Source of the DNA: a virus
Virus record (IMG/VR): IMGVR_UViG_3300037882_002550
Span: 1-38,278 of that record
Direction: 5' to 3' (one strand)
Length of the DNA stretch: 38,278 nt
The position numbers and the translations under genes were made by a program. Shown one piece after another: positions 1 through 38,278 of this stretch (the stretch's first letter is position 1; each line of letters starts with the position of its first letter). The notes beneath the pieces were generated by a model, which saw nothing but the letters and a program-made list of their open reading frames with translations, was not told the origin of the DNA and searched no databases.

Positions 1-13
1 AGTGGAGGAAGCC
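1..13. repeat. Terminal 13-bp direct repeat, left copy
   Basis: The first 13 bases, AGTGGAGGAAGCC, are identical to the last 13 bases of the window (38266-38278). The repeat lies 74 bp from the small terminase start when the molecule is closed. That is where lambda-type phages keep cos. It may be a filled-in cohesive end, a short terminal redundancy or an assembly overlap. Confidence 0.7.
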
Positions 14-473
14 CCCAGAGAGATGACACCCGAAGGAGACTTCCTACCCCCCCTTACGACACCAGGTGACACAGGTTCCGCCCGTCCTCCGCAACTAACG
101 GCACTTTTCTGAAAGTATCAGAATCTCTAATATCCTATGCAACCTATGTCTTTCCAATCTGGAAATCCTTGAAAGCAAGCAAAACAAAGGACTACAGCCG
201 CGCATAGGTCACGGGGACAGCTCAACAAAAACGACAGTGGGCAATGTCATTTCAGCCGACCAAACGGCAGCAGCTCGCAATCAACCTGCTTAGGCTGCAT
301 AGGGTTAGGTGAGAACCTATGCAAAAAAAGGGGCGCGGACGACGCATCGCGGCAGCTTCGCCGCCGCTCAGACACAGCTCGCCTATCGGCTCGATTGTTC
401 TTCAGGATCGCCCTAGCGGGCGTTGGTGTTGCTGCCTATCGGCAGAGAGGCAGGAGGCGCTACGCGCGCCGTT
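14..473. other. Non-coding region with CCTATGC repeats, between early and late operons
   Basis: No convincing gene is seen in this stretch. It lies between the stop of the helicase gene (474) and the small terminase gene across the contig junction. The heptamer CCTATGC or its complement GCATAGG occurs at 134-140, 202-208, 297-303 and 316-322, with a shorter CCTATG at 143-148. The last two form an inverted repeat, TGCATAGG/CCTATGCA, at 296-303 and 316-323, followed by a run of A. Two GCCTATCGGC-like palindromes lie near 375-385 and 435-445. Such iterated sites next to replication genes could be an origin or protein-binding array, or could belong to the packaging region. A late promoter for the leftward structural operon must also lie in this stretch or in 38193-38278, but no clear -10/-35 pair stands out. 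Confidence 0.45.
296..323. repeat. Inverted repeat TGCATAGG / CCTATGCA
   Basis: A perfect 8-bp inverted repeat with a 12-base loop that contains GTTAG, followed on the plus strand by seven A. It is part of the CCTATGC repeat family of the non-coding region. It could be a protein-binding site or a weak terminator-like hairpin for minus-strand readthrough. Confidence 0.5.
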
Positions 474-2087
474 CTACAGCACCTCAAGCGTGAACTTCAC
501 CTTGCGCTTCTCTTTTGTCCGATCACCGAATCGCACCTTCACGCCGTCAATAACCGGCTCCTGACCGATCTTGCCCTTGATGAATGATGTCCACGGTTGG
601 AGCTGGCTCTGACTCATGCGGCCGTCATCGCGGGCCATCGCACGTTCATCGCCTTGAAGCTTCTCTTCTTTGATGAAAAGCCGTTTGCCGAACTCCTCAT
701 CGCCTATCATATCAGAAAACAAATCCAAAGACCTCGCCACCCTGGCCATGTCATCCAGCCCGAAAGCCTTCTTGGTCACTCCCTCCTCAACCATTTCAAG
801 ATAAAGCCCACGAGCCAGCGCGTGAAAATCCGCCTTCTCAGGACTCATCCCGCCATCCGACTCAGGCCGCTCGATAGGATCAGCGAACCCACAGGCCGTC
901 ACGATACCGCCCACGAGCTTACACCATCCCTCGAAACTTCCCAACGTCGTGGGCCCAGCCGGTCTACCCTTAGCATCCCAGTGCCTCACGAAACTCCACA
1001 GCGCGGCCAGTGCCTCCTTCCGCCACTCGTCGCGGTCCATAACATCCTCATCAAGCAAATACTCAACTTTCCGATCATTCGGATCGCCCGTTTCGAAAAG
1101 CATGCACTGAAGATAACGACGCCACGCGTCATCATTCTTCTCAAGCTCATTACCCGTCACAAACACCGGCGCATCATTCCGCAGGGAAATAATCGACTGC
1201 CCACCCATCGCCCGGAACGTCTGCACCTTAGACGTGATCAACTGATCCAACGTCGCACTCTTGAGCGATCCATAAAGGTTATCCAGAAAGATCACCGGCG
1301 ACTTCGAGCGAACGTGCGCCTCGATCTCTTTATCAAGCTCCTCACCCTTTTTCCGCTTCGATACCGGCGCGTGACCCAGCACGATCGAACAGCTCGCCTT
1401 CGCGCAGATTGATTTACCTGATCCTGGCATATTCGCCTCCCACAAGATCCCGGGTCTCAATCCATTTCCACCCGGCAAATGCTTCACGAAAAGCGTTAGC
1501 AAACCCGCCACCATCACCGCCTTCGACCTCGCATCAGCATAGGGCATCTTTCCAAACCACTTTTCAAACCAAGCCTTTCCCTCCGCCACATCCCAGTCTT
1601 GAGCGAACTCCAAGCAACCAGGCACGGTATACGTTCCACTCTCCTCATCATAGCCCTCAGGCATCAGCTCCAAAGCCCCCTTCTCAGAAATCCTCGGCAG
1701 CCTAACAGTCTCTTCCGACTCGATCCTACGAACCCCTTTAAGAAACTCCGAACTCTCTAACACATCCATCGCATCACCCACGCCCAAGCTACCTGGCAAC
1801 GGCATTCCTGACTTCCTATCATACCCACCCACCACATAAACAAACCGCTCAATCCACCCCCTGAAATTACGCCCCGTCATCAGCCTACGCTCGCGCCGGT
1901 GATTGTAGTAAATCAGCGAATCATTCAGCTCAAACAAATCCAACCTCGGCGCAAGCTCTCCGAATCTCCTCGCCAGTTCAAGAATGGATCCATTGTTATC
2001 CACCCTCGGCATATCATTCTCACCCACTAGCGCAAGTAGATGCATCTGCTGAGGCTTTCCGCCTGTTTTGTTTTCTCCGTCGCCCAT
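474..2087 (-). CDS. P-loop phage replication helicase (superfamily 3-like or AAA+)
   Basis: This 537-residue protein carries a Walker A motif, NMPGSGKS, at residues 219-226, a Walker B motif, PVIFLDN, at 264-270, a sensor-like VFVTGNE at 308-314 and a paired arginine at 323-324 that may serve as arginine finger. This layout is typical of ring helicases that work with phage and plasmid primases. The N-terminal 200 residues show no motif I recognise. It is the last gene of the early minus-strand operon, 13 bp after the zinc-ribbon primase-like gene, and the two proteins together resemble a split version of the P4 alpha or D5-type primase-helicase. It should unwind DNA at the phage origin, possibly in the repeat-rich region just downstream. 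The start is the ATG at 2087, and no longer frame is available. Helicase role is confident; the exact family is not. Confidence 0.75.
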   Translation of the reverse strand: MGDGENKTGGKPQQMHLLALVGENDMPRVDNNGSILELARRFGELAPRLDLFELNDSLIYYNHRRERRLMTGRNFRGWIERFVYVVGGYDRKSGMPLPGSLGVGDAMDVLESSEFLKGVRRIESEETVRLPRISEKGALELMPEGYDEESGTYTVPGCLEFAQDWDVAEGKAWFEKWFGKMPYADARSKAVMVAGLLTLFVKHLPGGNGLRPGILWEANMPGSGKSICAKASCSIVLGHAPVSKRKKGEELDKEIEAHVRSKSPVIFLDNLYGSLKSATLDQLITSKVQTFRAMGGQSIISLRNDAPVFVTGNELEKNDDAWRRYLQCMLFETGDPNDRKVEYLLDEDVMDRDEWRKEALAALWSFVRHWDAKGRPAGPTTLGSFEGWCKLVGGIVTACGFADPIERPESDGGMSPEKADFHALARGLYLEMVEEGVTKKAFGLDDMARVARSLDLFSDMIGDEEFGKRLFIKEEKLQGDERAMARDDGRMSQSQLQPWTSFIKGKIGQEPVIDGVKVRFGDRTKEKRKVKFTLEVL

Positions 2088-2100
2088 CGCTTTTAAATCC

Positions 2101-3450
2101 TCAAGTCAATTTCCTCCTCGGCACGAGATCCACGATCCGCTTTCTCGTTAGCCCATTTCCCGTATCGATGAGAGCTTGCGCCCCATCGTTTAAATAAATC
2201 AGCCGTTGCTCATTTCCGTTTCGAGTGCAGCCAGGCAACCGCGTCAACCGCACCGGCGAGAGCGCGCCAGGATCAGCACCCAGCTTCGACCACACACGCT
2301 TCGCCCCCAGCCGCCCACTCGTCGATCCCGCGCGCGGATTACCCTTCAGCAGCCCATCCATATCCGCCCACGTCTCCATCCCCACATGCACCAGCGCATG
2401 CCAGCTCTCACCACCGCTCGAATAAATCGCCCGTATCGAATTCGGAAAGATCGCAAGAAATTTCAACCACATACCCGGCACCTCACCCGCCCAGTCCGCA
2501 TATTGCCGAGCAAGCGCATCCCACTCCCCCTCGCGGCTCATCATCTCCGCCGCCCACTCCTTGCCCAGCTTCTTGAACTTCTCCTCAGTCGCCGGTCCGG
2601 GCTTCCAGCCCTCTCTGATCGCATCACGCAGCACCCCAGAACGCTTCTTCAGCGTCTTGCTCTCATCACACTCCAGCACCAGATAACGCCAGCTCGTCAC
2701 GCACTCTTTGGTACGCCGCGAATACGGCACCTCGGATTCATTCGCCCGCCTCGGATTCGCTTCCCAGCCCAACGTCACCGGATTCGATAAAAACCAAACC
2801 CCATCCTTCCCACCATTCACCGGCAGAGCCGATTTCACAGCCCTCACGCCCCGATCATCTCCCAATCGGAAACCACCCTTACCCACCTCCCACGCAAAAT
2901 CCCCCTGAGAGTAAAAATTCGTGAAAATCAAAGCCCTCTCACCCGGCTCGAAAACCGTATTCAAAAACTCCCCCGAAGACAGGCCCCGCACATCCACCGG
3001 CGATCGCTCCATGAACCACTCAGGCGTCACTTTCTCCACCCCAGCCACCGCCTTTTTCAGAGTCAAGTGATCATACAGTTCATTGACTGGATCAACCCTC
3101 GCCACCGGCTTCGTAGCCACACCGCTTTCATAATTTCCGCGCTTCTCAAACTCTTTCCATACCATCCCCAGCGCTTCACCACAAAGATTCACCGCCTCCT
3201 TCCACTCAATGCCGCGAACATGAGCCAAAAGCGCAATTCCATCACCACTCTGCATATTCCCGCCACCGCTACAGATCCAAGTCCCATCCCCATCCTTATC
3301 ATCAAAACGAAATCGATCTTTTCCCCCACAGCCTGGGCAACGCGTATGCCGACCGGTAAGGCATGAAGTATCAACCCCAAGCCCACCTAACAAACCAGCC
3401 CAGCCACCATTGGCCGCTGCCTTAACCTCTTTGAAATCATAGAATTTCAT
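2101..3450 (-). CDS. Primase-like protein with N-terminal zinc ribbon
   Basis: The 449-residue product begins with a primase-helicase-type zinc-binding domain: H36, then CPGC at 38-41, then GKDRFRFDD, then WIC ending at C60. This is the pattern of the N-terminal zinc ribbon of T7 gp4 and P4 alpha primases. The usual fourth ligand after C60 is a glycine run (SGGG), so the site is either three-Cys plus His36 or degenerate. The following region (about 75-330) lacks a clear TOPRIM signature, and the C-terminal third holds basic and aromatic patches that suggest nucleic-acid binding. The ATG overlaps the integrase stop (TAATG at 3450), so the genes are probably translationally coupled, and the helicase follows directly. 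Together they are the likely replication module. The priming active site cannot be pointed out, so primase is inferred from the zinc domain and neighbours. Confidence 0.65.
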   Translation of the reverse strand: MKFYDFKEVKAAANGGWAGLLGGLGVDTSCLTGRHTRCPGCGGKDRFRFDDKDGDGTWICSGGGNMQSGDGIALLAHVRGIEWKEAVNLCGEALGMVWKEFEKRGNYESGVATKPVARVDPVNELYDHLTLKKAVAGVEKVTPEWFMERSPVDVRGLSSGEFLNTVFEPGERALIFTNFYSQGDFAWEVGKGGFRLGDDRGVRAVKSALPVNGGKDGVWFLSNPVTLGWEANPRRANESEVPYSRRTKECVTSWRYLVLECDESKTLKKRSGVLRDAIREGWKPGPATEEKFKKLGKEWAAEMMSREGEWDALARQYADWAGEVPGMWLKFLAIFPNSIRAIYSSGGESWHALVHVGMETWADMDGLLKGNPRAGSTSGRLGAKRVWSKLGADPGALSPVRLTRLPGCTRNGNEQRLIYLNDGAQALIDTGNGLTRKRIVDLVPRRKLT

Positions 3451-4463
3451 TAAGCCGCACCCCTCCCGATCTGCACCACATTCCTAGGCATCTCCGGTTC
3501 CGACCTCGGCGATACATCCCAAGGACTCCCGATCCGGTCCGTATGCACCGGCAAGCAGTGAAGATAAATTTCAGTCGTCTCCATATTCGCATGACCCATC
3601 AGCCTTTGCAGTTCGCGAAGATTCCCACCGGCTAACAAATACATCGTCGCAAACCCATGCCGGAAAGCATGAGCCGTGACGCGCTTGTGAATTTTCGCAC
3701 GGCGGCAAGCAACCCGCAGCGGCTTCGCCAAACTCTTCCTATGCACATGGTGACGCCGCGTAATACCACTCTCCGGATCAACACTTTCAGCCGCAGCTGG
3801 AAAGACCCAAAAAAACGGAAACTCCTTCCCAAAGGAAGAGCACTTTCTCGCCACCGTAGCAGGCAGCGCAACACCTGGTCGGCCTTTCGCCCTATCCTCA
3901 TCCCACAGCCCCCTGCATCGCTCCATTCGCGCTTTGAGAGCATCAACCAACCTACGAGAAAGCACCGTGATCCTATCCTTATTACCCTTGCCACGCTTGA
4001 TCGTTACCGTAAGCCGCTCAAAATCAAAATCCCTCCATCTCAGCGCCACACACTCACCAACCCTCAAGCCAGATCCTAACATTAGCCCAGCCATCAGCCT
4101 CCACGGCTCCGTAAGATGACCCATGATCGCCTCACCTTCATTTTGAGTCACCCACACCGGGACATTCAGAGGCCGCTTAGGATTAACCCACGGCGGCAAC
4201 TCACCCACAGGCCTGCCCATCGCCGCATAAAACCCACTCTTGCCAGCCAACGCATTCAAAGCCTGCTTTTGGGTCGCCTCCGAGTGCTTGGAATACGAAG
4301 ACAGGAAATTACTGATTCTCTCCTCAACATCATTCGTTCCCGTGCTATCACGAAAAGCAAAAAACCGCTCTACCCAGCCATAATAACTCTCCCGAGTCAG
4401 AGGAGCCAGGCGTTCGCGTTGCATCCATTCATCATATCTTTCCAGTGCTTCTTTCGGTTTCAT
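3450..4463 (-). CDS. int: Tyrosine recombinase / phage integrase, full length
   Basis: This 337-residue XerC/D-like recombinase has all catalytic positions: Arg134 in GSGLRVGE, a basic beta-hairpin around KRGKGNKDR (157-164), His265-x-x-Arg268 in HAFRH, Gly290-His291 in LMGHANMETT and the nucleophile Tyr300. Residues 5-85 form a SAM-like core-binding domain. It should cut and rejoin phage and host attachment sites, or resolve genome multimers. It sits inside the early replication operon, directly upstream of and overlapping the primase gene, 11 kb from the tRNA-derived attachment-like site at 15.7 kb. That is unusual, since integrase genes normally border attP. A strong hairpin (4518-4546) precedes it and may limit its expression. 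It is intact, unlike the integrase fragment at 15326-15697. Confidence 0.92.
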   Translation of the reverse strand: MKPKEALERYDEWMQRERLAPLTRESYYGWVERFFAFRDSTGTNDVEERISNFLSSYSKHSEATQKQALNALAGKSGFYAAMGRPVGELPPWVNPKRPLNVPVWVTQNEGEAIMGHLTEPWRLMAGLMLGSGLRVGECVALRWRDFDFERLTVTIKRGKGNKDRITVLSRRLVDALKARMERCRGLWDEDRAKGRPGVALPATVARKCSSFGKEFPFFWVFPAAAESVDPESGITRRHHVHRKSLAKPLRVACRRAKIHKRVTAHAFRHGFATMYLLAGGNLRELQRLMGHANMETTEIYLHCLPVHTDRIGSPWDVSPRSEPEMPRNVVQIGRGAA

Positions 4464-4517
4464 AATAGGTTCCGTTATCTTGTTATTGGAGTCTCAGGGT
4501 TCCTTAATCAGCTGTTA

Positions 4518-4546
4518 GCCGGAGAATGGAAGATCCACTCTCCGGC
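4518..4546 (-). terminator. Strong hairpin in the leader of the integrase gene (attenuator-like)
   Basis: On the minus strand GCCGGAGA pairs with TCTCCGGC. The stem continues through one G-T pair and TGGA/TCCA, giving about 13 bp around a 3-base loop. No T run follows, so it is a weak intrinsic terminator at best, or an mRNA stability or processing element between the gene at 4558-4863 and int. A TGTTAG motif lies immediately beside it (4513-4518). Confidence 0.5.
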
Positions 4547-4557
4547 CTGTTTGGTGA

Positions 4558-4863
4558 TTACAGCTTCAATCCATCTGCCGTCGGTTCGATCACCGGAGAC
4601 TCGGGATTGTAGCTCTGCGGGTAGGGGTTCGCCGTCTCATCCGATGGCGATTCCTCGTTGATAGCCTTCAAGTCCATGCCAAGCCACATGATGGCTTCTT
4701 GCAGTTTTGTGACGGCGATTGACCGCTCGCGGCTGGCGCGGGCGTATTGGTGCGGGTTCGTCGGGTGGCTGGAGATTTTCAGCCTCTGCAAGACCCCATC
4801 GAGGTCTTTGCGGAATTGCTTGGTTTCTCCAACGGTGTCCAGCGGTTCTTGTTTGGTTTCCAT
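4558..4863 (-). CDS. Probable Acb2/Tad1-type hairpin protein (anti-CBASS/anti-Thoeris candidate)
   Basis: This is a 101-residue acidic protein. A charged N-terminal helix (about 12-30) precedes the segment SIAVTKLQEAIMWLG (48-62), then a linker with NPYPQSYNP (79-87) and the C-terminal tail EPTADGLKL (93-101). From memory, the second helix and the NPYP...EPTADGLK tail match a widespread family of small phage proteins with the Acb2/Tad1 hairpin fold, which sequester cyclic-nucleotide signals of CBASS and related defence systems. The early-operon position, upstream of the integrase, suits a counter-defence gene. No structure or search confirms this, and some family members may have other roles. 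The start is the ATG at 4863, with no Shine-Dalgarno sequence and a purine-rich AACAAAC leader. Confidence 0.6.
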   Translation of the reverse strand: METKQEPLDTVGETKQFRKDLDGVLQRLKISSHPTNPHQYARASRERSIAVTKLQEAIMWLGMDLKAINEESPSDETANPYPQSYNPESPVIEPTADGLKL

Positions 4864-4931
4864 ATGTTTGTTTTGGTTTCCGCGTCCCTCGAACGGCTAA
4901 CAAGACGGTCGAGGCAACGGCGGGAAAGTCT

Positions 4932-5624
4932 CTAGTTTGGGTTGGCGTCCTTCGCGCCGTGCCTCACCTCTGCGTTCATCCGAGAATCAGACCACTGCGC
5001 GGAAGCTGGAACACCATCGTTTCCACCGTCCCGCGTTGGCATCACCCCGCCAATTCCACCATCGAACTCGAAGCGGAGAACTGTTTTTTCGTCGCCGCGA
5101 TGCATGAGCTTCGATCCCGGCAGAGACGCGATCAGTTTGAGATATTTCAGGTTCACCGTCACACCTCCACGATTTAGCGACACCAGAAACGCCGGGTCAT
5201 GGCTTCCAGTTCCATCGCAGTCCTCACATACCCTCGTTGGTGTATCCTTGCTGTCGGCGTCGATTCCAGTGCCATCGCATCGGCGGCACTCCTCGCCGCA
5301 ATGGTCACATTCTCCAGTGCCGTCGCATTTGCGGCATTCAGGGATTTTCCCTACTCCGTTGCAGCATTGGCATTTCACGGGGATCGCCTCGAAGGATTCC
5401 CAGCCAGGCGGATATTCCACCTCGCGCCAGTCTTCTGCGGGTGGCGGGATCACATCTGCCACACCATCGGGCACATTGTCGCGCCGAGCTTCCGCAATAG
5501 CCGGAACACGGATGATGATACGACCATCGCACGCATAGGTATAGTCCTCGATGCTGAATGGCGTTGATAGTTTGTATCGCGTTCCATCACTGGAACAGAA
5601 TTTTTGCAGGTCTTCTAGTTTCAT
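4932..5624 (-). CDS. Early protein with DnaJ-type zinc knuckles
   Basis: This 230-residue protein has a central cysteine-rich region (about 85-143) with repeated CxxCxGxG-like knuckles: CQCCNGVG, CRKCDGTG, CRRCDGTG and CEDCDGTG, plus CDHC. These resemble the zinc-binding centre of DnaJ, but no J domain is present. The flanking parts, with YTYACDGRIIIRVP at about 27-40 and a beta-rich C-terminal half, look like a small folded domain wrapped around the zinc insert. The ACDGR segment faintly recalls sliding-clamp-like phage proteins. Function is unknown; zinc-stabilised protein or nucleic-acid binding is the safest reading. It belongs to a run of four early genes that share this knuckle. Confidence 0.75.
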   Translation of the reverse strand: MKLEDLQKFCSSDGTRYKLSTPFSIEDYTYACDGRIIIRVPAIAEARRDNVPDGVADVIPPPAEDWREVEYPPGWESFEAIPVKCQCCNGVGKIPECRKCDGTGECDHCGEECRRCDGTGIDADSKDTPTRVCEDCDGTGSHDPAFLVSLNRGGVTVNLKYLKLIASLPGSKLMHRGDEKTVLRFEFDGGIGGVMPTRDGGNDGVPASAQWSDSRMNAEVRHGAKDANPN

Positions 5625-5666
5625 GGTTTTGGGGTCGTTCGGAAGAGGATGAACAAGACGTGGGAT

Positions 5667-5903
5667 CTAACCGCCGGGAGCGTCTTTCTTGGATTCAGAC
5701 TGCCTATTCGGCGGTAGATCCACATCAGCGTTCGGATTTTCTAATTTTTCGATTCGTTCTGTTAGCTTGTTGATGTGAGTCCCAAGAATCCAAGCAATCA
5801 CCATCGTGAAAATCGCACTCATGACGATCATGACTTTGAGATAAAATAGCCGCATTTCGGCTTCTCCGATCCATTCCGTCACCAGTTTTACCCATTCTAT
5901 CAT
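5667..5903 (-). CDS. Small single-span membrane protein
   Basis: This 78-residue protein has one hydrophobic helix (about 21-43, LFYLKVMIVMSAIFTMVIAW) followed by a short heptad-like segment (INKLTERIEKLEN) and a charged tail. It is likely an inner-membrane protein with a cytoplasmic coiled coil. No family is recognised. It sits in the early operon between unknown genes, and an internal Met17 is a possible alternative start. Confidence 0.6.
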   Translation of the reverse strand: MIEWVKLVTEWIGEAEMRLFYLKVMIVMSAIFTMVIAWILGTHINKLTERIEKLENPNADVDLPPNRQSESKKDAPGG

Positions 5904-5946
5904 TTGATTGTTTAGTTGCGCCCACGGATGGGCTGGTTTCGTTCAT

Positions 5947-6300
5947 TCATGAAATTGTGATTGTCACTGATCGGTTCATTTCATCTCGGGATATGTCCAC
6001 GATCCTTCCATTCATTTCGTGAGCGATGCGGAAAATTTGAATTTCGTCATCTGCTAGATTCCCCTCGGAGAGTGGAAATGGTTTTTCACACAGCGCTATG
6101 CACTTCTCATCCAATTTTACGGCGGCCGGCAGTCCGTGCTTCTTGATGTGGACATTTAAGGATTCTAACGACTGCCTAATAGTCGCCAGTGGTTTATCTA
6201 CAGGAAAAACAAAGGCTCCAAACCCCTCCGCCGTGGCGGTGGCAGAGGGGGCTTCGGGCGCGGTCATCAGTGCCGCATCAGTTTGGGGAATTTCGCTCAT
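5947..6300 (-). CDS. Hypothetical early protein, translationally coupled
   Basis: A longer frame opens at 6354, but the ATG at 6300 overlaps the stop of the upstream gene as ATGA, so coupled initiation there is preferred and gives 117 residues (MSEIPQTDAA...). The first 30 residues are Ala/Thr/Pro-rich and probably disordered. The rest looks like a compact alpha/beta domain ending in a beta strand (NRSVTITIS). No motif is recognised. Confidence 0.6.
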   Translation of the reverse strand: MSEIPQTDAALMTAPEAPSATATAEGFGAFVFPVDKPLATIRQSLESLNVHIKKHGLPAAVKLDEKCIALCEKPFPLSEGNLADDEIQIFRIAHEMNGRIVDISRDEMNRSVTITIS

Positions 6301-7049
6301 TGAGGTGACTGGGTTGTGACGTTCAGCAGGCCTGTCCCATGACATAGTCCGCATGGTGTTTTCTCCGAGTAGGATGACGGCTGGACATAGTGAAAACCTT
6401 TACCATCGCACGAAGGGCATTTGCCTTGCTGGTTCTCCACGGAATCACCGCTAGTAAGAGCCTCAAGATGCCCCTGCATAAATGGATTTTCCGGATCGGA
6501 TTTCAACCCTTCCTTCATCGCTTCGATCATCGCGTTATCAAGATCCTGCGATTTATCCTCCCACGTCCCAGCGCATCTTTTGCACTCAGCAATGCTTTGA
6601 TTCATCCCATACGGTTTTGAAAACTCATGAAACCCGCAGTGAGGACATGACGCAGCAACCTCATTCTCCGCATTCATTTTTCCTCCACAATGACACGGCC
6701 CATCGAACTTCTCACCATGGCTTTGATCCTCGACTACCCCGGTATTGAGACAATCAGGACAATGATTATCAGCATGCTTTAATTCCACCCCCACAGATTC
6801 ACCTACCTTTGAAATTACATCATAGAGATTCTGACTGGCTCTAATCACAGTCACTTCTTCATCTTGCCCAAATATAGATCCAAGGGCCTGCAAAGCCGAT
6901 GTGTCTCGACTAACTATCAATTTCCCCGCAACCCCCTTGAGGCTTGAAAAACCTTCCCATTCTGACTCGACGCTAAAAACGCCTAACAACTTTCCGCCTG
7001 CCCACGCCTCATAAATATCTTTACGCTTCAATGTGATTTTATTGCTCAT
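6297..7049 (-). CDS. Early zinc-ribbon protein with DnaJ-type knuckles
   Basis: This 250-residue protein has an N-terminal alpha/beta part (1-90, no motif recognised) followed by several cysteine pairs: CPDCLNTG, CHCGG, CPHCGF, CKRCAGTW, and near the C-terminus CPSCDGKG and CGLCHGTG. The last two are typical CxxCxGxG knuckles, and the first four look like two zinc ribbons of the restriction-alleviation Lar type (CPHCG). That likeness is only suggestive. The gene is coupled by ATGA to the next one downstream. Its leader (AACTGATAGAAAATATG) has no Shine-Dalgarno sequence. Confidence 0.7.
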   Translation of the reverse strand: MSNKITLKRKDIYEAWAGGKLLGVFSVESEWEGFSSLKGVAGKLIVSRDTSALQALGSIFGQDEEVTVIRASQNLYDVISKVGESVGVELKHADNHCPDCLNTGVVEDQSHGEKFDGPCHCGGKMNAENEVAASCPHCGFHEFSKPYGMNQSIAECKRCAGTWEDKSQDLDNAMIEAMKEGLKSDPENPFMQGHLEALTSGDSVENQQGKCPSCDGKGFHYVQPSSYSEKTPCGLCHGTGLLNVTTQSPQ

Positions 7050-7070
7050 ATTTTCTATCAGTTAAATTTT

Positions 7071-7724
7071 TTATGATCCGGCGTTCGATGCGCCGCTCGC
7101 CCCCGTGCCGAAGCAATCTGGACAGTGAGAAAATTCCATAGTGATGGCATGCCTCAGCTCCCCATATCCTCGACAACGGCGGCACCCTGGACTTTTTGGG
7201 TTAGATTTGATGAGAGCCGTCCCGGACTCGAACCGAGAAGGATATAGTTCGCTATCGCTATGGCCCTCCGACGTATCGCAGCTATTATCTCCGCGCTTAC
7301 CCGCCTGCGTTTGCCCATTTCGCCAACGGCTCTCATCAAATCTAAGCTCGCTCTTCGGCACTTCAAACCACCCCTGCTTGCCCTTCCAAGGTACAAACGG
7401 CAGCGGCTTAGCCTTCTTCAGCACCCATCCCCAAGGTCCGAAAAACCATGGCGATAGATCCACATCCACACAGTCATCAATCTCCACCTGTCCCACGATC
7501 CCACCGCGCTCAAGCTCATCGAAAGCAGGCAAAGCGATTCCATTCTCATCCGCCATCGCCCACGCCGTAGCGTAATCATCCACGGTCATCCGCGCCGATG
7601 CATGAATCAAAACCCGCTCGCGCTTCCAAGTCCGCAGAGACCGGTTTTCGATGTCCTTGTGGCCGTTCACAATCAACCAAGCCCAAGGCTGCCGAACTGA
7701 TATCGCTTTCATCGTTTCGCTCAT
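7071..7724 (-). CDS. ASCH-domain protein with in-frame tRNA-like insert and C-terminal zinc knuckle
   Basis: Residues 5-120 are an ASCH domain: the opening MKAISVRQPWAWLIVNG, the G-K-x-x-E-N-R motif (HKDIENRS) and the closing KGKQGWFEV. ASCH proteins bind RNA or modified nucleosides, and some hydrolyse N4-acetylcytidine. The ASCH core seems complete by about residue 125. The frame then runs without a stop through a 145-bp element (7201-7345) that has a perfect 20-bp inverted repeat and tRNA-like D and T arms. It ends in a knuckle domain, CRRCRGYG and CPDCFGTG. The segment translated from the tRNA-like element is low in hydrophobic residues and probably a linker, or the element may split the transcript. 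ATG 7724 or the ATG four codons later can start it; the second matches the usual ASCH N-terminus. Confidence 0.8.
   Translation of the reverse strand: MSETMKAISVRQPWAWLIVNGHKDIENRSLRTWKRERVLIHASARMTVDDYATAWAMADENGIALPAFDELERGGIVGQVEIDDCVDVDLSPWFFGPWGWVLKKAKPLPFVPWKGKQGWFEVPKSELRFDESRWRNGQTQAGKRGDNSCDTSEGHSDSELYPSRFESGTALIKSNPKSPGCRRCRGYGELRHAITMEFSHCPDCFGTGASGASNAGS
7201..7345 (-). other. tRNA-Leu-like element bounded by a perfect 20-bp inverted repeat, inside a coding frame
   Basis: The outer arms (7201-7220 and 7326-7345) are perfect complements: TTAGATTTGATGAGAGCCGT and its reverse complement. Read on the minus strand, the inner seven bases act as a tRNA acceptor stem, GAGCCGT (7332-7326) with ACGGCTC (7220-7214). 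Directly beside the 3' strand lies a T arm, CTCGG-TTCGAGT-CCGGG (7237-7221), with one G-U pair. Two bases (TG) after the 5' strand comes a D arm, GCG-AAATGGGCAAA-CGC (7323-7307), very like bacterial tRNA-Leu. The middle (about 70 bases) is too long for tRNA-Leu and shows no canonical anticodon arm. The best hairpin there is CGCGG-(9)-CTGCG at 7295-7277. The element lies in the ASCH gene on the same strand and has no stop in that frame. It may be a tRNA relic, a tRNA-like processing signal or a small mobile element. Confidence 0.7.
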
Positions 7725-7738
7725 AAAAATCTTTCGTT

Positions 7739-8641
7739 TTAACCCTTTTCCGCAGGCACCAACATTCCGGCATCCGCCAAATCAAAAATTTCCTTGTTAC
7801 CCGATCGCGAAGCCACTGCCCGAATCGCATGCAGATAATCAAACCGCGTTGGATCTTCACCCAAGACCACCTTGAACCCCTTTATTTCATCCACCGTGAC
7901 CACAGGCGACTGACCATGCTCGATCGTAGTCCCATCACGCATCAGATAGCGCAGTGCACTTACATTCCCTTTCTCATCAAAAAACTTGGTTACTGAAACC
8001 GGAGATTTTAACCGCTCCACATTGCATGAAGGACAAGGCGTGTTCATCACATCATCATCCTCAGCCGCACCAGGAATCATCGAAAGCCCGGCACACACTT
8101 TACAAGCCTCAAACTTAAACTCGACAGGGCAACGCTCTAACAAACTCAGCACCCCTGCCACCTCATCAAAACGATGCATCGCTTCGTCGATCACTACGCA
8201 AGCAGCATTCTGAACCATCACAGCCGCCTGCACCGCCCATTCAGAAATTTTCCTGTAATCACTTCCCAAATTTCTCAGCCGCTCCTCCAACTCGCGCATT
8301 TCCTTTTGATGATACTCCAGAGACACCGAAACCGTAGCTGCCTCCATTTCCACGATATCCTTCTTCGGCTCCTCCAATTCCGCTAAAACCTCAGTCTCTT
8401 CGAACGCCAAATTATCCGGATTGCTGACAGGATAAATCCTCTCCCAAATCTCCCGAGTAACCGGCTGAAGCTCGTAAGACTCGCACCTGAATAGATCCCC
8501 ACCCATGATATCGCCGAACTCATCAAAAGGCTCCACAAGCAAACAAGCCCCATCAATCGGATCACAAGTGATCAAACTAACAATCTGATTCCTGCCATGA
8601 TGATAATATCTCTCCCTCAACTTAGTTTCGCTCAATTTCAT
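7739..8641 (-). CDS. Hypothetical early protein with coiled coil and zinc motif
   Basis: From the ATG at 8641 the product is 300 residues. A GTG at 8668 would add nine residues that are encoded by the TGATCAC repeat, so the ATG is preferred. The N-terminal 75 residues look like a small beta-rich domain. Residues about 95-140 are a charged coiled coil with EYHQKEMRELEERLRNL, and a CxxC pair plus CPSC (CKVCAGLS...TPCPSCNVE) follow near 190-215. A C-terminal alpha/beta part has no recognised motif. It continues the set of zinc-knuckle early proteins, though its knuckle is degenerate. Confidence 0.65.
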   Translation of the reverse strand: MKLSETKLRERYYHHGRNQIVSLITCDPIDGACLLVEPFDEFGDIMGGDLFRCESYELQPVTREIWERIYPVSNPDNLAFEETEVLAELEEPKKDIVEMEAATVSVSLEYHQKEMRELEERLRNLGSDYRKISEWAVQAAVMVQNAACVVIDEAMHRFDEVAGVLSLLERCPVEFKFEACKVCAGLSMIPGAAEDDDVMNTPCPSCNVERLKSPVSVTKFFDEKGNVSALRYLMRDGTTIEHGQSPVVTVDEIKGFKVVLGEDPTRFDYLHAIRAVASRSGNKEIFDLADAGMLVPAEKG

Positions 8642-8661
8642 AACCTTAATTTCTTCTTCAC

Positions 8662-8683
8662 TGATCACTGATCACTCGGCACT
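8662..8683. repeat. 22-bp intergenic direct repeat (TGATCAC type), copy 1
   Basis: The sequence here is identical to 10768-10789. It consists of overlapping TGATCAC units followed by TCGGCACT, and here a further TGATCACT follows. Both copies sit just after a stop codon and upstream of the next start in the early operon. It may be an operator, an mRNA processing site or a dispersed repeat. Confidence 0.7.
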
Positions 8684-8690
8684 GATCACT

Positions 8691-10142
8691 TCAATCTTCC
8701 TCCTCATCCTCCGCACAAAGCGCAGGCCAATCACCCCGCTTCATCCCCGCAGCATCAGCCACGTCGCCGAACTTGATCCCCCTGTGTGAATTCATCAGCA
8801 CCTCCGCCAGCTCGATCCACAGATAAGCTTTAAGACCGCCCTTCTTCACCACATCCAGAGCCCAAGGAGTCACCAATTCAGCATCGCCTTCATCGTAGCC
8901 TTTCAGCTCAGTCCCATGCATCACATTGTATAGCTCCACACAAATATCCTCATCCATCCGGAGCCTCACCAAACTCGGCAAAACCCCCTCGATCCCAGCG
9001 GTTAGAAGCTCCTCAAAGAACCCTTTCAGCTCCTTCTGCTTCGCCGCTTGCCGCGCAATCTCAGCCTTCTTTCTTCTCTCCTCTGCTTGGCGCTCCAACT
9101 TCTCATCCTCTTCCCCGCGTGGTTTCACAAACACACAGTCACCGGCTTTCGAGTTCACGATATCGCCCTCGATAATCACCTTCCGCTCAACCATCCGGAT
9201 CACCTCATCCTCATCCCCTGGCACGATCCTGACCTTGGCCCCGTAGCGCTCACCAAGATCACCCCAGCACGGGATTTCACTCACGTCCTTCCGGAGCCGC
9301 TCGACCACCTCCCAGCTTTTCGGCTTCTCACTCACCCGCACCCAGCCAGATCCGTGTTGCAACAAAGCCAAGCCCTCCGAGTAATTCATCACCTCAGCAT
9401 TCGGAAACTGCTTCTCCAAATCCTTCCTGCCCTTCTCCCACTTTTCGGCAGCCTTCGCCGGTTGCACAAAATTTGTTTTAAGGTGAGAAACCGCCTGAGA
9501 AAACGGCATCGGCCCGGGCAAATATTTCGGGTGCAATACCTCATCCAGAGCCTGTTTGCGCTCCTGAGGCGGCACCTTGGCCAGTTCACGCGCCACGGCC
9601 ACCACCAGCCCGCCATCGCGCACCGCAGAGCGCTCCTCCTCGCCAAGAGCCCTCAGATCCAGCCTCGCGTAAATATACTCCCGGCTCTTGCCGAATCTCT
9701 CCCCGAGTTCGATCACGGTATAACCCAGACCGATCAGCGCATGGTATCCATCCGCCTCCTCGAAAACATCCAGATCATGCCGATCCAAATTCTCCACCAA
9801 AGCCAGCTCAAGCGCCTGCCGGTCCGTAAGATTCCGCAGCACACACAGCACAGTCTTCTTGTCCGCACCCTTAGCACCCCGCCATCTTCTCTCGCCAGCA
9901 ATGATCTGGTGCCGTGGCTTGCCCTCAAGCTCTTTCGGCATCGGCCCGCGCGCCGGTGCACCTGGCACCAGCCGAACCACCAGCGGCTGAATCACTCCGA
10001 ACTCTCGGATCGATTTCACCATTTCCTTGTGCTTCGCCTCAGGGAAATTCTTTCTCGGCTGCCCATCCCACGGCTCCATATCATCCAGAGCAATCTCCTT
10101 CAAAACACCATCTCCCACTTCGCTTTTGAACTGCGTTTTCAT
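8691..10142 (-). CDS. ParB/Srx-fold protein (ParB N-terminal and HTH domains)
   Basis: This 483-residue protein has ParB box I-like residues (QPRKNF, IREFGVIQPLVVR, 28-57), the box II motif GERRWRGAK (83-91), VENLDRHDLDVFEEA (116-130) and a helix-turn-helix (about 141-162, YTVIELGERFGKSREYIYAR). These define the CTPase/DNA-binding core of ParB-family proteins. Residues 170-300 continue the family's linker, and a charged coiled coil (about 345-375) precedes a C-terminal helical domain with EEDEEED at the end. In phages such proteins may help plasmid-like maintenance, act as transcription factors or have nuclease activity. No ParA gene is present, which argues against a full partition system. 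The leader carries CTAACA 28 bases before the ATG and no Shine-Dalgarno sequence. Confidence 0.85.
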   Translation of the reverse strand: MKTQFKSEVGDGVLKEIALDDMEPWDGQPRKNFPEAKHKEMVKSIREFGVIQPLVVRLVPGAPARGPMPKELEGKPRHQIIAGERRWRGAKGADKKTVLCVLRNLTDRQALELALVENLDRHDLDVFEEADGYHALIGLGYTVIELGERFGKSREYIYARLDLRALGEEERSAVRDGGLVVAVARELAKVPPQERKQALDEVLHPKYLPGPMPFSQAVSHLKTNFVQPAKAAEKWEKGRKDLEKQFPNAEVMNYSEGLALLQHGSGWVRVSEKPKSWEVVERLRKDVSEIPCWGDLGERYGAKVRIVPGDEDEVIRMVERKVIIEGDIVNSKAGDCVFVKPRGEEDEKLERQAEERRKKAEIARQAAKQKELKGFFEELLTAGIEGVLPSLVRLRMDEDICVELYNVMHGTELKGYDEGDAELVTPWALDVVKKGGLKAYLWIELAEVLMNSHRGIKFGDVADAAGMKRGDWPALCAEDEEED

Positions 10143-10182
10143 AATTCTTTTTTCGTTGATTTTTTAATGTTGTTAGAAAATT

Positions 10183-10737
10183 TCACTTACGCTTGCCCTT
10201 ACCCTTCACCGCTTTAACAGCCTTCCTCTTCCCGCGCTTCCGGTTGTCATTCCCCCTCTGCACCTCCCTGTATTTCGAACAGGCCGTCTCACTTTTCTGA
10301 AACGCGGCTTTCACCTTCCCGCCCCCTCGCTCCTCAATAAACTTATTGTAAATCCGCTCGATCCTGGCCGATACCGTCGCCCTCCCACCATCGCCACAAA
10401 GCAACGCCAAATCCTGCAAACTCATATCCCCCAGCAAGTCAGGCCTCGTCGCCTTCGCCACCGCATAAACTCTTCTGATCAAAGCCAACGGCTCCGGCCC
10501 TTCAGCAAAGAAATACCCCATCAGCCCCGAGAACGCATCCCTACGGATCAACGCTTCCACAGCCCTGGCATCCGCCTTGGCATGATCACTCCCATCGTCC
10601 TCAGCATCCTCCTTTTCGATCAGCGCATCCAGAGGAGTATGACAGCTAGCCGCCAGCCCACCCGCCGTCACACCAGCCTTGTAAAGAACCCCATCGATCC
10701 TTTCCCTCATCTCCACTTCGCTAATCACCTTGTGCAT
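10183..10737 (-). CDS. Hypothetical basic early protein
   Basis: The preferred start is the ATG at 10737 (MHKVISEVEMRER, 184 residues). An in-frame start at 10773 would translate the CTAACA leader. The middle is helical, with a possible HTH-like stretch (MSLQDLALLCGDGGRATVSARIERIY, about 118-143 of the shorter form; shown here only as a region). The last 40 residues are strongly basic (KRGKRKAVKAVKGKGKRK). This suggests a nucleic-acid-binding protein. It sits just upstream of the ParB-like gene. No family is recognised. Confidence 0.6.
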   Translation of the reverse strand: MHKVISEVEMRERIDGVLYKAGVTAGGLAASCHTPLDALIEKEDAEDDGSDHAKADARAVEALIRRDAFSGLMGYFFAEGPEPLALIRRVYAVAKATRPDLLGDMSLQDLALLCGDGGRATVSARIERIYNKFIEERGGGKVKAAFQKSETACSKYREVQRGNDNRKRGKRKAVKAVKGKGKRK

Positions 10738-10767
10738 ATTTCTGTTAGTTAAATTCTTCTCTTTCCT

Positions 10768-10789
10768 GATCACTGATCACTCGGCACTA
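10768..10789. repeat. 22-bp intergenic direct repeat (TGATCAC type), copy 2
   Basis: This is the second exact copy of the repeat at 8662-8683. It overlaps the stop codon of the 10787-11062 gene and precedes the ATG at 10737, so its gene-boundary position matches that of copy 1. Confidence 0.7.
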
Positions 10790-11062
10790 GAAACTCTTTC
10801 CAGCCACCCACCCAAACAACTCCACCACAGCCGCGCACACATCATCCTCCTCCGCCTCCACCTTCACGAACTCGTTTCTCTCCTTACACTTCACAGGCAC
10901 CGTAAAAAACACCTCCACCCGCTTGCCGTTCGGCAGATCCACCGCGTAACCACGCATGCCCGGCTCCCATGGAGTCAGATCCGTCGTCACCAGCTCATTC
11001 TCTTTGAGTTTCCCCGTGATATAGCTCTTCGGTTTCCAGTCTTGTTGCAGTGCCTCACTCAT
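10787..11062 (-). CDS. Hypothetical early protein
   Basis: This 91-residue protein has an N-terminal polar stretch, a central PWEPGMRGYAVDLPNG turn-rich region and a strand-rich part that may form a small beta domain (VEVFFTVPVKCKE). The leader has CTAACA (11075-11080 in complement) 12 bases before the ATG and no Shine-Dalgarno sequence. The gene starts 4 bp after the upstream gene's stop. No family is recognised. Confidence 0.6.
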   Translation of the reverse strand: MSEALQQDWKPKSYITGKLKENELVTTDLTPWEPGMRGYAVDLPNGKRVEVFFTVPVKCKERNEFVKVEAEEDDVCAAVVELFGWVAGKSF

Positions 11063-11066
11063 AATT

Positions 11067-11513
11067 TCAGGATTTGTTAGAATTCAAAACTTCAGTCTTC
11101 GTAAATCGATACACCCACGTCTTTCCTCCGTTGCTGCTCCGGCCTGTTTGCTCGCAGAAATGCCGGGTTCCATCGTGCTCCTCCAAAATCACCACCGGAG
11201 CCCCCACCAAGCCCTGAGAAATCAACCCATCAAACTTACCTCCACTGATCTCAATCGGCACCCTCACGCCCATTTCCCGAGCCAGCTCGATATGCTTCCA
11301 ATAAAGTGAAAATGTCGCGGACTCTCCCGCCTTCACACCTACAGAAAAACCAAGCCGTCTACCGCGCTCGAAAGGCTTCATCGCATCCTCACCAGGCAAG
11401 GCCTCAATCTTTTCATTCCGTGGCCGATAAAACCCGAAAACGAAACCGACGCCTCCGCCGAGGAAAAACACCACCAGCAACACCGCAAAGCCTATCCATT
11501 CCGCAGCACTCAT
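11067..11513 (-). CDS. Early membrane-anchored protein
   Basis: This 148-residue protein starts with a clear transmembrane helix (about 6-28, WIGFAVLLVVFFLGGGVGF) followed by a soluble domain. That domain has basic residues, a beta-rich centre (VRVPIEISGGKFDGLI) and a C-terminal segment with EEHDGTRHFCEQTGR. The N-out or N-in orientation cannot be decided. It overlaps the upstream gene by 4 bp (ATGA), so it is likely translationally coupled. The last codons contain TCTAACA. Function is unknown. Confidence 0.65.
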   Translation of the reverse strand: MSAAEWIGFAVLLVVFFLGGGVGFVFGFYRPRNEKIEALPGEDAMKPFERGRRLGFSVGVKAGESATFSLYWKHIELAREMGVRVPIEISGGKFDGLISQGLVGAPVVILEEHDGTRHFCEQTGRSSNGGKTWVYRFTKTEVLNSNKS

Positions 11514-11755
11514 TTCCGCAGCCCCTCCAATAGCTGATCATATTCGCCCTTCATGTATCTGGCGGAAACCTCCGCCACATGCCCCGCAGAGAAAACCAAG
11601 CTCTGCCCATCACGCTTGCCCACCAGCGCCTTGATCGCCCGCAGGTCCTTCACCCGCTTCTCACCACCCAGCGCGAACTCCACCTCCTCAAGATTCAACA
11701 AGTGTTTAGGAACCTGCCGCTCAAGAAACTTTTCCGGTATCGTTAATCCCAACAT
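11510..11755 (-). CDS. Hypothetical early protein
   Basis: This is an 81-residue, mainly helical soluble protein (MLGLTIPEKFLERQVPKHLLN...) of mixed charge, with no recognised motif. It overlaps the next gene by ATGA, and its ATG comes 18 bases after a CTAACA motif. It is supported by tight operon packing rather than by similarity. Confidence 0.55.
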   Translation of the reverse strand: MLGLTIPEKFLERQVPKHLLNLEEVEFALGGEKRVKDLRAIKALVGKRDGQSLVFSAGHVAEVSARYMKGEYDQLLEGLRK

Positions 11756-11756
11756 A

Positions 11757-11987
11757 TTATCTTCTCGCCCCCTTGTTAGAAACCAAATCTCCGATCAAAT
11801 AGAAGCGGCCATGCTGATTCAGCAGCACCCCGCCATCAGTCATCGCCTGAGCCGCTTTAACATCGCCCTCCACCAGCCGGATCGTCTCCAGCCCCGCCTT
11901 CTGAATTTCAATTACAGAAAGCCCAAGGGCATGCATGGATATCCAAGCCTGACGCTTCGCCTCTTCTGTTTCTTCTTCGTTTTGCAT
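11757..11987 (-). CDS. Hypothetical early protein
   Basis: This 76-residue protein has an acidic N-terminus (MQNEEETEEAKRQAW), a helical first half and a possible strand-rich end (GGVLLNQHGRFYLIGDLVSNK). The final codons (SNKGARR) are made from a TCTAACA motif that also serves as the leader of the next gene. No family is recognised. Confidence 0.55.
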   Translation of the reverse strand: MQNEEETEEAKRQAWISMHALGLSVIEIQKAGLETIRLVEGDVKAAQAMTDGGVLLNQHGRFYLIGDLVSNKGARR

Positions 11988-12025
11988 AAAAAAATTGTTG
12001 TGTCTTGTGTCTCCAAATCCCGCGC

Positions 12026-12214
12026 CTAACCCTCATAAACCCCATACTTCCAGTCCCTCATCTCCCCGCTATCGATCTTCCTTTGCAGAAACTTCCTGCA
12101 AGCCTGCTTCACGTCCAAATAAGACTCCAAACGCGCGGGCTTCACGCCCGATGTCTGCCGATTCCATCCACGATTCGCCGTCGTCTTTGTTCCTGTTTTT
12201 CTTCTCGTTTGCAT
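12026..12214 (-). CDS. Hypothetical small basic protein
   Basis: This 62-residue protein is rich in Arg, Lys and Thr at the N-terminus and has a helical C-terminal half (LESYLDVKQACRKFLQRKI). The leader has TCTAACA 10 bases before the ATG. DNA or RNA binding is possible from charge alone. Nothing else is recognised. Confidence 0.5.
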   Translation of the reverse strand: MQTRRKTGTKTTANRGWNRQTSGVKPARLESYLDVKQACRKFLQRKIDSGEMRDWKYGVYEG

Positions 12215-12239
12215 ACCGATTATTTGTTAGATTGAATTA

Positions 12240-13016
12240 TCACTCACCCAAAGCCGCACGAACCCCCACGCACCAGCTCTCCTTCACCTGGTCAGGCAGC
12301 TTCTCCCACAACGGCAGCATCGTCATCCCCACCGTCTCAAGCAGCTCCCGCCGATAAGCATTCCACCCCGCCTCAAAGTCAGGCTCCTGACGGCGGAGTT
12401 CATCCGCCAAGACTTCAGTCATTTTTCTAACCAATTCCGTCTTCCCAGACTGAACCGAAGACTGGAAAATGAAATTTACGGGTCTCTTGATCCGAGGCTT
12501 CGCCAAATCATGCGCAAACTTAGCGAATCCGATGTTTCTTATGGCCCATTGCCACGGCGCCTCATCAGCATACGCCCAGCCCTTCACCTCCGCAGTTGGC
12601 ATCTCAGGCTTAACCGGCTCCCATCTCTCCGGCTCCAACGGACTAGGAAGCGATTTCTCAACTTCCACCTGAACTCGAACAAACATCTCCCCCGAAGTAA
12701 CATCTACTTCCTCATGAGAAATCACCCGATAATCACAACCCTTCGAAATTCCAAATCTAACCGAACTTGAACTCTCACGCTCAGAAATTCGCGCCAACTT
12801 CCATACCTTTCTTCTTCTTTCCAATCCCTTAAAATGAAGGTAGAAACCCCCAATCTTAGAACCATTTAAGGCTTCCAAAGCAGCCGCCGCGCTGAAAAAA
12901 GGGACTTTCGCAATCAAAGCGATTAATTCCGTTGAAAATACAATATCTCCACTGCCTTGGTCTTCTGATCCAATCAAATCAAGCAGCCCTTTTCTTACTA
13001 ATTCTTCGTCGCTCAT
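12240..13016 (-). CDS. Hypothetical early protein with partial P-loop-like segment
   Basis: This 258-residue protein has a helical N-terminus and a beta-rich middle (about 85-130). At about 185-200 the segment FIFQSSVQSGKTELV resembles a Walker A loop whose first glycine is replaced. No Walker B motif is evident, so NTPase activity is doubtful. The C-terminal 50 residues are helical with many aromatics. It lies near the start of the early operon, downstream of the 129-residue gene. The role is unknown; a replication or recombination accessory is possible. Confidence 0.6.
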   Translation of the reverse strand: MSDEELVRKGLLDLIGSEDQGSGDIVFSTELIALIAKVPFFSAAAALEALNGSKIGGFYLHFKGLERRRKVWKLARISERESSSSVRFGISKGCDYRVISHEEVDVTSGEMFVRVQVEVEKSLPSPLEPERWEPVKPEMPTAEVKGWAYADEAPWQWAIRNIGFAKFAHDLAKPRIKRPVNFIFQSSVQSGKTELVRKMTEVLADELRRQEPDFEAGWNAYRRELLETVGMTMLPLWEKLPDQVKESWCVGVRAALGE

Positions 13017-13027
13017 AATATTTTTAA

Positions 13028-13417
13028 TTAAAATGTTGAAACCATCTCCTCCTCAAATCGCCGATACTCCGCCGACGCTTCCCCACCCAAAAAAATCACA
13101 CCAAGCCCCCTGCGAGGAACTCCCTCACCTCCCTTGAACACAACATCCCACAGATCATCAGCTCTCCTGACCGACTTCACAAAACGCTTCAAACCAGCTC
13201 CCGTAATAAAATCAAAATCATAGTAAGCCTTATCCGCCTCATTCCTCCGCCGCTGATACCGGCTCATCCCCACACGCTTAGGCTCCTCCAACAATAAAAC
13301 CACACCCCCAGAAAAAGACGAGCCTCGGGCAGCGCGGTTTTCCCGCGCCCCACCCGAGGCCGCTACTCTTCTAAGCTCTTCTGAGCTTGGGTTCGTTGCG
13401 TGGTTCGTTTTGTTCAT
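13028..13417 (-). CDS. Hypothetical early protein
   Basis: A frame opens at 13432, but an AAAGGAGAAACC ribosome-binding site stands directly before the ATG at 13417, so that start is preferred (129 residues). This is one of the few strong Shine-Dalgarno sites in the window. The N-terminus is Asn/Ser/Ala-rich. Residues from about 45 are basic and aromatic (RVGMSRYQRRRNEADKAYYDF), followed by an alpha/beta part. No motif is recognised. Confidence 0.6.
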   Translation of the reverse strand: MNKTNHATNPSSEELRRVAASGGARENRAARGSSFSGGVVLLLEEPKRVGMSRYQRRRNEADKAYYDFDFITGAGLKRFVKSVRRADDLWDVVFKGGEGVPRRGLGVIFLGGEASAEYRRFEEEMVSTF

Positions 13418-13466
13418 GGTTTCTCCTTTCACATACCTTCAAAAAACTTTTCCGCCTGATCTCCAC

Positions 13467-13640
13467 TCAGGCCGCCTGCTTAGGCTCTCCATCCTTTCGC
13501 TTCTGCTTCGCCGCCAGCTCATCCAGCAATCTCCCCACCGCCTCAGCAGGAGGGCACTGCCACTCCTGCGCTCTCGCCAAAATTAGTCTCAGCGATCTCT
13601 CGCTGTATGCTGCCGGGTTGAATTCTAATGTTGCTTGCAT
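13467..13640 (-). CDS. Small early protein, first gene of the early operon
   Basis: This 57-codon frame begins at the ATG at 13640 (MQATLEFNPAAYSERS...) and ends in a basic tail (AAKQKRKDGEPKQAA). It is the first gene after the leftward promoter, 50 bp before the next gene, and has a plausible amphipathic helix (SLRLILARAQEW). It could be an early regulator, but no family is recognised. The leader is A-rich without a Shine-Dalgarno sequence. Confidence 0.5.
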   Translation of the reverse strand: MQATLEFNPAAYSERSLRLILARAQEWQCPPAEAVGRLLDELAAKQKRKDGEPKQAA

Positions 13641-13737
13641 TGCTTTTAGTTACTTTATGAGGAACTTATATTACCGCAGAAGTAACTTGTAAACAAAAAA
13701 GTTTGCATTTTTTTACCGCATCGGTAAATCGTTGGAC
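13641..13737. promoter_or_regulatory. Divergent early/lysogeny promoter region with operators
   Basis: A perfect palindrome, TTTACCGCATCGGTAAA, lies at 13712-13728, ten bases before the ATG of the HTH gene. A second half-site, TTACCGCA, with partner GTAA lies at 13671-13685. A longer inverted pair, AGTTACTT/AAGTAACT, spans about 13649-13687. On the minus strand TTGTTT and TAATAT, 17 bases apart, could form the leftward early promoter, with the second operator in its spacer. On the plus strand TTTGCA and TAAATC, also 17 bases apart, could form the rightward promoter, overlapped by the palindrome. This is the architecture of a CI/Cro-type switch. Confidence 0.6.
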
Positions 13738-14148
13738 ATGGAAACACCCGCAACGAATTTTAAAGAGTGGATGGACACAAATCAGGTCCCCACAAAAGAA
13801 GTCTGCAAACGCTTCGGAATCAGCAAGCAAACGCTATACAACTGGCGCTCAAGCGGAATACCGGAAAGCAAGCAATCACATGTGAATTACATCATTTCAT
13901 GCTGGAAAAATCCGACAGCCGCCGAACTCGGCTCCACTCTGCTTATCAAACCTACCGCCGAGCAATTTCGGACATGGAACATCGCGGCACTACAAAACAA
14001 ACAGATCCTCGAAGACTGGGCAATCCAGGGCCTCGATAAATACGCGGAAGAATTGGAGAAAGGGGAGGAGCCAGAGAAAATAAACCTTTCTCTAGTTGCC
14101 GAGGAACCGCCGCCATACCGAACCAATAACGGTCACACAAAAAAATAA
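13738..14148 (+). CDS. HTH transcriptional regulator (lysogeny repressor or Cro-like)
   Basis: Starting at the ATG at 13738 the product is 136 residues; an in-frame TTG at 13732 would add two. A helix-turn-helix, VPTKEVCKRFGISKQTLYNW (about 15-34), is followed by a helical middle with many Trp and a disordered C-terminus ending in basic residues. It is divergent from the early operon and its own promoter overlaps a 17-bp palindrome, so autoregulation and repression of the leftward promoter are likely. It lacks a LexA-type peptidase domain, so any induction would need an antirepressor, and the BRO-N gene follows directly. Confidence 0.7.
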   Translation: METPATNFKEWMDTNQVPTKEVCKRFGISKQTLYNWRSSGIPESKQSHVNYIISCWKNPTAAELGSTLLIKPTAEQFRTWNIAALQNKQILEDWAIQGLDKYAEELEKGEEPEKINLSLVAEEPPPYRTNNGHTKK

Positions 14149-14179
14149 TCCCATTCCACCCCTACAAATTCAAAAAATC

Positions 14180-14905
14180 ATGAAAACAACATCACCCATC
14201 CTTTTTAACTTCGGAGAAAACCTTATTCGCACGGCAGTTGATAACGGGAATATCCTGTTTTGTGCTAAAGACACCTGTGCAGCCCTAGGCTTAGAACAGA
14301 CAAGCAGAGCCATAGAATCCTTACGTGACGAGGAAAAGATTACCCTTACTAATAGTAACCCTAATCCCCGCGCAGGCATTCCGCACCAAATGATCTACAT
14401 CAATGAGCCAGGACTTTACCGCTTAATTTTCAAATCCCGCAAAGCAGAAGCAGTTATTTTTCAAGACTGGGTATTCAATGAAGTGCTGCCGCAAATCCGC
14501 AAAACTGGCTCTTACACCAAGGATCACAGCGCTTATCTCAATCTCATTCGTGATCAGATCGCCCTCGGCGTTCATCCAGACATCGCAGCCAAAGGAGCAT
14601 GCAAACTTGTCGGCAGCAACATGCGGGCAATTCCTGTTACTCACCCCGCCAATCCCATCAATGCAGATTTACAAGATCTGATCGACCTGATCGAACCCGG
14701 CAAACACTACGGAATCCCAGAGCTTGCCCTAGCACTCCCAACAGGCCATCACCTCAAACAACTCACAGAGAAAGCCCGTGACAGCCGGGTAGGGAACATC
14801 CTAAACGCTGGCATCCTTTCTGGCCACTTGGAGCGGCACATTAAAAACCGCCGCAAGTTCTACTCTCTCCGCACCGTAATCCCGTTCGAAGCCGCAGAGT
14901 CATAA
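14180..14905 (+). CDS. BRO-N domain protein (antirepressor-like)
   Basis: The preferred start is the ATG at 14180 (MKTTSPILFNFGENLIRT), giving 241 residues; the frame extends upstream to 14096 but overlaps the previous gene. Residues about 5-110 form a BRO-N domain: the VDNGNILFCAKDTCAALGL segment, YINEPGLYRLIFKSRKAEA and FQDWVFNEVLPQIRKTGSY, all typical of the family. The C-terminal half has a helical segment with KGACKLVG and a region that may be a second DNA-binding part. BRO-N proteins of phages bind DNA or repressors and often act as antirepressors. It is cotranscribed with the HTH gene and followed by a strong terminator. Confidence 0.85.
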   Translation: MKTTSPILFNFGENLIRTAVDNGNILFCAKDTCAALGLEQTSRAIESLRDEEKITLTNSNPNPRAGIPHQMIYINEPGLYRLIFKSRKAEAVIFQDWVFNEVLPQIRKTGSYTKDHSAYLNLIRDQIALGVHPDIAAKGACKLVGSNMRAIPVTHPANPINADLQDLIDLIEPGKHYGIPELALALPTGHHLKQLTEKARDSRVGNILNAGILSGHLERHIKNRRKFYSLRTVIPFEAAES

Positions 14906-14926
14906 ATACTAACAATAATTTCAAAT

Positions 14927-14961
14927 GGAAAGGGGGTAGGCATTGCTTACCCCCTTTTCAT
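14927..14961 (+). terminator. Rho-independent terminator after the BRO-N gene
   Basis: On the plus strand, GAAAGGGGGTAGGC pairs with GCTTACCCCCTTTTC around a short loop, giving a stem of about 14 bp with two G-T pairs or mismatches. It ends in a T-rich stretch (TTTTCATTT). It lies 22 bp after the BRO-N stop codon and separates the regulator operon from the next plus-strand gene. Confidence 0.85.
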
Positions 14962-15005
14962 TTACCCTTGATACTCAAAGAAAAATCCCCTAACCGTAAA
15001 GAACC

Positions 15006-15329
15006 ATGCCACCCAAACAACACCGCCGCCCCTCCACCAGCAAAGCAGAGCCAGCCAACCTAATCACAGCAAAGCGTCTCCGCGTTAACACAGCTTACGG
15101 GAATGGACGCACCATCGTATTCGGCACCGCATGTTTGAACGGTATCATTCAACCCCTTGGCTTGTGGTTCTTGCTAGATGGCTATGAACTACCCGTGAAA
15201 GTCGTAGCATGCCTAAGCACACTTCTTTTCTGGATACTCTTCGATCAAGTAGGCCGCGCATTCTTCGACATGGCAGATTCCAACCTAGATCTAACACGCC
15301 GCTACCAAGCCGCAGATCCGGAAAACTAA
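15006..15329 (+). CDS. Small two-span membrane protein
   Basis: This 107-residue protein has a basic, probably disordered N-terminus (MPPKQHRRPSTSKAEPAN) and two hydrophobic segments (about 36-57, IVFGTACLNGIIQPLGLWFLL, and 64-82, VKVVACLSTLLFWILF), then a polar tail. It is expected to sit in the inner membrane with both ends inside. It lies between the regulator operon and the attachment-like site, where phages often keep lysogenic conversion or superinfection-exclusion genes. That role is inferred from position only. It converges with, and overlaps by 4 bp, the integrase fragment gene. Confidence 0.6.
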   Translation: MPPKQHRRPSTSKAEPANLITAKRLRVNTAYGNGRTIVFGTACLNGIIQPLGLWFLLDGYELPVKVVACLSTLLFWILFDQVGRAFFDMADSNLDLTRRYQAADPEN

Positions 15330-15697
15330 ATCCCGCCAAGCACTTCCGCCTTTTTCGACTCGAAATCTTTCTTCGAAATCAACCCATCCTCCAGCAAACC
15401 CTTCAGCTCTGCCAGCCGCTCCTTCGCTGATTTTCCCTTCGAGCTTTTTGCATCCACATCCGCGGTCGCCGCAGATCCAATTTCAATCGCGCCGGTCTTC
15501 ACCACGAAACGCGCATAGTGCTTCCAAGCGGTCCTTGGATCAATCCCCATCCACTTCGCCACCTGTTCGATCGATACCCCAGCGCTCACCCTGTTAGAGC
15601 CGAAGGATCGCCGCAGATCATGGATCGTCACATCCGGGAAACCCTCCGCCTTTAGAAAATTCCGCAGCTTCTTGCGGAACTCATATCGGTAAACCAA
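15326..15697 (-). pseudogene. Truncated tyrosine recombinase C-terminus fused to a SHOCT domain, at the attachment-like site
   Basis: The 123-residue frame starts at a TTG inside a tRNA 3' fragment. Residues about 1-66 match the C-terminal catalytic part of a tyrosine recombinase: HDLRRSFG (His, Arg), WMGIDPRTAWKHYARF with the Tyr nucleophile. The core-binding domain, the first catalytic Arg and the Lys are absent. Residues about 84-122 form a SHOCT domain (RLAELKGLLEDGLISKKDF...). Upstream, the frame stays open through the tRNA segment (QAGIRTQDQLVYRYE) but meets a TAG just beyond it. The upstream sequence would differ in an integrated prophage, so the full-length gene might be rebuilt there; more simply, it is a relic. 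It could still be expressed as a DNA-binding regulator. Confidence 0.7.
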
Positions 15698-15728
15698 TTG
15701 GTCCTGGGTTCGAATCCCAGCCTGCGTA
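15691..15728 (+). other. tRNA 3'-end fragment, probable attP core
   Basis: On the plus strand a perfect T arm, CTGGG-TTCGAAT-CCCAG (15704-15720), is directly followed by a seven-base acceptor strand CCTGCGT (15721-15727) and a discriminator A. No CCA is encoded. The matching 5' half (acceptor ACGCAGG, D arm) is not present upstream; coding sequence of the integrase fragment lies there instead. A tRNA 3' end without its 5' half beside an integrase fragment is the classic form of an attP core in a tRNA-targeting element. The left limit of host identity cannot be set without the host sequence. Confidence 0.7.
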
Positions 15729-15765
15729 TTCTTCTATAAGGGTTTGAGAGTGCTCCGCCCCTAGC

Positions 15766-15792
15766 TGGGCAAAAGTTTTGGGCAAAAAAGTT
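15766..15792 (+). repeat. Tandem TGGGCAAAA repeats beside attP (arm-site-like)
   Basis: TGGGCAAAAGTT (15766-15777) is followed after one base by TGGGCAAAAAAGTT (15779-15792). Short direct repeats about 40 bp from a tRNA-derived core are typical of integrase arm-binding sites. No function is proven. Confidence 0.5.
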
Positions 15793-15807
15793 GCGAATTT
15801 CGCGAGA

Positions 15808-16608
15808 TTAAAAGCCTAATCCGGCACAAACATCCGCCCATGCATCCAGCGATAAATCATCTTTTCTCCCCGGACTGATAACACGGTGATGAGTGATCCA
15901 ATCTCGGGATATCCCATGTAGTTGCATTTTTAAGTCGATCCACTCCACCGCAGAGGCAATCTCTTGCATTGATAGGTCTTTGGACCGGCGCATTGCTCCC
16001 GTGTTGGTATTACCCACAAATGCTATCCCAAGCATAAAGTTGTTACAGCTTTTCAATCCCTTGAAAGATGAAGCTCCGGCGTGATGGAGGCGATCGGTAT
16101 CGTGACCAAGTATCGCCCGGGTGCCGTCCTCAGAGATCAAACAATGGTAGGCCGCATGAGTCTTTTCGCGGAGGCACCAATCAATCGTGCCTTCGAAATA
16201 TCCAGCGGCGTGATGAAGCACTATGCCCTTGCAAAGATTCTTCCCGGCATTGCGGTTTGGAGAGCGGCCACGCACGGTTTCTGGGTAGCCATGTATTGGC
16301 TTCCTCACTGGGTGGCGAGCGGGAGATGGAGCCAATGACTCCATAATGGCGGACCATGTTTGCGCTCCATCATCTCCATCCACATCCGCACCGACCGCTG
16401 ATTGAACGGCAGCCACTACGGATTCTCGGCTCGGGAAATCGTGACCAGATGGGGCTGCACCAATGCGATTAAAAATCGGATGTCCGGACGGCAAGAAACG
16501 AGTTGCAAGCGCGTGCCATGTGGTTTGTCCATCTTTTCCATCCTGCTTCAGAGCAAGAATCCCCTGCGCTTGTTGAATGAGCGCGGCGCGTTGAGGGAAT
16601 CGGATCAT
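15808..16608 (-). CDS. Endolysin: N-acetylmuramoyl-L-alanine amidase with peptidoglycan-binding repeats
   Basis: The frame opens at 16641, but ATG 16608 overlaps the upstream stop as ATGA and is preferred (266 residues). Two peptidoglycan-binding-type repeats (DGKDGQTTWHAL, about 23-34, and VDGDDGAQTWSAI, about 76-88) lead to an Amidase_2 domain (about 120-262). Zinc ligands are visible in LHHAAG (His132 or 133), HHRVISPGRKDD (His240 or 241) and the following Asp. The conserved AAYHCLI segment is at 152-158. It cleaves the amide bond between muramic acid and the peptide and so lyses the host. No signal peptide is seen, so release depends on the holin candidate two genes upstream. Confidence 0.9.
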   Translation of the reverse strand: MIRFPQRAALIQQAQGILALKQDGKDGQTTWHALATRFLPSGHPIFNRIGAAPSGHDFPSRESVVAAVQSAVGADVDGDDGAQTWSAIMESLAPSPARHPVRKPIHGYPETVRGRSPNRNAGKNLCKGIVLHHAAGYFEGTIDWCLREKTHAAYHCLISEDGTRAILGHDTDRLHHAGASSFKGLKSCNNFMLGIAFVGNTNTGAMRRSKDLSMQEIASAVEWIDLKMQLHGISRDWITHHRVISPGRKDDLSLDAWADVCAGLGF

Positions 16609-17195
16609 TGGCCGCACTTGTGAGGTTTTTGAATCACCCATTTATCAAGCTCCTGTGAAACGAGAGCGAACCACTCCGCATGCTCATCGATACGAGTATG
16701 CGGGGCGTAGATGATTTTGTGCGCAATCTCCGTTTGATCATCAAACGGCACGATTTCGTGACCACAGGGCTTGCGGATTGTCTGGGTGACGTAGGAGATG
16801 CGACCTACTCCACGAGGTGCTTTGATCTTAGGACGCTTACTCAGAGAGCGTCCCGAGAATATCTGTGTGATATTTAAACGAGGCAGCCAGTCGGCTCGAT
16901 AAACAGGATCACAGGCCAGCCATAGACCGACTTTCAATCCTCGCTTGTATGCAGCTTTGATGAAATCCACTCCTGCTGCCTGACCGTGTGAAAATGTGAT
17001 CAGAGCCACCTCAGTCACACCTTGCCTGGTGAATTCATCTACCAGCTCGGACATATCATCTGTCCACTTTACGGGCGGATGGAGTAAAACATCAGGCGAA
17101 GTAAATTGCCTTGCCACCTGATAACAAAGATCCTCAGTGCCGGTGCGTTCACTCCTACTTTCAGTAAATCCGGTGATGGGCAATATAAGTTGCAT
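16605..17195 (-). CDS. Alpha/beta-hydrolase-like protein in the lysis cassette
   Basis: This 196-residue protein starts with a hydrophobic strand MQLILPITGF. A nucleophile-elbow-like segment, ALITFSHGQAAG (Ser69), follows a strand after an amphipathic helix. GLWLACDPVY (Asp96) and HTRIDEHAEW (His166 or His172) could complete a Ser-Asp-His triad. The order and spacing fit small lipase or esterase folds. Lying between holin candidate and amidase, it may cut an envelope ester or lipid, as LysB does in mycobacteriophages, but the substrate is unknown. It overlaps the amidase start by 4 bp. Confidence 0.6.
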   Translation of the reverse strand: MQLILPITGFTESRSERTGTEDLCYQVARQFTSPDVLLHPPVKWTDDMSELVDEFTRQGVTEVALITFSHGQAAGVDFIKAAYKRGLKVGLWLACDPVYRADWLPRLNITQIFSGRSLSKRPKIKAPRGVGRISYVTQTIRKPCGHEIVPFDDQTEIAHKIIYAPHTRIDEHAEWFALVSQELDKWVIQKPHKCGQ

Positions 17196-17199
17196 GGAG

Positions 17200-17661
17200 T
17201 TATTTCTTGTCCTCAGGCCGGCATTTTAAGCCGAGTATGGTTAGTGCTTTTTCTAACAATCTGCTAGAAATGGATTGTGCGGAATCATTGGCCGCTTTTA
17301 TGAACGCATAGCCAACGATGTGGAATATGATGGATGAAAATGCCGCGACCCCGGCGAGGTAAAGCACGTCCGCTTCAAATCGCTCACTCATGTGCCGAAG
17401 CTGGGGAATTGAGATCACACCTACCTTGGTGCCAAGCACCCCACCGAGAACGCCTAAAAAGGCGCGTGGGATAATGATCTGAATCGGCTCTTCAGGCTTA
17501 CGTAGAACAAGGCCAAGAAATCCTGAAGTTAGAACAGAGGAAGCCATTGTCGCATACAGCCAGCGGATATCACCTTGCGTTAAAATAGCCCCAAGCCAGC
17601 AACAGAAGCCGGAGAGCATTACCGCCGCGGAGTAAATGATTTTATCTTGGAACCAAGTCAT
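17200..17661 (-). CDS. Holin candidate, multi-span membrane protein
   Basis: This 153-residue protein has about four hydrophobic segments (about 8-27, 34-52, 66-82 and 98-120) and a charged, lysine-rich C-terminus (CRPEDKK). It precedes the hydrolase and amidase, which is the usual holin position. Its length and a small polar loop fit a class I-like holin. It starts 4 bp before the next gene and has a leader CCAACTATAAAAAATC before the ATG. It could also be another membrane protein of the lysis module. Confidence 0.65.
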   Translation of the reverse strand: MTWFQDKIIYSAAVMLSGFCCWLGAILTQGDIRWLYATMASSVLTSGFLGLVLRKPEEPIQIIIPRAFLGVLGGVLGTKVGVISIPQLRHMSERFEADVLYLAGVAAFSSIIFHIVGYAFIKAANDSAQSISSRLLEKALTILGLKCRPEDKK

Positions 17662-17692
17662 GATTTTTTATAGTTGGAAGTGATCAGGCCGC

Positions 17693-20521
17693 TTAATTCG
17701 GTGTGTATAGCTGGCAGTCGAAAAGTTGAGTGTCGATCTGTCCGGCTGGCGTAGTTCCGTTGATAGCTTCAAAAGCAATGTAAGTATCCGCTGCGTCGCC
17801 CGTTGCTGTGGGACCTCCGCTCGTGGTAATTGTCGTTGTTGCTTTCGCTCCACCGCTCCCAAAATATCCTGTGATGTTTCCGACTCCATCGCTGTAAACG
17901 GCGATTGTGCTTGGCGCGGTGGTGATGAGAGACCCGGATAACAGTGTTGACCACGAGGAGGCGGTGTAAGTCGTCCCATTATGCGCGAAAACTCTCCATT
18001 CCGTGTTGCTTCCATTCCTGCGAAGCTCAATCCCAAAGCCGCGAGCTGAGATGGCATCTGAGCCGCTGGCGGCTGGCGCTGAGTTATTAGCACCAACGAT
18101 AAATCTCACTCTCCCCAAGTCCGTAGCGGAAGAAATACCCCCGAGATAATTGAACGATACTCCAATTGGCCTTTGAAATTTAACACCATCACCTAAAATT
18201 ACTGGGCAGGCGTTAATTCCCCTTTGTATAAGAACTTTTCTATATCCACCATCGGCGTTTCCTGAGCCTAAGTTTACCCAACCATGTATGTTAGAGTCTC
18301 CGTAGCTACCCGCTCCTGATCCCGAAAATGAAAGTGCGTTCTTAACACTCCAGAGCCTTGATGCATTGATCCAAGAATCTTGTTCATTGATTAAAACTTT
18401 TCCTGCGGCAGTGATTGTGCCGTCTGGATCTACTTTTACTTTCTGAGATCCATTTACCCGAAGATCCATGAGCGGCTCTGTAAGTCCTGCCGCTGAATCA
18501 ACTTTCAACTGAGTCTCTGAGCTTGTTCCTGATATTTCAAGTCTTGCAGTCGGCACTCTAGTAGCTCGGGCAAAATCAGTCCCTTTATGAATGATCGTTT
18601 GTCCGTTGCTTTTCATCGCCATAACGGGCGCTGAGCCAGCCCTGAAAACTAATCCTGAAGGGAAATTAGCGTCGGTATTTTTATAGGCATCAAGCCTTGT
18701 GCCATCAAAACCGTATCCATTGATGGGGGATAAATCTAAAATCCTATCGGTCTGAACATCAGACCAAATCCTCCAAATAGCTCCGACGTTATGAAAACTA
18801 GTAGAAACCCCAACCACGCCCTCTGGCAAATAAGCATCGAATCCGCGAGGAAAATTATTAGCAAGACCCGTAACCCTAACAATTTCCGCTCCTCTGATCC
18901 TATCTCCAATGAATGACAGGTGGTAATTGTCACCATTGAGTAACCCCTTAGCGATCATGTCAGCAGTATCCCCGCCAAAATAATTAAACATGTTGATGAA
19001 CGTATAACCAGAAGCATCCGCCACAGCCCTTGCCGCTTCTACTGCTGCTTGAACCCCCGCTTGCGATCCCGTGCCAGTGGGGTGACTCGATACAATAAAC
19101 CAATCCGGAGTGGAAGCTGATCGAGTATTGATTTGAGTAATCAGAGTCGGCAAATTCGTTGTTATCTCAGAAGCCCCATCATCGGCGCACCATGTTACCA
19201 AGTCAGGGGCGATTGCAGTTAGAATCGGAGTAACTACTGCGGATGAGGCGTTGAGCTGGTTACTGATTAAGGTGCCAGATGCCGATAAATCATAAATGTT
19301 AACGTGTGGATATGCGGCATTGGCCGTATTGAGCGAAATATCGCCTCCGATGATTTTAATAGTTCCGCTCAAGCCAACTATTCTCATTCTCACCAATCCA
19401 GTTGGACCAGGTAATGATGTTGAAGCTACCGTGCCGACTGCCGTTCCGCTGTTATCGGCATTGATCGTTCCTGTGGCATCTATCCAAGTTCCGCTTAGGT
19501 TATATTCTACCTGCAATTTGAATGTTCCAGCTCCGTTTTCAGCGATGTGAAAAGCACGGACGCGATCAGTGAAAATGGGATAGTTCAGAGATCCAAACGC
19601 CGAGACACCGAATGTGATACTGCCTCCTGAAGGCAAAGTATGCATAGGAGCTGGCCATAGCGTTAGATCAGTTAGGCTAGATGCACCCCCTGCATAAACC
19701 GCTTCTAAAGATGCGAGCCCGCGCCCGATATAGTGATACTTGCCTCCAAGCGCGTTCACCATTTCCGACATCCCGCCGAAAGAATCACCAAGGCTTAACA
19801 CCTTTAGTTTGGTTGGTAAGAGTCCCTGGCGCGTGGAGATAGCTGCTGTCTGAGCTTTCAGGATCTGATCTGTCCGGCTCATTTTATCATCGCTGATGAT
19901 TCGGGAGGTAGATTCAATATCAAGTGCTGCTTCTGCGGTCGCTTCCGCCGCTGCAACATCAGATGTTAGAGCCAAGGTTCCATCAGCATCCTGAAAGGCA
20001 ACGGTTCTACCGGGTCCAGATAAGGAAGGAAAGTTGAGGTTGAACGTGGATAAGGCGGGGTTTTGGTAATACAGACCTCCAAGAGTGAGTTGTGTTGTTG
20101 AACCGGCGCTTTGAATCCTGAAACCGTTTGAATCAAAGGTGGATGTATTTGCTCCGCCGCTGTTTGCTGAGATGTTATTTCCACCGAGCAAAATGTTTCC
20201 TGTCATCGTCCCACCCGATAAATTTAACTTTGCATCAAGTGCAGCCTGTAATCCGCTAACAGTAGCAATCGCTTGTGTGCCGGTGTGGTTGGCGCGTTGG
20301 ATGGAAAACGCATTTGCATCTGCCTCTGCGGCGGCGATGGCGGCGGCTTGGAGGGTGCTGATCGGCTTGTTCGCGTCGCTGGTATTATCGACGCTCCCTA
20401 AGCCCAGATTTGTCCGGAAAGCGGCTGCATCGGTGATGCCTTGTCCTTTGCCGTTGACTCCACCGCCTTGGCCGAGTGCAAAGCCTGCGAGTGCGATTGA
20501 TAAAAGTAGGATGTGTTTCAT
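17693..20521 (-). CDS. Tail fibre / receptor-binding protein with SGNH-hydrolase domain
   Basis: The frame is open from 20650, but the ATG at 20521 comes directly after the stop of the upstream gene and is preferred (942 residues). The N-terminus MKHILLLSIALAGFALGQ looks like a secretion signal, odd for a virion protein. A collar-like repeat region (about 25-100, AAAFRTNLGLGSVDNT) is followed by a coiled stretch, then a domain with the SGNH block I LSLGDSF (about 243-249), a WCADDGA segment (about 444-450) and the block V DNYH (531-534). This domain may deacylate host surface polysaccharide. The last 200 residues look beta-rich, perhaps a jelly-roll receptor-binding domain. It ends the structural operon. 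Confidence 0.8.
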   Translation of the reverse strand: MKHILLLSIALAGFALGQGGGVNGKGQGITDAAAFRTNLGLGSVDNTSDANKPISTLQAAAIAAAEADANAFSIQRANHTGTQAIATVSGLQAALDAKLNLSGGTMTGNILLGGNNISANSGGANTSTFDSNGFRIQSAGSTTQLTLGGLYYQNPALSTFNLNFPSLSGPGRTVAFQDADGTLALTSDVAAAEATAEAALDIESTSRIISDDKMSRTDQILKAQTAAISTRQGLLPTKLKVLSLGDSFGGMSEMVNALGGKYHYIGRGLASLEAVYAGGASSLTDLTLWPAPMHTLPSGGSITFGVSAFGSLNYPIFTDRVRAFHIAENGAGTFKLQVEYNLSGTWIDATGTINADNSGTAVGTVASTSLPGPTGLVRMRIVGLSGTIKIIGGDISLNTANAAYPHVNIYDLSASGTLISNQLNASSAVVTPILTAIAPDLVTWCADDGASEITTNLPTLITQINTRSASTPDWFIVSSHPTGTGSQAGVQAAVEAARAVADASGYTFINMFNYFGGDTADMIAKGLLNGDNYHLSFIGDRIRGAEIVRVTGLANNFPRGFDAYLPEGVVGVSTSFHNVGAIWRIWSDVQTDRILDLSPINGYGFDGTRLDAYKNTDANFPSGLVFRAGSAPVMAMKSNGQTIIHKGTDFARATRVPTARLEISGTSSETQLKVDSAAGLTEPLMDLRVNGSQKVKVDPDGTITAAGKVLINEQDSWINASRLWSVKNALSFSGSGAGSYGDSNIHGWVNLGSGNADGGYRKVLIQRGINACPVILGDGVKFQRPIGVSFNYLGGISSATDLGRVRFIVGANNSAPAASGSDAISARGFGIELRRNGSNTEWRVFAHNGTTYTASSWSTLLSGSLITTAPSTIAVYSDGVGNITGYFGSGGAKATTTITTSGGPTATGDAADTYIAFEAINGTTPAGQIDTQLFDCQLYTPN

Positions 20522-20525
20522 AAAA

Positions 20526-21044
20526 TTAAACTTCGGGTGTCCAAACTGGGTATTCGTTTCCGGCTGTGCCGGTGAGGGTGAGGCGATACCAAGAGTCAGT
20601 CGTGGGGTTGTAAACCAAGCCTCTGGCTTCGTTGACTTTTGTTGTGGCATCTAATGCAGCGTTTTCTTCTGCGGCTTCTTGAGCGGCGGCTGCAAGTTCG
20701 GCGGCGGCATTGTGATCGATTGAGGCAAACCAGCTCGCGTCGGCTGTCACGTCAGCGGCGATCAAAAACCATAACACGCCAGGCATGTCTGCTTGCTTCA
20801 CTTTCAGACCTCCTACTTGGATTTGACCGGCTGTGTAACTCTCCGGATCTTTGCGAGCGGCAGCATTGCCAACTGTCACAGATCCTTGCGCTGTGACTTT
20901 TGCAGCAATCGCTGCATTTATCGCATCATTCGCGGGAAGGTTGAGGACTTTCACCCTTCGGTCACGTCCTTGGGAATCCACGTAGTAGATATATCCCTCG
21001 CTGTCCGGTTCGATATCCTCAAGAAGGTCTAAAATAGTGGCCAT
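20526..21044 (-). CDS. Tail-associated protein, probable fibre accessory
   Basis: This 172-residue protein has an acidic N-terminus (MATILDLLEDIEPDSEGYIYYVD), an Ala-rich helix (HNAAAELAAAAQEAAEENAAL) and a beta-rich end (NSWYRLTLTGTAGNEYPVW as a region). The C-terminal pattern is common in phage fibre carbohydrate-binding or tip parts. Its place directly before the fibre gene supports a tail-tip or fibre role. The leader has CTAACA nine bases before the ATG. The specific function is unknown. Confidence 0.6.
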   Translation of the reverse strand: MATILDLLEDIEPDSEGYIYYVDSQGRDRRVKVLNLPANDAINAAIAAKVTAQGSVTVGNAAARKDPESYTAGQIQVGGLKVKQADMPGVLWFLIAADVTADASWFASIDHNAAAELAAAAQEAAEENAALDATTKVNEARGLVYNPTTDSWYRLTLTGTAGNEYPVWTPEV

Positions 21045-21144
21045 AAAAAAGTTTGTTAGAAATAGATCAAGATGAACTCTCTATCTTCTGAAGTTGTGAG
21101 CCACTGCCCTGACATGGTCGCCAATCTATGGGATCCAGTCAGGG

Positions 21145-21639
21145 CTAGTTTTTTCCCAAGACGATGAATTCGAAGCCGCCACTTTCGTCAGGAGTGAAGA
21201 CAAGAGTTCCGGCTGTTAGAGCCACGCCAGCACCTGGAAGAGCGAATAGGACTTCGCCTAGAGGCGGGATGGTAAGGGTATCGAATGGAGCGTCTCCGCC
21301 TGTCCATCCGGTCACTTCGACGATGAGTGGTTCGTTGGCGGTGTTCCGGATCTGGATGGAGTGAACGAAGTTGAGATCCACAGTTGCGCCATCAGGATCT
21401 TTACCGGTGCCGCCGGAAATGACTGGGGCGACGCCTCCGCCGGTGATGGTGCCTGCGTCAAGATCGAGGGTAGCAAAAGCAGTGAGCGCGGTGACTTTTA
21501 GCGCGTAAAGCTGGTTAACGAGACTCATGACATGAGCCTTTTTACCTAAGCCCAGATCGTAGGAGCCGCTTGCCAATGGATCTGCGGGGATGATTTTAGC
21601 AGCTAGCACGGCACCAAGATTCACGGATTCTAAGTTCAT
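21145..21639 (-). CDS. Hypothetical beta-rich tail-region protein
   Basis: This 164-residue protein is rich in Gly, Thr and Val with alternating strands (TLTIPPLGEVLFALPGAG), like a small virion beta-sandwich or fibre decoration. No cysteine or catalytic motif is visible. The leader carries TTTGACA 13 bases before the ATG (complement 21653-21659), one of the recurrent late elements. It is expressed in the tail-fibre part of the late operon. Confidence 0.6.
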   Translation of the reverse strand: MNLESVNLGAVLAAKIIPADPLASGSYDLGLGKKAHVMSLVNQLYALKVTALTAFATLDLDAGTITGGGVAPVISGGTGKDPDGATVDLNFVHSIQIRNTANEPLIVEVTGWTGGDAPFDTLTIPPLGEVLFALPGAGVALTAGTLVFTPDESGGFEFIVLGKN

Positions 21640-21693
21640 GCTTTTTGCGGGCTGTCAAAAATGCATGGATTGAAAAAATAGGACTTATAAGCC

Positions 21694-21897
21694 CTATGAG
21701 ACGTATCCCGGGCAAGTAGGGCACTTGGTGACAAGTTGCTGGCCTTGGTAAACTGGGCCGTCTTGATTGCCTTTTAGCCTCCACTTCACTTGCGCTACCT
21801 CTGATACCGCTTGGGCGGATTGTTGATATTTTTCAGAGGAAATTTTAGGGTGCGGGCGGGGTGAAGGCTTCTCCGGTGACTTGGGGCTTAACTCCAT
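21694..21897 (-). CDS. Small hypothetical protein with CxxC
   Basis: This 67-residue frame starts at an ATG inside the end of the upstream gene (53-bp overlap). Its C-terminal part, VYQGQQLVTKCPTCPGYVS, lies outside that gene and looks protein-like, with a CPTC pair. The N-terminal part is Pro/Lys-rich. It fills the 205-bp gap before the next gene. Support is limited to the reading frame and position. Confidence 0.4.
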   Translation of the reverse strand: MELSPKSPEKPSPRPHPKISSEKYQQSAQAVSEVAQVKWRLKGNQDGPVYQGQQLVTKCPTCPGYVS

Positions 21898-22990
21898 AAG
21901 TGGTTCCTTGGTAGCAGGTGTAACGAATATTCACGATGCGGCGTTGGCCGGGGATTGTCGGAGGCAGCATTTCAATCCAATCGGTGAACCATGATTCATC
22001 CTCCGAATCTCCCTGATCCCCGGGGCCTGTCCATTCAATGACGTTGTCTTCCGAAACGAATGATGGATCCACATCTTCATCCTCGGGAAATTCAGCAACG
22101 TCATAAGTGATTTTGAAATAGTTTCCAGTGTGCGAAATCGGGATACGGATGCGATACCGGATCTTGATCTTGGTCATGCTTGGGGTTGGCGATATCGTCC
22201 CATCAACTGGGAAAGTTTGAGCAAGAGAGCACCCTGCACCTATTCCTGATATCCAGTTCTCTGAAAGAGAAAGCCTATCATCCAAGATCGTTGAGGCCTC
22301 TGCAATCCAATCCGGAGCCGTGATGCTCGTTGTGTAAATGAAATCATCAACTCCGGAGTTTCCAGAACCTGGCGCAATGAAGTGGATAAAGCTTGTGAAT
22401 GTTGTTGTGTTGGTCGTGGTTCCTGTCCCTGCTGAACTGCAAGTCACCCCGGAATAACTAACGGCAGTTCGATCCACGCGAAAGCGGCAAGGCGGGTAGT
22501 TGTTAGGAGGATCTGCGGGATCTGGCATTCCACCTACAAACGTGAATGTTCCATTGTCCGTAGCCTCTGTTAACCAAGTTGGCGTCCCGGAGCATGAGGC
22601 AAGTTTCAGGAACGTGATTGAGCTTGTTCCTCCCCCTTCGCAGTAGGTTTTGAAACCAGATCCCAAAGTTGCGTCACCCGTTGATGTCGTGTGGAAAAAA
22701 CGCTCAACCTCCTCAATTTGAATCTGTTCTCTGTTTTCTGTGCGATGAGTGTAGTTGGTTCCGATGAAAGTAGAAGGATCTGGAATCGAAGGGTTCCATG
22801 TCGTCCAGAACCTTTGGCTCTGCTTTTTCCACATCTTCCAGTTCGGATCCGCTTCCGTGAAGGCTCCCTGAGCGATTGTTGAGGCTTGCCGTCTTTCATA
22901 AACGAACTCAGGGGGCGGGCAAGCTGGCATTGAGCAACACCCATAGCACCCTATTCTTTCATTCCAGTCTTCCAGCGTTTCTATTGCCAT
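21845..22990 (-). CDS. Tail-tip or baseplate-region protein, unknown
   Basis: The ATG at 22990, one base after the upstream stop codon, is preferred over an in-frame ATG at 23005 (381 residues). The N-terminus has an unusual cysteine cluster (CYGCCSMPACPPPEF). The rest is strand-rich with many Thr, Ser and Pro, as in secreted or virion surface proteins. The pair near 190 (VTCSSAGTGTTTNTTTF) may be a linker. It lies between the tape measure and the fibre, so a tail-tip role is likely. Confidence 0.6.
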   Translation of the reverse strand: MAIETLEDWNERIGCYGCCSMPACPPPEFVYERRQASTIAQGAFTEADPNWKMWKKQSQRFWTTWNPSIPDPSTFIGTNYTHRTENREQIQIEEVERFFHTTSTGDATLGSGFKTYCEGGGTSSITFLKLASCSGTPTWLTEATDNGTFTFVGGMPDPADPPNNYPPCRFRVDRTAVSYSGVTCSSAGTGTTTNTTTFTSFIHFIAPGSGNSGVDDFIYTTSITAPDWIAEASTILDDRLSLSENWISGIGAGCSLAQTFPVDGTISPTPSMTKIKIRYRIRIPISHTGNYFKITYDVAEFPEDEDVDPSFVSEDNVIEWTGPGDQGDSEDESWFTDWIEMLPPTIPGQRRIVNIRYTCYQGTTYGVKPQVTGEAFTPPAP

Positions 22991-22991
22991 A

Positions 22992-23606
22992 TTAACCGCG
23001 AGCAAATGTTAGAGAACCCAAACAATGACCGATTGTGATATCACCACAACCCGATGGATAAAATTTATTCTGGCTCCACGAGCCCAATGAAACAGAGATA
23101 CTTCCCTCTGGCGAAGCAACGGTGGGAACGCTTGTGACAGGAACGCTTGTTCCTGAACCAACTGAGGCGGAAGTCAGATCTCCACCGGGCATTAAAACGT
23201 CAGCCTCAACCAAAGCTTCGAAACTGGCTTCTATCCAAAAATGAGTTCCGTCAACAGGCTCTTCTCCAACCGTTGCGAGCGTGATATCTGGAATGGTCAC
23301 CGTTCCACCTCCGCCGTAGACGACGCCACCTAACAACTTCCAACTTGTAGTCTCTCCCGTGGTCGATTTGAAAACTTTACAAAATGGCCCAGCCATTCCT
23401 TCGACAGCGGCTCTGAGCGAATCTTTCAGCGTGACATGCTTTCCGTCTTTCTTTTGAACGTAATCAAAAAAATTAGGATCGAAAATCGCCTCCAATTCTT
23501 CCAAGCGATCGAGGATGGCATTGTAAGTAGCACCGGATAAAAAAACAGTTTCATTCCCACCACCGGCGCTTCGTTTGAAGCCAGATCTATTTCTGCTATC
23601 GCTCAT
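22992..23606 (-). CDS. Tail-tip-region protein, unknown
   Basis: This 204-residue protein has a short basic N-terminus, a helix (TYNAILDRLEELEAIF) and then a mostly beta region rich in Gly, Thr and Val. No motif is recognised. It starts 4 bp after the preceding gene, and its last codons include CTAACA. It probably belongs to the tail tip, by position. Confidence 0.6.
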   Translation of the reverse strand: MSDSRNRSGFKRSAGGGNETVFLSGATYNAILDRLEELEAIFDPNFFDYVQKKDGKHVTLKDSLRAAVEGMAGPFCKVFKSTTGETTSWKLLGGVVYGGGGTVTIPDITLATVGEEPVDGTHFWIEASFEALVEADVLMPGGDLTSASVGSGTSVPVTSVPTVASPEGSISVSLGSWSQNKFYPSGCGDITIGHCLGSLTFARG

Positions 23607-23610
23607 TTAA

Positions 23611-24267
23611 TTATGCTGGAACTCCGGTTTGATAATAAACGAAGAAATCACGCACAGCCCAAAGCATTCCGGGAACGATCTGCGTGACTTGCCGCTGATC
23701 CAAAACCCAGCCGTTCGGGTGGTTGAAACGCATATCCTCACTCCACCCCGCCCACAGCCAGTCTGGCGGCGTTGGCGGGCTTATAGGAGCAAGTGAGGTT
23801 CCTTGTTGAGTTTGATCCGGCTCCTCAGTGGTGAAATAGGTATCTGAAACACTTAGATCCGGCTCATTGATACTCCAGCGATTCGCAACACCGCTGGGCG
23901 TTCCAATGTCCACATAATCACCTTCTTCACCGATTGGCCCGATGGAAACTACACGACCTTGGCAGGAAACTTCACGAATGCGCTTATCTCCTTCTTCGCT
24001 CAATAAACCGGTGCCGCGAACACTTACGATCGCTCGGGCATTGTCCTCTTGCTCGACATCAAATGAGGCAACGAACATGCGCGAATAACCCGGGAATGCT
24101 GCGTTTTTAACCACGCCCTGAGAAGCCAAGCTGGACCTCCAATTCGGCCATGCCACCAAGTAATCTTGAGTAACGGTATCCAACGCTCCTTCCTCGGCAT
24201 CGTTTTCACGAGCTGGCCCGATAGGCATAGGGACTGTGCCATGAAAAATATTTAGTGCGACACTCAT
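23611..24267 (-). CDS. Distal-tail or tail-tip protein, unknown
   Basis: This 218-residue protein follows the tape measure with ATGA overlap, the slot of distal tail proteins or lambda M/L-type tail-tip genes. It is beta-rich with many Trp in the second half (PPDWLWAGWSEDMRF). No catalytic motif is seen. The assignment as tail protein rests on synteny. Confidence 0.6.
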   Translation of the reverse strand: MSVALNIFHGTVPMPIGPARENDAEEGALDTVTQDYLVAWPNWRSSLASQGVVKNAAFPGYSRMFVASFDVEQEDNARAIVSVRGTGLLSEEGDKRIREVSCQGRVVSIGPIGEEGDYVDIGTPSGVANRWSINEPDLSVSDTYFTTEEPDQTQQGTSLAPISPPTPPDWLWAGWSEDMRFNHPNGWVLDQRQVTQIVPGMLWAVRDFFVYYQTGVPA

Positions 24268-26750
24268 ACTTTGATTACGTTTTCGAAGACTTTGACCATT
24301 TTTTCTTCGAGGGTGATTAGTTGATCGAGTTTACCAGGCACGACATCATTGCCTTTTAGAACTGCTGTGAGTGGTCCGCCGCGTTTTGCCTCAGCATCGC
24401 GCACGAAGCGCTCTCCGAGGTCTGCATTGCGTCCGCTGAGCCCATCGACTTTCTTTCCTTGATCTGCCTTGGAGCGGCGCTCTAGGCGGCGCTGGAGTGA
24501 TTCCTGAGCGCTCAACACTCCTTTTCTTTTTGGCCTGCCTTCTTTGCCTCCATCGCTTTCGCTTGAGGCTTTCACGCCATACGCACGGCTCTTGAGAGCT
24601 TCACGCATGCGAGCGATCTTGAATGCCTCGGCTTCCGACACGCCAGTCGCTTCAGCAATCTCCGCAGCCTCCCGGCGAAGGCGAAGTTGCTTTTGGAGCA
24701 TCTCGGCTTTTTGCATTTCGCCGGATGCCTGGAGCCGTAACACTGCCAGCTCCTCCCCCAGTTGGTTTTTCGCTGTGGTTTGGCTGCGCTTGACCTCGGC
24801 AATTTCTTTTTCCTTGGCGAGACGCTCTTTGGTGGCTTCGAGTTCCTTTTGCGCTTTTTCCTTAGCGTTTGATGCCACTTCGTTTTTGGATCGCTCAATT
24901 TCTGCCTGAATTTTTTGGAGGTTGCGGACTTGCTCTAAGAGGCTGTTAGCCAATCCATCGTTGCCTTCTTTCTGGGCTTTTTGAGCAAGAGCGTAAAGAC
25001 CGGCCAGCGTCTCCGAACTTCCATCTGCGAGGTCGAGACCTTGACCAGCTCGCCCGAAGTTAAATTTATCAACAGCTCTTTTCAGTCCATCTTGGAGCTG
25101 CTTGGTGAACACATCGATTTTTTTCTCAGGAGGAAGTAGATCGATTTGCTCATTGGTGATTTCCGTCTTGAGACTGGCGATTGATTCCCTCATTGCAGCC
25201 GTCGCCTCTTTGATGGCAGCCGCGCGTTTCATTTCCGCTTCCCTCGCAAGCTCAGATTGAGCCGCGATGAATTGTTGGTTTTTATACTGCAACTCATACT
25301 CGGCAGTCATATCCGCCTCGACTTCTAACTGCTGGCCACGAAGTCGGTGAGTATCGGCGGTTTTATCCCATAGTTTCAGAACTGCGATCGCATGCTCATT
25401 GGCTTCTTTTTTGAGGCCTTTTCCAAGAGTAAGATTTTCGCGTTCGAGCTTGCTGATTTCCTCTGTGATTCGTGCTCGGGCGGCAGTGGTATCTTCCACG
25501 GTTTTTGCCGTCGTTACACTTTGATGCATGGAAGCCAAGAGAGCATCGGTGGAGGTGTTGGCTTTTCGCATACCTTCATCGAAGGACTCTGCCATTTTCT
25601 TCGCGAGGTAATCACCCGCAGGTTTTCCGATCGCCGCACCGATACCAGCAGCGATAAGATGAGGCGAAAATTTAGCGAGGAAGCCGAGGCCGAATTTCGC
25701 GGCGGCTGCTTTACCCATGGCCGCGCCGATGAGATTACCAGCAACACCTCCTTTCCCCGATGCGGCGGCGGTATTGCGCGCAACGGCGTTAGCAGCATGG
25801 GCGGCGGTGTTGCGGGCTACGGCGGCGGTCTCTGCGTCTGTGGCAGCTTTAGAGACTAGTAAGGCCATCCCGGTGCGGACGACGGCTGCAAGGTCTTTTG
25901 CGAGAGCCAGGGCGAACTTAGCTCCTTTGTATAGCATGATGGCACCGACGAGCCCCATGATCGCCTTGTTGTGATCAGTAACGAATCTCAAGGAGGCAAC
26001 GTAGATCGGAAGCAGCACGGCGCCCAACTCTGCGGAAATGTTTTTCAAACGCGCCTGAAGAATGCGCTGGGAGTTGGCGGCTTGATCGGCAGTGCGGCCA
26101 AAGTCACCTTGGGCTGCGGAAGTTTGATTCAGGATTACATTGTAGGAAGCCAAAGCTTTCGCCTGCATGTCGAGAGTGCCTTTGCCATCGTAAAGACCCA
26201 TCTCCATGGCCTCTTGCTTCAGCGTGGCTTCATTCAGGAGGACTGCATATTTGCGAAGCGGTTCTGATTCCCCACGCAGGCCGGCACTGATCGCGCCCAA
26301 GGCTTGCTCGACGCTGGTGTTATTGAAACTGGCCATGTCGGAAGCAAGCTCGACGAGTTTCTTGGACATTTCTGCTGACTGTTCTTGCCCCATGCCGAGG
26401 ACATCAAACACCGCGCCGAATTCCGCAGCGGCTCCGAGAGCGCTGGCCTGTGCTTGGCCGAAACTATCTGCCAGCCCTTTCGACCATGATTCCATCTCCG
26501 CGCTGTGCTCTTTGAAAATCTGGCGAGACTTCGAAACGGTCTCTCCCAGATCGGTAGCGTCTGTTATGGCACTCTTGAGGCCTGCGCCAACTGCGGCGAC
26601 CGTTAGAACTCTCCCAAGCCCACCAAGCTCATTGATGGCGTCTTTCACGCCGGTTTTGAAACGAGCGACACGAGCGCGAGCGGCATCGAACTCGGCTTTG
26701 AGCTTCGCGGAATTCGCTGTTAATTCGATCTCTACCTTTTCTTTTGACAT
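24264..26750 (-). CDS. Tail tape measure protein
   Basis: At 828 residues it is the largest protein of the late operon after the fibre, highly helical and Ala/Lys/Glu-rich. The N-terminal part has the tape-measure core pattern (DATDLGETVSKSRQIFK, SFNNTSVEQALGAISAGLRGES with LRKYAVLLNEATLKQEA). Two hydrophobic segments near 250-400 include GLVGAIMLYKGAKFALALA and a Gly/Ala-rich stretch. Long coiled coils fill the C-terminal half. It sets tail length and may help DNA pass through the membrane. It follows the GT frameshift gene, as in lambda. By the usual 0.15 nm per residue, the tail would be about 120 nm (estimate). Confidence 0.9.
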   Translation of the reverse strand: MSKEKVEIELTANSAKLKAEFDAARARVARFKTGVKDAINELGGLGRVLTVAAVGAGLKSAITDATDLGETVSKSRQIFKEHSAEMESWSKGLADSFGQAQASALGAAAEFGAVFDVLGMGQEQSAEMSKKLVELASDMASFNNTSVEQALGAISAGLRGESEPLRKYAVLLNEATLKQEAMEMGLYDGKGTLDMQAKALASYNVILNQTSAAQGDFGRTADQAANSQRILQARLKNISAELGAVLLPIYVASLRFVTDHNKAIMGLVGAIMLYKGAKFALALAKDLAAVVRTGMALLVSKAATDAETAAVARNTAAHAANAVARNTAAASGKGGVAGNLIGAAMGKAAAAKFGLGFLAKFSPHLIAAGIGAAIGKPAGDYLAKKMAESFDEGMRKANTSTDALLASMHQSVTTAKTVEDTTAARARITEEISKLERENLTLGKGLKKEANEHAIAVLKLWDKTADTHRLRGQQLEVEADMTAEYELQYKNQQFIAAQSELAREAEMKRAAAIKEATAAMRESIASLKTEITNEQIDLLPPEKKIDVFTKQLQDGLKRAVDKFNFGRAGQGLDLADGSSETLAGLYALAQKAQKEGNDGLANSLLEQVRNLQKIQAEIERSKNEVASNAKEKAQKELEATKERLAKEKEIAEVKRSQTTAKNQLGEELAVLRLQASGEMQKAEMLQKQLRLRREAAEIAEATGVSEAEAFKIARMREALKSRAYGVKASSESDGGKEGRPKRKGVLSAQESLQRRLERRSKADQGKKVDGLSGRNADLGERFVRDAEAKRGGPLTAVLKGNDVVPGKLDQLITLEEKMVKVFENVIKV

Positions 26751-26780
26751 GTCGGTTTCTTCTTCTTCCTAGAGTCAAAT

Positions 26781-27023
26781 CTAGGGTTTGGTTTTCTGGC
26801 GGTTCCGGATCTGACCTAAGCGGGATTCCACTTGATCAAACCATGCATCTGCCTGCGTGGCACAGCCCGGGAAGCGATGCCGCTCGCCATCTAACAAACG
26901 TGCGGCGTGATAATATGACCAGCCACGGCTAAGAGGGAGCCACCAGCGAATGAAATCTTCCGTCCAGCCTGTGCGTGAGGATATCACAATGACGTATTGC
27001 GCCTCATCCACAGGCAGGGCTAG
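26781..27023 (-). CDS. Tail assembly chaperone, T-like extension made by -1 frameshifting
   Basis: This segment is read in the -1 frame from the slippery site at 27023-27029. It adds about 80 residues (LALPVDEAQY... to KTKP) to the gene at 27020-27550, giving a fusion of about 256 residues. It could also start alone at a GTG at 27011, but the frame relation and heptamer make the fusion far more likely. It contains an aromatic segment (WWLPLSRGWSYYHAARLL) and a basic C-terminus. In lambda gpGT binds the tape measure through the T domain. Confidence 0.75.
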   Translation of the reverse strand, partial: LALPVDEAQYVIVISSRTGWTEDFIRWWLPLSRGWSYYHAARLLDGERHRFPGCATQADAWFDQVESRLGQIRNRQKTKP

Positions 27024-27550
27024 TTTCCCAGTTCTTCTTCCCTTCCTGGTCCACCGGTGGGGATGGCTTCCGAGCGATTCACTTCTGAATCATTGAACAT
27101 GCGGAGTGCGAGGGCAGAGGCTTTGAGCTCATCCGCTTCGTTCTTGATTTGCTCGTCTCCCCATTTATCAATCGCGGTTTGCAAGACCAGTGGCTTGCTG
27201 CGGAGGTGTAGGTATTCGCTGGGATGGTGAGAACAGTAGAAGAGGATGCGGATAGCATCCGCAATGAAGGCAGAGGTATCCCCTAAGACATCGCTGAGGT
27301 CGGGAGCACCGACTGCGAGGCGCTGCTGATAGAAAAGTCCTTTCCGGCTGACGGCGAAGGGCTGAAGGGGTTTGCCTTTCCACTCGGGCTCTGAGTTGAA
27401 TGCTTGCTCGCGTTCGTGCTCCTCAGCTTCGAAACGCTCATCATCCATGATGATGGGAGGTGCTGGCGGCATAGCCAAGAATGGCAATGCTTCTCTATCA
27501 GCCAGATCTAAGTCCTGCGATTTTACTTCGGGATTATTGAGTTCGCTCAT
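27020..27550 (-). CDS. Tail assembly chaperone, G-like
   Basis: This 176-residue protein has an acidic, Pro-rich N-terminus and a helical domain (about 65-150). It lies immediately before the tape measure, the place of lambda gpG. The last codons, CTG GGA AAC TAG, contain the heptamer G GGA AAC, so part of the ribosomes should shift -1 and make the longer GT form. The leader CAACCGATAATTTAACAATAA has no Shine-Dalgarno sequence. Function: chaperone keeping the tape measure soluble during tail assembly. Confidence 0.8.
   Translation of the reverse strand: MSELNNPEVKSQDLDLADREALPFLAMPPAPPIIMDDERFEAEEHEREQAFNSEPEWKGKPLQPFAVSRKGLFYQQRLAVGAPDLSDVLGDTSAFIADAIRILFYCSHHPSEYLHLRSKPLVLQTAIDKWGDEQIKNEADELKASALALRMFNDSEVNRSEAIPTGGPGREEELGN
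27023..27029 (-). promoter_or_regulatory. Programmed -1 ribosomal frameshift site GGGAAAC
   Basis: The heptamer fits X XXY YYZ in the zero frame (G GGA AAC) and stands directly before the TAG stop. After a -1 slip the frame continues as CTA GCC CTG CCT GTG GAT into the T-like frame without a stop. Lambda uses the related GGGAAAG at the same place. Confidence 0.8.
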
Positions 27551-27565
27551 GATTTTATTGTTAAA

Positions 27566-28306
27566 TTATCGGTTGAAAAAGTTTCGCATTTTATCGAGGC
27601 CTTTGCCGTTGATTTCCGGGGAGATGAAAGCGGACTTTGAACTGCCAGGCTTGCGGATCAGGACAAGTTCGACCTCATCTCTGAGAGCGTCTAACAAGCG
27701 TTCACGGGCTTGGAGTCCGCCGAGGGCGTAAAAGAAAGGATGCTCTAAATCTTTGAGCGTTTTTTCCCGGTAAGCTTTCACGAATGCGCCTACGTCGGTG
27801 GGCTTTCCGAAGCACTCCCACTGCATGGGCAGAAGGTAGCGGCGTGAACCTTGCGGGCCTTCCACGGCGAGAATGGGCACGCCTACGCGGCCAAGCGCGG
27901 CGACAAGCTTAAGATCACCGGTGCGGAAGACAGCTTGCTGGCCAGTGATGCCAGGGAATCCGGAATCCGAGTCGACATAAACGGTGCGATCGACGTTCTC
28001 GACTTTTGCAAGGCGAATGAATTTACCTTTTTCTGTAGCGTCTAAGATGCGTTCGCGATTGTGCATGCCAGCCAGCCCGTCTAACAAATGATGCCCCGGT
28101 TCATCGCGCTGAAGTTCGCCTTTCTCGTAGCGATCTTTGATTTTCTTGGTGCGATAGATTCCATTCACGCAGGTAACGCCCAAGTAGTAGGTGGTATTGG
28201 CGTTGCCGGTGCGTTCATCCACCATGCGCTCAATTCTAACGGGGACTCCGAGGTTGCCGAATGCGGCTGCTACGCGGAGGTTTCTAGTTGCTGTCCAAAT
28301 TTCCAT
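27566..28306 (-). CDS. Unknown late protein with internal duplication
   Basis: This 246-residue protein contains two related halves. NLRVAAAFGNLGVPVRIE (about 9-26) resembles DLKLVAALGRVGVPILAV (about 131-148), and LLDGLAGMHNRERILDA (about 74-90) resembles ALGGLQARERLLDAL (about 194-208). Each half seems to be an alpha/beta domain of about 100 residues. It sits between the major tail protein and the tail chaperone, an insertion relative to lambda. No function is recognised. A hairpin lies in the 98-bp gap upstream. Confidence 0.65.
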   Translation of the reverse strand: MEIWTATRNLRVAAAFGNLGVPVRIERMVDERTGNANTTYYLGVTCVNGIYRTKKIKDRYEKGELQRDEPGHHLLDGLAGMHNRERILDATEKGKFIRLAKVENVDRTVYVDSDSGFPGITGQQAVFRTGDLKLVAALGRVGVPILAVEGPQGSRRYLLPMQWECFGKPTDVGAFVKAYREKTLKDLEHPFFYALGGLQARERLLDALRDEVELVLIRKPGSSKSAFISPEINGKGLDKMRNFFNR

Positions 28307-28361
28307 AAATAAGCCCCGAGGATCGCCAGGGGAAAGGTTCGCTCTGATTTGAGGGGAAACG

Positions 28362-28385
28362 GGCTCTCACCCGAAGGTGAGAGCC
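28362..28385 (-). terminator. Hairpin after the major tail protein gene
   Basis: On the minus strand, GGCTCTCACC pairs perfectly with GGTGAGAGCC around a TTCG tetraloop, 20 bp after the stop codon of the 28405-28791 gene. It is followed by CGTTTCCCC rather than a long T run, so it may act as a leaky terminator or as a 3' stabiliser. Confidence 0.7.
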
Positions 28386-28404
28386 ACATCGGAACCCCTA
28401 ACAA

Positions 28405-28791
28405 TTACTCAATGAAAGGGTATTGCATGACTTTGAATTTGATCTTCTCCGGATCATCTGGACTGAGGTCCAAGCTTGGATCTTCGTAGACCATGATGCC
28501 ATCGGCATTATCAAAGCCAAATTGCGCGCCTTGATAGTTTGCGAGAGACGCAACCGTGGTGCCGGGGTGTTGGTTGGCGAGTCCGGCTTTAGCTTTGAGC
28601 CAACCAGAGAAATCGAAGGAAAGTTTTGGATCGCGGTAGCCAAGTGCGGCGGTGTTACCGGCACCAGACTTGTATTCCTTTTTCTCGCGAACTGGCGCGA
28701 CAGCTAAGGACTCTACGAGGATGTTAGGCTCATCAACAAGTGCATGGTTGATGATGGTTCCGTGTTGGATGATGATGTCGACGGCAGGCAT
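28405..28791 (-). CDS. Major tail (tube) protein
   Basis: This 128-residue protein lies after the tail terminator-like gene and is followed by a strong hairpin. It is of mixed alpha/beta composition with a Gly-rich region (KSGAGNTAALGYRDPKLSF) and an IKFKVMQYPFIE end. The length is short but fits simple tail tube proteins. Assignment is by position and by its own expression signals: TTTGACA lies 13 bases before the ATG (28805-28811 complement). An alternative is another tail structural protein. Confidence 0.6.
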   Translation of the reverse strand: MPAVDIIIQHGTIINHALVDEPNILVESLAVAPVREKKEYKSGAGNTAALGYRDPKLSFDFSGWLKAKAGLANQHPGTTVASLANYQGAQFGFDNADGIMVYEDPSLDLSPDDPEKIKFKVMQYPFIE

Positions 28792-28882
28792 ACCAACGCG
28801 GGATTGTCAAAATGCGTTTTCGTGAGAGACGAGAAGATGACGTGAATGACGGCAATGACGTTGATGACGTGGAAATGAAATT

Positions 28883-29296
28883 TCATACGGAGCATAGGAC
28901 TACGCGCCAGGTCAGGGCGGCGGACCATGCTCTTTTCGCTTCGGGCTCTTCTTCGAGGTCTGAGATGGAGAATCCTTTGATAAGCCAGCCACGCTCATGC
29001 ATAGCAGTTGCGATTTCCATGCTCCCTTGCTCGATGGCCGCCAGGACTTCTTGAGACCATGCAGCGGCAAGCGTGGGGGCGGTATCGTTGCGCTGGGTTA
29101 GGACTTCAATCTTTAGGAGCTTGATGGGCATGCCGGGGACTAGGCGACCGTTGGAGGCTACTTCTACGGTAACGCAGGGACGTTCGCGTTCGCCGGTGGC
29201 TTCTTCGCCAAGGATGGGCACGGCGGCGCCGCTGAATAGGTTTTCCCCTTGGAGAAAACTCACTACGACTTCTCTTAAATCTGTTTCTTCTTTCAT
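28883..29296 (-). CDS. Tail terminator-like protein (gpU-type by position)
   Basis: This 137-residue alpha/beta protein is coupled by ATGA to the HK97 gp10-like gene. It has the typical small tail-completion layout: N-terminal helices, central strands (PCVTVEVASNGRLV) and a helix pair near the end. In lambda-like order, this place holds gpU or its equivalent. The motif evidence is weak, so the call is mostly synteny. Confidence 0.6.
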   Translation of the reverse strand: MKEETDLREVVVSFLQGENLFSGAAVPILGEEATGERERPCVTVEVASNGRLVPGMPIKLLKIEVLTQRNDTAPTLAAAWSQEVLAAIEQGSMEIATAMHERGWLIKGFSISDLEEEPEAKRAWSAALTWRVVLCSV

Positions 29297-30084
29297 CTGC
29301 TTTTTCTACGGTTCAAATATTTCAGTTCGGCCTCGAAGGCTTTAGCAAGGCGGCGCTCTGCCCCAGCCACGGCGGCGGCTTGAGCGCTGGGCGTCATGAC
29401 TTCGCCGATGTGGCGGACAGAGTTCCAAATGCGTAGTCTGGCGGCTTTACCTCCACGAAATGAGCTACCGCCAAGAGCTGCATTTTTTCCGTGACGGCGA
29501 ACGTAAGACGGAAAGGTTTGCACTGTCTTGTCGTTAGCCTGTGTGCGCTGTCTGCCTCCGAGGCTTTTGCCTGCGACATACCAGCCCCCTTTCACAACTC
29601 CATTGAGCTTTTGTCGCTTCTTGATGTAGGCCCGCTGAGTGCCGGGTGCGATTACGGCGAGTGGTTTTGCATCCCATTCCACTCCCCCGCTCTTCCGCAT
29701 TCTTTTATGAGTGGATTCATCCAGTGAGCGGGAGACGCCAGCTTTTCGCATGATGGCGGTGGCGCGCTTTTCGTTGCCAGATTTGAAGGCGGCATAGTAT
29801 TGGTTAGCCAAGACTTCATCTTTGGCTTTGATCATATCATAAATCCTACCTCCATCGAGCTTGGTCGGGAAAAGAATGCGGACTTCTCCGGCAATTTTTC
29901 TGTCTTGTTTGAGCCCTTGGCCTTCCCCGAGACCACCTTTGCCGGTCTGTCTGGCTGCCTCGGACGCGATGGCACGGCCTGCTTGCTTGAGCACTCGTTC
30001 TTTCACTTTCTCCACCTCACCAGGGAAGCTTTCTAACTTCCGAAGGATTTGATCGAGGCCGGTCACTTTGAGGTCTACGTTCAT
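29293..30084 (-). CDS. Head-tail joining / minor tail protein (HK97 gp10-like)
   Basis: This 263-residue basic protein starts with DLKVTGLDQILRKLESFP, the hallmark of the HK97 gp10/lambda Z-type family, followed by KERVLKQAGRAIASEA. A basic, Arg-rich middle and C-terminus (KGGKAARLRIWNSVRHIGEVM) complete it. It is longer than the usual 120-190 residues. It is coupled at both ends by ATGA overlaps to the connector and terminator genes. Confidence 0.75.
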   Translation of the reverse strand: MNVDLKVTGLDQILRKLESFPGEVEKVKERVLKQAGRAIASEAARQTGKGGLGEGQGLKQDRKIAGEVRILFPTKLDGGRIYDMIKAKDEVLANQYYAAFKSGNEKRATAIMRKAGVSRSLDESTHKRMRKSGGVEWDAKPLAVIAPGTQRAYIKKRQKLNGVVKGGWYVAGKSLGGRQRTQANDKTVQTFPSYVRRHGKNAALGGSSFRGGKAARLRIWNSVRHIGEVMTPSAQAAAVAGAERRLAKAFEAELKYLNRRKSR

Positions 30085-30401
30085 TCGCTGTCAGGGATGC
30101 AGGAGAGTGCCCAGACGTCGTCAACGGACTGATCCTTCACTTCATCGACGCGCCATCTCCGGCCTTCGTGGATGAAGAACGTAACTCCATCCTCTGGCTT
30201 GGTAGGCAGGACAGATTTGCGGATACGGAGGTTTAGGAAGCCTTCTTTGATATTGCCGCCTTGCCCCATGGTTCCACCGAGGCGGCGGGATGCGATCGCG
30301 CACGGGTAGAGGGTGCCGCCGAGATTGATTTCATCTCCCCAGATTTCTTCTAACACGTCTTGGCTCTTTTTGAGAAATTTCTGGAATCCCGCACGCTTCA
30401 T
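30081..30401 (-). CDS. Head-tail connector / stopper-like protein
   Basis: This 106-residue protein has an N-terminal helix and a beta-rich core (FLNLRIRKSVLPTKPEDGVTFFIHEGRRWRVDEV). The phrase around GVTFFIHEGRRWRVD is typical of small head-completion proteins of lambda FII/HK97 gp7-like type. It is ATGA-coupled to the gp10-like gene. The exact family is not certain. Confidence 0.65.
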   Translation of the reverse strand: MKRAGFQKFLKKSQDVLEEIWGDEINLGGTLYPCAIASRRLGGTMGQGGNIKEGFLNLRIRKSVLPTKPEDGVTFFIHEGRRWRVDEVKDQSVDDVWALSCIPDSE

Positions 30402-30498
30402 AACTTCCTCTCAAAGTCAAAAAAGAACAGGGGCTCGCGACCGGCCTATGTAGACATGAAGCGAACCCCGGTTCGGGCGGTATGCGTTGGCGAGAGCT

Positions 30499-30942
30499 TT
30501 ACTTTTTACCTTTTTTCGTGTCGGTGGATTTACCATCGGCAGCGGCTTGATCGGCAGCGGCTTGATCGGCAGCGGCTTGATCGGCAGCGGCTTGATCGGC
30601 AGCGGCTTGATCGGCAGCGGCTTGATCGGCAGCGGCGTCGCCATCTTCAGATTGCTCTGGTGAGGGAATCACTGGGATGGGTGGAGCAAGATCGCGATTT
30701 TTACCAGCATGAATCTCGACGCCAGCGAGGACTTCGGAAAGGTCTTTGCCGTTTTTCGCAGCGGTGAAGGTTTTACTTTTCACGAGTCCACGCATGGAGC
30801 GCCATACCTGCACTCCAACGACGTCTTTAGGGCGGTTTTCGAGGACTGCTTTGAAGATCGCGAGGTGATCCGAATAAAGAGAACCCTCGTGGATGAGCTT
30901 GCGTTCGCCGCTGGCGAGGATGATGAAGGTGAGATTTTCCAT
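30499..30942 (-). CDS. Late protein with AAADQ pentapeptide repeats
   Basis: This 147-residue protein has a small alpha/beta N-terminal domain (1-85). A tail of about seven Ala-Ala-Ala-Asp-Gln repeats (about 102-136), encoded by 15-bp tandem repeats, leads to a Lys-rich end (KSTDTKKGKK). The N-terminal domain may be a structural or connector protein. The repeats form a probably flexible or helical, acidic linker. It is the first gene after the capsid terminator and has CTAACA 14 bases before its ATG. Confidence 0.65.
   Translation of the reverse strand: MENLTFIILASGERKLIHEGSLYSDHLAIFKAVLENRPKDVVGVQVWRSMRGLVKSKTFTAAKNGKDLSEVLAGVEIHAGKNRDLAPPIPVIPSPEQSEDGDAAADQAAADQAAADQAAADQAAADQAAADQAAADGKSTDTKKGKK
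30537..30626 (-). repeat. 15-bp tandem repeat, six full units plus a partial one
   Basis: The unit CGGCAGCGGCTTGAT (plus strand) repeats without change from 30537 to 30626, and a partial copy follows. It encodes AAADQ in the gene above. Uniform copies suggest recent slippage and possible copy-number variation. There is no spacer, so it is not a CRISPR. Confidence 0.9.
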
Positions 30943-30965
30943 GGTTGGTTTGAAAATGTTAGGCT

Positions 30966-31012
30966 GAAAAAAGACGGCCTCTGGTGTTTTAATCCAGAGG
31001 CCGTTTGATTTT
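30966..31012 (-). terminator. Rho-independent terminator after the capsid gene
   Basis: On the minus strand ACGGCCTCTGG pairs perfectly with CCAGAGGCCGT (11 bp) around a nine-base loop, followed by CTTTTTT. It lies directly after the capsid stop codon. It is also flanked by T on the opposite strand, so it may work both ways. Confidence 0.88.
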
Positions 31013-31924
31013 TTAGAGTGCTGCGGACTGGATACGTTTCAGGGCTGCTTCCTCGCCTTTTGCGTAACCGTAGTTGACCTCAAGAACGGTTTTTTCAAGG
31101 TCCATATCGGCATCGAACCAGCGGCGATACTCAACGGTGAGGCCGGTATCTTCATCGCTCATGGTTTCGTATTCGATGATACGACCGCCATCTTTCGGAG
31201 CGATTGGAGAGAAGCCGACGAGCATTGCTGAAGGCATACAGGCGAAGCCAACCAAGTTCTCTGCGTTGGCTGGGATGCTTTGATTGTTATAGATGTCCTC
31301 GAAGCCAGCCACGTTCTGAAGAACGCCGCGCTTCACTGGATCATCGGAACCGTATTTCGAGACATCGCCCAGATCGGTGACGATGTTGCGATAATAAGCG
31401 CTCTTGAGAATGAGGGCGCGGCCAAGGTTTGGCCAGTTCGCCACATCGCAAGCGCCGCCGATGGTTTCATTGACGGCAGCGAAGTCCAAGGTGCTTGCCG
31501 CACCGGTGAAAACAGCCGCGCCGAAGTTGGCGATGGTGATGGCGGAAAGGATGTCTGTCATGACGTCCTCCGCAAGCTTGATGCCTTTTTGTTTTCCGAT
31601 TGCTTCCGCGTCCAGATTCGGCTGGCGAGCGAAGGTGGAAGATGCGATGGAAAGCGGCTGATATTTACGCTTGTCGATGGTGACTTCGCGTTCGCCTTGG
31701 GAGTAAGTGTCTCCGAAAACGTAACCGTTTGCCTGGTTGAAGTTCGTGGAGGCAGCCGCCTCAAGCGGGAAGTAAGGAACTACCAACTTGTTAGTGCCTT
31801 CAAGTTGAACATCGTTGAAAGCGATGGAGAAGGCACGCAGAGGAAGTAACTGCAAACGCAGCGCTTCGAGGGCACCAGCCATGATGGCTTGGCGTTGGAG
31901 GGTGGATGGAACTGTGACTGGCAT
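31013..31924 (-). CDS. Major capsid protein
   Basis: This 303-residue protein sits after the scaffold-like gene and is followed by a strong terminator, as expected for the most abundant protein. The sequence has HK97-fold traits: an extended N-terminal part, VPYFPLEAAASTNF, an E-loop-like region, DKRKYQPLSIASSTFAR, a spine helix region (about 105-130, AEAIGKQKGIKLAEDVMTDIL), and a beta-rich C-terminus (EYETMSDEDTGLTVEYRRWFD). No leader Shine-Dalgarno sequence is seen; a TTTGACA occurs 57 bases upstream. Confidence 0.85.
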   Translation of the reverse strand: MPVTVPSTLQRQAIMAGALEALRLQLLPLRAFSIAFNDVQLEGTNKLVVPYFPLEAAASTNFNQANGYVFGDTYSQGEREVTIDKRKYQPLSIASSTFARQPNLDAEAIGKQKGIKLAEDVMTDILSAITIANFGAAVFTGAASTLDFAAVNETIGGACDVANWPNLGRALILKSAYYRNIVTDLGDVSKYGSDDPVKRGVLQNVAGFEDIYNNQSIPANAENLVGFACMPSAMLVGFSPIAPKDGGRIIEYETMSDEDTGLTVEYRRWFDADMDLEKTVLEVNYGYAKGEEAALKRIQSAAL

Positions 31925-31993
31925 CTGATTTTATCGGTTGGAATTATTGGCTGCTTGTTTGCGCTATCGATGTTTTGGGATTGTCAAATTCGG

Positions 31994-32614
31994 TTAGCCT
32001 TGTTTGCGGAGTTGCTCGCGGATTTCCGCTTTGTTCTCGCGCATGAACTTGCCGAGAGCGCGTGGACCGGCTTTCATGGCTGCCTTGTGGCGGCTATCGA
32101 AATCGGTGGCTTCAGCGGACTGAGCAGGAAGCTCGGCGGCTGGGATACCGGTCTGAGCGACAATGTCGGCAGCTGCGGCAGCGACGGTTTTCTTGTCGTT
32201 TTCTGCGGCTGTTAGAGCGTCTTGGATTTGCTTTTGCTCCAAGCGAAGTTTGGTGAGTTCGCTGTTGGCGGTGGCGAGTTCGCCTTGAACGCGGGCAAGT
32301 TCGGATTCAGCGGTTTCCGCACGGGTGCGGAACTGGGTGACTTCCGCCTGCATATCGCCTTTGGATTTCACGCTGGCCAGAATGCGGTCGACGAGTCCAC
32401 CGGTGGCGACTGGGACGGCAGGGGCTGCGGGCGCGGCGATAGCTGGAGCATCGACTGCGGGAGTGGCCGCGACTGCGGGAGGCGGAGTAAGGTCATCGCC
32501 TTCGGTTGCTTTGGGTGCTTCAGCACCACCGCCGCCACCGGCGATGGTTTCCTGAGGGACGATCGACATCGGGTGCAAGCCCAAGAATAACCATTTGAAA
32601 GTTGTGATTTTCAT
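31994..32614 (-). CDS. Scaffold-like protein
   Basis: The frame opens at 32662. ATG 32614 (206 residues) is preferred because TTTGACA stands 15 bases upstream; ATG 32569 (MSIVPQET) is an alternative that avoids a hydrophobic start. The middle is Ala/Pro/Val-rich and low complexity (about 45-75). Residues about 85-150 are a long coiled coil (QFRTRAETAESELARVQGELA). The C-terminus is basic. This is typical of capsid scaffolds encoded between protease and capsid genes. The protease upstream would cleave it. Confidence 0.7.
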   Translation of the reverse strand: MKITTFKWLFLGLHPMSIVPQETIAGGGGGAEAPKATEGDDLTPPPAVAATPAVDAPAIAAPAAPAVPVATGGLVDRILASVKSKGDMQAEVTQFRTRAETAESELARVQGELATANSELTKLRLEQKQIQDALTAAENDKKTVAAAAADIVAQTGIPAAELPAQSAEATDFDSRHKAAMKAGPRALGKFMRENKAEIREQLRKQG

Positions 32615-32690
32615 ACACTCTCTTTGATGTGTCAAAGAGAGGCGTGTGATGAGGCAACACAATTAGGGCTTATGGGACGGATAGGACTTA

Positions 32691-32939
32691 TCAGTTTCTG
32701 AAAGCTTCCTCTTTGTAAACCTTGCCGGACTCGAAGGAAGATTGCACAGAGTCATGGGATCTGCGGCGGACGGCGGAGGGTTTTATTGCTCCGTTTTTCT
32801 TCGCGGTTTCGATGGCTTCTTGGACATCTAACGCGAAGCAGGTGCCTTGGCAGATTTGACCGTCTTTGGTTTTTCCTCTGACGATCCAGGCGAGTAGTGG
32901 TGGCTGTTCTTCCATGGCTTGAGCGGTTTTTATTTCCAA
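32691..32939 (-). CDS. Hypothetical small protein between protease and scaffold
   Basis: This 82-residue protein overlaps the end of the protease gene by 10 bp. It has a compact N-terminal half with a PLLAWIVRGKTKDG strand pattern and a basic, Arg/Ser-rich C-terminal part. It may be a small virion or regulatory protein. In lambda this place would hold the scaffold or decoration gene. No family is recognised. Confidence 0.55.
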   Translation of the reverse strand: MEIKTAQAMEEQPPLLAWIVRGKTKDGQICQGTCFALDVQEAIETAKKNGAIKPSAVRRRSHDSVQSSFESGKVYKEEAFRN

Positions 32940-33763
32940 CCTACTGCGGCGGATACGACGTCTTCCAAAGAATCAGCCAGTCCGTCGACGACTCCCGGAG
33001 GCGCATCTGCGGCTGACCATGTTTGGCCTTGCATGAGATCATCACTCAGGCCTCGGCGGGTGCTGATGAAGCCTTTGAATTTTTGGTCAGCGAGCTTTGC
33101 TTTTTCGGTCAGGTAATCGATTTCTTCCTGAGTCCATTCTTTGCCGCTCATGCCGATGGCTTTTTTATCGCCGGTTCGAGCAAGGATGCGTTTGTATCCA
33201 GCCTTCGCCCATGCCTCGCTATCATCGATCGCGCCGATGTATGTTGAGACGCTGCCAACGATGGCGCTACGCTCGGCAATAATTTCATCGCAAGCACTGG
33301 CAAGCCAGTAACCGGCACTGCAACAATCATAATCGGTGTATGCGATGACGCGCTTGCCGCTCTCAGCGAGTTCGCGGATTTTGAGCGCGGCAGTTTCCAC
33401 TCCAATGCCGATACCTCCGGGAGTTTTGAAATCGATAACCACGGTGCGGATTTTCGGATCATCTCGGACGTTATCGAGCTGAATCATGAGGTTCGCAAGG
33501 CAGTAACCTCCGCATTCCATTTCGATAGCGGAGAGATGTTTACCGATGATTCCATGCACGGGAATTACTGCGACATCAATGATCACTTGGACTTGAGGAT
33601 GAGAAGCTATCCCGTAAAAAGTTGGGCCAACAAGATCATCGGCGGCCATCTTCGCGCCTTCGCGGATGGCTTGAAATTGGGCGGTGATGGAGTTCCAAAC
33701 ATCACCTCTGATTAGCCAGGCTTCTCCATAAATTTTTGCGGCGATTCTTGCTAGATTTCTCAT
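32930..33763 (-). CDS. Capsid maturation protease, S49 (SppA/gpC-like) family
   Basis: This 277-residue serine protease has the family order: VIPVHGIIGKHL (about 67-78), VIDFKTPGGIGIGV with the oxyanion PGG (about 108-121), the nucleophile Ser in CCSAGYWLASACDEI (about 146-160) and IVGSVSTYIG (about 168-177). A lysine of KSH/KQK type later in the sequence would complete the Ser-Lys dyad but cannot be pinned by eye. It processes scaffold and capsid during prohead maturation. The leader has CTAACATTT 16 bases before the ATG. Confidence 0.85.
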   Translation of the reverse strand: MRNLARIAAKIYGEAWLIRGDVWNSITAQFQAIREGAKMAADDLVGPTFYGIASHPQVQVIIDVAVIPVHGIIGKHLSAIEMECGGYCLANLMIQLDNVRDDPKIRTVVIDFKTPGGIGIGVETAALKIRELAESGKRVIAYTDYDCCSAGYWLASACDEIIAERSAIVGSVSTYIGAIDDSEAWAKAGYKRILARTGDKKAIGMSGKEWTQEEIDYLTEKAKLADQKFKGFISTRRGLSDDLMQGQTWSAADAPPGVVDGLADSLEDVVSAAVGWK

Positions 33764-33832
33764 GTTCTTATTTTTTAAATGTTAGGCTATAACTCCCGTA
33801 GCTGGGTGGCGTTTGTCCATAGTGTTGACAGA

Positions 33833-35371
33833 TCACTCTTCATCGTCTTCTTCCTCTTCCTGTTCTTCGGGATCTGGCTTTGGGGATTCAGCTTTCGGTG
33901 GACCGGCTGCACCTTGGCGGACGCGGAAAACATCGGTGTATGCCATGCCGTTTAGACTGCATTCATCCATGGCGAATTTTACTTCGGCGATACGTTGACG
34001 GACTTTCATTTTCCAGTCGGCACCATCGACATCGGCATACCAATCGGCAAGCGTTCCGGCACCGGCATCGATTTCGTCGAGGCGTTGTTTGCCGTCTTTT
34101 CCGCGATCGATGGTGAGGCTACGGCGTGGAGTCCACTCGACTCCCAACATCCACATGTCATCTTTTGGCACGGGAAGGCGACCGGCTTTGATTTCCTTAG
34201 ACATGTGATAGACCCAGTAGCGTTGGCACCAGTCGATCAGCTCAAGCTGCCAGTCCTCGATCCAACGGCCTGCGAACTCCATGACGAAGCGAACGCCGGG
34301 GCCTGTGAGCTTGGCCATCTTGTGAATGACTTCGGGCGGGAGTCCGTAGCCCATGGAGATGTCGCGCACGAGTTCGTCAATGAACAGGCCTTGGTTGGGG
34401 TGCGGGCGGCTATCGGAAAGGATCTTGAATTTTTCACCGGGTTCGCCGTATTGCATCTGGCCTCCGCCCCAGATTTCTTCTGTCCTAACTTTTTTACCGT
34501 TGCCAGCATCTTGACTGCTAGGGGTCCCACCTGGGAGAGCGGCGGTCATTCCGTTGACTTGGCGGGTGTTTCTCGCGCCGGTCTCGAACTCGCTGACGAT
34601 GCCGAGGCGGGCGGAGTTTTTGATGCCGTGTTTCGTGTCTGCCCAAACTTCCGTAATATCGACGGCGTGATTGACGGCGTGGGAGAGAGGTGGATGGGCG
34701 CGGTTGTGGCCCGGGCTTTCGAACCATCCAAAGTAACAGGCATCTCTGGCGGAAAAGGTTTTTACGTCCTTTCCGTTAGAGAGTCCGTAAACAAGGTGGC
34801 GGCCTTGGTCATCGCTCAAGATGCCGTCGAACCAATCTTGACTACTACGGCTTGGGTTCCGGAGTTGATGCGCCTCGTAGAAAGCGACTCGGGCACCAGC
34901 TGAAGGAGTCTCTGTGAAGAGAGTTAGGATATCACCATCGCAGAGGGCACGCTGCATGATCATGCGCTGGGCTGTCTTGAAATTGAATTTTCCGCCAGCG
35001 TCGAAAACGCCTTTGGTCATGGCGCGCATTTTGAAATTTTTATCTGCCAGATCGTTCCACTCTTGATCGGCGGTGCGGGCCTGCGGAGTCATCCAACCGA
35101 CCAGCATCGAACCGTTTTTCACGAGGCCTTTAACAAGGCCGACGTTGGCGCGAAGCCAGCGGCAGCGGCGCAAAAGTTCATCGCGGCTGAAGCTGTCTAA
35201 CTCTTTTCGGGTTTCGAGGGTCTGCCAATGAATGCGGCCTCGGCGGATGGATTGGTTCGCGCCATCGTAGCCAGAAAGGTTTTTAGCCTCCAAGCTTGGA
35301 GGCGTGGTGAGCGCGGCTAATTTTTGCTCAAGCATCCGCACTTGATTCTGAAGTTTTCCGGTTCTCGACAT
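33833..35371 (-). CDS. Portal protein, lambda GpB family
   Basis: This 512-residue protein fits the lambda-type portal. It has an N-terminal coiled helix, LETRKELDSFSRDELLRRCRWLRANVGLVKGLVKNGS (region about 45-85), a helical stem, and the VIHKMAKLTGPGVRFVMEFAGRWIEDW region near 345-370. It ends in a very acidic tail (EEQEEEEDDEE). It forms the dodecameric DNA entry ring at one capsid vertex and binds the terminase. It follows the gpW-like gene with a 1-bp gap. Confidence 0.85.
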   Translation of the reverse strand: MSRTGKLQNQVRMLEQKLAALTTPPSLEAKNLSGYDGANQSIRRGRIHWQTLETRKELDSFSRDELLRRCRWLRANVGLVKGLVKNGSMLVGWMTPQARTADQEWNDLADKNFKMRAMTKGVFDAGGKFNFKTAQRMIMQRALCDGDILTLFTETPSAGARVAFYEAHQLRNPSRSSQDWFDGILSDDQGRHLVYGLSNGKDVKTFSARDACYFGWFESPGHNRAHPPLSHAVNHAVDITEVWADTKHGIKNSARLGIVSEFETGARNTRQVNGMTAALPGGTPSSQDAGNGKKVRTEEIWGGGQMQYGEPGEKFKILSDSRPHPNQGLFIDELVRDISMGYGLPPEVIHKMAKLTGPGVRFVMEFAGRWIEDWQLELIDWCQRYWVYHMSKEIKAGRLPVPKDDMWMLGVEWTPRRSLTIDRGKDGKQRLDEIDAGAGTLADWYADVDGADWKMKVRQRIAEVKFAMDECSLNGMAYTDVFRVRQGAAGPPKAESPKPDPEEQEEEEDDEE

Positions 35372-35372
35372 A

Positions 35373-35666
35373 CTAGGTTCCTACAATTCGTTTTGAAAAA
35401 TCGGTGTGGACGGGACCTTCAGGGAGTTCTTCGTCGTCTTCTTCAGCTTCCATTTCGCGAAGGACTTGCTCGCATGCGGTCATGAGTTCCTTGGGGTCTC
35501 CACCGATCTGGCCGGTGGTCGATCCATCCACGAAGTTTGCGCTGGTAATGACGACTTCGGTTGCGCGCTCTGAGTAAGCGGCCCAGGCTTTTTTATAGAC
35601 GACCTCGACCTCCGCTTTCGTCGGGAAGAATCTTCTGAGTGCATTTACCAATACGCTGTCCGCCAT
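35373..35666 (-). CDS. gpW-like head-completion protein
   Basis: This 97-residue protein lies between the large terminase and the portal, as lambda gpW does. It has an N-terminal helix (LRRFFPTKAEVEVVYKKAWAAY), the strand pattern VVITSANFVDGSTTGQIGG and a helix KELMTACEQVLREMEAE, close to the gpW order of helix, hairpin, helix. An acidic end follows. It should plug or complete the filled head. TTTGACA stands 14 bases before the ATG. Confidence 0.7.
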   Translation of the reverse strand: MADSVLVNALRRFFPTKAEVEVVYKKAWAAYSERATEVVITSANFVDGSTTGQIGGDPKELMTACEQVLREMEAEEDDEELPEGPVHTDFSKRIVGT

Positions 35667-35689
35667 ATCGAAGCGGCGGCTGTCAAACT

Positions 35690-37516
35690 TCAGGGCTCAG
35701 TGCTGGCGAGTTCGGCGGCAGGCTGCTTGGGTGCCGGTGGCGGGTTCATCATGCGCGCTTGATTGAGGGCGGCACCGATGATGGCCCACTGGGAGAGAAG
35801 ATATTTCAGGGTATCCCACCAGTCGTTCGGGCCTTTGGTTCGCCAGCGTTCGACTTCGCGCCCGTATTTGTTTTTCTCCCGGGTGGGATATTCGTTGGTG
35901 AGTTCGTCCAGGAATTCTTCGTCTTCGTCGACATTCTCGGGGAAGCGGAGTTGGCGGATTTTTTCGCGGCGTTTCTCGCTGAATGTTAGGCGGCGGAGGC
36001 GATATAGGAGCTGCCATTTGAAAGATCGATCATCGACGTGGTAGGTGGTGACGACTTCCCCTTCGTGCCACTGGGGACTTTCAGCGACGAGGGCTTGGAC
36101 TTGATCTCCACCACGGCCTTTCACCGGGAAGAAGCGCGGATGGTTGGCAAGGCAGAAGCTGCGGACGTCGTCTTTGTCGTTTCCTTCGTCTATGAGACCG
36201 GCGAGAACGGTCATGGGGCCGTGGATGGTTTCGAGCGGGATATTTGCGAATTCTAACACTTCATCGAAGTTGACGAGCTTTCTCCAATCGATGACATACA
36301 TGTCGCCCTCGGGAGTGAAGACGGCTTTCGTGGCTTTGAGGCAGTCTTTCTGAATGTCCACCGACATGCCGTAGAGGATGACGTCGACGGCTGGGCAGGT
36401 GCCGCGCTTGTATCCCATGCGGAGGTCGAGCAATTCGCTTTCGCTGACTTGGCCGCCTGAGTTGACGAAGTATTCTCCGCGTCGACCTCGCATGTAGGCT
36501 TCGATTTTTGTTGGATCGCCTTGGGCTTTGATCCAACCGATGGCGAGCTGGCCGAATGTGACGAAGTTCGAGTATGCATCCCATATTTTCAGCGAGCGAA
36601 TGCGTGGATCCGCGCTGGGATTTGTGGGCACGAATTCATATTGGAGAATGGCGGCGTATTTATCGCGCTCTGTTAGGCGGCCTCCGCAGAGTTCGCATTT
36701 GAAATGGGCATTTTCGGCGACGGCGGCGAAGTCATAATCGCCTGCAAGATCGCGGAATTCTTTGCTACTGAATTCGAAGTTGTCCCATTTGAGGGCTTGC
36801 TTGTGTCCGCAACATGGAAATGGCACGCGGATTTCTTCCATGGTGCCAAGTCCGACTTCCTTTCCGATCTGGCCAGATTCGCCAGGTGTGGAGAAACCGA
36901 TGATCTTTGCGTTTTTCGGACGCTTGGCGCGTTCGCGGGCGAGGTCGGTGGTCCATCCTTCACCTTCAATGAATGCTTGTTTGTCGACCTCATCCAGAAT
37001 GACGAGCACGCAACTTTTCGTTGCCCACGATCCGGGCGAGTGGGAGCCGACCATGTAAACAGTCAGGCCTTTGAGGAAATATGTTAGGTTTGAGAGGTCG
37101 TCGGCGTTGTCGTTAACTTTGTCGAGTAGGCCGTTGAGCAAGATCCATTTTTTGAGGCGCGTTTTTGAAACTTCGCGGGCCTGCTTTTCGGAATCGATCG
37201 CGTAGATGATGTTTCCACTGCGATGGATGATCATCCAACAAATCAAAATCAGGCACGCCATGGTGAAGCCGACCTGTGAGGATTTCTGAATCCAAAACTC
37301 CCCTTTCCCTGGCTTCTTGAACCACTCGAAAAGCTCGCGAACGTAGGGACTCAGGCCGCTTTGCCAGAGATGCCCGGCAAGTTCTTCGTTTTCGGTGCCG
37401 GGAATTCGCAAGGTTCTTTCCGCCCACTCCCATATTTCCTCATCAGGCTCCGGCATGTAGATGCCGGACAAGACTCCACGCACCCAGGCTTTGACGATTT
37501 TCGGGTCATATTCCAC
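35690..37516 (-). CDS. terL: Large terminase subunit, GpA family
   Basis: The reading frame is open from 37705, but the first 63 codons overlap the small terminase and lack likeness to terminases. The GTG at 37516, overlapping the end of the small subunit, is preferred (608 residues, VEYDPKIVKAW). The ATPase part has a Walker A variant, KSSQVGFTM (78-86), as in lambda gpA, and Walker B LVILDEVD (171-178). CCGHKQALKW and HFKCELCGG form a zinc finger. Acidic residues in GMSVDIQKDC and AGLIDEGNDKDD mark the nuclease. It cuts cos-like ends and pumps DNA into the prohead. Confidence 0.9.
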   Translation of the reverse strand: MEYDPKIVKAWVRGVLSGIYMPEPDEEIWEWAERTLRIPGTENEELAGHLWQSGLSPYVRELFEWFKKPGKGEFWIQKSSQVGFTMACLILICWMIIHRSGNIIYAIDSEKQAREVSKTRLKKWILLNGLLDKVNDNADDLSNLTYFLKGLTVYMVGSHSPGSWATKSCVLVILDEVDKQAFIEGEGWTTDLARERAKRPKNAKIIGFSTPGESGQIGKEVGLGTMEEIRVPFPCCGHKQALKWDNFEFSSKEFRDLAGDYDFAAVAENAHFKCELCGGRLTERDKYAAILQYEFVPTNPSADPRIRSLKIWDAYSNFVTFGQLAIGWIKAQGDPTKIEAYMRGRRGEYFVNSGGQVSESELLDLRMGYKRGTCPAVDVILYGMSVDIQKDCLKATKAVFTPEGDMYVIDWRKLVNFDEVLEFANIPLETIHGPMTVLAGLIDEGNDKDDVRSFCLANHPRFFPVKGRGGDQVQALVAESPQWHEGEVVTTYHVDDRSFKWQLLYRLRRLTFSEKRREKIRQLRFPENVDEDEEFLDELTNEYPTREKNKYGREVERWRTKGPNDWWDTLKYLLSQWAIIGAALNQARMMNPPPAPKQPAAELASTEP

Positions 37517-38192
37517 GGAAAACCTCCTCGCCAAATCGCTTGAAAAGCTCGTCACAGCACTTTGACCACGCCGCTTCTTGGACAGAGGTCCAAGGAAGCC
37601 CGGCTTCTCGGCAGAAATCGGCACCGATGCCGCGCACACCGTTTTCAATCGGTCCGTGGAACTCGTGAATCGCAGCCTCTGCCATGTCTTTCGGCACGAG
37701 CGCACCCAGCTTCTCTTTTTCCTCCCGAAGTTTCGTGATCAGAGATGAGGTTCGCGCGATGGTATCGAGCCAAGGTTTCGCGCCACCCGGATCTGAGGCC
37801 TTGCGTGACAGCGTGACTTCCATCGACATCAGCCGATCCATCATTTGCTCTAAACCTTTCTCCCCTTCCTGCACCGGCTCATCGATCACGGGCGGCGGGG
37901 CTACTTCACTGACTGGCTCGACAGTAACCGGCACAGATCCAACAAGATCAGGCTCGGGATTGTTTTTTCTCTGTGCGATCGCTGCCGAAAGTATCCCCTC
38001 TGGGCAACGCTGAATCATCCATCGAGCCCACCAGCCCCTCATCGCTTCCGGATCGTCCAACGGGCAGGCTTCATCCACAGTTTTGCCCCTTTCAACCCAC
38101 CGTTTTACAGTCCGCAAAGCCACCCCGAACCTTGCAGCATAAGCCTCGTAGCCCTCCAGATACCCTGTCCTTCTAACCTCGGCACTACTCAC
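37506..38192 (-). CDS. terS: Small terminase subunit, Nu1-like
   Basis: This 228-residue protein has a helix-turn-helix near the N-terminus (about 11-34, YLEGYEAYAARFGVALRTVKRW), as in lambda Nu1-like subunits. A Pro/Val-rich linker (about 85-105) and a helical oligomerisation region (about 110-165) follow. The C-terminus would touch the large subunit. It should bind the packaging sequence, possibly the TGYCAAAA repeats just upstream. Its stop overlaps the large terminase start. A TTTGACA lies 13 bases before the ATG. Confidence 0.8.
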   Translation of the reverse strand: MSSAEVRRTGYLEGYEAYAARFGVALRTVKRWVERGKTVDEACPLDDPEAMRGWWARWMIQRCPEGILSAAIAQRKNNPEPDLVGSVPVTVEPVSEVAPPPVIDEPVQEGEKGLEQMMDRLMSMEVTLSRKASDPGGAKPWLDTIARTSSLITKLREEKEKLGALVPKDMAEAAIHEFHGPIENGVRGIGADFCREAGLPWTSVQEAAWSKCCDELFKRFGEEVFRGI

Positions 38193-38205
38193 ACTTTCCC
38201 CGAAG

Positions 38206-38247
38206 TGTCAAAAATCCCAAGGGTGCCAAAAAAAAACGATGCCAAAA
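38206..38247. repeat. Three TGYCAAAA direct repeats upstream of the small terminase (cosB-like)
   Basis: TGTCAAAA (38206), TGCCAAAA (38224) and TGCCAAAA (38240) stand 18 and 16 bases apart, and a weaker CACAAAA follows near 38251. They lie between the terminal 13-bp repeat and the small terminase gene, like the Nu1-binding R sites of lambda cosB. The first copy coincides with the TTTGACA leader element. Confidence 0.5.
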
Positions 38248-38265
38248 CCTCACAAAACGTATGGG

Positions 38266-38278
38266 AGTGGAGGAAGCC
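38266..38278. repeat. Terminal 13-bp direct repeat, right copy
   Basis: AGTGGAGGAAGCC, identical to bases 1-13. When the molecule is closed through this repeat, the non-coding region (1-473) joins the 86 bp upstream of the small terminase. Confidence 0.7.

Follow-up and report, generated by a model that had tools for sequence, protein, structure and literature searches.

A tRNA-Leu-like element with a long acceptor helix inside a phage ASCH–zinc gene, and its place in a class of anticodon-less tRNA-Leu-like RNAs

The window analysed here (38,278 nucleotides, positions 1–38,278 of IMG/VR virus record IMGVR_UViG_3300037882_002550) carries, within a gene for an ASCH–zinc protein, an element at 7345–7201 on the minus strand that is built like a tRNA-Leu without an anticodon arm. 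The element is not unique: the same architecture occurs at 120 or more IMG/VR loci. A sequence-only reading had offered three explanations: a tRNA relic or mobile tRNA-like cassette, a tRNA mimic that lets processing enzymes cut the mRNA, and a decoy RNA bound by the ASCH domain. Of these, the tRNA mimic fits best, with cleavage a prediction from the sequence. With moderate confidence, we regard the element as a long-acceptor member of the anticodon-less class that would be processed as a tRNA mimic in the ASCH–zinc mRNA. The features are as follows.

7071–7724, minus strand: ORF of 217 amino acids (ASCH, linker and CxxCxGxG zinc tail) that reads through the element, with codons 126–173 lying within it
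7333–7345, minus strand: TTAGATTTGATGA, the 13-nt 5′ extension of the acceptor, including the subclass leader TTTGATGR
7326–7332, minus strand: 5′ acceptor strand GAGCCGT, 7 bp with 7220–7214 (from the sequence, the register being set by U8-G9 and the D arm)
7307–7323, minus strand: D arm GCG-AAATGGGCAAA-CGC, with a 3-bp stem and an 11-nt Leu-type loop containing A14, A15, G18, G19 and A20a
7238–7306, minus strand: 69-nt middle replacing the anticodon and variable arms, with U48 at its end
7221–7237, minus strand: T arm CTCGG-TTCGAGT-CCGGG, 5 bp, abutting the acceptor
7214–7220, minus strand: 3′ acceptor strand ACGGCTC
7201–7213, minus strand: 3′ extension TCATCAAATCTAA, wholly paired to 7333–7345, with U as discriminator 73 (7213)

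Read along the minus strand from 7345, the element consists of a 13-nt paired extension, a 7-nt acceptor strand, UG, the D arm, the 69-nt middle, the T arm, the second 7-nt acceptor strand and the second 13-nt extension. The 7-bp acceptor, U8-G9, the D arm with its Leu-type loop and the T arm that abuts the acceptor all stand in register, which bears out the tRNA-Leu-like geometry first proposed. The two arms of the long helix (7201–7220 and 7326–7345; 20 nt each, 100% complementary, spacing 105 nt) form the sole perfect inverted repeat of more than 13 bp in the 38 kb window for spacers of up to 300 nt, and the chance expectation for a 20-bp perfect repeat in the window is 1.1e-5, in agreement with the earlier judgement that it did not arise by chance. 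The minus strand of the segment folds with an energy of −57 kcal/mol (z = −4.3). As had been noticed, the middle is overlong (about 35 nt more than the usual anticodon and variable regions together), and a constrained fold contains no anticodon stem with 5 bp, a 7-nt loop and a Leu anticodon. The nested fold of the 69-nt middle is no better than that of shuffles (z +0.9), and no sequence homologue of it was found.

Comparison with bacterial tRNA-Leu (type II; Rfam RF00005) shows that the 7-bp acceptor, U8, 3-bp D stem with 11-nt Leu loop, T arm, A15-U48 pair and D/T contacts are shared, whereas the element lacks the anticodon arm, has a longer middle, an acceptor of 20 bp and U rather than A at position 73, and is not called by the standard tools. 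ARAGORN in default mode called neither a tRNA nor a tmRNA at the element, and an Rfam scan of the window gave no match to it, including to the tRNA model RF00005. With introns allowed, ARAGORN forced an implausible tRNA-Arg onto the element. In blastn searches of phage records the two halves aligned independently, query positions 24–62 to an annotated tRNA-Leu and positions 128–151 to tRNA-Leu, tRNA-Tyr and tRNA-Met genes; these alignments are only suggestive because their E-values of 2–7 are nonsignificant. A tmRNA likewise has a tRNA-like domain without an anticodon arm and a long middle between its D and T regions; the element differs in that its D stem is intact and Leu-like and no tag frame was identified, and ARAGORN -m and Rfam gave no tmRNA for it.

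The ORF at 7724–7071 encodes an ASCH protein (Pfam PF04266; phrog_3193) and, as first described, reads straight through the element on the same strand. The element begins at codon 126, between the ASCH domain and a CxxCxGxG zinc tail of the DnaJ/Q type that follows in the same frame. Nearly all of 80 viral ASCH homologues end at about residue 118–149 in their own numbering (most at 123–133), so that the element starts where the conserved ASCH protein stops; a position inside the conserved domain is thereby ruled out. The sequence-only reading had proposed that homologues encoding the same residues with unpaired arms would mark the repeat as a coding coincidence. These residues are wholly absent from the homologues, so that conservation of the protein does not account for the repeat.

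As protein, the element can be read as a hydrophilic linker of about 47–48 residues, which matches no family; phrog_8897 matches residues 119–210, with nearly all of the score coming from the zinc tail. Codon use within the element resembles that of genes (p = 0.014 relative to stop-free shuffles), the ASCH frame is open across the element in only 3 of 96 class sequences, and 78 of 95 class sequences have a D-loop stop at the place where the window reads GGG CAA. On these grounds both the RNA reading and the protein reading seem to be maintained. A possible peptide read from the ATG of the leader was rejected, its GEIGRR similarity being imposed by the D arm alone. The association with ASCH itself is probably incidental, since none of 50 ASCH-phage records carries an element of this kind and, among about 200 class loci, a single one has an ASCH-like match nearby; on the same counts, a decoy RNA bound by the ASCH domain has no support.

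Two other types of feature were noted in the window. Neighbouring phage proteins at 4932–5624, 6297–7049, 7071–7205 and 7739–8668 carry CxxC or CxxCxGxG zinc motifs of the DnaJ or Q-antiterminator type. Further repeats comprise a 29-nt repeat at 8655–8683 and 10760–10788 (93% identical; minus strand AGTGCCGAGTGATCAGTGATCAG), which spans the GTG starts of two genes and is operator- or leader-like (TGATCAGTGATCA), and a 15-bp tandem repeat at 30520–30654 coding AADQA units in ORF 30499–30942.

Relatives of the element were sought by scanning IMG/VR for a Leu D arm, a spacer and a T loop (TGGCGNAATNGGNANACGC + 55–85 nt + GGTTCGANTCC), which returned at least 120 loci. The D loop was part of this pattern and is hence no evidence for a class; the acceptor and the outer T stem were absent from it, and among the matches listed 7/7 acceptor pairs are formed in 99/120 and 5/5 T-stem pairs in 112/120. 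U48 and A73, neither of which was searched for, occur in 94 and 66, respectively, of the 95 distinct members listed, and U48 is also present in the window. The class is defined by a Leu D arm, 50–85 nt and a T loop, with an acceptor of 6–7/7 pairs, a T stem of at least 4/5 pairs and U48, and the window element has all of these. Viral members lie mostly between co-oriented genes (both neighbours co-oriented in 67/104), and because the downstream genes, as judged by eye, are diverse, no single cis-regulated gene emerges. In one cluster of four members (L213, L214, L218 and L244), the middle can be divided by eye into a stem where the anticodon arm would be, a GYCA-loop hairpin and a TGRC-loop hairpin; the two loops could pair, with the YR pair alternating between C-G and U-A in these four sequences.

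The same pattern matched 84 stretches in 85k bacterial genomes, a mixed set of assembly chimeras, tandem tRNAs, tRNAs with lengthened anticodon arms and clear class members, among them L336 in Phocaeicola vulgatus ATCC 8482. Apart from weak RF00005 matches to some members, no Rfam family covers the class. ARAGORN called no tmRNA on any member, Rfam found none on the loci scanned, and blastn of GenBank phages with L226-, L289- and L213-type elements gave no match.

Several further features were noted at individual loci. Further tRNA genes with 3–4-nt anticodon loops (ARAGORN ‘tRNA-???’) lie next to the class element in L336 (1150–3321) and also in L213 and L218, and loss of decoding may extend to other tRNA types; two tRNA genes beside a class element are preceded by a GCCCGGAAGYGTCCGGGC hairpin. 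In unrelated contigs (L203, L215, L219, L237, L262 and L296), probably of Bacteroidota phages, a GCCCG-GAAAGA-CGGGC-type hairpin and then AAAY immediately precede the acceptor. At L250 (1522–1951), a group I intron holds a class element in one of its peripheral loops. Bacterial tRNA-Leu-like genes at L357, L399, L401 and L331 have an anticodon stem that is apparently about 10–20 bp longer.

Outward extension of the acceptor sets apart a subclass that is rarer than the class at large and includes the window element. Most class members stop at 7–8 bp; seven distinct elements reach 17–22 bp, namely the window element, L334 (Pararobbsia alpina, also present as provirus L410), L408, L289, L249, L409 and L320. 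The subclass is defined by an acceptor helix of at least 16 bp with a (T)TTGATGR leader; the leader before the acceptor is TTTGATGR in four members and CCTGATGG in L249 and L409, and L320 has neither. An ungapped alignment of the seven whole structures has 94.9% of cells paired against 33–44% when slid, and the 13-bp extension alone 89% against 35–54%, scores that are biased by the choice of the window element, L334, L289, L249 and L320 partly for pairing (L408 and L409 were found through sequence patterns). Changes on both sides are seen in 20/28 pairs of the whole structure, and 10/13 pairs of the extension covary. Subclass sequences vary and occupy one site per virus record, mostly intergenic; overlap with a gene seems peculiar to this phage, because the other subclass members seem intergenic. 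A search of genomes around that of L334 (398 from one family, 398 from one phylum) recovered essentially nothing besides L334 itself, the rest being ordinary-looking tRNA-Leu leaders.

The view of the element as a tRNA mimic is supported by its anatomy, its class membership, the covariation of the long acceptor and its dual readability as RNA and protein. In the proposed mechanism, the segment of the ASCH mRNA would fold as a tRNA mimic that host tRNA-processing enzymes of the RNase P type would cut near 7333/7332 and 7213, the RNase P cut being predicted between 7333 and 7332. After cleavage, a stable RNA of about 120 nt would be freed and the ASCH and zinc parts would be separated; uncut mRNA would yield an ASCH–zinc fusion protein. 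The ORF translation has no separate start codon for the zinc tail between the element and the first CxxC. A point against this mechanism is that both the 5′ leader and the 3′ trailer are fully paired, which could hinder RNase P. The middle without a special fold or sequence homologue, and an overlap with a gene that the other subclass members do not seem to share, also count against it.

The element might instead be a decayed tRNA-Leu gene, its middle expanded or scrambled, that became fused into the ASCH gene through stop-codon loss. The missing anticodon, the middle without a special fold, a discriminator other than A and the odd position across a gene speak for such a relic. This origin fits poorly with the remaining arms, which are all perfect, with the elbow contacts, which are intact down to U48, and with the covariation of the long acceptor across seven independent elements in other phages and this one; since 20/20 pairs are kept, a relic is unlikely.

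It is also rather unlikely that the window RNA is a charged tRNA-Leu mimic, which host LeuRS would leucylate and which would act as a leucyl donor outside decoding or as a LeuRS sponge. E. coli LeuRS requires A73, A15-U48, G18G19, A20a and the D/T loop contacts and does not require the anticodon; E. coli tRNA-Leu can be charged even when it lacks both the anticodon arm and the variable arm, and A73C abolished charging of truncated tRNA-Leu (reviewed in PMC9976931). The class retains this LeuRS set (A15-U48, G18G19, A20a, the T-loop contacts and, among the members listed, A73 in about two-thirds), and leucylation of its A73 members, such as L213 and L226, is for this reason a sharp, testable idea. 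These minimal constructs resemble the class in lacking an anticodon arm and in having elbow and identity elements; they are laboratory-made, whereas the class is natural and phage-borne and its window member lacks A73. Within the subclass, A73 is present in only 1/7 members, against 65/92 in the rest (p = 0.005), and position 73 onward is base-paired. The window copy, with its paired U73, is thus probably not charged, and use of the tRNA shape alone is favoured for it. Charging is plausible for the class and unlikely for the window copy. More tentatively, we suggest that anticodon-less tRNA-Leu RNAs widespread in phages, keeping exactly the LeuRS set, may be charged with leucine for a non-decoding use, and that the long-acceptor subclass would have abandoned charging and rely solely on the tRNA shape, in the window inside a protein-coding gene.

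An improbable alternative is a translational or transcript-stability element, in which a rigid stem would slow ribosomes as they pass from the ASCH to the zinc domain, or would shield the mRNA, and the tRNA shape would be incidental. The strong fold and its location exactly at the domain junction agree with such a role, which leaves U48, the Leu D loop and the T loop unexplained; relatives lie outside genes. A mobile tRNA-like cassette or miniature transposon inserted in the gene is very improbable. Terminal inverted repeats and an in-frame position are present, but this virus contains no second copy, no target-site duplication is seen by eye, the length of 145 is 48 × 3 + 1, and the subclass keeps to a single, mostly intergenic, place per virus record. 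With regard to a possible role as a phage attP in a tRNA gene, which would call for identity with a host tRNA 3′ end next to the integrase, an integrase is encoded at 3450–4463, 2.7 kb from the element, and the exact 5′-half pattern had no match in the contigs of 85k bacterial genomes. The window-specific D-loop pattern had no match in IMG/VR, and a search through the neighbouring 309-aa protein found no relatives of the phage. Pure coding coincidence, in which the linker merely happens to be encoded by complementary arms, agrees with the gene-like codon use and can practically be dismissed, given the expectation for the repeat alone (1e-5), the absence of the residues from ASCH homologues and the recurrence of the architecture in unrelated phages, which already refutes it.

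Some phage tRNAs evade host tRNA nucleases through changes in their anticodon loops (PMC10264068); they share with the present class a change to the anticodon region of a phage-encoded tRNA gene, but they still decode, whereas the class has no anticodon at all. The class is missing from current phage annotation because no Rfam family exists for it and ARAGORN, run with default settings, would overlook it. The literature searched, in which coverage of subscription papers and preprints was thin, gave no account of these RNAs, so an earlier description is possible. Phage tRNA genes are seen as decoding aids or as substitutes for tRNAs destroyed by host defences. A common, conserved set that is unable to decode would need another role, which might be that of a leucyl donor, a sponge for LeuRS or elongation factor, a nuclease decoy or an mRNA-processing signal.
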